In this document: piece by piece, positions 1 to 43,987 of the stretch
Layout of the letters: each line of letters opens with the position of its first letter
Numbering within the stretch: position 1 is the first letter of the stretch
DNA from: Acidobacteriota bacterium
Lineage (GTDB): Bacteria > Acidobacteriota > JAAYUB01
Reading direction: 5' to 3'
NCBI GenBank assembly: GCA_012517875.1
Contig: JAAYUB010000006.1
Location: 1 to 43,987, forward strand
DNA: 43,987 bases
The notes under the pieces: model-generated
The model's database searches: none
What the model was told of the DNA's origin: nothing
Seen by the model: only the letters and a program-made list of their open reading frames with translations
Position numbers and translations under genes: made by a program

Positions 1-306
1 CGCACCCACTCCCAAGTCCGGCGCCGCCTTCGCCGCGCTCAGCCCGTCCTCCGGCGCCAGCTTCAGCGCCTGCAGCCCGTCCGGCGACAGCTTCGCGGCG
101 CTGACGCCTTCTTCACCGGCCGTCGGGGTGCGAGCGGCCGCCGCCTGCTGCCAGCCGAGATCGAAGGCGGCCGGGAACTTCTCCAACCGGTCGGGCTGGG
201 CGGCCTCGTCACGCGCCGGCGGCTGCCGGCGCACCGTCTGGGCGTCCGGGGTTCCTTCGGGCTCATCGGGAGAAACAGGCGGTATGCCGGCATCACCGAT
301 CTTCAT
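1..306 (-). CDS. Ala/Pro-rich repeat protein, C-terminus cut off by window edge
   Basis: An open frame runs off the left edge, so only the first 102 residues are visible. The start (MKIGDAG) was chosen because GGAGGGG lies a few bases upstream; an in-frame ATG four codons earlier (318) overlaps that site. The first half is polar and proline-rich. From about residue 66 the protein becomes a tandem repeat of 10-11 residues, roughly G-(V/L)-x-A-x-K-x-x-P-(D/E), seen as GVSAAKLSPD, GLQALKLAPED and GLSAAKAAPDL. There is no signal peptide, membrane segment or borosin-binding domain in the visible part. It is transcribed away from the borosin-like pair across a 135 bp gap; a TACAAT-like -10 sits at 344-339. 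I do not recognise the family. A role as substrate or partner of the methyltransferases is speculation. Confidence 0.5.
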   Translation of the reverse strand, partial: MKIGDAGIPPVSPDEPEGTPDAQTVRRQPPARDEAAQPDRLEKFPAAFDLGWQQAAAARTPTAGEEGVSAAKLSPDGLQALKLAPEDGLSAAKAAPDLGVGA

Positions 307-368
307 CTGCCCCTCCATGTGCAGTCAATATTGAGTGTATTGTACCACACCGCGACGCCGCGGATCGG

Positions 369-397
369 TTGCAATGCGCCGCCATCGGGGCTAGCAT
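369..397 (+). promoter_or_regulatory. Predicted sigma-70 promoter of the borosin-like operon
   Basis: TTGCAA (369-374), a 17 bp spacer and TAGCAT (392-397), about 45 bp upstream of the start codon at 442. The Shine-Dalgarno GGAGGG at 429-434 is 7 bp from that ATG. Both hexamers depart from consensus, so this is a moderate prediction. Confidence 0.45.
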
Positions 398-441
398 AAG
401 AGCGACTCCCTGCCTCACAACCCGAACCGGAGGGCGGACGG

Positions 442-1401
442 ATGAACCAGCGGCTGGCTGATTTTCTCATTGACCTGGCGGAGAACGCCGCTGTGCGGGC
501 GGCGTTCGAGCGAGATCCGGCCGGCGCCATGGCACAGGCCGGTTTGAGCGCCGCCGAGCAGGCCGCTGTCCGCAGCCGGGACCAGCGGCAGATCCGACTC
601 CTACTCAGCCGGGCGCCGGCCGGGCACCTGACGGTGGTGGGCGCCGGCATCCGGCCCTCGCACCTCACCCCGGAGATCCGCGACGCGATCACCGGCGCCG
701 ACCGGGTCTTTCATCAGCTGCCGCCGGAACTCGCCGCCGGCATCCAGCCGCTGAATCCCCGCATCGAGTCGCTGCTCGACCTCTACGCGTCGGACCGGTC
801 GCCGGGCGCAGTCACCGCCGCCATCGTGGAACGCCTACTGGCGCCGGCGCGGGCCGGCGACTCGGTGTGCGCCGTGTTTCACGGACACCCCGGAGTGCTC
901 TGCTACTCCGCCGGCGCCGCCATCCGGCAGGCCCGGCAGGAGGGGCTCGAGGCGGCGATGCTACCCGGCGTCTCGGCCGAGGATTGCCTCTATGCCGACC
1001 TGGGCATCGACCCCGCCACCCACGGCGCCCAGAGCTACGAGGCCACCGACTTCCTCGTCCACCGCCGGCGGTTCGATGTCCGCAGCCTGCTGCTGCTCTG
1101 GCAGGTGGGCGGCCTGGGCATCTCCGGCCGCCCCTTGCATCATCCCGACCACGGACTGGCCGTGCTGGCCGAGACACTCCGCGTCCACTACCCGCCGGAC
1201 CACCGCATCGCCGCCTATGAGGCGGCGGCGGACGATGTGTCGCCGCCGTCCGTCCGGTGGCTGACACTGGCCGAGTTGCCGGGCCAGGCGGTGTCGCCGT
1301 TCACCACTCTGTACGTGCCGCCGTTGGAGCGCCCCGTCGCCGATCCGGACGTTATCGCCCGGCTCCAGGCGGACGCCGACGCCCCGCGTGACCCCCAATG
1401 A
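442..1401 (+). CDS. Borosin-binding domain fused to a degenerate peptide N-methyltransferase domain
   Basis: 319 aa in two parts. Residues 3-55 (LADFLIDL, F22, P26, M30, AGLS, AVRSRD) match the helical borosin-binding domain of split-borosin precursors such as Shewanella SonA, a LigA-like fold. Residues 61-300 form a tetrapyrrole-methylase-type SAM methyltransferase of the SonM/OphMA group: VVGAGI near the start, HGHPGV at 147-152, GVSAEDCLYADLGIDP, YEATDFL and LLWQVG. Aligned without gaps to the next gene, the catalytic Arg and Tyr positions are P121 and T125; only Y115 is kept. This half is therefore probably inactive, perhaps a scaffold or dimer partner. Unlike fungal OphMA, the binding domain is N-terminal. 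No hydrophobic core peptide follows either domain; the C-terminus is acidic and Pro-rich. The stop overlaps the next start (ATGA). The homology is clear; the role is inferred. Confidence 0.8.
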   Translation: MNQRLADFLIDLAENAAVRAAFERDPAGAMAQAGLSAAEQAAVRSRDQRQIRLLLSRAPAGHLTVVGAGIRPSHLTPEIRDAITGADRVFHQLPPELAAGIQPLNPRIESLLDLYASDRSPGAVTAAIVERLLAPARAGDSVCAVFHGHPGVLCYSAGAAIRQARQEGLEAAMLPGVSAEDCLYADLGIDPATHGAQSYEATDFLVHRRRFDVRSLLLLWQVGGLGISGRPLHHPDHGLAVLAETLRVHYPPDHRIAAYEAAADDVSPPSVRWLTLAELPGQAVSPFTTLYVPPLERPVADPDVIARLQADADAPRDPQ

Positions 1402-2177
1402 GTGGCGGTTCGCTGGATGTCGTGGGCACCGGGATCCGGGCCGTCGCCCAGGTGACGGCCGAGGCCCGGCGCCGCATCGAGGCGGCCGATCTCGTCCTCT
1501 ACGCCACGGACACGGTGACCGCCCGCTGGATCGAGCGGCTGAATCCCCGCGCCGAGTCGCTGGACCGGCTCTACGCACCCGGCGAGCCCCGCCGGGTGAC
1601 CTACGAGCGGACCGTGGCCCGGATCCTCGAGGCGGTCCGGCAGGGACGGCGTGTGTGCGCGGCGTACTACGGGCATCCCGGCGTTTTCGTCTACGCCACC
1701 CACGCGTCGCTGCGGCTGGCGCGCGCCGAAGGGTACTCGGCGCGGATGCTGCCGGCGGTTTCGGCGTCCGACTCCCTGTTCGCCGACTTGGGCGTCGATC
1801 CGGGGCACCGGGGCTGCCAGAGCCACGAGGCCACCGACTTCCTCTCCCATCACACGGTGTTTGATCCGGCGGTGCCGCTGATCCTGTGGCAGGTGGGCAT
1901 CATCGGGGACTGGGGCTACGGCGGGCGCCCCAACCGCACGGGCCGGCGGATGCTGCTGGAGAAGCTCCTCCCCGCCTACGGGCCCGAGCACGAAGTCGTC
2001 CTGTACCAGGCCGCCCAGTACGCCGCCTGCCCCTTCCTCGTAGCCCGCTTTCCGCTGCGCCGGCTCGAGGCCGTGCCCGGCGACCCGTACTGCACGCTGT
2101 GCGTGCCGCCGACGGGCACCAGCCGGCCGGACCGCGGAGTCGCGGCGCGGCTGGGACTGACGTTACCGGAAGAGTGA
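1398..2177 (+). CDS. Borosin-type peptide alpha-N-methyltransferase (SonM/OphMA-like)
   Basis: 259 aa, close in length to stand-alone SonM. Family members use SAM to methylate backbone amides of a ribosomal precursor peptide. Visible hallmarks are VVGTGI at 8-13 (SAM-site loop), AAYYGHPGVF at 88-97, the LPAVSASDSLFADLGVDP stretch, HEATDFL and LILWQVG. The residues corresponding to the OphMA active-site Tyr66, Arg72 and Tyr76 are present as Y59, R65 and Y69, with the same 10- and 4-residue spacing, so this copy should be catalytically competent. It overlaps the upstream gene by four bases, which implies coupled translation and a likely hetero-complex. The two methyltransferase domains align without gaps around the active site, suggesting tandem duplication followed by loss of function in the first. 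No precursor with its own core is visible nearby. Confidence 0.85.
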   Translation: MSGGSLDVVGTGIRAVAQVTAEARRRIEAADLVLYATDTVTARWIERLNPRAESLDRLYAPGEPRRVTYERTVARILEAVRQGRRVCAAYYGHPGVFVYATHASLRLARAEGYSARMLPAVSASDSLFADLGVDPGHRGCQSHEATDFLSHHTVFDPAVPLILWQVGIIGDWGYGGRPNRTGRRMLLEKLLPAYGPEHEVVLYQAAQYAACPFLVARFPLRRLEAVPGDPYCTLCVPPTGTSRPDRGVAARLGLTLPEE

Positions 2178-2189
2178 GCGCTCTCCATC

Positions 2190-2204
2190 GCGCCCACCGG
2201 GCGC
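2190..2204. other. Stem-loop after the borosin-like operon
   Basis: A perfect 6 bp stem (GCGCCC/GGGCGC, 3 nt loop) starts 13 bases after the second methyltransferase stop, in the convergent gap before rho. There is no T tract, so it is at most a weak or factor-dependent terminator. Confidence 0.3.
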
Positions 2205-2329
2205 GGATTCGGGCTCGCCGGGATCTCTCCATGTGGGGATGCAGACGGTCGAACGGGATGCGGGGCCGATGAGACCAACCGTCATCACGCGAACGGGACC
2301 AGCGGCTGTCAGGCCGCGAGCCCCCGGCA

Positions 2330-3637
2330 TCAGCCGCGGGTCATCGAATCCAGAAAGTCCTTGTTGGACTCGGTCTTGCGCAGTTTGTCCGCCAGCAGCT
2401 CCATGGCTTCCACCGTGGACAGGGGGCTGAGCACCTTGCGCAGCACCCAGATCTTGTTCAGCTCCTCCTTTGACTGGAGCAGCTCCTCCTTGCGGGTGCC
2501 GGACTTGTTGATATCCATGGCTGGGAAGATGCGGCGCTCGACCAGCTTGCGGTCAAGGTTGATCTCCATGTTGCCGGTACCCTTGAACTCTTCGAAGATC
2601 ACGTCGTCCATGCGGCTGCCGGTGTCCACGAGCGCGGTGGCCATGATGGTCAGCGAGCCGCCCTCCTCGATGTTGCGCGCCGAGCCGAAGAAACGCTTCG
2701 GGCGCTGCAGGGCGTTGGAGTCGATACCGCCGGAAAGCACCTTGCCGCTGGGCGGTACGATGGAGTTGTAGGCGCGGGCCAGGCGGGTGATGGAGTCGAG
2801 CACGATCACCACGTCCTTGCCGTATTCGACGAGGCGCTTGGCCTTCTCGATGACCATCTCGGCGACCTGGACGTGCCGTGAGGCCGGCTCGTCGAACGTG
2901 GAGCTGACCACCTCGCCGTCGACCGAGCGGCGCATGTCGGTGACCTCCTCGGGGCGCTCATCGATGAGGAGCACGATCAGGTAGATCTCCGGATGGTTGG
3001 CGGTGATGGAGTTGGCGATGGACTGCATGAGCATGGTTTTACCGGTGCGGGGAGCGGCGACGATGAGGCCGCGCTGCCCCTTGCCGATGGGCGCCAGCAG
3101 GTCCAGCACCCGGCCGGTCAGGTTGTCCGGCACCGTCTCCAGTTTGATGCGCTTGTCGGGGTAAACGGGCGTCAGGTTGTCGAAGAAGATCTTGTTCCGC
3201 ACCTCGCTGGGATGCTCGAAGTTGATCGCCTCGACCTTGATGAGGGCGAAGTAGCGCTCCCCTTCCTTTGGGGGGCGGATCTGGCCCGAGATGGTGTCGC
3301 CGGTGCGCAGGTCGAATTTTCGGATCTGGGACGGCGACACGTAAATGTCGTCCGGGCCGGGCAGATAGTTGTAGTCGGGCGAGCGGAGGAAGCCGAAGCC
3401 GTCGGAGAGGATCTCCAGCACGCCTTCGGAGAAGATCAAGCCGCTCTTCTCGGTCTGCGCCTTCAGGATCTGGAAGATCAGTTCCTGCTTGCGCATGCCG
3501 GAGACGCCCAGGATGCCGAGGTCCTTGGCGATGCGGGTGAGCTCGCCGATGGACATCTCCTTCAGCACCGCGATATTGAATGCCTTCTCGTCGCTTTCCG
3601 TCTCCATCTCGTTTTCGTTGTAATCGATGTCGGACAT
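2330..3637 (-). CDS. rho: Transcription termination factor Rho
   Basis: 435 aa RNA-dependent hexameric helicase that releases RNA polymerase from untranslated transcripts. The N-terminal Rho_N segment ([14 protein letters not shown]) is followed by the cold-shock-like RNA-binding domain ([14 protein letters not shown]), then the RecA-like ATPase. That part carries a P-loop written AAPRTGKT, the [10 protein letters not shown] motif, [15 protein letters not shown] (Walker B) and the R loop around [21 protein letters not shown]. The P-loop has Ala where many homologs have Pro. The start is MSDIDYNE at 3637, with AGGAGG just upstream; an in-frame extension beyond it is not needed. It is the last gene of the tig-clpP-clpX-lon-engB-rho run, 10 bp after engB, and converges on the borosin-like genes. 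Confidence 0.97.
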
Positions 3638-3647
3638 GGGAACCTCC

Positions 3648-4244
3648 TTATATGTCCTGTGATTGTTCATTTCTGATGAAACGCTGCAGCCGCCCCAGCA
3701 ACTCCAGCCGGCCAAGCTCCGTCAGCGCGGAGAAAGGCAGGATGTCCCGGCCGGGGAACGCCGTCCGCAGCTCGCGCAGGCTGGCTGACCGGGCGTTGCC
3801 GGACAGCTTGTCGGCCTTTGTGGCCACAACCACGTACTCGGCCGACTGCGCCTCCAGCCACTCCCGCAGGGTCCGGTCCAGCGGCGAAAGCGCGTGGCGG
3901 ATGTCCACGAGCAGGATCACCAGCCGGCGCCGCGAATCGTCGGCGAAATACTCCCGGATCATCCGGTCCCAGGAGCGGCGCTCGGCTTCGGCTATCTTTG
4001 CGTAACCGTAACCGGGCAGATCCACCAGATAAAAAGAACCGTTGATCCTGAAATAATTGATCCCGCGAGTCTTGCCCGGGGTGCCGCTGACCTTGGCGAC
4101 GCCGCGCCGCTTCAGCAGCGTGTTGATCAGGCTCGACTTGCCCACGTTGGACCGGCCGACGACGGCGATCTCCGGGAGGCGCTCCCGCGGATAACCGGAC
4201 GCCGACCGCGCGCTGGTCACGAACTCGACCGCCGTGAATTTCAC
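3648..4244 (-). CDS. engB: Ribosome biogenesis GTPase EngB (YihA/YsxC)
   Basis: 198 aa, the usual length. The family is a circularly ordered TRAFAC GTPase needed for large-subunit assembly. GTP-binding motifs are visible in order: [12 protein letters not shown] (G1), the switch region around [21 protein letters not shown] (G3), TKADK (G4) and FSAL near the C-terminus. It begins with GTG 14 bp downstream of lon with only a weak GGGA site, so it probably depends on translation of the upstream gene. It lies between lon and rho in the same direction. Confidence 0.95.
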
Positions 4245-4258
4245 CCGTTGAATCCCGG

Positions 4259-6655
4259 TCAGTTGGCGATGTGCCCTTCCTTGACCTCACCGTCGATCGC
4301 GGCAGGGGCTTTTTTGTCAAGGGTCTGCAGGGGGCCGGGCAGCCGCTCGAGGGCCAGGCCCAGGACCTCGTCCATGGTCTCGACGAAATGGACCTCCAGC
4401 TCGTCCCGGACCTCCTCCGGGATTTCCTGAATGTCCTTGCGGTTGTCGGCGGGCAGCGCCACGTGCTTGATGCCCGCCCGATGCGCGGCCAGAATCTTTT
4501 CCTTCACGCCGCCGATGGGCAGCACCTGGCCGCGCAGGGTGATCTCGCCGGTCAGGGCCACGTCCCGGCGGACAGGGATCCCGGTCAGAGACGAGACAAT
4601 GGCGGTGGCCATGGTGATCCCCGCGCTGGGGCCGTCCTTGGGAATCGCCCCTTCGGGGATGTGCACGTGGATGTCTTCGTTCTTGTAGAATTCGGGATTG
4701 ATGTGGAAGGTCACCGCCCGCGAGCGCACGTAGCTCAACGCGGCGTGAGCCGACTCCTGCATCACTTCGCCGATCTTCCCCGTCAGGGTCAGCTTGCCGG
4801 TGCCCGGCATCCGGGTGACCTCGGTGAGCAGGATCTCGCCGCCCATATCGGTCCAGGCCATGCCGGTGGCCACGCCCACCTCGCTCTTCTCCTGCGACTT
4901 CTGCAGGCGGAAGCGGATGGGGCCGAGCAGCTTCTCCAGCAGCGGCGGGTCCACCGCCACCCGGTGGGAGCGGCCCTTGGAGAGGATCTCACGGACTACC
5001 TTGCGGCAGACGCGGCCGATCTCGCGCTCCAGGTTGCGCACGCCCGATTCGCGGGTGTAGTGGCGGATGATCCCCAGCAGCGCCTCGTCGGTGAAGACGA
5101 TCTGCCGCGCGGACAGTCCGCTGGCCTCGCGCTGCTTCCCGACGAGGAAGCGCTTGGCGATTTCCAGCTTCTCCCGCTCGGTGTAGCCGGAGATTTCCAG
5201 AATTTCCATCCGGTCCTGCAGCGGGCGCGGAATGGCGTGGAGCACGTTGGCCGTGCAGATGAACATGACCCGGCTCAGGTCGTACTCGGTGTCGATGAAG
5301 TGGTCCAGGAAGTGGGAGTTCTGTTCGGGATCGAGCACCTCGAGGAGCGCCGCCGACGGGTCGCCGCGGAAGTCCACGCTCATCTTGTCCACTTCGTCCA
5401 GCACGAACACGGGGTTCTGCGTGCCTGCCTTCTTCATCATCTGGATGATCTGGCCGGGGAAGGCGCCGATGTAGGTGCGCCGGTGGCCGCGGATCTCCGC
5501 CTCGTCACGGACGCCGCCCAGCGACAACCGCACGAACTGGCGACCCGTGGCGCGGGCGATGGAGCGCCCCAGCGATGTCTTGCCCACGCCGGGCGGGCCG
5601 ACGAAGCAGAGGATGCTGCCTTGGCTCTTGCGCGACATCTGGCGCACCGCCAGGTATTCGAGGATGCGCTCCTTGATCTTCTCCAACCCGTAGTGGTCGG
5701 CTTCCAGGATCTTCTCCGCCTTGCCGATGTCGCGGATCTCGCGCGACTTCTTGTTCCACGGCAGGCTCAGGAGCCAGTCCACGTAGTTGCGGGAGACCGT
5801 GGATTCGGCCGACATGGACGGCATCGCCTCGAGACGGCGGATTTCCTTCAGGACCTTGGCTTCGGCGTCCTGGGTCATGCCGGCCTTGGCCACCTTTTCC
5901 TTCAGCTCATCGATCTCGGACGTCTGCTGGTCCTCGCCGAGCTCCTTCTGGATGGCCCGGATCTTCTCGTGCAGATAGTACTCTTTCTGGGCCTTCTCCA
6001 TCTGCTCCCGGACCCGGCCCTGGATCGACTTGTCCAGCTTGAGCTTCTCGATCTCGAAGCGGATCAGCTCGATGATCTTCGCGAAGCGCTCCTCCGGGTG
6101 GTCGATCTCCAGCAGCTCCTGTTTCTCCTTGATGCCGATGGGGATGTTGCCGCTGATCGTGTCGGCGACCTTGTTGAGGTCGGGCCCCTTGATCACGCGG
6201 CTCATGGCGTCGGCGTTGAAACTGGGGTTGATCTTGACGTATTCGCTGAACACCTCGAGGAGTTGTTCGCGGATGGCCTCCGCCCGGCCGGGGCTCACCT
6301 GCTCCGGCTCCAGGAGTTCGGCCTCCACCATGAAGAAACCCGGATCGTGGGTGGTGGAGACGATCCGGCCCCGCTGCAGCCCCTCGACCAGCACCTTGAT
6401 GTTGCCGTCGGGCAGCTTCAGGTTCTGGATGATCAGGGCCATGGTGCCCACGGTGAAGATGTCGCCGGCCTGCGGCTCGTCGGTGGCCGGGTCCTTCTGG
6501 GTGGCCAGGAAAAGGTAGCGCTCGTTGCGCAGAGCGTACTCCAGCGCCTTGACCGACGACTCCCGGCCGATGATGAACGGGAACATGGTCTGGGGGAACA
6601 CGACCACGTCGCGGATGGGGATCAGGGGCAGCTTCATCATGCGGCTGGTGGCCAC
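4259..6655 (-). CDS. lon: ATP-dependent protease Lon
   Basis: 798 aa, full length. Lon degrades misfolded and short-lived regulatory proteins in the cytoplasm. Residues 1-200 are the LON substrate-binding domain ([13 protein letters not shown]), followed by a helical linker. The AAA+ module has [10 protein letters not shown] (Walker A), FVLDEVDKM (Walker B) and sensor/arginine-finger segments. The C-terminal serine-lysine protease domain has KDGPSAGIT with the nucleophile at about S677 and the partner lysine at about K720. The start is GTG at 6655, with GAGGAG nine bases upstream; an internal ATG (MMKLPL) is possible. It sits 13 bp after clpX in the tig-clpP-clpX-lon order known from proteobacteria and other phyla. 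Confidence 0.97.
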
Positions 6656-6668
6656 GGCGGACGACTCC

Positions 6669-7925
<1,257 letters not shown>

Positions 7926-7939
7926 CGTCGCGCTCCGGT

Positions 7940-8530
7940 TCAGAGTCCCTGTTTGGTGATGACCTTGTCGATCAGGCCGTAAGCCACTGCTTCGTCCGCA
8001 CCGATGATGTAGTCGCGCTCCACGTCGCGGAGGATCTTGTCCATGGGTTGCTTCGTGTGCCGGCACAGGATGTCGCAGGTGATTTCCTTGAGGCGGAGGA
8101 TCTCCTTGGCGTGGATGTCGATGTCGGTAGCCTGTCCGGACAGGCCGGACATGAACGGCTGGTGGATGAGGATGCGGCAGTTGGGCAGGGCGTACCGCTT
8201 GCCCGGGGCACCGGCGGCCAACAGCAGGGCGGCCATGCTTGCCGCCTGGCCGATGCAGATGGTCACCACGTCGGGCTTGATGAACTGGATCGTGTCGTAG
8301 ATGGCCAGCCCCGCCGTGATGGACCCGCCCGGTGAGTTGATGTAGAGGGAGATGTCCTTTTCGGGGTCCTCGGCCTGGAGGAACAGCATCTGGGCGATCA
8401 CCAGATTGGCGATCTCATCCGTCACGGGGGTGCCCAGGAAGATGATATTGTCCTTGAGCAGCCGCGAATAGATGTCGTACGCCCGTTCGCCCCGGTTGGT
8501 CTGTTCGACGACGATGGGAACCAGTGCCAC
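7940..8530 (-). CDS. clpP: ATP-dependent Clp protease proteolytic subunit ClpP
   Basis: 196 aa serine peptidase that forms the tetradecameric chamber of ClpXP. The catalytic triad is visible: Ser98 in GQAASMAA, His123 in LIHQPF and an Asp near residue 170 (RDVERD). GTG at 8530 was chosen because GGAGG lies 6 bp upstream; the TTG two codons earlier directly abuts that site and is unlikely. It is followed 14 bp later by clpX and preceded 75 bp earlier by tig, the conserved arrangement in which folding helper and degradation machine share an operon. Confidence 0.97.
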
Positions 8531-8605
8531 GGTCAACCTCCTGCGGTCGGGACCGGCGCCGGCGGCCGGCCATCAGATATTAGATGTCGGAACCGGCCGC
8601 GGAGT

Positions 8606-10030
8606 TTATTCCGCGGCTTCCTGAGTCTGGCCTTTTGCCTTGCCCCGGGACCTGGCCTTAGGCTTGGCCTCGGCTTGGGGGGCGTGGTCGTGGTCATGCG
8701 CGTGGTCGTGGCCGCAGCCGGGGCCGTGCACGTGCTCCGCCTCGGCCGGCGGTTCGGTGATCCGGGCGGCGGCGACAACCACCGCCAACGCCCGGCGCAG
8801 CTTCAGGCCGTTCTTGAGCCGGTTCAGCGCCTCTTCGTCGCGGATCATTTCCGCCTTCAGCGCCTCGGGCGCCTGGCCGCGGGCGGCGGCCACGCGGGCC
8901 ATCTCGGCCTCCACGTCCGCGTCGGTGATTGTGACACCTTCCTTCTCGGCGATCTTGTTCAGCACCATGGTCTCGCGGACCGCCCGCTGCAGGTTGGGCG
9001 CCTGTTCCGCCCGGATCGCCTGCCAGTCGAGTTTGCCCACGTCCGTGGCGCTCATGCCGCGCTGCATCAGGTCGTTGACCGCCGGCAGCGCGAAATCGGA
9101 GAAGGCGGCCTCGGTCAGGGTGTCCGGCACGGGGAAGTCGTAACCGGCCAGCAGGGCCTCGGTCACCCGGCGCTCCAGCTCGCGGCGGTTGTGGTCGGCC
9201 ACCGACTCACGGAGTTCCGCCTCGACGCGGGCGCGGAATTCGTCGAAGGTCTTGAAGTCGCCCATGGACTGGGCGAATGCGTCGTCCAGCGCCGGCAGCA
9301 CACGCTCCTTGATCTCCTGGACCGTCAGCCGGACGGTCGCGGTCTTGCCGGCCAGGCGGTGGTCGTGGTAGTCGGCGGGGAATTCGAGGTCGAATGTCCG
9401 CGTCTCGCCGACAGCCTGCCCCTCGGCCTTCAGGGCCACCAGCGAGTGCTTCAGGTTCTCCTCCACGAGCAGGTACATCCGTTCGTCCCTGACCGGCTCG
9501 GCCTGCCCGGCCACGGCGGCCTCGAACACGGCGGCGAGGAAGTCGCCCCGCCGCGCGGGCCGGCCCGTGACCTCCTGGAGCGACGCGCGGGCCTGGCGCC
9601 GCCGCTGGATCTCGTGCTCCACGAGCTGCGGGTCGAAGGCGGCGTCGCGGTGGGCGACCTCCAGACCCCGGTAATCCCGCAGCTCGAAATCGGGCAGCAC
9701 CTCGAAGGCCACCACGGCTTTGAGCGCGCCGCCGAAATCGTAATCGGACTCCACCACCTCCGGCGTGCTCACCGGCTTGAGGCCGGTCTCCTCGAGGGCC
9801 TTGGGCAGGGAGTCCTTCATCACCTGCTCCACCACTTCCTGGACGATGGCGGTCTTGAACCGCCGCTCCAGCAGGCCCACCGGGGCCCGACCCGGCCGGA
9901 AACCGGGCAGCACGGCGATCTTCTTCATGTCATCGATCACCTTCTGCCGGACCGCTTCCGTCTCATCGGGCGCGATTTCCAGATTCAGAACCTTGCGGCA
10001 TCCGCTGCTTTCACCCAACGTTACCTTCAC
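8606..10030 (-). CDS. tig: Trigger factor with a histidine-rich C-terminal tail
   Basis: 474 aa ribosome-bound chaperone and prolyl isomerase. The N-terminal ribosome-binding domain carries the signature GFRPGRAP at about residue 43, the PPIase domain lies in the middle and the helical chaperone domain fills the second half. The start is GTG at 10030 (VKVTLGES), with GGAAGG 6-7 bp upstream. The oddity is the last 45 residues or so. After the normal chaperone domain comes HVHGPGCGHDHAHDHDH, then a basic K/R/A-rich end. Such a His-rich tail is typical of SlyD-type proteins that bind nickel or zinc, not of ordinary trigger factor, so metal binding is plausible. It heads the clpP-clpX-lon run and follows a tRNA-Leu gene. 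Confidence 0.96.
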   Translation of the reverse strand: MKVTLGESSGCRKVLNLEIAPDETEAVRQKVIDDMKKIAVLPGFRPGRAPVGLLERRFKTAIVQEVVEQVMKDSLPKALEETGLKPVSTPEVVESDYDFGGALKAVVAFEVLPDFELRDYRGLEVAHRDAAFDPQLVEHEIQRRRQARASLQEVTGRPARRGDFLAAVFEAAVAGQAEPVRDERMYLLVEENLKHSLVALKAEGQAVGETRTFDLEFPADYHDHRLAGKTATVRLTVQEIKERVLPALDDAFAQSMGDFKTFDEFRARVEAELRESVADHNRRELERRVTEALLAGYDFPVPDTLTEAAFSDFALPAVNDLMQRGMSATDVGKLDWQAIRAEQAPNLQRAVRETMVLNKIAEKEGVTITDADVEAEMARVAAARGQAPEALKAEMIRDEEALNRLKNGLKLRRALAVVVAAARITEPPAEAEHVHGPGCGHDHAHDHDHAPQAEAKPKARSRGKAKGQTQEAAE

Positions 10031-10089
10031 GTGCGACCTTCCTTTCGATAGGGTGTGGAATCCGTCATGGCGGGAACGGACCAAAAATT

Positions 10090-10176
10090 TGGTGCGAAAG
10101 GGGGGAGTTGAACCCCCACACCCTTGCGGGTACTAGATCCTAAGTCTAGCGCGTCTGCCAATTCCGCCACTTTCGC
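10090..10176 (-). tRNA. tRNA-Leu (anticodon UAG)
   Basis: Read on the minus strand: acceptor stem GCGAAAG/CTTTCGC, D arm with AATTGGCAGACG, anticodon loop CTTAGGA giving anticodon TAG, a long class II variable arm (TACCCGCAAGGGT), T loop GTTCAACTC and an encoded ACCA end (CCA at 10090-10092). It is about 60 bp upstream of the tig start codon and on the same strand. Confidence 0.95.
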
Positions 10177-10204
10177 AGACACAGGCGACTGACTCTATAG
10201 ATGC

Positions 10205-10234
10205 ATGATACGACATTCGGGTGTAGGTATCCAA
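10205..10234 (-). promoter_or_regulatory. Predicted promoter for tRNA-Leu and tig
   Basis: On the minus strand: TTGGAT (10234-10229), an 18 bp spacer and TATCAT (10210-10205), about 30 bp upstream of the tRNA-Leu 5' end. It could also supply transcripts to tig and the clp genes, since no terminator was seen after the tRNA. Confidence 0.5.
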
Positions 10235-10295
10235 CTTGATGTCCGGAAGATGGGTGGCAAATCCCGATCGCTGAATTGAGTTGAATAAGGAAATA

Positions 10296-10371
10296 TGGTG
10301 AGCCGTGGAGGAATCGAACCTCCAACCTAGTGATTAAGAGTCACTTGCTCTACCAATTGAGCTAACGGCCC
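10296..10371 (-). tRNA. tRNA-Lys (anticodon CUU)
   Basis: Read on the minus strand: acceptor GGGCCGT/ACGGCTC with one G-T pair, D arm TTAGCTCAATTGGTAGAGC, anticodon loop CTCTTAA giving anticodon CTT, T loop GTTCGATTC and an encoded CCA end. It is 76 nt long, a standard class I tRNA, 119 bp upstream of tRNA-Leu. Confidence 0.96.
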
Positions 10372-10448
10372 ACCGAATGTAAATAACAACCTGATGATTC
10401 TGACGGTTGCCCGGGGAAGGAAGCGGGTGTTCCCGAAGCAAGACCCTA

Positions 10449-10476
10449 ACTATACTCAAACTTCTCGGTTTGTCAA
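10449..10476 (-). promoter_or_regulatory. Predicted strong promoter for tRNA-Lys
   Basis: On the minus strand: consensus TTGACA (10476-10471), a 16 bp spacer and TATAGT (10454-10449). The tRNA 5' end is about 78 bp downstream, leaving a leader to be trimmed by RNase P. Confidence 0.6.
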
Positions 10477-10517
10477 TGGGAAAATCGTCCGCCTTCCCCC
10501 GCGCTCGCTCTCGCGGC

Positions 10518-10546
10518 TTGACAGCCGGGGGCATCTTCCCGATAAT
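10518..10546 (+). promoter_or_regulatory. Predicted promoter of the Fe-S oxidoreductase gene
   Basis: TTGACA (10518-10523), 17 bp, GATAAT (10541-10546), about 38 bp upstream of the ATG at 10585. The Shine-Dalgarno AAGGAGA precedes the ATG. Confidence 0.6.
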
Positions 10547-10584
10547 GGTAGCCCGCCTGACACAAGCCCTTCAAGGAGAACGGC

Positions 10585-12564
10585 ATGGACCCCAAGACGC
10601 TCATCGATCCGGCCGGCGGAGTCTTCTATTTCCTGTTCCTGGCCATGAGTCTGGCCGGAGTGGGCATCTTCGTCCGGCGCCTCCGCGGCAAGTGGCTGCT
10701 GCTGCGCCGCGCCGCGTCGGAGGACCGCTTCAACCGCTGGGGGGAGCGGATCCGGGCGACCCTGGTCCACGTCGTCGCCCAGGCCCGCATCCTGCGGGAT
10801 CCGGCCACGGGGCTGATGCACGCGTTCATCTTCTGGGGATTCTGCGTGCTGGCCATCCACACCACCTCGCTGTTTCTGGGCACGTGGATCCCCGGTCTGG
10901 ACTTCGAGCGGCGCCTCGGCGCGGCCTACGCCTGGCCCAAGGACCTGTTCATCGTGCTAGTGGCCCTGGCCGTGCTCTGGGCCGTCTTCCGCCGCGCCGT
11001 GCTCCGGCCGGCGCGGGTGGAGTCGTCGGGCGAGGCCTACCTGGTGCTGGGCCTGATCCTGCTCCTGATGCTCACCGACATGGGCGCCGAGGCCGCCCTT
11101 CACGCAGCCGGTGTCCCCACCTACGGCTTCCTGGGCGCCGCCCTGGGCCCGCTCGTCGCCGGCTGGAGCCGGACGGGCCTGCAGGCGCTCTACGCCGGCT
11201 CCTTCTGGATCCAGGCCGCCACGATCCTGTGTTTCCTCAACCTCCTCCCCGGATCGAAGCATTTCCACGTCATCACCTCGCTGCCCAACGTCTTCTTCCG
11301 AAAGCTGGAACCGGCCGGACGGCTCCGGACGCTGAACCTGGAGGACGAGAACGCCGAGAGCTTCGGCGTGGCCAAGGCCCAAGAGCTGGACTGGAAGGTG
11401 CTCCTGGACGTCTACTCCTGCACCGAGTGCGGCCGCTGCCATGAGCACTGCCCCACCCACACCACCGACAAGCCGTTGTCTCCCAAGCGAATGAATGACC
11501 ACCTCAAGGCGTTCATCTACAAGCACGAGAAGGCGCTGACCGGCGCGCCGGCCGGCGAGGTGCCCGACCTGTTCGCCGCCGGCGCCGTGGGCGAGGACGA
11601 GATCTGGGCGTGTACCACCTGCGGCTTCTGCGAGGACGCCTGTCCGCTGTTCATCGAGGAGGTCCAGTGGATCGTGGACTTCCGGCGCTACAAGACCCTG
11701 ACCGAGAGCCGCTTCCCCGAGGAGTTGACCAAGGCGTTCCGCGGGCTGGAGACCAACTCCAATCCGTGGGGGATCGGCGCCCACAAGCGGGCCGAGTGGG
11801 CCGAGGGGCTCGGCATCCCCACGGTGGGCGAGGCCGATTCCTTCGAATGGCTGTTCTACGTGGGCTGCTCCGGCAGCTTTGACGAGCGGAACCGGAAGGT
11901 GGCCCAGGCGTTCGCCCGGCTGCTCCAGAAGGCGGGCGTCTCGTTCGCCATCCTGGGCGAGGCGGAGGGGTGCTGCGGCGACGCCGCCCGGCGCACCGGC
12001 AACGAGTACCTGTTCCAGACCCTGGCCCAAGCCAACATCGAGATCTTCAAGGAGGCCGGTGTCCGAAAAATCGTCACCACCTGCCCCCACGGCTTCAACA
12101 CCCTCAAACATGAGTACCCGCAGTTCGGCGGCGAGTTCGAGGTCTGGCATCACTCCCAACTGCTGGAACGCCTGGTGCAGGAGGGCCGGCTCAAGCCCGG
12201 CCGCCGGCTGGACCTGGATGTGGCCTTCCACGACTCCTGCTACCTGGGACGCTACAACGGCATCTACGACGCGCCCCGCAACGTGATGGCTGGGATCGAG
12301 GGGGTGAAAGTGTCGGAACTGGCACTGCACCACCGCCAGGGATTTTGCTGCGGCGGCGGCTGCGGGCGCATCTTCATGGAGGAAAGCCTCGGCTCCCGCA
12401 TCAACCACCGCCGGATCGAGCAGGTGCGCGACTCCGGCTGCGCCACCGTGGCCCTGGCCTGCCCGTTCTGCAACACCATGCTCTCCGACGCGGTGAAGGA
12501 GAAGGAGCTGGAGGGCGTCGCGGTCCGCGACATCGCCGAAATCCTGCTCGAGGCTGTTGAATAA
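10585..12564 (+). CDS. Membrane-bound HdrD/FadF-like iron-sulfur oxidoreductase
   Basis: 659 aa. The N-terminal part (about 1-230) is a NarI/DsrM-like membrane domain with helices at 10-30, 80-100, 120-140, 152-170 and 205-225 and several histidines that could bind b heme. Two ferredoxin-type [4Fe-4S] motifs follow: CTECGRCHEHCP (C279, C282, C285, C289) and CTTCGFCEDACP (C343, C346, C349, C353). The C-terminal half holds two CCG (HdrB/D) domains, marked by VGCSGSF, GCCGD, TTCPHGF, HDSCYLGR, FCCGGGCGR and ACPFC. This architecture is that of EtfAB:menaquinone oxidoreductases (FadF/EMO) and related HdrD-type proteins, which move electrons between soluble donors and the quinone pool. No etfAB is adjacent, so the partner is unknown. 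Both CCG domains look complete. Confidence 0.85.
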   Translation: MDPKTLIDPAGGVFYFLFLAMSLAGVGIFVRRLRGKWLLLRRAASEDRFNRWGERIRATLVHVVAQARILRDPATGLMHAFIFWGFCVLAIHTTSLFLGTWIPGLDFERRLGAAYAWPKDLFIVLVALAVLWAVFRRAVLRPARVESSGEAYLVLGLILLLMLTDMGAEAALHAAGVPTYGFLGAALGPLVAGWSRTGLQALYAGSFWIQAATILCFLNLLPGSKHFHVITSLPNVFFRKLEPAGRLRTLNLEDENAESFGVAKAQELDWKVLLDVYSCTECGRCHEHCPTHTTDKPLSPKRMNDHLKAFIYKHEKALTGAPAGEVPDLFAAGAVGEDEIWACTTCGFCEDACPLFIEEVQWIVDFRRYKTLTESRFPEELTKAFRGLETNSNPWGIGAHKRAEWAEGLGIPTVGEADSFEWLFYVGCSGSFDERNRKVAQAFARLLQKAGVSFAILGEAEGCCGDAARRTGNEYLFQTLAQANIEIFKEAGVRKIVTTCPHGFNTLKHEYPQFGGEFEVWHHSQLLERLVQEGRLKPGRRLDLDVAFHDSCYLGRYNGIYDAPRNVMAGIEGVKVSELALHHRQGFCCGGGCGRIFMEESLGSRINHRRIEQVRDSGCATVALACPFCNTMLSDAVKEKELEGVAVRDIAEILLEAVE

Positions 12565-12635
12565 CCGGCGGAGTTCGGATACCATGGACGCATCCACCCA
12601 TTCCGCGGGCGCCCGATGTCGCCGCGGAGGCGTCG

Positions 12636-13112
12636 ATGCCTGAAGGCAATTTCTGGATCAATATCGGCGGCTGCCTCGTGCTGGCGGGAGCGGCCGTCAC
12701 CGCTATCATCCTGGTGGTCGTATTCGCCCGCCGCCACCGCCGCCACGAGCTGGCCGGCGCCAAGCGGGCATTTGAGGACTGCCTGGCCCAGCTCCGCAAG
12801 GATCCCAGGAACGCCGACCTGAAGCGTGAAGCCGTCCAACTCGGGCAGTGCTACTCCCGGCTGAGCATCGGCCGGGACGGGCGGCCCGCGTTCGACGAAG
12901 CGGCGCTGAACAAGGCCGTTGCCACCGTCTGTCCGCCGGAACTCTATCCGCCGCCCGCCGAGGACAGTCTCGAATTCCGGCTGGAACAACTGGATCGCTA
13001 CCGCCGGCGCGGCCTGATCACGGAACCGGAATACAAGCAGAAGCGGGCAGCACTGTTGGCCGGTTCCCCGCCGGCCGTGGACCGCTGGGGGCAAAAGCTC
13101 GACCACAACTGA
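12636..13112 (+). CDS. Small membrane protein with SHOCT-like C-terminus
   Basis: 158 aa. A single transmembrane helix at about residues 8-31 is followed by RRHRRHE, which places the bulk of the protein in the cytoplasm. Residues 32-90 are helical (KRAFEDCLAQLRKDP...). The C-terminal stretch EFRLEQLDRYRRRGLITEPEYKQKRAALL resembles the SHOCT domain, a short oligomerisation module found at the ends of many proteins. GGAGG lies 7 bp before the ATG. It follows the Fe-S oxidoreductase by 71 bp on the same strand and may be co-transcribed. Its function is unknown. Confidence 0.7.
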   Translation: MPEGNFWINIGGCLVLAGAAVTAIILVVVFARRHRRHELAGAKRAFEDCLAQLRKDPRNADLKREAVQLGQCYSRLSIGRDGRPAFDEAALNKAVATVCPPELYPPPAEDSLEFRLEQLDRYRRRGLITEPEYKQKRAALLAGSPPAVDRWGQKLDHN

Positions 13113-13141
13113 CGCTCGCCGGCCACGACGGGGATGCCAGC

Positions 13142-13159
13142 GGCGAACGGCCGTTCGCC
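13142..13159. other. 18 bp perfect palindrome between convergent genes
   Basis: GGCGAACGGCCGTTCGCC reads the same on both strands and lies in the 83 bp gap between the SHOCT-like gene and the convergent histidine kinase. It lacks a T tract. It may act as a bidirectional mRNA 3' hairpin. Confidence 0.4.
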
Positions 13160-13195
13160 CCGGCGGCAGTTTGGTGCCGGCCGGGAACGGACTCC

Positions 13196-14536
13196 TCACA
13201 CAGCCAGACTGATCACCGGCAGCCGGACGGTGAAGCAGGTGCCCTTGCCCAGTTCGCTGGCCACCTCGATCCGGCCGCCGTATTTCTCCACCGTGACCTT
13301 GACGATGGCCAGGCCCAGTCCCGTCCCCTCCTTCTTCTCGTGCTTGGCGTTGGAGGCCCGGTAGAACTCCTCAAAGATGCGCTGCTGCTCGTCGGGCGGG
13401 ATGCCGATCCCCGTGTCGGCCACCTCCAACCGGTAAAAATGATCCGGCTCCAGCCGGCCGGTCACCTTTACCACGCCGAACTCGGGCGTATAGGTGATGG
13501 CGTTGCTCACCAGATTCACCACGATCCGTTCCAGGTCCTGGCTGTCACCGCGGAAAATGGCATCGTGGCTGTCTAACTGAATCTCCAGGCGCACCTCTTT
13601 ATGGGCGGCGTGAGTCCCCAGGTCTCCGGTGACCTTCCGGATCACCGCCTCCAGGGGGATGTCCAGTTTCTCCTCCTCGGCCACCGGCTGCCCGCCCCGG
13701 ATCAGGTCCAACAGCTCGTTGATCAGACCCAGCAGCTCGTTCAACCGGCTGCTGGAGCGGCGGGTGAGCTCCATCACCTTGGCGGACGCCTCGCCGGCCA
13801 GACCATCCAGGATCACCCGCAGCATGCTCTGGGTGGCGGCCAGCGGGCTGCGGATCTCGTGGGAGACGATCCGGACGAAGCGGGTCTTGGACTCGTCCGC
13901 CCGGCGCAGCCCGTCATAGGCGTCGCTGAGGTGGTCCTGCAACTGCATCAGCTTCTCCTCGCCCTGGCGCAGGTGCTGGATCACCGTGGTGGACAGATAG
14001 ACGGTCAGCAGAATCAGGATCGAGAACGAGCCGAGGAACAGCAGGAGGGAGTACAGGTTGTCGTAGCGCGGCGAAGGCAGGAATCCGGGCAGCTGGATGG
14101 GCGGATAAAACCCGGCGTATTCCAGCATGGCCATCCCCGAAATGATGACAATGGCGATGAGCCCGTGACGCAGGCACGCCCGGCGGCTCACCAGCATGCC
14201 GGCCAGGATCACGTGGAAGATGAAGAACGGGAGGAAGGGGCTGTCGAGCCCCCCGGTGATGTGGCAGAGAACCGCCAGCGCCAGCCAGTCCAACAGGATC
14301 TGCAGGTGGAGGCTGCGCTTGGAGCCCAACTGGGACAAGCCGATGCGGACTAGAACGTTGTAGGCCAGGATGGCCAGGCCGACGCCGATCACGGGAACGG
14401 TGCGCATCTCGGGCAGGACCAGCGCCGCGACCAGGCCGAACAGGATCACCGCCCCGCCCGCGATCCAGCGCAGCCGGACCAGCCAGTGGGCGCGTTCCTC
14501 GACGGCTTTGTCCAGCGGGATGATGCGGATTTCCAT
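13196..14536 (-). CDS. Membrane sensor histidine kinase (orphan)
   Basis: 446 aa. Residues 20-185 contain about six hydrophobic helices with short loops, so sensing is probably within or near the membrane; no periplasmic domain is visible. A short coiled linker (188-215) leads to the dimerisation domain, with the phospho-accepting His226 in VSHEIRSPL. The HATPase domain has its N box at N345 (NLVSNAITYTP), G1 at DTGIGIP (D374) and G2 at EGTGLGLAI. No response regulator gene adjoins it, so its partner must be encoded elsewhere. The start is ATG at 14536. It is downstream of the hydrogenase operon on the same strand but separated by a stem-loop. Confidence 0.9.
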   Translation of the reverse strand: MEIRIIPLDKAVEERAHWLVRLRWIAGGAVILFGLVAALVLPEMRTVPVIGVGLAILAYNVLVRIGLSQLGSKRSLHLQILLDWLALAVLCHITGGLDSPFLPFFIFHVILAGMLVSRRACLRHGLIAIVIISGMAMLEYAGFYPPIQLPGFLPSPRYDNLYSLLLFLGSFSILILLTVYLSTTVIQHLRQGEEKLMQLQDHLSDAYDGLRRADESKTRFVRIVSHEIRSPLAATQSMLRVILDGLAGEASAKVMELTRRSSSRLNELLGLINELLDLIRGGQPVAEEEKLDIPLEAVIRKVTGDLGTHAAHKEVRLEIQLDSHDAIFRGDSQDLERIVVNLVSNAITYTPEFGVVKVTGRLEPDHFYRLEVADTGIGIPPDEQQRIFEEFYRASNAKHEKKEGTGLGLAIVKVTVEKYGGRIEVASELGKGTCFTVRLPVISLAV

Positions 14537-14557
14537 TTCGGCTCCCGTTCTTCACGC

Positions 14558-14582
14558 CCGGTCCCGGCTCCGGCGGGACCGG
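14558..14582. other. GC-rich stem-loop between hydrogenase protease and histidine kinase genes
   Basis: A 9 bp perfect stem (CCGGTCCCG/CGGGACCGG) with a 7 nt loop lies 30 bp after the hydrogenase protease stop. There is no T run, so it could be a weak or Rho-dependent end of the hydrogenase operon or an mRNA-stabilising hairpin. Confidence 0.35.
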
Positions 14583-14611
14583 ACAAGCTGGCGCGATTCA
14601 GTCCGGGGCGT

Positions 14612-15244
14612 TCACGTTATATTATCTTCCGATGGCCCGCCCATGAGAAGACATTCCTGAACGTTCGTTTCCCTGGGGGCCGCGGCCGGACTGCGGGCGC
14701 CGGACCTTGCCGGGGGAAAGTCCGCCGCCGGTTCGCCAGGCCGGGTTTGCAGCTCGATCCAGATCCGTTCGACCAGCTCCCGCGCTGCCGCCGCCACCGG
14801 CGGGGTCAGCCCCTCGCCAAAGGTGGTCGCATCGGCGATCTCGATGCCGTAGATGGTCACGGTCCGCGGCATGGGGATGGCCAGCCGGGATGCCAGGTCG
14901 AAGGCGGTGGCGACATGGATCTCGTGGCCGCACACCAGCCGCGCGCTGCCGGCCACGTCGTCGAGGGCCAGCCGGCGGATCCGCCCGGGAACTGGATCCG
15001 GTACGGTGAGGCTGTCCACCAGGACCGCCCGCGGAAAACCGGCCATGAGATCGATGAGCTCGAAACCGCCCCGGGCGCTGGTCCGCACCTCCACCCCCGG
15101 CTGCGGTCGGCAAGCCAGCCGGGCCTCCAGGTCCGCCGCGACCGCCAGTCCGGCGGCGTCATCGCCCAGGATGGGATTGCCCAGCCCCAGCACCAGCACG
15201 CGTCGGGCGGCAGCCGGGCCGGCCTGGACGGCTTCGGGTCTCAC
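14612..15244 (-). CDS. [NiFe]-hydrogenase maturation protease (HyaD/HycI family)
   Basis: 210 aa. Family members clip the C-terminal tail of the hydrogenase large subunit after Ni insertion. The nickel-sensing signature is visible at the start: LGLGNPILGDDAAG, with the acidic residue in GDD and a later histidine in CGHEIHVATAF. About 40 extra C-terminal residues are Pro/Ala-rich and not typical. The start is GTG at 15244, with GAGG 7 bp upstream. It is the last gene of the hydrogenase operon, four genes after mvhA, and its expected substrate is that subunit, which retains a 34-residue tail after its last metal ligand. Confidence 0.9.
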   Translation of the reverse strand: MRPEAVQAGPAAARRVLVLGLGNPILGDDAAGLAVAADLEARLACRPQPGVEVRTSARGGFELIDLMAGFPRAVLVDSLTVPDPVPGRIRRLALDDVAGSARLVCGHEIHVATAFDLASRLAIPMPRTVTIYGIEIADATTFGEGLTPPVAAAARELVERIWIELQTRPGEPAADFPPARSGARSPAAAPRETNVQECLLMGGPSEDNIT

Positions 15245-15253
15245 CGGCAGGCC

Positions 15254-16429
15254 TCAGACGGTCGCCGGCTTGGGCACGCCGGCGCGGACGGTCTGGCGCT
15301 CCCGCGCGGCCTCGAGCACGGCCACGATGTACTTGGACACGGGCCGGAAGATCAGGTGGGCCCATTTGCCGAATGGGACCTCCACGATGAGCATGGGCAC
15401 CGCGATCATTAGGTGCACGACGTACGCGATGTAGGTCGGCCAAGCCAGGTCCATCAGCCGGAAAATGTTCACCACGATGCCGGACAGCGCGGTCAATAGA
15501 AGCAGAATGAGGAACATCCAGTCGGTGGGATGGGAAAACCGATGGATGGGCTCCTTCTTCTCCAGCCGGCCGCGGATGGCCAGCAGGGTGACCGCCAGCA
15601 GCATGAGCGTCGCGTAGTAGCCCGGGATGCTCGTCCAGTGAAACTCGGCCCTGTCCACCTGAAAGATGGGCAGGAGCAGCACCACGAGCAGCAGCATCGT
15701 GCCGTAGCCCGTCACCAGCAGGAAATGCTGCAGCCATTTCAGGCGGGTGTCGTTGTCGCACTCCAGCCAGCGCCGCTGGGTCAGCCCGTGCACCACCATC
15801 TGGTAGAACTTGGTGAACCAGAGCGTGAAGGGGATCCGGACGCCTTTCTCGCCCCGGACGACGAAGTAGATCATCCGGAACGCGTTGGTCCACAGCAGCA
15901 GCCCGAGGACGACGGCCAGCACCCAGTCGCCGATGTGGACCCATTCGGTGTTGGCGAAAATGGCGACGCGGACATGCTCGCGCGCCGCCACCGGCAGGTC
16001 GCGGAAACCGAACGGGATACCCAGCCAGCCGGGCACCACGAACAGCGCCAGCACCAGCAGCGCCCCGGCCGCCAGCAGACCGATTTCCCAGGCCTTGCTG
16101 AGGTACAGCTTGCGGGACAAACCGGTGAAATCGTACTGCGCCGTCAGCCAGCGGCGGGTGGCCATCATCAGCTCGCCCGGGAAGGCCTCCCGTGGACAGG
16201 TGTCGGAGCACGTGCCGCAGTAGTAGCACAGCCACGGCTCGGGCGCCTCCACCAGCTTGTCGCGCAAACCGAGCTGGAGGTAGCGGATCATCCGGCGGGG
16301 AAAGACCGTGTCGTCCTTCGACAGCGAGCAGACGGCGGTGTAGTTGCCGCAGTTGAAGCACTTGTTGATCGTGTCGGCGCCATACCCGGCCACCTCGGCG
16401 GCCAGGCGGGGATCCACTCGGCTGCCCAT
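15254..16429 (-). CDS. QmoC-like membrane subunit: Fe-S domain plus cytochrome b-type domain
   Basis: 391 aa from MGSRVDP. The N-terminal HdrC-like domain has two cluster motifs. The second is complete (C68, C71, C74, C78 in CYYCGTCSDTCP). The first reads CFNCGNYTAVC, with Tyr30 (TAC codon) where the usual third Cys would be. The remainder is a NarI/HdrE-like membrane domain with about six helices and several histidines in them (VHIGDWV, VHGLT, LQHFLL, VVHLMIAVP) that could bind b heme. QmoC proteins link cytoplasmic flavoproteins to menaquinone. ATG at 16429 lies 7 bp after GGAGG; the ATG at 16435 overlaps the previous stop but is too close to that site. It is probably the membrane anchor of the hydrogenase complex. 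Confidence 0.85.
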   Translation of the reverse strand: MGSRVDPRLAAEVAGYGADTINKCFNCGNYTAVCSLSKDDTVFPRRMIRYLQLGLRDKLVEAPEPWLCYYCGTCSDTCPREAFPGELMMATRRWLTAQYDFTGLSRKLYLSKAWEIGLLAAGALLVLALFVVPGWLGIPFGFRDLPVAAREHVRVAIFANTEWVHIGDWVLAVVLGLLLWTNAFRMIYFVVRGEKGVRIPFTLWFTKFYQMVVHGLTQRRWLECDNDTRLKWLQHFLLVTGYGTMLLLVVLLLPIFQVDRAEFHWTSIPGYYATLMLLAVTLLAIRGRLEKKEPIHRFSHPTDWMFLILLLLTALSGIVVNIFRLMDLAWPTYIAYVVHLMIAVPMLIVEVPFGKWAHLIFRPVSKYIVAVLEAARERQTVRAGVPKPATV

Positions 16430-16431
16430 CC

Positions 16432-16782
16432 TCATACCTCCTTCAACCGGTAGCAATAATAGTCGCCACGCAGTTCGTCCTCGACCAGCTTGCCGTATCG
16501 GCGCATGGCCATGACGTTCCAGACCACCTCCTCCGATGGCAGGTCGCACCGGGCGGCCAGCTCGGGAATGGTCCGCGGCGCATCCCGCAACGCCTCGAGG
16601 AGCGCCTTGCGGACCTGGGTCTGCCGCTTGAAGTACTCTTTCTGCTCCGGCGTGCGCTCGCCCTGGCGTTCGCGCAGGATGTCGATGGGCCGCTTGGCCC
16701 TGGCGCTGCGGCCCGCGCCGTCGGCCGGAGCGGCCGATTCGTCAGCGATCGGACCGGCGATGGGTTGTTCGCTTTCCGACAT
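16432..16782 (-). CDS. Small winged-helix-like protein in the hydrogenase operon
   Basis: 116 aa. The first 45 residues are acidic/Ala-rich and probably disordered. Residues 50-116 look like a winged helix: a charged helix (EQKEYFKRQTQVRKALLEAL), PRTIPELAARCDLPSEEVVWNVMAMRRYGKLVE as the helix-turn-helix, then a wing ending YYCYRLKEV. AGGGAG lies about 9 bp before the ATG. It sits between the QmoA-like and QmoC-like genes and overlaps the qmoC-like start region, so it is co-translated with an enzyme complex. It may be a structural subunit rather than a DNA-binding regulator. The family is not firmly recognised. Confidence 0.7.
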   Translation of the reverse strand: MSESEQPIAGPIADESAAPADGAGRSARAKRPIDILRERQGERTPEQKEYFKRQTQVRKALLEALRDAPRTIPELAARCDLPSEEVVWNVMAMRRYGKLVEDELRGDYYCYRLKEV

Positions 16783-16843
16783 GGTGGCTCTCCCTGCCGT
16801 CATGATCCGCCCGATCCGCCTCGCGGCGGAGCGGGCCGGGTTT

Positions 16844-18166
16844 TCAGTGAACCTTGGCCGGTTCGATGAAGCGCTCGTGGTAGCGCGTCGCCTCCAGATA
16901 GATGGCGGCCTCCATGGCCGCGGCGCCGGCCTCGACGATGGCGTCCGGGATGTCCTTGGGACCGGCGGCCACGCCGGCGACAAACACCCCGCGCCAACTG
17001 CTCAGCACCGGGCTGATCTTCGGCGAGATGGAGCGGAAGAAGCCGTCCTCGTCGAGCTCGGCGCCCAACACTCCTTCGCCCTGCCAGGCCGGGATCAGCC
17101 CCTGGGACAGCACCACCAGGTCGTAGCGCTCCTCGGCCACCCGTCCCTCCTCGTCCAGCAGCTCCACGCGGAGGAGCAGGTCCTTGTTCTCCAGCTCGTT
17201 GATTCGGGCCACCTTGCCTTTCACCACACGGACGCCCTCCTGCATGACCCGGCGGTAGAACTGCTCGTAGCCCTTGCCGAAGGCCCGAATGTCCATGTGG
17301 TAGATCGTCACGTCGACGTCGTGGATGTAGTGCCGCAGCAGCAGGGCCTGCTTCAGGGCATACATGCAGCACACCCGCGAGCAGTATGGCACGCCGATGG
17401 AGCGGTCGCGACTTCCCGCGCACTGGACATAGGCGATGCGGCGGGGCACCTTGCCGTCGGACGGCCGCAGCGGCCGCCCGTAAGGGCCGTTCGACGACTG
17501 GATCCGTTCCATGGCCATCGGGTTCATCACGTTGATGAACTTGCCGCCGCCGTACTCCGCCTTGCGCTCCATGGGGGTGATGTGCAGGCCGGTGGTGATA
17601 ATGACGGCGGCCACCTCCACTTCCACGTCCTCCGGCTGCTGGGTGTAATCGATGCAGCTGGCCGGGCAGGCCTTCTCGCACCGGCCGCAGAAGGTGCAGT
17701 AGGTCGGATCCAGCACCGCCACCTGAGGGATGGCATTGCCATGGGCGATGTAAATGGCCCGGCGCGCACCCAGGCCGTAATCGAACTCGTGGGGCACGTC
17801 CACCGGGCAGACCAGTTCGCACTGGCTGCAGCCGATGCACTTTGACTCGATCACGTAGCGGGGCTTTTTCTGCAGCTTGACCCGGAACCCCACGTTCAGC
17901 GGCTCCACCGACTTGACCTCGGTGTAGGTCTGGATGCGGATGTGGGGGTTGTGGGCAGACTCCGCCATGCGCGGCGTACAGATGCAGCTGGAGCAGTCCA
18001 GTGTGGGGAAGACCTTGTTCAACCCCACCATGATCCCGCCGATGGAGGGCTCCTGCTCCACCAGCAGGACGTCGTAGCCCTGCTCGGCCAGGTCCAGGGC
18101 GGCCTGCATGCCGGCGATGCCGCCGCCGATCACCAACCCGTCGTAGTTTTTTTTCAGTTCCGTCAT
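16844..18166 (-). CDS. QmoA/HdrA-like FAD and iron-sulfur subunit
   Basis: 440 aa. The FAD-binding Rossmann motif is at the start (GLVIGGGIAGMQAALDLAEQG). The HdrA-type cysteine segment DCSSCICTPRM comes next. Two inserted ferredoxin clusters follow: CIGCSQCELVCP and CTFCGRCEKACP. Downstream are CAGSRD and YCSRVCCMYALKQ, typical of HdrA/QmoA. It lacks the N-terminal CHCGG domain and C-terminal ferredoxins of full HdrA, which makes it closer to QmoA in size. ATG at 18166 was chosen for its spacing to AAAGGA; a GTG two codons earlier is nearer that site. It lies 11 bp after mvhA and probably passes electrons between the hydrogenase module and the QmoC-like membrane subunit. Confidence 0.88.
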   Translation of the reverse strand: MTELKKNYDGLVIGGGIAGMQAALDLAEQGYDVLLVEQEPSIGGIMVGLNKVFPTLDCSSCICTPRMAESAHNPHIRIQTYTEVKSVEPLNVGFRVKLQKKPRYVIESKCIGCSQCELVCPVDVPHEFDYGLGARRAIYIAHGNAIPQVAVLDPTYCTFCGRCEKACPASCIDYTQQPEDVEVEVAAVIITTGLHITPMERKAEYGGGKFINVMNPMAMERIQSSNGPYGRPLRPSDGKVPRRIAYVQCAGSRDRSIGVPYCSRVCCMYALKQALLLRHYIHDVDVTIYHMDIRAFGKGYEQFYRRVMQEGVRVVKGKVARINELENKDLLLRVELLDEEGRVAEERYDLVVLSQGLIPAWQGEGVLGAELDEDGFFRSISPKISPVLSSWRGVFVAGVAAGPKDIPDAIVEAGAAAMEAAIYLEATRYHERFIEPAKVH

Positions 18167-18177
18167 GGCCACATCCT

Positions 18178-19716
18178 TTACCGAGGCTCTCGGGCGGTCG
18201 GGCGATCGCGCCGGATCTCCCGGACCACTTCACCGTCCGGGCGCCGGATCCGCACGATCAGGGGCATCTGCCCGGGGAGACTGTGGGTGGCGCAGCCGTA
18301 GCACGGATCGTAGGCCCGAAACGCCATCTCGATCATGTTCAGGATGCCTTCCTTCACCTCACCGCCGTGCTGGATCAGGTTCTGGGCCGCCTTCTTGACC
18401 GACATGCAGATGGCGGCATTGTTGTTGGTGGTGCCCACGATGAGATTGGCTTTCTTGACGATGCCCTTGTCATCGGTGACGTAGTGGTGGGTCAGGGTGC
18501 CGCGGGGCGCCTCCACGATGCCCACCCCCTCGCGGGGTGTGCCCAGGCAGGGCGTCCGGTAGTTCTCCAGGTGGGTGATCTCCGGATTCTGGACCAGCTC
18601 CAGCGACCGCTCGGCGGCGTTGATCAACTCCACCACCCGCGCCCAGTGGATGGCCAGGGTGTGGTGGACCGGCGTCCGGCCGCTCCGGTCGCCGGTGAGG
18701 GTCTCGAAGTACTCCTCGTAGGCCTCCTGCGCCACGGGCGTGCTCATGCCGTCGGCGGCGTTGAGGCGCGCTTGGGGCGTCGCCCGGTAGACGCCCGACT
18801 CCTTGCCGTCCACCAGCCCCTTCCACCCCACTCCCTTGATATAGGGAAACTTCAGGTAGCTCCACGGCTCCACCCGTTCGGCGATATGGTCCATGTACTC
18901 GTGGGGGGCGTACCGGCAGAACTCCGCCCCGTCGGGATCCACCACCCGAACCTTCCCGTCGTAGAAGTTGACCTTGTTGTTTTCGTCCACCAGCCCCATG
19001 GAGTACGTCCGGTGGATGTAGGGGCCGTTGACGATGAGGTCCAGGTATTTCGGGTTGGCTAAGACCACATCCCGGAACAGCTTGAGGGTGAACTTGCCGA
19101 ACTCCACCATCCAGCGGGCGATCTCCTCGAGCCGGTCGCGTTCCGCCTTGCTGATGGGCTTGCTCATCCCGCCGGGGATCGCGTTGACCGGATTGACCCG
19201 CTTGCCGCCGAAGATGGCGGCCGCCTCGTGACCCCAGGCGCGGCACTGGATCACCTGGCCGCCGATCTCCACCCCCACCTTGCCGATCACCCCGATGATG
19301 TTGCGCGTGGCGGGATCGGAGTCGGGCCCCATGACGAAGTCGGGGGCGCCCAGGGCATAGAAATGGGTGGTGTGGTCTGTGACGTAGAAGATGTTGTACT
19401 GAAGCTCCCGGAGCATTTTGGCGGTGGGCGTCAACTCCACCCCGTACACAGCGTCGCACGCCTTGGCGCTGGCCATGTGATGGGCTTCGGGGCAGACGCC
19501 GCAGATTCGGGGAGTGATGCGGGGCAGGTCCTCCACCGGCCGGCCCTCGCAGAATTTCTCGAATCCGCGCAGTTCGGGCACCTGGAAGAAGCAGTCGGCG
19601 ACGGCGCCCTCGGCATCGAGAAAAATGTCGATCTTCCCGTGTCCCTCGAGGCGGGTGATGGGATCGATGCTGATCCGCCGGTAGCCTTCCTTTGTGTGAG
19701 CGTGTGGCGTGGTCAT
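18178..19716 (-). CDS. mvhA: [NiFe]-hydrogenase large subunit, group 3c (MvhA-type)
   Basis: 512 aa catalytic subunit holding the Ni-Fe site. The N-terminal L1 motif is RICGVCPEAH (C72, C75). The C-terminal L2 motif is DPCYGCATH (C472, C475, H478). Both inner ligands are cysteine codons, not selenocysteine. After His478 there are 34 residues (SLPGQMPL...REPR) that the operon's maturation protease would be expected to remove. The subgroup is inferred from co-occurrence with mvhG, mvhD and hdrA, the arrangement of F420-non-reducing/Hdr-linked hydrogenases. The start is ATG at 19716 with AGGAGG upstream. It oxidises or evolves H2 in the cytoplasm, passing electrons to MvhG. Confidence 0.95.
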   Translation of the reverse strand: MTTPHAHTKEGYRRISIDPITRLEGHGKIDIFLDAEGAVADCFFQVPELRGFEKFCEGRPVEDLPRITPRICGVCPEAHHMASAKACDAVYGVELTPTAKMLRELQYNIFYVTDHTTHFYALGAPDFVMGPDSDPATRNIIGVIGKVGVEIGGQVIQCRAWGHEAAAIFGGKRVNPVNAIPGGMSKPISKAERDRLEEIARWMVEFGKFTLKLFRDVVLANPKYLDLIVNGPYIHRTYSMGLVDENNKVNFYDGKVRVVDPDGAEFCRYAPHEYMDHIAERVEPWSYLKFPYIKGVGWKGLVDGKESGVYRATPQARLNAADGMSTPVAQEAYEEYFETLTGDRSGRTPVHHTLAIHWARVVELINAAERSLELVQNPEITHLENYRTPCLGTPREGVGIVEAPRGTLTHHYVTDDKGIVKKANLIVGTTNNNAAICMSVKKAAQNLIQHGGEVKEGILNMIEMAFRAYDPCYGCATHSLPGQMPLIVRIRRPDGEVVREIRRDRPTAREPR

Positions 19717-19726
19717 CGCGCCCTCC

Positions 19727-20716
19727 TTACTTGCGGGCCTTCAGGTGGCTGGACCCCAGGGTGAACCGGTAGAAGGTGCCCACCGGATCGGCGATCTGGT
19801 CGATCATCGCCTGGGCCTGTTCCTCGGTCCGGGCGTCCAGCATCGAGGCGATGGCGCTGACCATGGCCGTGCCCTGGTCCACCACGTCGCCGGCGGGGCC
19901 GTAGCATCCCTCGCACGGCATGCCCGCCTGGGGGCAGAGCGCGCCGCACCCGCTGCGGGTGGCCGGGCCGACGCACAGGTAGCCCTGCTCCAGCAGGCAC
20001 CAGTTCGGCTCCGGGATGGAGGTGTGCACCCGTTTGAACTCCTTGATCCGGACCTGACGTTTTTCCAGCTTGCACTCGTCGCAGACGGCCTTGTCGAAGC
20101 AGGCCACCTTGACGTTCCGGTTCTGCAGCGGCACCTGGCCGCCCGCCAGCGCCAGGATGGCCTCCCAGACCCGGTCGGACTGCGGCGGACAACCCGGAAT
20201 TTCGTAGTCGACGGGAACCACGTCCTTGAGACGCAACACCTGGGGGTAGAACCGCGGGATCTCCAGGTCGCCGTATTCGGACGGCGTGACCGGCTGGGGC
20301 TCCACGCCCGCCGGATTGTCGATGGACGGGTTGTCGTGGTAGCTGGCGTTGAAGATGCCCTTGACCGTCTTCAGGTTGGCCAGGGCCGGAATCCCTCCGT
20401 CCGCGGCGCACTGGCCGTAAGCGACAAGGGACTTGCTCTTCCGACGCAGCAGCCGGGCCACCTCCTCCTGCTCCGAGTTGCGGATGCCGCCGTTGTAGAA
20501 GCAGAGATCGATGTACCCGTCCGGATAGTTGCGGACATCCTCGTACTTGAAGTCGGCGGCGCAGGGCCAGAAGACCACGTCGGCGATCTTGATCAGCTCC
20601 AGCAGGTTGGGCCCGATCTCCAGCAGTGAGATGTCGCAGACGCCGCAGCTGGCGGCCCAGTACTTCGCGATCTTCAATTTCGCGGCCGGAGTCGCGGTGT
20701 TCGGGTTGGTGCTCAT
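19727..20716 (-). CDS. mvhG: [NiFe]-hydrogenase small subunit (MvhG-type)
   Basis: 329 aa electron-transfer subunit. The proximal cluster motif is CGVCDISLLE (C24, C27); further ligands are in YGQCAADGGIPA and VDYEIPGCPPQ. The later cysteine groups (VCDECKLEKRQ, WCLLEQGYLCVGPATRSGCGALCPQAG, PCEGCYG) would carry the medial and distal [4Fe-4S] clusters. There is no twin-arginine signal, so the enzyme is cytoplasmic. ATG at 20716 is one base after the mvhD stop, and the gene ends 10 bp before mvhA, so mvhD-G-A are tightly coupled. Confidence 0.94.
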   Translation of the reverse strand: MSTNPNTATPAAKLKIAKYWAASCGVCDISLLEIGPNLLELIKIADVVFWPCAADFKYEDVRNYPDGYIDLCFYNGGIRNSEQEEVARLLRRKSKSLVAYGQCAADGGIPALANLKTVKGIFNASYHDNPSIDNPAGVEPQPVTPSEYGDLEIPRFYPQVLRLKDVVPVDYEIPGCPPQSDRVWEAILALAGGQVPLQNRNVKVACFDKAVCDECKLEKRQVRIKEFKRVHTSIPEPNWCLLEQGYLCVGPATRSGCGALCPQAGMPCEGCYGPAGDVVDQGTAMVSAIASMLDARTEEQAQAMIDQIADPVGTFYRFTLGSSHLKARK

Positions 20717-20717
20717 G

Positions 20718-21230
20718 TCACTCTCCCCACGCCTTGAGATCCATGCCGTGGCCGACGCCGCGGGTCCGCATCAGGCCGGGCCAGTCGAGGGGGCCGAGCC
20801 GGCGGACCTGCTCGGTGATCTCCGCGACCAGCTTGGAGAACTTCTCGCCCTCGGCCGCGCTGACCCATTCGTGCCGGAACCGCTCGGGCTCGATCCCCAG
20901 GTCCAGCAGGATCCGTTTCAAGAGCGGCATGCGGGCCATGGTCTTGTGGTTGCCGGTGATGTAGTGGCAGTCGCCGATGTGGCAGCCGCAGACCAGCACG
21001 CCGTCGGCGCCGCGGGCGAAGGCGGTGGTGACCAGCTCCGGGTCGATCCGGCCGGAGCACATCACCCGGATGATGTCCACGTTGGGCGGGTACTTCATCC
21101 GGGCGGTGCCGGCCATGTCGGCCCCGGTGTAGGAACACCAGTAGCAGAGGAAGCCGATGATGCGCGGCTGCCAGTCCGGCCCGGCCGCCGGGCGGGTGTC
21201 GGTGGACGCGGTGTTCGCCGGTTCACTCAT
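20718..21230 (-). CDS. mvhD: MvhD/FlpD-type [2Fe-2S] electron-transfer subunit
   Basis: 170 aa. It contains the MvhD-family cysteines in order: GFLCYWCSYTGAD, RVMCSGR and VCGCHIGDCHYITGN, which hold a [2Fe-2S] cluster. In characterised complexes this protein connects the hydrogenase to HdrA. Here it lies directly between hdrA and mvhG, overlapping the end of hdrA by eight bases. About 17 disordered N-terminal residues precede the domain, and the C-terminus (EKFSKLVAEITEQVRRLG) is helical. ATG at 21230 follows GGAGG closely. Confidence 0.93.
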   Translation of the reverse strand: MSEPANTASTDTRPAAGPDWQPRIIGFLCYWCSYTGADMAGTARMKYPPNVDIIRVMCSGRIDPELVTTAFARGADGVLVCGCHIGDCHYITGNHKTMARMPLLKRILLDLGIEPERFRHEWVSAAEGEKFSKLVAEITEQVRRLGPLDWPGLMRTRGVGHGMDLKAWGE

Positions 21231-23277
21231 GGGAGCCTCCAGTCGGAAGGGGTGCCGGCATCATGTCGGCCAGCAGCATTTCCACCTCGGCCATGACCTG
21301 CGTGTCGGTGAAGCCGAACTGCTGGATGGCGTTGCTGGGGCAGGTGGCGGCGCAGGTGCCGCAGCCGGTGCAGAGCGCCTCGTTGATGACGGCCACACCC
21401 TTTCGCGGATCGCGGGTGATGGCCTCGTAGGGGCACACGGTCAGGCAGGTCTGGCAGCCGGAGCAGCGGTCTTCGTTCACGCGGGCGATGAAGGGGTCCA
21501 TCTCCACCTGGCCCTGGGCGATGAGCGCCGCCGCTTTGGACGCGGCGGCGGCGGCCGCGGCGCTGCATTCGGTGATGTCCATGGGCCCCTGGCAGGAACC
21601 GGCCAGGAAGACGCCCGAAACCGCCAGCTCCACCGGCCGCAGCTTCGGATGCACCTCGAGGAGGAAGCTGTCGTAGCCCACCGCGCACTTGTACATGTCG
21701 ACCAGTTCGGAGATGTCGTGCGGGATCACGCCCGTGGCCAGAACGACCACGTCAACGGGAACCTCGACATCCAGCCGGTTGGTCAGCAGGTCCTGCACCA
21801 TGACCACCACCGGCCGTTCGCCGCGCGGATCGTGGCGCACCTTGGGCAGCCGCCGCGGATCGTACCGGATAAAGCGCACGCCCCGCTCCGACGCACGCTC
21901 ATAGTAATTCTCGTGTCCGCGCCCGTAAGTGCGGATGTCCTGGTAGATGTCGTAGATGACGACGTCGGGGAACCGGTCGATGATCTCGTTCGCCTGGTGC
22001 AGGGTGGCCGTGCAGCAGGTCCGGGCGCAGTAATCGTTCACCTTGCCGGAGGGCTGGGGCATGTTGATCCCCTCGTACTGACGCGCGCCGGCGCAGTGGA
22101 TGAAGGCCATGGATTTGACCGGCCGGCCGTTCAGCACGAGCTGGCCGGCGGTGGGCCCCTCGGGATCCAGGATGCGGATGAGCTGCTGCAGGGTGATCAC
22201 CTCGGGGAAAATACCGGAACCGTATTCGCCGAACATCGGCTCGTACGGATCGTAACCAGTGGCCAGCACGATCACGCCGGAGTGGATCTCGATCTCCTGC
22301 GGCTCCTGCGACAGGTCGATCCCCTTCCCGCCCACCACGGACAGGCACTTGCCGCACTTGGTGCAAGACCGCCAGTCGATGGCCGGCATCTGCGGCCAGC
22401 AGCCGGGATAGGGCATGTAGATGGCCTTGCGGCGGGTCAGCCCGAAGTTGTACTCGGAGATGGTCTCCTCGGGGCACGCGGCCATGGCGATGCCCACCTG
22501 GGTCAGGCGCTTGTCCACTCCCCGCGGCGAGATCCGGAGCCGGGTCCGGAAATCACCCACGATGCCGGAGCTGGACATCACCTGGGCGCCGGTGTGGACG
22601 GTGACGAGGGGGTGATGCACCACTTCGGCGATCAGCTTGCCCAACAGCTCCTTGGCGTCCTCGTTGGAAGGGAAGAGCGTGTAGAGCTGAGCCATCCGCC
22701 CGCCGAGGAAGGGGGTGTTCTCCACCAGCGTCACCCGCATGCCGCGCTTGGCCAGGTCGCGGGTCGCGACGAGGCCGGCCACGCCGCCGCCGATGACCAG
22801 GGCGGACGGGTGGATCATGATCCGGCGCTTGGCGAGCGGCTGCAGGTGGCGGATCCGGCCCACCGCCGCCCGGACGAGGCGGGTGGCCTTGAGGGTGGCC
22901 GCCGCCTTGTCCTCCACCACCCACGACACCTGCTCGCGGATATTCACATGCTCGAAGAGGTACTGGTTCAGCCCGGCCCGGCTCAGCGCCCGGCGGAAGG
23001 TCAGTTGGTGGAGCGTGGGGGAGCAGGCCGCAACGATGACGCGGTTCAGGCCCAGCTCGCGGATCTTTTCCTCGATGAGCATCTGGCCGGGATCCTAGCA
23101 CATGAACATGTGCGTTGTGGACAGGACGACATCGGGAAGCCGGCCCACCTCCTCGGCCACCCGTCGGACATCCACCACGTCGGAGATGTTGCCGCCGCAG
23201 TGGCAGATGAAGACACCGATGCGAATGGCTTCAGCGGGGGGAGACTGGGGGCGGTGCGGGGGTCGGTCAGCCGTCAT
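21223..23277 (-). CDS. hdrA: HdrA-like FAD/Fe-S subunit interrupted by an in-frame TAG
   Basis: Read as one frame from MTADRPP (23277, GGAGGG upstream), this is 684 codons with a TAG at codon 61. Codons 1-60 encode the N-terminal HdrA domain (RIGVFICHCGGNISD...HMFMC). After the TAG the same frame resumes at DPGQMLIEEKI and runs intact: NRVIVAACSPTLHQ; the FAD motif GGGVAGLVATRDLAKRG; WRSCTKCGKC; CAGARQYEG; YCARTCCTATLHQ; and two C-terminal ferredoxin clusters (CSGCQTCLTVCP, CTGCGTCAATCP). HdrA holds the FAD at the branch point of Hdr complexes. Re-initiation at ATG 23082 would give 619 aa lacking the CHCGG cluster domain, with no good ribosome site. It could be a point mutation, a sequencing error or read-through. 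The gene is otherwise under normal constraint and leads the operon. Confidence 0.88.
23095..23097 (-). other. In-frame amber codon inside hdrA
   Basis: The minus-strand codons run ATG TTC ATG TGC TAG GAT CCC GGC CAG. HdrA-family proteins usually have a serine at this place (C-S-D-P-G-Q, from memory of the family). TCG to TAG is one base change. Confidence 0.85.
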
Positions 23278-23319
23278 ACGTCCCTCCTGCCCGGTTCGAC
23301 CGGCGCGCGTTGTTTCCAT

Positions 23320-23352
23320 TCCCGGGATATAAAAACTCTTCTCCTCCCGGGA
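23320..23352. promoter_or_regulatory. Twin TCCCGGGA palindromes in the hdrA leader, possible operator
   Basis: Perfect 8 bp palindromes at 23320-23327 and 23345-23352 have centres 25 bp apart. The second extends to CTCCCGGGAG (23344-23353) inside a wider imperfect repeat TTCTCC-n5-GGAGAA (23339-23355). Both lie between the predicted -10 and the hdrA start, where a repressor or RNA structure could act. Confidence 0.4.
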
Positions 23353-23392
23353 GAACAAACTGTGATCGTATTTAGAACAATAAATTTCACCA

Positions 23393-23421
23393 AGTATAAA
23401 AAGCGGACAAAACAAATGCAA
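23393..23421 (-). promoter_or_regulatory. Predicted sigma-70 promoter of the hydrogenase operon
   Basis: On the minus strand: TTGCAT (23421-23416), a 17 bp AT-rich spacer and TATACT (23398-23393), about 116 bp upstream of the hdrA ATG. The 23278-23555 gap is clearly AT-richer than its surroundings. I saw no convincing sigma-54 (-24/-12) site in it, despite the adjacent sigma-54 activator gene. Confidence 0.55.
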
Positions 23422-23555
23422 GCGAAACGTGGAAAAATGTACCCCGCGGCCGCAGGTCGGCTACAAATGCAACACGACTTGATCTGTGGACTCATTCAGT
23501 CGAAAAGCCGCGCCCCCTCGATCACGGGGGGAGGCGTCTGTCCGCAGGCCGCGGT

Positions 23556-24509
23556 TCAGAGGCCGTAAAGTCGGCGTTTTTCCAGCAGCGTCTTGCGATG
23601 GATGCCCAGGATTCTCGCCGCCTCCCCCTTGCGGCCGCCGGTGGCCCGCAGCACCCGCACAATGTGATCCCGTTCCACCTCGGCCAGCGACCGGAGACGG
23701 TTCGCCGCCGCGTCCGCCCCGGGCTGGGCCGGCAGCTCGGACCGCGGCACCGCCGCACCCGGGTAGAGCAGCACCCAGCGCCGCACCAGATTCTGCAGCT
23801 CCCGGACGTTGCCGGGGAATGGATGGCGGGCGAGCTGGTGCACGAAGTCGGGCGCCAGCTCCGGCTCGGCCGCGCGCGCCCGGCGCGCCTCGGTCCGGAT
23901 GCAGAAAGCCAGCCAGTCGGGGAAACCGGCGGGATCGTCGCGCAGCGGCGGCAGTCCCAGCGCGAACAGGGCCAGACGGTAGTAGAGCTCCTGCCGCAGG
24001 ACGCCCCGGCGGACCAGCTCGCCCGGCTCGCCCTGGGTCAGTCCGATGAAGCGGGTGTCGAGGACGATCTCGGCACGTCCGCCCATGGGCGTGAAGCGCC
24101 CCTGCTCCACCACGCGCAGGAGCTTGGCCTGTGCCGCAAGCGAGAGCGAATCCAGCTCATCGAACACCAGAGTGCCGCCGTTGGCCTGCAGCAGCCAGCC
24201 GTCGTGATCGTCGGCGGCGCCGGTGAAGGCACCGCGGACGTAGCCGAACAGCTCGGTTTCGATGAGCGGATCGGGCAGCGACGCGCAGCCGATTTCGATG
24301 TACGGGCCGTCGCGGCGGGAGCTCAGACGGTGGGCCAGGTAGGCGAACAGGTTCTTGCCGGTGCCGCTCTCCCCCCAGATGAGGCAGGTGGTGTCGGCGG
24401 CGGCGATCCGGCGCAGGGTGTCAAACACCGTCCGGAGTGGCCCCGCCCCGATGTGCACCTCGGCGGCCAGCTCCGGCGGAATCACGCCCGCGGATTCGGG
24501 CGGCGGCAT
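23556..24509 (-). CDS. Sigma-54-dependent activator lacking a sensor domain
   Basis: 317 aa. It consists almost entirely of the AAA+ sigma-54 interaction domain and a Fis-type DNA-binding domain. Visible motifs are GESGTGKNLFAY (Walker A), GAFTGA (sigma-54 contact loop), LVFDELDSL (Walker B), HPFPGNVRELQNLV and a C-terminal helix-turn-helix (GEAARILGIHRKTLLEKRRLYGL). Only about 20 residues precede the AAA+ domain, so there is no receiver, GAF or PAS domain; control must come from its level, a partner protein or another input. It lies 12 bp after rsfS and 278 bp before hdrA on the same strand, so it is a candidate regulator of the hydrogenase operon. A GGAGG site precedes the ATG. Confidence 0.9.
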   Translation of the reverse strand: MPPPESAGVIPPELAAEVHIGAGPLRTVFDTLRRIAAADTTCLIWGESGTGKNLFAYLAHRLSSRRDGPYIEIGCASLPDPLIETELFGYVRGAFTGAADDHDGWLLQANGGTLVFDELDSLSLAAQAKLLRVVEQGRFTPMGGRAEIVLDTRFIGLTQGEPGELVRRGVLRQELYYRLALFALGLPPLRDDPAGFPDWLAFCIRTEARRARAAEPELAPDFVHQLARHPFPGNVRELQNLVRRWVLLYPGAAVPRSELPAQPGADAAANRLRSLAEVERDHIVRVLRATGGRKGEAARILGIHRKTLLEKRRLYGL

Positions 24510-24521
24510 GGCGCCTCCTCG

Positions 24522-24862
24522 TCAGGGCAGCGCGCGGACGTCCACGACCTTGCCGTCCGCCCAGAGCCGCTCGAGTTCGTAGTACTCTCGGGTTTCGATG
24601 GAAAAGATGTGGACGATGAAATCAAAGTAGTCGAGGAGCACCCACTCGGCGTTCTGATAGCCTTCGACATGGGCGGTCTCGATGCCCCGCTCCCCCAGTT
24701 TTTTCTGCAGTTCGTCGGCCAGCGTCTGGATGTGCTTCTCGTTGGCCCCCGAGCAGATGATGAAATAATTCGTGAAATTGGAGATTCTGGAGATGTCGAT
24801 GATCCGGACATCAATGGCTTTCTTGCTGTCCAGGATTTCGTGGATGGTGGCAAGTGTCTCTT

Positions 24863-24866
<4 letters not shown>
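24522..24866 (-). CDS. rsfS: Ribosomal silencing factor RsfS
   Basis: 114 aa, standard length. RsfS binds ribosomal protein L14 and blocks subunit joining when nutrients are scarce. Family features visible are ISNFTNYFIICSGANEKHIQTLADELQKKL, HVEGYQNAEWVLLDYFDFIVHIFS and the terminal YYELERLWADGK. Its ATG overlaps the nadD stop by four bases (ATGA), the widespread nadD-rsfS pairing. Confidence 0.95.
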
Positions 24867-26592
<1,726 letters not shown>

Positions 26593-26612
26593 TCAGGGGA
26601 AAGGAAACGGGT

Positions 26613-26873
26613 TTACTCGGCCTGGGGAATGATGCTCACAAACTTGCCGCGGCTGCCGCGATCGCGGAACGCCACGATCCCGGTCACCTTGGCGTACAGG
26701 GTGTCGTCCTTGCCGCGGCCGACGTTGAGGCCCGGCTTGAGCGGAGTGCCCCGCTGCCGGACCAGGATGCTGCCGCCGGAAACCAGCTGGCCGGCGAAGC
26801 GCTTGATCCCCAGTCGCTGCGAATGGCTGTCGCGCCCGTTTCTGGAGCTGCCCACACCTTTTTTATGTGCCAT
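26613..26873 (-). CDS. rpmA: 50S ribosomal protein L27
   Basis: 86 aa. The N-terminus [16 protein letters not shown] is typical of L27 types without a cleavable leader, and the body has RRFAGQ-like [22 protein letters not shown] and [14 protein letters not shown]. It reaches toward the peptidyl-transferase centre. It begins 7 bp after rplU and ends 35 bp before the terminator. Confidence 0.97.
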
Positions 26874-26879
26874 GGCGTC

Positions 26880-27200
26880 TCACTCCGTCTTCATGGAAAT
26901 TTTGTCGATCTTCAGATCGGTGAACGGCTGCCGGTGACCATTGAAGCGTTTGTACTGCTTGCGGATTTTTTTCTTGAAGACGATCACCTTGTCTGCCTGG
27001 CCGTGCTCCATCACGGTCGCCTGAACGGCGGCGTTCTGGATGGTGGGGGTGCCCACCAAAACCGCGTCGTCGGTATCGAGCAACAGGACGTCGTCAATGG
27101 TGACGTGCTCGCCCACGGGAACGTCGAGCTGTTCCACCCGGACCACCTGCCCTTCTGCCGCCTTGTACTGCTTGCCGCCGGAACGAATGATCGCAAACAC
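26880..27200 (-). CDS. rplU: 50S ribosomal protein L21
   Basis: 106 aa. The protein has the L21 features IIRSGGKQYKAAEGQ at the start and VFKKKIRKQYKRFNGHRQPFT near the end. The start is GTG at 27200, 9 bp from GGAGG. It leads the rplU-rpmA operon behind a consensus promoter, and its ribosome site can pair with the bases just downstream of it. Confidence 0.96.
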   Translation of the reverse strand: MFAIIRSGGKQYKAAEGQVVRVEQLDVPVGEHVTIDDVLLLDTDDAVLVGTPTIQNAAVQATVMEHGQADKVIVFKKKIRKQYKRFNGHRQPFTDLKIDKISMKTE

Positions 27201-27201
27201 G

Positions 27202-27214
27202 GGAGGGTACCTCC
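27202..27214 (-). promoter_or_regulatory. Hairpin that masks the rplU ribosome binding site
   Basis: In the mRNA, GGAGG (the Shine-Dalgarno) is followed after three bases by CCTCC, then C and the GTG start. The 5 bp G-C-rich stem would hide the site, which suggests translational control of L21. Confidence 0.5.
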
Positions 27215-27233
27215 ATCGATTTTCGAGCGGTGG

Positions 27234-27262
27234 ATTATAGCCAGCCGCCAGGCGCTTGTCAA
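27234..27262 (-). promoter_or_regulatory. Consensus sigma-70 promoter of rplU-rpmA
   Basis: On the minus strand: TTGACA (27262-27257), 17 bp, TATAAT (27239-27234). Both hexamers match consensus exactly, as expected for a ribosomal protein operon. It starts 18 bp after the upstream cytochrome gene's stop. Confidence 0.85.
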
Positions 27263-27280
27263 CCGGAATGTTGCACGAAA

Positions 27281-29200
27281 TCACTTCGCCGGCAGATCCT
27301 CGGCCGCAGCCGGCTCCGGCGCTGCCTGCGCGGCCCGGGTCCGGTCCAGCTCCTCCCGCGCCCAGAGGGGGTACTTCTCCTCGGCCAGCTCCACGGTGAT
27401 CTTGCCGTGCAGCCAGCTCAGGTTCATGGGATATTCTTCGGGGTGCATGATCACGAAGAAAAAGTGCCAGACGAGGATCGCCAGGGTGGCCAGAATGGCT
27501 TCGTAGTAGTGGATCACCTCGCTGACCCGGATGATCCAGAAGGGGAAGATCCGGGTGGCCGCCACGGGGAACCACAGGACGAAGCCCGTCACGGCCATGA
27601 CCGCCGTCCCCCAGACAAGCGCCCAGTACTCGGCCTTCTCGGAGTAATCGTACCGCCGGAAGAGCGGCCGCTCCTTGGCCAGGCCGAGGTGGTACCGGAG
27701 GTTGACGACGACCAGGCGGAGGTCCTCCCAGCGGAGCCAAAGCGCCTTCAACTGGGCCCGGCCCTTGACGCTGAACGCCAGGTACGCCAGATGCCAGATG
27801 CCGGTGGCGAGCAGGCCCACGGCGAAGACACGGTGCAGTACCGAGCGCACCGGCTCGGTCATGCCCAGCGCCCGCAGCCACTCGAAGAAGAAACTGTCGG
27901 AGAACTTGAGCGCAAAACCGGTCACCGCCAGCCCGATGAAGGTGATGGTGAGCAGGATGTGCATCCAGATCTCCTGCGCGTGGAACCGGGTCAGGCGCGG
28001 CGCCCGGCTCTCGTGATGATGCTTGCGGCGGAAAAAATAGTACAGGATCAGCACGTTGTGGGCCACCATGCTGCCGATGACCGCAAGGATCATCAGGACG
28101 TAGAAAGTCTGGAAGAAACCGGCCAGGCGGTTTTCCTGCAGGTTGGCCGTGGCATGGGTGTAGCTGCGGGCGAACTCCGGCGTGGCGCCCGGATGGCAAC
28201 GGGCGCAGGTGGCGGTCACGTTGCCGGCCGCGACCGTGGAAGTCGGATCCCGCTTGGGCCGGATCTCGTGGGATTCGTGGCAACTGACGCAGGTGGCCGC
28301 GCGCGGACTGTTGAGCTTGAGGCTCAGGCCGTGGTACGAATCCACGAACTCGGCGGCGGTGCCCATCCTGGCGCCGTACTTGCGCAGCACCTTCGGGCTG
28401 GTGTGGCAATCGAGGCAGAGCTGGAAGCTGATCTGACGGTTGAAGGTGGCCGAATCGGCCGCGTCGCGTCCCAGGATTTCATGCTCGCCGTGGCAGTTGG
28501 TGCAGGTGGGCGAATCCGAGATGCCCAGCTTGAACGCCTTGCCGTGGATGCCCGCCAGGTATTCGTCCGTGACCTGCCGGTGGCACTTGCCGCAGGTCTC
28601 CGGGATCCGCCACCGATGGATGGTGCTCTCGGTGTCGGCGGAGCCGCGCAGGTCATGGGTGCCGTGGCAGTCGGCGCAGGAGGCCGCCTGCATGTTCCCC
28701 TGGCCGATTCGCTTGGCGTGTGCGGAGCGTGAGTAGCTCTCAAAGACGTAGGGCAGGCGGACCTCCCGGTCCTTCAAACCGTTCATGCCGTGGCATTTTC
28801 CGCACAGCTGCGATTCGTTGGACTTGTGGGTGGGCGATTTGGGGTCGCTGGCCGACAGCATGTTGTGCACGCCGTGGCAGCTGGCGCAGGTGGGTGCCGC
28901 CCCTTTACCCAGCGCGGAGGTCTGGGCGTGAATGCTGCGCGCGTAGTCGGTTGTCACATCCTCGTGGCAGGTCGCGCAGTCGGCCGGCCGCAGCTTCTCC
29001 GCGTGGGGAAATTCGGTGACGCCCTGCAGGCTGGTGTGGCAGTCCACGCACGCCAGGCCCGCCTGGCCGTGAACGGAGGCCTCGTACTGTTTCGGATCCA
29101 CCGTGTCGTGGCACTCGAGGCACGTCGCGGTGTCCGCCAGGCCCAGTCCGCTTCCCATAACCCAAAGAACTGCCAGCGGTAACAACCGGCTGAATTTCAT
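27281..29200 (-). CDS. CbcL-like multiheme cytochrome c fused to a cytochrome b membrane domain
   Basis: 639 aa from MKFSRLLPL. A signal peptide (about 1-22) exports the first part. Residues 24-370 carry eleven CxxCH heme c motifs (CLECH, CVDCH, CATCH, CASCH, CGKCH, CADCH, CGKCH, CTNCH, CLDCH, CVSCH, CARCH). The C-terminal third is a five-helix cytochrome b/NarI-like domain with intramembrane histidines (MHILL, VLHRVFAVG, HLAYLAF, HYYEAI, VWHFFF) for b hemes. This layout matches Geobacter CbcL, an inner-membrane quinol dehydrogenase used for low-potential extracellular acceptors, which has fewer c hemes. GAGGAA is 8 bp before ATG 29200; the longer in-frame ORF upstream is not needed. It is divergent from the ImcH-like gene. 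The electron acceptor cannot be told from sequence. Confidence 0.85.
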   Translation of the reverse strand: MKFSRLLPLAVLWVMGSGLGLADTATCLECHDTVDPKQYEASVHGQAGLACVDCHTSLQGVTEFPHAEKLRPADCATCHEDVTTDYARSIHAQTSALGKGAAPTCASCHGVHNMLSASDPKSPTHKSNESQLCGKCHGMNGLKDREVRLPYVFESYSRSAHAKRIGQGNMQAASCADCHGTHDLRGSADTESTIHRWRIPETCGKCHRQVTDEYLAGIHGKAFKLGISDSPTCTNCHGEHEILGRDAADSATFNRQISFQLCLDCHTSPKVLRKYGARMGTAAEFVDSYHGLSLKLNSPRAATCVSCHESHEIRPKRDPTSTVAAGNVTATCARCHPGATPEFARSYTHATANLQENRLAGFFQTFYVLMILAVIGSMVAHNVLILYYFFRRKHHHESRAPRLTRFHAQEIWMHILLTITFIGLAVTGFALKFSDSFFFEWLRALGMTEPVRSVLHRVFAVGLLATGIWHLAYLAFSVKGRAQLKALWLRWEDLRLVVVNLRYHLGLAKERPLFRRYDYSEKAEYWALVWGTAVMAVTGFVLWFPVAATRIFPFWIIRVSEVIHYYEAILATLAILVWHFFFVIMHPEEYPMNLSWLHGKITVELAEEKYPLWAREELDRTRAAQAAPEPAAAEDLPAK

Positions 29201-29242
29201 AATGACATTTCCTCGGTCGGCGTTCTGTATTCTGACGTATAG

Positions 29243-29271
29243 ATAATATTCCACCTTGACTGGACTCGCAA
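29243..29271 (-). promoter_or_regulatory. Predicted promoter of the CbcL-like gene
   Basis: On the minus strand: TTGCGA (29271-29266), 17 bp, TATTAT (29248-29243), 43 bp upstream of the start codon in the 214 bp divergent region. Confidence 0.5.
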
Positions 29272-29349
29272 TCCCCAATTTGGTCTTGACCGTTGAATTC
29301 CGCGGTATTGCCGGAATCCGGCCCGGACCCACGCGGCCTCGAAAACGTC

Positions 29350-29378
29350 TTGAGTTTCCGACAAAATCCATATATGTA
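29350..29378 (+). promoter_or_regulatory. Predicted promoter of the ImcH-like gene
   Basis: TTGAGT (29350-29355), 17 bp, TATGTA (29373-29378), 36 bp upstream of ATG 29415. It faces the CbcL-like promoter about 80 bp away, so one regulator could control both. Confidence 0.4.
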
Positions 29379-29414
29379 TTAAGCGTTGATCGATTTCACA
29401 CCGGGCGGTAATGC

Positions 29415-30830
29415 ATGAAAGTCATTCAAGACCTGGCCAAGAATCTCTGGGTCAGCAAGTTCAGTCTGCTGGGCGCCACCATGGTCACGGTCTCGGCCGT
29501 GCTCATCGTCACCGCCTGGATTCTGGACATGCTGGGCGTGGCCGGCGGTCCCTACCGCGACCTGTTCGCCTACGGCTTCCTGCCCGGGGTGTTTCTGGTC
29601 GGCCTGGCGTTTATTCCGCTGGGCATCTGGTTCGCCCGCCGGAAGGCCCGGCGCGACGGGACGGAGATCCGCCCGCTGGTGATCGACCTGAGCCGGCCCG
29701 AACACCGCCACCGCGCCGTGCTGATACTCGCCCTGACTCTGGTCAACTCCATCATCCTGTCGGTGGCCATGTACGAGGGGTACCACTACACCGATTCCGA
29801 CGAGTTCTGCGGCACACTCTGCCACACGGTCATGGAGCCCGAGTTCACCGCCTACCAGCGTTCGCCTCATGCCCGGGTGGGCTGCGTGGCCTGCCACATC
29901 GGGGGCGGCGCCTCCTGGTTCGTCAAATCGAAGCTCTCCGGCCTGCGCCAGGTCTACGCGGTCATGGCCCACACCTACAGCAGGCCTATCCCCTCGCCCG
30001 TGGCCGACCTCCGGCCGGCCCGCGAAACCTGCGAGGCGTGCCACTGGCCGCAGTTCTTCCACGGCAAGCAAACGGTGGTCCGGCGCAAGCTGGACGACAC
30101 AGCTGACGTGAACAATCCCTTGGTCTCGGTGCTGCTGCTCGACATCGGCGGTTTCAACGCCAAATCAAATCGCTACGAGGGCATTCACTGGCACGTGAGC
30201 CGGCACGCCCGGGTGGAGTATCTCCCGGCCGACCCCAAGCGCACCCGGATCCACCGCGTCCGGTCCGTCCGCGAGGACGGCACGGTGCACGAGTATGCCC
30301 CGCCCGACAGCATCCCCGCACCGCCACCCGGAACCGAGTGGCGGACCATGGATTGCGTCGACTGCCACAACCGGCCCACCCACATCTTCGATGAGCCGCA
30401 GACGGCCGTGGACCAGGCCCTGCTGGACGGCAAGATCCCCGCCACGCTGCCGGGGATCCGCCCCTTGGCCCTCCGGCTCCTCACCGCCGCCCACCCCTCG
30501 CACGCCGCGGCCCGCGAGGGGATCCGCGCCGGGCTGGAGCGGCACTACGGCGCGTCGGGCGACGGGGCCGCGATCCGCAAGGCCGCCGACGGGATCTTCG
30601 CCATCTACCGGCTGAACGTGTTTCCCGACATGAAGATGACCTTTGGCGTGCATCGCAGTCATCTGGGACATGCCGATGACACCGGCGGCTGCTTCCGGTG
30701 CCACGACGGGGAGCACGCCACGGCGGACGGCCTGGTGCTGTCGCAGGACTGCGAGCTCTGTCACCAGGTGCTGGCTCAGGAAGAGCCGGAAAACAGCCTG
30801 GACAAAGCGATCGCCGACATCTTCCGATAG
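29415..30830 (+). CDS. ImcH/NapC-like multiheme quinol dehydrogenase
   Basis: 471 aa. Three hydrophobic helices (about 15-43, 51-74 and 101-120) anchor the N-terminus, and a periplasmic multiheme region follows. Heme motifs are CGTLCH at 132-137 (CX3CH, one residue longer than usual), CVACH, CEACH, CVDCH, CFRCH and CELCH. HTVMEPEFTAYQRSPHARVGCVACHIGGGASWFVKSK is the NapC/NirT-type quinol-site region. Geobacter ImcH, which has three N-terminal helices plus a NapC/NirT domain, is the closest known model; it oxidises menaquinol for higher-potential acceptors. It is divergent from the CbcL-like gene. It ends with TAG, the only TAG terminator I found in the window. The ribosome site is weak (GGGCGG). 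Confidence 0.8.
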   Translation: MKVIQDLAKNLWVSKFSLLGATMVTVSAVLIVTAWILDMLGVAGGPYRDLFAYGFLPGVFLVGLAFIPLGIWFARRKARRDGTEIRPLVIDLSRPEHRHRAVLILALTLVNSIILSVAMYEGYHYTDSDEFCGTLCHTVMEPEFTAYQRSPHARVGCVACHIGGGASWFVKSKLSGLRQVYAVMAHTYSRPIPSPVADLRPARETCEACHWPQFFHGKQTVVRRKLDDTADVNNPLVSVLLLDIGGFNAKSNRYEGIHWHVSRHARVEYLPADPKRTRIHRVRSVREDGTVHEYAPPDSIPAPPPGTEWRTMDCVDCHNRPTHIFDEPQTAVDQALLDGKIPATLPGIRPLALRLLTAAHPSHAAAREGIRAGLERHYGASGDGAAIRKAADGIFAIYRLNVFPDMKMTFGVHRSHLGHADDTGGCFRCHDGEHATADGLVLSQDCELCHQVLAQEEPENSLDKAIADIFR

Positions 30831-30881
30831 GCTGGCACCGAGACCGCCGGTCGGCAACCGCGTTCAAGGATAAGGATCGGC

Positions 30882-31376
30882 ATGATCTGGCAACCCAAGC
30901 GATTCTGCGCTTACTGCGGCGCCCCCCTGTACCCTGATGGAGAGGGCGCCGGCCGCTGCGCAACCTGCGCCACGACGTTCTACGACAACCCGGTGCCGGC
31001 CGTCGCCGCCCTGGTGCGCGACGCCGCCGGCGCCATCCTCCTGGTGGAGCGCGCCAGGGAGCCGCAGGCGGGGCGATGGGCCCTGCCAGGCGGATTCATC
31101 GAGATCGCGGAATCCACCGCCGACGCCCTGCGGCGCGAGCTGCGGGAGGAGACCGGTCTCGAAGCGGACCGCGTGGAGTTGATCGGGATCGAAGACGAAC
31201 CCAGCCGCCGGTACGGGCGGGTGATCGTGGTCTGTTACCAGGTCGCCGGCTACCGGGGCGAGCCGGTTGCCGGCGACGATGCGCGCGCGCTGGCATTCTT
31301 TCCGCCCGGCGCGCTGCCCGACCTGGCCTTCGTCAGCCACCGCCGCTTCATCGAACAAGCCATCCGGTCCGGGTGA
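30882..31376 (+). CDS. Nudix hydrolase with N-terminal zinc ribbon
   Basis: 164 aa. An N-terminal zinc ribbon (CAYCG...CATC) precedes the Nudix domain, whose box is complete: G-G-F-I-E-I-A-E...RRELREETGLE, matching GX5EX7REUXEEXGU. The zinc ribbon resembles that of NudC-type NADH pyrophosphatases, but the protein is much shorter and lacks their N-terminal domain, so the substrate (ADP-ribose, NADH or another nucleotide) is open. AAGGATAAGG precedes the ATG. The ORF is in frame with the ImcH-like gene 51 bp upstream. Confidence 0.88.
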   Translation: MIWQPKRFCAYCGAPLYPDGEGAGRCATCATTFYDNPVPAVAALVRDAAGAILLVERAREPQAGRWALPGGFIEIAESTADALRRELREETGLEADRVELIGIEDEPSRRYGRVIVVCYQVAGYRGEPVAGDDARALAFFPPGALPDLAFVSHRRFIEQAIRSG

Positions 31377-31481
31377 GAACGGACCTGCGTCCGCTGCCAC
31401 GCCGGCCGCCTGAAGCGCCCGCTTCGCACCGATCCGGCTACGGCGAAATCGGTTTCATTCCGCCATACCCCAAGAATGTTT

Positions 31482-31510
31482 TTGACACAGGCTCCATAAT
31501 TAAATATCAT
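31482..31510 (+). promoter_or_regulatory. Predicted promoter of the MerR-type gene
   Basis: TTGACA (31482-31487), 17 bp AT-rich spacer, TATCAT (31505-31510), 33 bp before ATG 31543. AGGTGG lies 6 bp before the start. Confidence 0.6.
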
Positions 31511-31542
31511 TACCTGAACTATAGATTGCAAGGTGGATTGAA

Positions 31543-32019
31543 ATGAGGGAATTAGGCAACGGTAGAATGAAAATCGGCCACGTGGCCCGGATGCTGAACG
31601 TTTCCGTTCCTACGCTGCGCATGTACGAGCGGGAAGGCATCCTGATCCCGTGGAAATCGACCGGCGGGACCCGCTACTTCGACGAGCAGGACGTCGAGTG
31701 GATCCGCTGCATCCGCCGCATGATCTCGGAACTGGGGCTCAACATCGAGGGGATCCGGCGGCTGCTGGCCCTGATCCCCTGCCACGAACTGCGCGGTTGC
31801 GCCGCCACCCAGTACGCGCACTGCCCCTGCCACATCGACGCCAGCCGGCCGTGCTGGAGCATCACCGGCGCCAGCCGCCGCTCCTCCCAGAAGGAATGCC
31901 ACGGCTGCCCGGCGTACCGGAACTCGATCAGTTGCCAAAATCTCAAGAGTTTGTTTGAAATCCGGCTCCACCAGCTCGCCGGCAGCAATCACGGAGCAAC
32001 TCCGGATCACACGGCCTGA
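31543..32019 (+). CDS. MerR-family regulator with cysteine-rich C-terminus
   Basis: 158 aa. Residues 9-78 are a MerR-type winged helix (MKIGHVARMLNVSVPTLRMYEREGILIPWKSTGGTRYF, then a second helix-turn region ending EGIRRLLALI). The C-terminal half has eight cysteines (80, 86, 94, 96, 104, 119, 122, 131) plus Cys56 in the DNA-binding part, with local CPCH and CHGCP groups. That pattern suggests a metal or Fe-S cluster as signal, by analogy with SoxR and metal-sensing MerR proteins; the arrangement does not match either one closely. It has its own promoter and overlaps the convergent beta-CASP nuclease gene by 13 bp, so the two may interfere. Its target genes are unknown; the flanking cytochromes are candidates. 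Confidence 0.85.
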   Translation: MRELGNGRMKIGHVARMLNVSVPTLRMYEREGILIPWKSTGGTRYFDEQDVEWIRCIRRMISELGLNIEGIRRLLALIPCHELRGCAATQYAHCPCHIDASRPCWSITGASRRSSQKECHGCPAYRNSISCQNLKSLFEIRLHQLAGSNHGATPDHTA

Positions 32020-33443
32020 CCGTCGCCGGCCATCGGCGGCAGGTATTTATCCAGATCCACTTTTTCCAGGTAGGCCGGAATCTGCACCGCCCAGCCGAGC
32101 CGTTCGCGGATCTGCGCCTCCAGCGCCCGCATTTGCTCCCATTCGCCGTGCACGAGGAAGGTCATGCGCGGCGGACGTCGGAAGTTGCCCATCCAGCGGA
32201 ACAGCTCGCCGGAGTCGGCATGGGCGCTGAACGCGTCGATGGAGCGGATCTCCGCCCGAACCGGGACGTTCTCGCCGTGGATCTTGACCTCGCGCTCACC
32301 GTCCAGGATCCGGCGGCCCCGCGTCCCCTCGGCCTGGTATCCCACGAACAGCACGGTGTTGCGCCGGTCCGGGAGCTTCAGCTTCAGGTGGTGCAGGATC
32401 CGTCCCGCCTCGCACATCCCGCTGGCGGAGATGATGATCACCGGCTCGTCGATGGTGTTGATGGCCATGGAATCCTGGACGGAGCTGGCCACGTGCAGGT
32501 TGTGGCAGAGCAGGCGGCAGTCGCCCGGCCGGCTCCCCCGCGACACCTCCGGATCGAAGCGCTCCGGGTAATCGCAGAATATTTTCGTCGCCTTGATGGC
32601 CAGCGGGCTGTCGATGTACACCGGAATCTTCGGAATCCGCTGAGCCTCCTGCAGCGCCCGGAGCTGGTAGAGGATCTCCTGGGTGCGGCCCACCGCGAAC
32701 GCCGGGATGACCACCTTGCCGCCGCGCCGGACGGTCCGGCTGATGACGTCGTCCAACTCGGCCTGGATGTCCACGTCCTGGTGGATGCGGTCGCCGTAGG
32801 TGGATTCCATGATGAGGAAGTCGGTCTCGTCGACCGCCGTCGGGTCGGGGAGGATGCTCTCGCCGTACCGGCCGAGGTCACCGCTGAATACCACGCGGAA
32901 TGTGGACTCGTCCTCGCGGCGCATGGTCAGGCGCACGATGGATGAGCCCAGGATGTGCCCCGCGTCCACGAACTCGAACTGGATGTTTTTGTTGATGGAG
33001 AACGCGCTGCCGTAGGGCACGTCCTGAAACTTCTCCAGCACCCGCTCGGCGTCGTCGATGGTGTAGAGCGGCTCGGCGGGTGCGTGTTTCGAGAAGCCCT
33101 CCTTGTTGGCGTAGCGCGCATCTTCCTCCTGGATATGGGCCGAGTCGGGAAGCATGATCTCGCACAGGTCGTGGGTGCTCGGGGTGGTGAAGATCCGGCC
33201 GTCGAAGCCGTGAGCGAAAAAGCGCGGCAGGAACCCGGTATGGTCGATGTGGGCGTGACTCAGGATGATGTCGTCCACGTACCCGGCCGGTAGCGGGAAG
33301 GTCTCCCAATTGCGGACGCGCAGCTCCTTGAGCCCCTGGAACAGGCCGCAGTCCAACATGACCACCTTGCCGCGGTGCTGAATGATGTGCTTTGTTCCGG
33401 TGACGGTCCGGGTGGCGCCGGCGAACTGGAGGAAACTGCCCAT
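32007..33443 (-). CDS. Beta-CASP metallo-beta-lactamase RNA-processing nuclease
   Basis: 478 aa. The zinc-binding motif SHAHIDHTG (H63, H65, D67, H68) is present, along with downstream ligands in GHILGSS and FSGDLGRYGE. The beta-CASP region spans about 215-400 (ESTYGDR, IPAFAVGRTQEILYQL, IIISASGMCEAGRILHHL), ending with the final histidine motif VHGE. This is the architecture of CPSF-like/YsaB-type bacterial ribonucleases. It probably processes or degrades RNA in the cytoplasm; the substrate is unknown. A TATAAT -10 lies at 33481-33476 without a good -35. It is convergent with the MerR gene. Confidence 0.93.
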   Translation of the reverse strand: MGSFLQFAGATRTVTGTKHIIQHRGKVVMLDCGLFQGLKELRVRNWETFPLPAGYVDDIILSHAHIDHTGFLPRFFAHGFDGRIFTTPSTHDLCEIMLPDSAHIQEEDARYANKEGFSKHAPAEPLYTIDDAERVLEKFQDVPYGSAFSINKNIQFEFVDAGHILGSSIVRLTMRREDESTFRVVFSGDLGRYGESILPDPTAVDETDFLIMESTYGDRIHQDVDIQAELDDVISRTVRRGGKVVIPAFAVGRTQEILYQLRALQEAQRIPKIPVYIDSPLAIKATKIFCDYPERFDPEVSRGSRPGDCRLLCHNLHVASSVQDSMAINTIDEPVIIISASGMCEAGRILHHLKLKLPDRRNTVLFVGYQAEGTRGRRILDGEREVKIHGENVPVRAEIRSIDAFSAHADSGELFRWMGNFRRPPRMTFLVHGEWEQMRALEAQIRERLGWAVQIPAYLEKVDLDKYLPPMAGDGQAV

Positions 33444-33557
33444 GAGCCGCTCCTATGCAAAAATCGACCGACGCCATTATAGGGTCTTTCCCGCAGGCTT
33501 TCCACTTCCAACATCCGTCCGGCGTCCCGCCGGCCCGTGAAAAGCCGCGTGAATGCT

Positions 33558-33586
33558 TGACAATCTCCCGATGATTCTATATGTTA
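33558..33586 (+). promoter_or_regulatory. Predicted promoter of proS operon
   Basis: TTGACA (33558-33563), 17 bp, TATGTT (33581-33586), 36 bp before ATG 33622. AAGGAGA lies 8 bp from that ATG. An open frame extends back to 33553, but translation there would start at the promoter. Confidence 0.6.
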
Positions 33587-33621
33587 CCGGATTGCTTGGG
33601 AGACCGATCAAGGAGACTCGC

Positions 33622-35373
33622 ATGCGCCTGAGCCACTATTTCATGCCCACTCTGCGCGAGGTGCCCGCCGAGGCCGACGTGGTGAGCCACGTCCTGCTGC
33701 TGCGCGGCGGATTCATCCGCCAGCTGGCGGCGGGCGTCTACTCCCACCTGCCGCTGGCCCAGTGCGCCCTGCTCCGCATACGTCAGATCATCCGCGAGGA
33801 GATGAACCGGATCGGTGGCCAGGAGTTCCACCTCCCGGCCATCCACCCGGCGGAGGTCTGGCAGGCCACCGGCCGCTGGGAGGTCATGGGCGACAACATG
33901 TTCCGCCTCAAAGACCGCTGGGGCCGCGACATGTGCCTGGGCATGACCCACGAGGAGGTCTTCACCTCGATCGCCCGCAACGAGCTGCGCTCCTACCGGC
34001 AGCTCCCCCAGATCTGGTACCAGATCCAGACGAAGTTCCGCGACGAGCCGCGGCCCAAGTCGGGCCTGCTGCGGGTGCGCGAGTTCACCATGAAGGACTC
34101 CTACTCGTTCGATGTCGACCGGGACGGCCTGGACACGAGCTACCGCTTGCACTACCACGCCTATTGCCGCATCTATGCCCGCTGCGGGCTGGACTACTTC
34201 GCCGTGGAGGCCCACTCCGGCTCCATGGGCGGGAGCCAGTCCCACGAGTTTATGGTCCGCTCCGACGCCGGCGAGGATCTGGTGGCCCGCTGCGCGGCGT
34301 GCGGCTACGCGGCCAATCTGGAGAAGGCCACGAACCGGCTCGCCCCCGTCGCCGACACCGAGCCCGCCGGTCCCGAACCGGTGCGCGTGGCCACGCCCGG
34401 GCAGAAAACAATCGAGGAGATTTCGAACTTCCTCGGTGTGCCGGCGCAGAACCAGATCAAGACGCTGGTTTACATGGTCGACTCGCAACCCATGCTCATT
34501 CTGATGCGCGGCGACCACCAGCTCAACGAGGCCAAGCTCGAGGCCGCCACCGGAACCAGCCTGCTGCGACCCGCCACCGCCGAGGAGATCGTCGCCGCCA
34601 TGGGCGCCGACGCCGGCAGCCTGGGCCCCGTGGGCGTGCAGCACCTCACCATCCTCGCCGACGAGGCGCTGCGCGGCCGGCGCAACATGACCACCGGCGC
34701 CAACGCCACCGACTTTCACATCCAGGGCGTCACGCCCGACGTGCACTTCACCGCGGCGTACCACGACCTGCGCACCGTCGCCGACGGCGATCTCTGCCCC
34801 GGGTGCGGCGCCGCCCTGGGCGTGTTCAAGTCCATCGAGGTGGGGCACATCTTCAAGCTGGGCACCAAGTACAGCGACGCGCTGGGCGCCACGGTGCTCA
34901 ACCGGGACGGCCAGTCCGTCCCCATCGTCATGGGCAGCTACGGCATCGGCGCCGAGAGAATCCTGTCGGCCGCGGTGGAGCAGTGCCACGACGACAAAGG
35001 CATCGTCTTCCCCGCCACCATCGCCCCCTTCGACGTCATCCTCGTCCCCGTGAGCATGGAGGACAGCCGGCTGGTCGAGACCGCCGACCGGTTCTACGCG
35101 GAGCTCCGCGCCGCCGGCCTCGAGGTGCTCTACGACGACCGGCCCGAGCGGCCCGGCGTCAAGTTCAACGACGCCGACCTGGTGGGCATCCCCGTCCGGA
35201 TTACCCTTGGAACAAAGAAGCTCGCCCAGGGGCTGGCCGAAGTGACGGTGCGCCGCGAGGCCAAAGCCGTCGACTGCCCCGTGGGCGAGGTGACGGACCG
35301 CGTGACCGCCACGCTGGCGGCGCTGCGGGCCGAGATCGAGGCCCGCGTCCGCGACATCCGTCCGCTGCAGTGA
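33622..35373 (+). CDS. proS: Prolyl-tRNA synthetase (bacterial type with editing domain)
   Basis: 583 aa. Class II synthetase charging tRNA-Pro. The N-terminus [23 protein letters not shown] is characteristic of bacterial ProRS. Motif 2 lies around [28 protein letters not shown] and motif 3 around [11 protein letters not shown]. Between them (about 230-390) is the INS editing domain that removes Ala-tRNA-Pro (including [14 protein letters not shown]). The anticodon-binding domain ends the protein. It leads a three-gene plus-strand run with the TGS-kinase and acyltransferase genes. Confidence 0.97.
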
Positions 35374-35387
35374 CCGGAGGCGTGGCC

Positions 35388-37058
35388 ATGAACCAGTCCC
35401 TGTCGATGGAGATCACCTTTCCCGACGGCAAGCGCCTGAGCATCCGGAAGGGGTCCACCCTGCTGGACATCCTGCGCCGCTCGCGACTCCAGAGCGCCAT
35501 GCCGGTGGTGGCGGCCAAGATCAACAACCGCCTCACCAATCTCCGCCACAAGCTGCGCGTCGACTCGCGGGTGGAGTTCATCGACTGCGTTCACCCCGAG
35601 GGCTTCCGCGTCTACCAGAGCTCACTGGTGTACCTCCTCGGCATGGTGGTGGAGCGGCTCTTCCCCCGCGCCGAGATGAAGGTGGAGCACTCCCTGAGCA
35701 AGGGGCTCTACTGCGAGCTCATCAAGGACACCACCCTGACGAAGGACGAGTTGCGGCGCATCGAGGCCGAGATGCGCGACCTCATCGCGCAGGACCTGCG
35801 GCTGGACAAGGAGAAGACCTACCTCGACGAAGCCCGCCAGTTCTTCCGCGCCACCGGCCAGGAGGACAAGATCCGGCTCTTCCGCCACTCCAACCCCCAC
35901 ACCATCGACATCTACATCTGCAACGGCTACCAGAACTACTCCGACTGTCCGCTGGTGCCCAGCACGGGGCTGCTGAACCTCTTCAGCCTGGTCTTCTACC
36001 CGCCCGGCTTCATCCTGATCATGCCCGAACCGTACGCGGTGGAGGTGGGCGAGGCGGCGACCGTGCCCGAATTCATCTCGCAACCCAACCTGTTCCGCGT
36101 CTTCCAGGAGTATGGCCAGTGGCTCGACATTCTGGGCCTGGGGGAGGTGGGCGAGCTCAACGAGCGGGTGGTGGCCGGCGCCGCCCCGGAGATCATCCGG
36201 ATCAGCGAGGCGCTCCATGAGAAGAAGATCGCCCAGCTCGCCGACCAGGCGGTGGGCAGCCGGATCGTGCTCATCGCCGGGCCGTCGTCGTCGGGGAAGA
36301 CCACCTTCGCCAAGCGGCTGGCCGACCAGCTCCGGGTGGACGGCCTGCTGCCCGAGGTCATCTCGCTGGACGACTACTTCCTCGACCGCGAACAGACGCC
36401 CAAGGACAGCCACGGCCAATACGACTTCGAGAGCATCCGGGCGCTGAACATCGACTTGCTGCACGAGCACTTCGAGCGGCTTCTCGAGGGCCAGCCCGTC
36501 TCGATGCCCCGCTACAACTTCCACACCGGCCGCTCGGAGCCGGATCACCGGACCATCACGCCGTCGGCGACCACCATTCTGCTGTACGAGGGGATCCACG
36601 CCATCAACCCGGAGTTGATGCGCAACCTGCCCATGCACCAGATCAAGCGGATCTACGTCTCGCCCCTGACCGCGCTGAGCATGGACCACCACAACCGCAT
36701 CCCCACCACCGACGTCCGGATGCTGCGCCGGATCGTCCGCGACTACCTGTTCCGCGGCTACGACGCGCTGGTCACCCTGCAGCGCTGGCGCTCGGTGCGC
36801 CGCGGCGAGACCGCCTACATCTTCCCCTACCAAAAGGACGCCGACCTGTTCTTCAACTCGTCGCTGGTGTACGAGCTGGCGGTGCTGAAGCGCTGCGCCG
36901 AGCCGCTGCTGCTCCGCATCAGCACCGAGCACAGCGAGTACTCCGAGGCGCGGCGCCTGCTCAAGTTCCTGTCCTACTTCCAGGACATCCCGCCCGACTC
37001 GGTGCCCAACAACTCCATCCTGCGGGAGTTCATCGGCGCCAGCGCGTTCCGCTACTGA
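35388..37058 (+). CDS. TGS-domain/uridine kinase-like fusion protein
   Basis: 556 aa. An N-terminal TGS domain (1-65, ITFPDGKRLSIRKGSTLLDILR) is followed by a threonyl-tRNA-synthetase-like second additional domain (HSLSKGLYCEL near 101). The C-terminal half is a uridine kinase/phosphoribulokinase-type P-loop kinase with GPSSSGKTTF at 298-307, SLDDYFLDREQTP and LLYEGIHAINPEL. This domain order is known in many bacteria as a nucleoside kinase of uncertain substrate. ATG at 35388 is preceded by GGAGG at 35376-35380, only 14 bp after proS. A longer frame upstream is a shadow of proS. Confidence 0.9.
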   Translation: MNQSLSMEITFPDGKRLSIRKGSTLLDILRRSRLQSAMPVVAAKINNRLTNLRHKLRVDSRVEFIDCVHPEGFRVYQSSLVYLLGMVVERLFPRAEMKVEHSLSKGLYCELIKDTTLTKDELRRIEAEMRDLIAQDLRLDKEKTYLDEARQFFRATGQEDKIRLFRHSNPHTIDIYICNGYQNYSDCPLVPSTGLLNLFSLVFYPPGFILIMPEPYAVEVGEAATVPEFISQPNLFRVFQEYGQWLDILGLGEVGELNERVVAGAAPEIIRISEALHEKKIAQLADQAVGSRIVLIAGPSSSGKTTFAKRLADQLRVDGLLPEVISLDDYFLDREQTPKDSHGQYDFESIRALNIDLLHEHFERLLEGQPVSMPRYNFHTGRSEPDHRTITPSATTILLYEGIHAINPELMRNLPMHQIKRIYVSPLTALSMDHHNRIPTTDVRMLRRIVRDYLFRGYDALVTLQRWRSVRRGETAYIFPYQKDADLFFNSSLVYELAVLKRCAEPLLLRISTEHSEYSEARRLLKFLSYFQDIPPDSVPNNSILREFIGASAFRY

Positions 37059-37093
37059 CGCGGCGGCGGGCGGACGGCCCCCAGGAGCGCCCC

Positions 37094-37828
37094 GTGTCCA
37101 ACCGGCAGCACGAAACGCCCGAAGACGCCATGCGCCGCGTGACCGCGGAGATCGTGGGCCGCGCCGCCCGCTACGCCCGCCGCCGGGGCCTGGACGTCCG
37201 GATTTCCAAGACGTCGCGGGGCGCGGGCACGCCCGTCGTCGAGCTGGATCCGGCCACACCGGCCGGTAAGGCGCGCCTGGCCGAGTATCTCGCCCGGCCG
37301 GCCCGCCACTACACCCTCGCGGGGCTCGGCGCGCCCGAAGACCCCAACGCCGTGAACTGGCGGAAGGTGAACCTGCCCGCGCCGCGCCGCACCCTGCTCA
37401 CGGTGATGGTGGGAATCTCGTTCCTGCTCAAGGGGACGCCGTTCAAGAACCGGTGGTACCGCTGGATGGGCGTCCACGTGGGCCGCAACGTGGAGGTCAT
37501 GCAGATGGTCTGGCTGGACCATTTCCGCCCCGAGCTCGTCTTCATCGGCGACAACACCCTGGTGGGCGCCTTCAGCCAGTTCACCGTGCACGCCTACGAG
37601 GGGCGCGGCCGGTTCCGCTTCGGGCTGGTCGAGGTGGGCCGCAACTGCACCATCGGCGCCGGCGCCGGTCTCGGCATGATCAAGGTGGAGGACGACGTTC
37701 GCATCCTGCCGGGCACGGTGGTCTCGCCCTACTACCCCCGCATCAAGGCGGGCACGGTGGTCGGCTACGACCCGCCGCCGAAATCGGCACCTGTCACGCA
37801 GGAGCAGCCCGAAACCGTTGATAGTTGA
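37094..37828 (+). CDS. Left-handed beta-helix acyltransferase-like protein
   Basis: 244 aa. Residues 110-225 contain hexapeptide-type turns (VHVGRNVEVMQ, VFIGDNTLVG, VEVGRNCTIGAGAGLGMIKVEDDVRILPGTVV, IKAGTVVGY) typical of trimeric beta-helix O-acetyl/acyltransferases. The first 95 residues are basic and unlike the usual family. FLLKGTPFKNRWYRWMG just before the helix resembles the entry segment of sugar O-acetyltransferases. GTG at 37094 follows AGGAG by 6 bp. It is the last gene of the proS run; the acceptor is unknown, perhaps an envelope sugar. It ends where the repeat-rich region begins. Confidence 0.75.
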   Translation: MSNRQHETPEDAMRRVTAEIVGRAARYARRRGLDVRISKTSRGAGTPVVELDPATPAGKARLAEYLARPARHYTLAGLGAPEDPNAVNWRKVNLPAPRRTLLTVMVGISFLLKGTPFKNRWYRWMGVHVGRNVEVMQMVWLDHFRPELVFIGDNTLVGAFSQFTVHAYEGRGRFRFGLVEVGRNCTIGAGAGLGMIKVEDDVRILPGTVVSPYYPRIKAGTVVGYDPPPKSAPVTQEQPETVDS

Positions 37829-37839
37829 GGGTTCGTGCC

Positions 37840-37913
37840 CGTAATCGTAATCGTAATTCGTAATCGTGATCGTAATTCGTAATCGAGGCTCGAGACTCGA
37901 GGCTCGAGGCTCG
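37840..37913. repeat. Simple tandem repeats, CGTAAT(T) and AGGCTCGAG units
   Basis: From 37840 CGTAATCGTAAT-type 6-7 mers run to about 37885, followed by AGGCTCGAG-type 9-mers to 37913. They begin 11 bp after the acyltransferase stop and look non-coding. Confidence 0.75.
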
Positions 37914-37925
37914 TTCCCGTAATGC

Positions 37926-37981
<56 letters not shown>

Positions 37982-37986
37982 GGCCG

Positions 37987-38208
37987 CTTCGCGCGGAGCG
38001 CTCTGGATAGCACGAAGTGCTTTGGAGTGCGGCGGCTCGACGCCGCTTTGGATTTCGGAACGGTTTGTCGATTTGGGACGGCTGCAAAATCCAAAGACGC
38101 GTCCCGCGCCGATCCAAAGCGCAGTCCAGCCTGCGCACTCCACGGCGCTTCGCGCTATCCAAAGACGCGTCCCGCGCCAATCCAGAGCGCAGCCGCCGAC
38201 GGCGATGG
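37987..38208. repeat. Dispersed palindromic repeat element, copy A
   Basis: About 220 bp that starts CTTCGCGC, contains the hairpin GCGGCGGCTCGACGCCGC, and ends GCAGCCGCCGACGGCGATGG. Its second half includes an inverted partial copy of its first half (GCACTCCACGGCGCTTCGCG). It is clearly related to copy B at 39601. Open frames across it are low-complexity artefacts. Confidence 0.75.
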
Positions 38209-38645
38209 AATGGTGTCGCGGGCTCCACGGGCCTTGCGGGGAGGGCTTTCCCGCCGCTCGCTCCCGCTCGCGGTACCTCCCGCGTGCCCGCCGCTCGATG
38301 GTGCCTGTCGACCCGGAGCGCGAGGCTCGTTCCCGCCATGCGGACTTCGGACTTCGGGCCGCCCGGATTCACCGCGGAGGACGCAGAGGGCACAACGGAT
38401 ATTTCAAACCACCAAACAGTGTCGTTCTTGATCTTGTGTTCACCAGTTCTCAGGTTCACAAGTTTGCAGATTGTTGAAGCCCAATCGGTTGAAATGTGAT
38501 CGTTGATGTTCTATGGTTGAGTATCTGAACGCGTAGCGGTGATCATGATCGGTGAGCTGGATATAGTCTGAATGAAAATAGTGATGAGTTCAGATCAGTC
38601 GAGGCACCCGTTTGAATCCGATTGAACACCATGAAGGAGACTGGT
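38209..38645. other. Gene-free stretch with dispersed-repeat fragments
   Basis: It holds GC-rich low-complexity DNA to 38340, two more GGACTTC units, then CACCGCGGAGGACGCAGAGG (38370-38389), which resembles a repeat scattered through many environmental bacterial genomes (from memory). After 38400 it turns AT-rich up to the next gene. No promoter stood out. Confidence 0.5.
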
Positions 38646-39425
38646 ATGTCTGTTGTCGACAAGATCATCTGGGGTTTGATCTTTCTCGCTGTTGCCGGTA
38701 TTCAGTTTGTTTCATCTCCGCACCAATCAACTCCGTTTAAAGTTAGAGGAGTTTTTATCGGCGGCGTGATTTTAACTGGTATCGCCTTCTGGATTTTTTT
38801 TACAGCGTGGCGGAATCGACAACATCTTGGAAAAGGACCTTGCGATCTCTGCGGTCGGAAGGCCCGCCCTCTCAAGGTGTACCGAGTGATAGACAAAGCT
38901 CCAGATGATTCCATCCACATTGTCTGCTGGATCTGCGAGTTGCAAAAATATCTCTTCATGCTTGTCTACGCAGCGCTCGTAGTAGGTCTTGGTTACGTTA
39001 TCGACGCGCTGAAAGTGTACTTTCCAAGCGGCCGCGAATCCATCATGTCGCCCGACCGGTACGATCCTTATATGACCGTCGGAATCATCGCTTGGCTGGT
39101 GGGCAGCATATCCCTGTACTTCCTGGTCAAATCCATGCTGCCTGCCGAAATTCTGAAACGAAGGGCTTCTGAATCAGAGATTAAACCGTATGACCCGGAA
39201 TCCGAAATCTTCGCCCGGTTGCAAGAGCTCAATGCAGAAATGATGGCTTGGACCCACGACGACGGCTTGCCCAAGCTGGAACAGCTAAATCTCGAAGCCC
39301 GAAAAATTGGTCGGGTCCTCCACCGCGAAGGAGGCAAGGAGCGCATGCTGGAGGTTTTCAGAGCGCTGGATCTGGGCCGCCCCATTGAGAGCGCTTGGGA
39401 TGGAATTGGGCAGTGGCGGGGGTAA
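38646..39425 (+). CDS. Orphan four-helix membrane protein with paired CxxC motifs
   Basis: 259 aa from MSVVDKII, chosen because AAGGAG lies 6-7 bp upstream; an earlier in-frame ATG sits on that site. Four hydrophobic helices lie at about 6-23, 35-54, 102-121 and 143-163. Between helices 2 and 3 is a zinc-ribbon-like segment with CDLC (C66, C69) and CWIC (C94, C97). The last 90 residues are charged and helical. Its base composition is visibly more AT-rich than that of all neighbouring genes. It is bracketed by two copies of a palindromic repeat, so it may be a recent arrival. The family is not recognised. Confidence 0.75.
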   Translation: MSVVDKIIWGLIFLAVAGIQFVSSPHQSTPFKVRGVFIGGVILTGIAFWIFFTAWRNRQHLGKGPCDLCGRKARPLKVYRVIDKAPDDSIHIVCWICELQKYLFMLVYAALVVGLGYVIDALKVYFPSGRESIMSPDRYDPYMTVGIIAWLVGSISLYFLVKSMLPAEILKRRASESEIKPYDPESEIFARLQELNAEMMAWTHDDGLPKLEQLNLEARKIGRVLHREGGKERMLEVFRALDLGRPIESAWDGIGQWRG

Positions 39426-39600
39426 TCCGGCAGTACCACATGTGGTCACCGGGGTTGGCATCGCGATCATCGTCGCGGGGGTTTTGGAAAAATGCACCCA
39501 AACTCACCGGATCACATGAATTCGGTTAACACCTACTGAAACACAACCACTCTCGCTGGTGGCTGGATCCCGATCCTCGGACATTGGACGTCAGCCAACG
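39426..39600. other. Short gene-free stretch
   Basis: No gene, RNA or hairpin terminator was seen between the orphan membrane gene and repeat copy B. Confidence 0.4.
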
Positions 39601-39753
39601 CTTCGCGCAGAGCACTTTGGACAGCGCGCAGTGCTTTGGAGTGCAGCGGCTTGACGCCGCTTTGGATTCCGGACCGGTTTGTCGATTGGCGACGGTTGCA
39701 TAATCTTAAGACGCTACCGCGTCCATCCAAAGCGCAGCCGCCGACGGCGATGG
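39601..39753. repeat. Dispersed palindromic repeat element, copy B
   Basis: About 150 bp in the same orientation as copy A. Shared blocks include GTGCTTTGGAGTGC, TTGACGCCGCTTTGGATT, CGGTTTGTCGAT, and the end block GCGCAGCCGCCGACGGCGATGG. It lacks copy A's inverted duplication. With copy A it flanks the orphan membrane gene as a direct repeat. Confidence 0.75.
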
Positions 39754-39950
39754 TCCCATCACCCAGGTTCCATCAACGACACGAATGAACTCGTATCCAA
39801 ATAGCCAATTAAATATTAGCAATAATCAATGACCAATAATCCCACCAATCCGAAATGACCGATGACCATTGATCAATGAAAAATGATCGATGAACTCCGC
39901 CCTGCCCCGACTCACCGATTCACCCATTAACCCATTCACCGATTCACCGT
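39754..39950. repeat. AT-rich simple-sequence spacer before yicC
   Basis: Short words recur: ATGACC and GATCAATGA (39810-39890), then CACCGATTCACC/CCCATT units (39912-39949) up to the yicC stop. No gene or terminator was seen. Confidence 0.6.
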
Positions 39951-40829
39951 TTATTCGATATTCTGAATCTGCTCCCGGAGCTTTTCGATGTCGGCCTTGA
40001 GGTCGATGCCCAGGCGGCTGATCTCGATGAGATCGGTCTTCGACAGGATGGTGTTCGCCTCGCGGTTGAGCTCCTGCAGGATGAAGTCGAGCTTCTTGCC
40101 CGCCGGCCCGCCGGCGGCGAGCACATCGCGGAACTGCTGCAGGTGGGAGCGGAAGCGGTCCAGCTCCTCGGCGATGTCGGCGCGCTCCGCCTGATAGGCC
40201 GCCTCCTGGAGCAGCCGCGCCGGGTCCGGCTCCCCCGCCCCGGTCAGCAGCTCCCCCAGCCGCTTCTGCCAGCGCGCCAGACAGTGCTGCCGCACCGTCT
40301 CCTGGTGCGCGGCGATCGCTTCGATCCGGACGGTGACGGCGTCCAGGATCCCGGCCATCACTTCCCGCAGATTCGCCCCTTCCCGGGCGCGCATCGCCGC
40401 GAAGGCGGCCAGCACCTCGCGGAGCAATTCCAGCAGCCCGGCCTGGAATGCGGCGTCGGCCGTCGCCGACTCGGCGGACGCCTTGAGCACGCCGGGCAGG
40501 GTGAGTAAATCCCGCATCTGCAGGGTCAGCTTCAGCTCGTCGGCCAGCGGCGCGAGCTGCGCGTGGAACTGGCGGACGAGGTCGGTGTTGAGCGGCGGCG
40601 CGCCGCCGGCGGCCGGCTGCAGCTCCACCCAGACGTCCACCCGGCCGCGCTGCAGCGCCGCCTTGACGGTGTCGCGCACCGCCTGCTCCAGCTCCACGGA
40701 GGCCGCCGGGAACTTGAGAAAAATGTCCAGGTAGCGGTTGTTCACCGCCTTCATCTGGATCGACACAAGATAGCCGCCGATGGCCCGGGAGCCGCTGGCG
40801 AAACCGGTCATGGAATGGAGTGTGCCCAT
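39951..40829 (-). CDS. yicC: YicC/YloC-family endoribonuclease
   Basis: 292 aa, the family length. The N-terminus MGTLHSMTGFA and the VNNRYLDIFLKFP block mark the YicC N-terminal domain; the C-terminal DUF1732 part ends GKKLDFILQELNREANTILSKTDLIEIS. E. coli YicC and related proteins cut RNA and act on small RNA turnover. GAGGA precedes the ATG, and the gene starts 7 bp after the MsbA-like gene. Downstream lies only repetitive DNA. Confidence 0.94.
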   Translation of the reverse strand: MGTLHSMTGFASGSRAIGGYLVSIQMKAVNNRYLDIFLKFPAASVELEQAVRDTVKAALQRGRVDVWVELQPAAGGAPPLNTDLVRQFHAQLAPLADELKLTLQMRDLLTLPGVLKASAESATADAAFQAGLLELLREVLAAFAAMRAREGANLREVMAGILDAVTVRIEAIAAHQETVRQHCLARWQKRLGELLTGAGEPDPARLLQEAAYQAERADIAEELDRFRSHLQQFRDVLAAGGPAGKKLDFILQELNREANTILSKTDLIEISRLGIDLKADIEKLREQIQNIE

Positions 40830-40836
40830 CGCGTCC

Positions 40837-42636
40837 TCACGCTTCGTTGCGGAATTGGATGTCGTGCAGCTTCTTGTACACCGCGCCCAAGGCCAGCAGC
40901 TCGTCGTGGGTGCCCGTCTCCACGATGCGGCCGCGATCCAGCACGATGATCCGGCCGGCGTTGCGCACGGTGCTCAGCCGGTGGGCGATGACGAAGGTCG
41001 TCCGGTTCTGCATCAGGTTGGCCAGCGCCTGCTGGACCAGGCTCTCCGACTCGCTGTCCAGCGACGAGGTCGCCTCGTCGAGCACCAGCAGCGGCGCGTC
41101 GCGGAGCAACGCCCGGGCGATGGCCAGCCGCTGGCGCTCGCCCCCCGAGAGCCGCGCGCCACGCTCGCCGATGATCGTGTCATACCCCTGGGGCATCTTG
41201 ACGATGAAGTCGTGGGCCAGCGCCGCCCGCGCCGCCGCCTCGAGCCGGTCGGCGGACACGTCGCCGGAGCCGTAGCTGAGATTGTTGCGCACCGTGTCGT
41301 TGAAGAGGAAGGTCTCCTGGGTGACGATGGCGATCTGGCGGCGCAGCGAGTCGAGGCGGACGTCGCGCAGGTCGACGCCGTCGATCCGGATGGCCCCGCC
41401 GGTGGGATCGAAGAACCGCGGGATCAGGTTGGCCAGCGTGCTCTTGCCCGCCCCCGAGCTGCCGACGATGGCCAGCACCTCACCCCGGGGCACCCGCAGG
41501 TCGATCGCCTCGAGCACCGGCACCGGCTCATCGCCCGGCCGCTCGTAGTGGAACGACACGTGGTCGAAGACGATGTCGCGGCGCATGGGCGGCAGCTCCG
41601 CGGCGTCGGATCGCTCGGCGACCCGCTCGTCCTCCTCGAGCACCTCAAAGATGCGGTCCACCGAGGCGAACGTCTGCTGGAAGCCCAGGTGCATCCGCGA
41701 AATGCGACGCACCGGGTCGTAGAGCCGCACCAGCGAGGTCAGGAACACGGCGAACGCGCCTACGGTGAGCGCGCCGGCCTGGATTCGGAAGTGGGCATAC
41801 ACCAGGAAGGGGACGAAGATCAGGACGCCGATCAGCTCCATCAGCGGCGGGTTGATGGAGACGATCCGCCCCGCCTTCAGGTTGAAGCGGAGCAGCCCGT
41901 CGGTCATGCGGCGGAACCGCAACGACTCCCCGGCCTCCATGCCGAAGCCCTGCACCACCCGGTGGCCCGACATGGTCTCCTGGAGCATGTTGGTCATCTC
42001 GGCCATGTGCTCCTGGCTGTGCCAGCCGTAGCCCTTGATCCGCCGGCCGAGGAAGCTGGTGATCCCCGCCACCACCGGCCCCACCACGAGGGTGGCCCCG
42101 GCCAGGTACGGATCGATGTAGAACAGCAGCACGACGAACGCCACCATGGTGAGCACCTGGCGGGCGAAGTCGGCCAGCGAGCGCGAGACCGTCTCCTGGA
42201 TCTTGTCCACGTCGTTGACGATCCGGCTGGTGAGCTTGCCGGTGGAGTGGCGCGCGAAGAACAGGGTGGACTGCCGGACGATGTGATCGAACAGGTCATT
42301 GCGGACGTGCTGGATGATCTTCTGGCCCGTGTAGATCGTGGCGTAGTCGGCGAAGTAGAGACAGACGCACTTCAGGAAGGTCAGGATCAGGATGCCCAGG
42401 GCGACCTTCAGGTAGATGTCGGGCCCGCGGAGGTCGAACCAATCGTACAGGAACTGGAACTTGGCCGCCGCGCCGGAGAGCGCCGTGTGCTGCGCCAGCA
42501 CCGAGTTGAAGATGGGCTCGATGAGCATCATGATGAGCCCCTCGAGCGCGCTCACCAGGGCCAGCAGCACCAGCGACACCGCCAGTAGAGGGAGGTACGG
42601 CTTGAGGTAGACCATCAGTTTGCGCAGTTCGTTCAT
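40837..42636 (-). CDS. MsbA-like ABC exporter (lipid A/lipid flippase type)
   Basis: 599 aa half-transporter. Six transmembrane helices fill residues 1-320. The nucleotide-binding domain holds GSSGAGKST (Walker A), a Q loop (IVTQETFLF), LSGGERQRLAIARAL (signature and lead-in), LLVLDEATSSLD (Walker B) and the H loop IAHRLSTV. It resembles MsbA, which flips lipid A across the inner membrane in Gram-negative cells, but multidrug export cannot be excluded. ATG at 42636 has GGAGAAG 10 bp upstream. It is transcribed with yicC from its own predicted promoter. Confidence 0.9.
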   Translation of the reverse strand: MNELRKLMVYLKPYLPLLAVSLVLLALVSALEGLIMMLIEPIFNSVLAQHTALSGAAAKFQFLYDWFDLRGPDIYLKVALGILILTFLKCVCLYFADYATIYTGQKIIQHVRNDLFDHIVRQSTLFFARHSTGKLTSRIVNDVDKIQETVSRSLADFARQVLTMVAFVVLLFYIDPYLAGATLVVGPVVAGITSFLGRRIKGYGWHSQEHMAEMTNMLQETMSGHRVVQGFGMEAGESLRFRRMTDGLLRFNLKAGRIVSINPPLMELIGVLIFVPFLVYAHFRIQAGALTVGAFAVFLTSLVRLYDPVRRISRMHLGFQQTFASVDRIFEVLEEDERVAERSDAAELPPMRRDIVFDHVSFHYERPGDEPVPVLEAIDLRVPRGEVLAIVGSSGAGKSTLANLIPRFFDPTGGAIRIDGVDLRDVRLDSLRRQIAIVTQETFLFNDTVRNNLSYGSGDVSADRLEAAARAALAHDFIVKMPQGYDTIIGERGARLSGGERQRLAIARALLRDAPLLVLDEATSSLDSESESLVQQALANLMQNRTTFVIAHRLSTVRNAGRIIVLDRGRIVETGTHDELLALGAVYKKLHDIQFRNEA

Positions 42637-42668
42637 GTCCGGGCGGCTTCTCCGGGCGGAAGTGACTC

Positions 42669-42697
42669 ATCGTAGTACGGTCGGGCGGGAAAGTCAA
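42669..42697 (-). promoter_or_regulatory. Predicted promoter of the MsbA-like gene and yicC
   Basis: On the minus strand: TTGACT (42697-42692), 17 bp, TACGAT (42674-42669), 33 bp upstream of the ATG at 42636. Confidence 0.6.
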
Positions 42698-42723
42698 AGG
42701 CGGTTGAGATTTCGGACGGGCGG

Positions 42724-43749
42724 TCAGCGGGGATCCGCCTCGGCCGGCGCCACCGTGAGCACCGCCGCTCCGTGCCGCAGCCGGCTGTGCTTCAGGTCGG
42801 CCAACGCCTCGTTGGCCGCCGCCAGGGGGAACGTCTGCACGTCGGTGTGAATGGGCACCACCGGCGCCAGGGCCATCAGCTCCTCCGCGTCGGCTCGCGT
42901 GCTGGCGGTGACGGAGCAGAGCGTCTTTTCGAAGTAGAGGTGGCGGGCGTAGTCCAGCGGCGGGGTGTCGCTCATCCAGATGCCCGCCAGGGCGAGCGTG
43001 CCGCCCCGGTCCAGGTGCTCCAGCGCGCGCGGGACAATCTCGCCGGCCGGGGCGAACACGATCCCGCCGGTCAGGGGTTCGGGCGGCGCCTCCGTGGCGG
43101 CGCCCACCCACTCCGCGCCCTGCCGGCGGGCCAGCTCGCGGTGCGCCTCGGAGCGGGTGAAGACGTACACCCGGCAGCGCCAGTGGCGGGCGATCTGAAT
43201 GGCGACGTGGGCCGACGCGCCGAAGCCGAACAGTCCCAGCGCCTCGCCGGGGCGGACGCGCGACAGGCGAAGCGCCCGGTAGCCGATGATCCCGGCGCAC
43301 AGGAGCGGCGCCGCCTGGGTGTCGGACACCCCCGGCGGCAGCGGACAGGCGAACGCCTCGGCCGCCACGGCGTAGTCGGCGTAACCGCCGTCCCGGTGGA
43401 ATCCGGTGAACACCGCGTCGGGGCAGAGGTTCTCGCGCCCGGCCTCACAGAATCGGCAGGCACCGCAGGTTCTACCCAGCCACGGCACCCCGACTCGGTC
43501 GCCGGGTCGGAACCGCAGCGCTCCCGGCCCGACGGCGTCAACGACGCCGACGATCTGGTGGCCGGTCGTGATCGGTCGGATCGGGAGCGCCAGGTCCCCT
43601 TCGGCCTCGTGGAGGTCGGTGTGGCAGACGCCGCAGGCGGCGACGCGGATCCGGATCTCGCCCGGGCCCGGTTTCGGCATGGGGACATCCTCCAGCCGCA
43701 GGGGCCGCTCCTCGATGGGGGCTGATTCGTGAAGCCGCATGGCGCGCAC
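42724..43749 (-). CDS. Zinc-dependent alcohol dehydrogenase
   Basis: 341 aa medium-chain dehydrogenase. Catalytic zinc ligands are C42 (GVCHTDLH), H64 (GHQIVG) and a Cys in PLLCAGIIGY. The structural zinc cysteines are C95, C98, C101 and C109 (CGACRFCEAGRENLC). The cofactor motif GLFGFGASAHVA follows the GxGxxG-type pattern, with the first Gly pair altered. It belongs with AdhP/AdhA-like alcohol dehydrogenases; the substrate is uncertain. GTG at 43749 is 6 bp from GGAGGTGA, better placed than the ATG at 43740. It is a single gene upstream of msbA and next to the IS110 end. Confidence 0.92.
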   Translation of the reverse strand: MRAMRLHESAPIEERPLRLEDVPMPKPGPGEIRIRVAACGVCHTDLHEAEGDLALPIRPITTGHQIVGVVDAVGPGALRFRPGDRVGVPWLGRTCGACRFCEAGRENLCPDAVFTGFHRDGGYADYAVAAEAFACPLPPGVSDTQAAPLLCAGIIGYRALRLSRVRPGEALGLFGFGASAHVAIQIARHWRCRVYVFTRSEAHRELARRQGAEWVGAATEAPPEPLTGGIVFAPAGEIVPRALEHLDRGGTLALAGIWMSDTPPLDYARHLYFEKTLCSVTASTRADAEELMALAPVVPIHTDVQTFPLAAANEALADLKHSRLRHGAAVLTVAPAEADPR

Positions 43750-43864
43750 GGGTCACCTCCGAAGCTGGCACAACCGAAGCTTGTGGCCATTGTAGTGCGG
43801 CTGTCGTCGCACTGCAAGGTTCGGGGTTCGGAGACCGTTCCCATTCGTTGATGTGATGAGAAGA

Positions 43865-43945
43865 GCGCTCCTTTTAGCGCCACCGAGACACGAGATATAA
43901 TCTCGTGGGTGATTGCTCCCGGGGTCGCGGCGCCAAAAGGAGCGC
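43865..43945 (+). promoter_or_regulatory. Long inverted repeat enclosing a hairpin, overlapping the transposase ribosome site
   Basis: The arms GCGCTCCTTTTAGCGCC and GGCGCCAAAAGGAGCGC pair at 16 of 17 positions. The right arm contains the AGGAG ribosome site, 8 bp before the transposase ATG, so folding would block translation. Inside sits the 8 bp hairpin CACGAGAT-ATA-ATCTCGTG. Confidence 0.6.
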
Positions 43946-43950
43946 ACACG

Positions 43951-43987
43951 ATGACAACACCATTGTACCTCGGAGTCGATTTTCATC
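43951..43987 (+). CDS. IS110-family transposase, first 12 codons only
   Basis: The frame starting at ATG 43951 reads MTTPLYLGVDFH and runs off the right edge. GxDxH a few residues from the start is the beginning of the RuvC-like DEDD domain of IS110-family transposases; the Asp in GVDFH would be the first catalytic acid. AGGAG lies 8 bp upstream. The fragment is too short for more than a family-level guess. Confidence 0.55.
   Translation, partial: MTTPLYLGVDFH

Follow-up and report, generated by a model that had tools for sequence, protein, structure and literature searches.

We uncovered, at the left end of an acidobacterial contig, a locus that almost certainly belongs to the borosin family and that is reasonably likely, taken as a whole, to be a split-borosin system of unusual build: a borosin-binding domain (BBD) joined to a catalytically dead enzyme acting as adaptor, intact paralogous enzymes, and a separate precursor composed of tandem repeats. 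The window, i.e., the whole stretch of DNA analyzed, comprises 43,987 nucleotides of contig JAAYUB010000006.1 (C6) of the Acidobacteriota assembly GCA_012517875.1, and its features are given in Table 1.

Table 1. Features of the borosin locus in the window (positions are those of the window).
Feature	Position	Strand	Remark
Candidate precursor, 5′ part: leader and first tandem repeats	1–318	−	Runs off the contig edge
66-bp repeat pair (DGLQALKLAPE/DGLSAAKAAPD), the assembly break	16–81	−	Identical to C130:1–66
Intergenic region between divergent candidate precursor and MT1	319–441	.	Kept in relatives
Shine–Dalgarno-like GGAGGG of MT1	429–434		Inside the 319–441 intergenic region
MT1: BBD in front of degenerate SonM/OphMA-type domain (putative pseudoenzyme)	442–1401	+	319 aa
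BBD, residues 3–56 of MT1	448–609	+	Five predicted helices
MT1 methyltransferase-like domain, residues 61–312	622–1377	+	
Lost catalytic/lock positions of MT1: P121, T125, H147, L153	802–900	+	
MT2: intact SonM-like enzyme	1398–2177	+	259 aa; start overlaps MT1 stop (ATGA)
rho, conserved right-hand neighbor, boundary of the cluster	2330–3715	−	Same neighbor in L022

The window begins at base 1 of C6 and the locus extends beyond it: a minus-strand ORF of tandem repeats leaves the window at that base, and its 3′ part lies on contig C130 (C130:1–225; locus L004). Because the ends of C6 and C130 overlap by 66 exact bases (window 16–81), the two were joined as one locus, which brings in a third methyltransferase, MT3 (C130:247–1029, minus strand), with its residues intact. 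In the same-genus relatives G001 (contig 26) and G002 (contig 167; the locus L026 is this same contig) the entire locus is contiguous, in the order PilZ gene, MT3 (+), repeat gene (−), MT1 (+), MT2 (+) and rho (−), and the same block is present in L025, from a MAG labeled as Planctomycetota. That label probably stems from an error in binning or naming, because the flanks of L025 match the acidobacterial genus. Three related genomes retain both MT1 and MT2 at 91–95% identity, and hence the arrangement is far beyond chance. An earlier note on this DNA had described a two-gene system; its two ORFs and their four-base overlap are indeed there, with the stop of MT1 and the start of MT2 sharing an ATGA at 1398–1401 that is retained in the relatives, but the contiguous loci of these relatives indicate that MT3 and the divergent repeat-protein gene belong to the system as well. 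In G003, a member of the same family, lon, engB and rho are found without the cluster beside rho. To the right of the cluster, window positions 2330–10084 hold the minus-strand housekeeping genes rho, engB, lon, clpX, clpP and tig, none of them a recognizable tailoring enzyme. A search of viral contigs recovered no relative.

By sequence profile and predicted fold, the N-terminal domain of MT1 is a BBD, in close agreement with the earlier note, which had placed a SonA-like BBD at residues 3–55 and had proposed the corresponding HMM search. A profile of residues 1–60 of MT1 and its relatives matches the SonA precursors (7ltc_B and others) over residues 3–54 with an E-value of 9e-5; the Pfam LigA model (PF07746) matches residues 6–50 with 26.6 bits, just above its cut-off of 25.3, and the crystallized SonA chains are themselves deposited as “LigA domain-containing”. 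The AlphaFold2 model of MT1 (mean pLDDT 87.8) displays helices at residues 3–14, 16–24, 26–32, 37–45 and 48–56, followed by the enzyme fold; the BBD of SonA is likewise a five-helix bundle (residues 1–53; PMC8429565), and the structural match on which the earlier note had staked its reading is thus seen in the model. A linker of about 5 residues connects the BBD to the enzyme domain. Unlike the situation in a LigA dioxygenase, a LigB catalytic partner is absent from MT1 and from the neighbors examined; unlike in types 0 (a core) and XI (a domain of unknown function), MT1 has no core-like stretch at its N-terminus, and a hydrophobic core-like tail follows the enzyme domain in none of MT1, MT2 and MT3. 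Each of the window’s own genome (G000), G001 and G002 has one significant BBD, which in G000 is that of MT1, and neither a free-standing BBD nor a SonA-like precursor was found elsewhere in these three genomes. Set against the published types, the BBD that marks a type IV split borosin is present, on MT1, and BBD and core do not share one small precursor peptide here; the joining of BBD and methyltransferase domain on one polypeptide that marks Class 2 is present too, with the domain degenerate.

The best candidate for the substrate is the product of the repeat gene, which lacks a BBD and whose connection to the enzymes is one of position: in all relatives the gene lies between MT3 and MT1, divergent from the latter. 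Complete copies (L022:5471–6217(−) and L023:2191–3129(−)) and that of L025 code for proteins of 238 (L022, L025) or 302 (L023) residues. These comprise a nearly invariant 76-residue leader, with 1 variable residue, and units spaced by 10 or 11 residues with the consensus G-(L/V)-x-A-x-(K/L)-(L/A)-(A/S)-P-(D/E), numbering 12 in L022, 12 in L025 and 18 in L023, although these copy numbers may be wrong or the contigs chimeric, because the arrays are assembled and L025 and L023 show a step in identity. At this step, located at the array (L025 about 2300–2550), the identity of the two rises from about 88% to above 99%, a breakpoint that might be explained either by recombination within the array or by chimeric assembly of a contig. 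In the window the likely start codon is the second ATG, at 306, the first being at 318, and a Shine–Dalgarno-like GGAGGGG is present at 316–310. The codon-position test fits the repeat frame and one overlapping antisense frame alike, the wobble positions being shared, and the strand assignment given here is favored because of the Shine–Dalgarno-like site and the conserved leader. AlphaFold2 renders the repeat protein as a string of short helices with a mean pLDDT of 46.

We regard it as fairly probable that this repeat protein is the substrate of the enzymes. A reading in which the enzymes are a borosin set, with their substrate encoded elsewhere or being another cellular protein, is unlikely, though it has to be taken seriously: the repeat gene is tied to the enzymes by position alone, its product has no match above cut-off in the family libraries, its repeats are charged and, because the G000 assembly is fragmented (182 contigs), another precursor gene could be missed. 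The cores of known borosins are mostly hydrophobic, and the K/D/P-containing repeats found here differ from them. What speaks for the repeat protein over such a substrate is the constant place of its gene in every relative, its occurrence among 60 related genomes only in the 3 with the cluster, plus 1 weak match, and the above-noted lack of any other BBD-bearing precursor in G000–G002.

The enzyme domain fused to this BBD is very probably inactive, judging from its residues. In an alignment with SonM, MT1 displays P121 in place of R67, T125 in place of Y71, H147 in place of Y93 and L153 in place of F99, and the same P, T, H and L recur in all four genomes with MT1; R67, Y71 and Y93 are kept in nearly all other borosin enzymes (the best 80 related loci in GTDB genomes, together with fetched relatives). 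In SonM, the R67A mutant retains only traces of activity, R67K and Y71F each lose activity by about 100-fold, and F99 and W166 constitute the bottom lock (PMC8429565). MT2, which the earlier note had rightly taken for an intact stand-alone enzyme, keeps the equivalents of Y58, R67, Y71, Y93, F99, W166 and Q167, and MT3 also keeps those of Y58, R67, Y71 and Y93, as well as F99 and W166 (SonM numbering). With MT1 very probably inactive, what the locus holds would therefore be a BBD-pseudoenzyme alongside intact enzymes, and not two enzymes that both work, and we consider it likely that MT1 is a non-catalytic adaptor.

Two other interpretations of MT1 have to be weighed against this. MT1 might be a BBD-methyltransferase that is active and self-sufficient with its altered residues, MT2 and MT3 being independent of it, but this is improbable: MT1 does keep the equivalents of Y58, E146, W166 and Q167 and the GHPGV motif, it is under purifying selection, and L083 offers an example of a BBD-fused enzyme with intact residues, yet the R67 and Y71 required in SonM are gone, and Y93 and F99 changed, in every one of the four genomes. 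We find it equally improbable that MT1 is a decaying relic, with MT2 and MT3 being ordinary homodimers that recognize the repeat protein without a BBD. The dN/dS of MT1 is 0.19–0.24 in the comparisons with enough changes, which indicates purifying selection, its BBD part shows 2 nonsynonymous versus 10–12 synonymous changes (window versus relatives), its ORF and the ATGA overlap are intact in the relatives, and no BBD other than its own was found in the genome; these observations outweigh the loss of four residues, the long branch of MT1 and the completeness of MT2 and MT3, with which a relic would be consistent. The substitutions in MT1 do not resemble those of a gene in decay. The likelihoods that we attach to the rival readings partly overlap and are not to be summed as though the readings excluded one another.

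Sequence comparisons, joined for MT1 by a structure comparison, indicate that MT1, MT2 and MT3 are homologous to the borosin α-N-methyltransferases, which upholds the SonM/OphMA-type assignment that the earlier note had given to the C-terminal part of the first ORF and to the second. The best PDB matches of the C-terminal part of MT1 are SonM and OphMA (E 1e-38, compared to 0.12 for tetrapyrrole methylases), as are those of the whole of MT2 (E 3e-51, compared to 1.5e-4), while the best 50 PDB matches of the MT1 model in Foldseek are all SonM/OphMA-type and its structural alignment with SonM has about 35% identity. The MT3 proteins of the relatives score 418–421 bits against a borosin enzyme profile, like MT2. 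In a quick tree, which permits a moderate claim, MT2 and MT3 are sisters (SH-aLRT 85), and MT1 stands apart from the degenerate domains sampled, on a long branch of 1.25 changes per site. The Pfam names, TP_methylase (matching residues 63–261 of MT1 and also MT2) and LigA, could be taken to mean that these are tetrapyrrole (cobalamin/siroheme) methylases with a chance LigA match, an assignment that we rejected as hardly credible: all NCBIfam tetrapyrrole equivalogs score far below their cut-offs (top score 37 bits versus a cut-off of 525), SonM/OphMA lead the PDB matches, in sequence and in fold, by more than 30 orders of magnitude in E-value, and the SonA precursors carry the LigA label themselves. 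The grouping with cobalamin/siroheme methylases that the earlier note had named as fatal to its reading is therefore not what profile scores, PDB matches and Foldseek matches indicate.

The split systems, SonM/SonA among them, bind their substrate via a BBD located on the precursor, and the borosin methyltransferases characterized up to 2021 were all reported as homodimers (PMC8429565). Here, a hetero-oligomeric methylation machine, as the earlier note had supposed, is plausible, and the case for it has gained in strength. The locus would read MT3 >, < repeat precursor, MT1 (BBD and dead enzyme) >, MT2 >; MT1 and MT2 would be made together from their overlapping genes and might form a heterodimer via a back-to-back interface as in the SonM dimer. 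MT1 would contribute a structural half and a single BBD as the docking clasp that is normally brought by the precursor, and the MT2 active site would methylate backbone amides within the 10/11-residue repeats of the separate, BBD-free precursor. MT3 could be a second catalytic dimer acting on the same substrate or could borrow MT1 as well. In its most specific form, an obligate heteromer in which the dead paralog with the only BBD recruits the BBD-free repeat protein for backbone methylation by the intact paralogs, so that the product would be a protein N-methylated at multiple sites in the pattern of its repeats and not a short peptide, this is a tentative proposal to which we give slightly less than an even chance. 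Against the adaptor picture, the repeat gene runs opposite to the enzyme genes, and MT2 and MT3 could be working alone. With the BBD moved onto a non-catalytic paralog, recognition would be uncoupled from catalysis, which would point to adaptors being able to steer backbone N-methylation toward sequences that lack a BBD, a property of value in the engineering of N-methylated peptides; thanks to the tandem repeats, mass spectrometry could read out the substrate rule directly. Even without an adaptor, the locus would remain an unusual borosin cluster of a kind that is rarely found.

Our survey of related loci also points to further variations on the borosin theme. Repeat-bearing BBD precursors occur in two other loci: in L120:4515–12928, from the acidobacterial genome G317, a single region encodes three borosin enzymes together with a divergent BBD precursor for each, and one of these precursors has AIKAKT-type tandem repeats and is divergent from its enzyme; in L063:7072–8001 a myxobacterial BBD precursor of 309 residues with many VVYAAG repeats adjoins an intact enzyme. 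Tandem pairs of BBD precursors with core-like valine-rich ends are seen in Rhizobium and Rhodoblastus (L037:7359–7865 and L039:7728–8240). Borosin enzymes are also encoded in MAGs of Thermoplasmata archaea (L028, L033, L035, L042 and L049), where they form one clade with a support of 98 and where a BBD gene was detected upstream in four of the five loci.

BBD-methyltransferase fusions are rare. Most of the best 80 related loci have a separate SonA-like BBD peptide adjoining the enzyme, and among these 80 a BBD was detected at the front of an enzyme ORF only in the window’s genus and in L083 (Planctomycetales). A search of 396 Acidobacteriota genomes returned a full-length match to the fusion only in the window’s genus, and one of 392 genomes of L083’s phylum only L083 itself. 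In L083:6564–8999 a 470-residue protein, with a Thr/Pro/Gly-rich C-terminal stretch, a core-like NIPVVVVIIG end and no detected BBD, precedes an intact borosin enzyme that carries a BBD at its N-terminus. L083 resembles the window’s locus in having the BBD at the enzyme N-terminus next to a gene for a BBD-free protein with a core-like C-terminus, and represents a case, parallel to that of the window, in which BBD and core have come apart independently; it differs in its intact enzyme residues, in its VVVVIIG end instead of tandem repeats, and in that no second enzyme is seen, the contig ending shortly after the fusion.

Other loci, too, combine an intact borosin enzyme with a degenerate copy, adjacent or fused, that has lost R67/Y71, either in one ORF (L045:7890–9626 and L053:8223–9770) or in two (L078:6278–8019, L068:1463–3024 and L119:1794–3316), and this heteromeric or pseudo-duplicated layout recurs in Gemmatimonadota, Acidobacteriota and others. 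Unlike in the window’s locus, the degenerate copy is second there and lacks a BBD, the precursor is a SonA-like BBD peptide (ending in a -PPGC-hydrophobic tail in L045, L053 and L078), and in the tree the degenerate copies that were sampled do not group with MT1.

Among the characterized systems, the type IV split borosin SonM/SonA of Shewanella oneidensis (PMC8429565) shares with our locus the SonM-type enzymes, whose residues are intact in MT2 and MT3, and the five-helix BBD, which in MT1 is homologous to SonA residues 2–53. It differs in that the BBD here sits on a degenerate enzyme and not on the precursor, in the presence of three enzyme paralogs, and in the candidate precursor having tandem repeats and no BBD. 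The fungal fused borosins OphMA and dbOphMA (types I–III) and those of types 0 and XI have a homologous enzyme domain, whereas no core is present on the enzyme polypeptide here. Besides borosin types 0–XI, PMC11395268 describes Class 2, which the legend to its Figure 1 defines as enzyme and BBD on one protein with the core on another: as there, our BBD is joined to a methyltransferase domain, and the core may be on a separate protein, the repeat protein being the candidate by position, but in this comparison of domain content the joined domain here is degenerate and accompanied by intact paralogs. In the sources compared here, PMC11395268 and PMC8429565 among them, no degenerate BBD-bearing paralog is mentioned, although an earlier account of this exact layout may exist in the papers defining types V–X and 0. 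Of the distinct architecture that the earlier note had claimed, the fusion alone is not new, because Class 2 (PMC11395268) is published and L083 provides a further example; the element that does look new is that the BBD sits on a probably dead paralog accompanied by intact ones.
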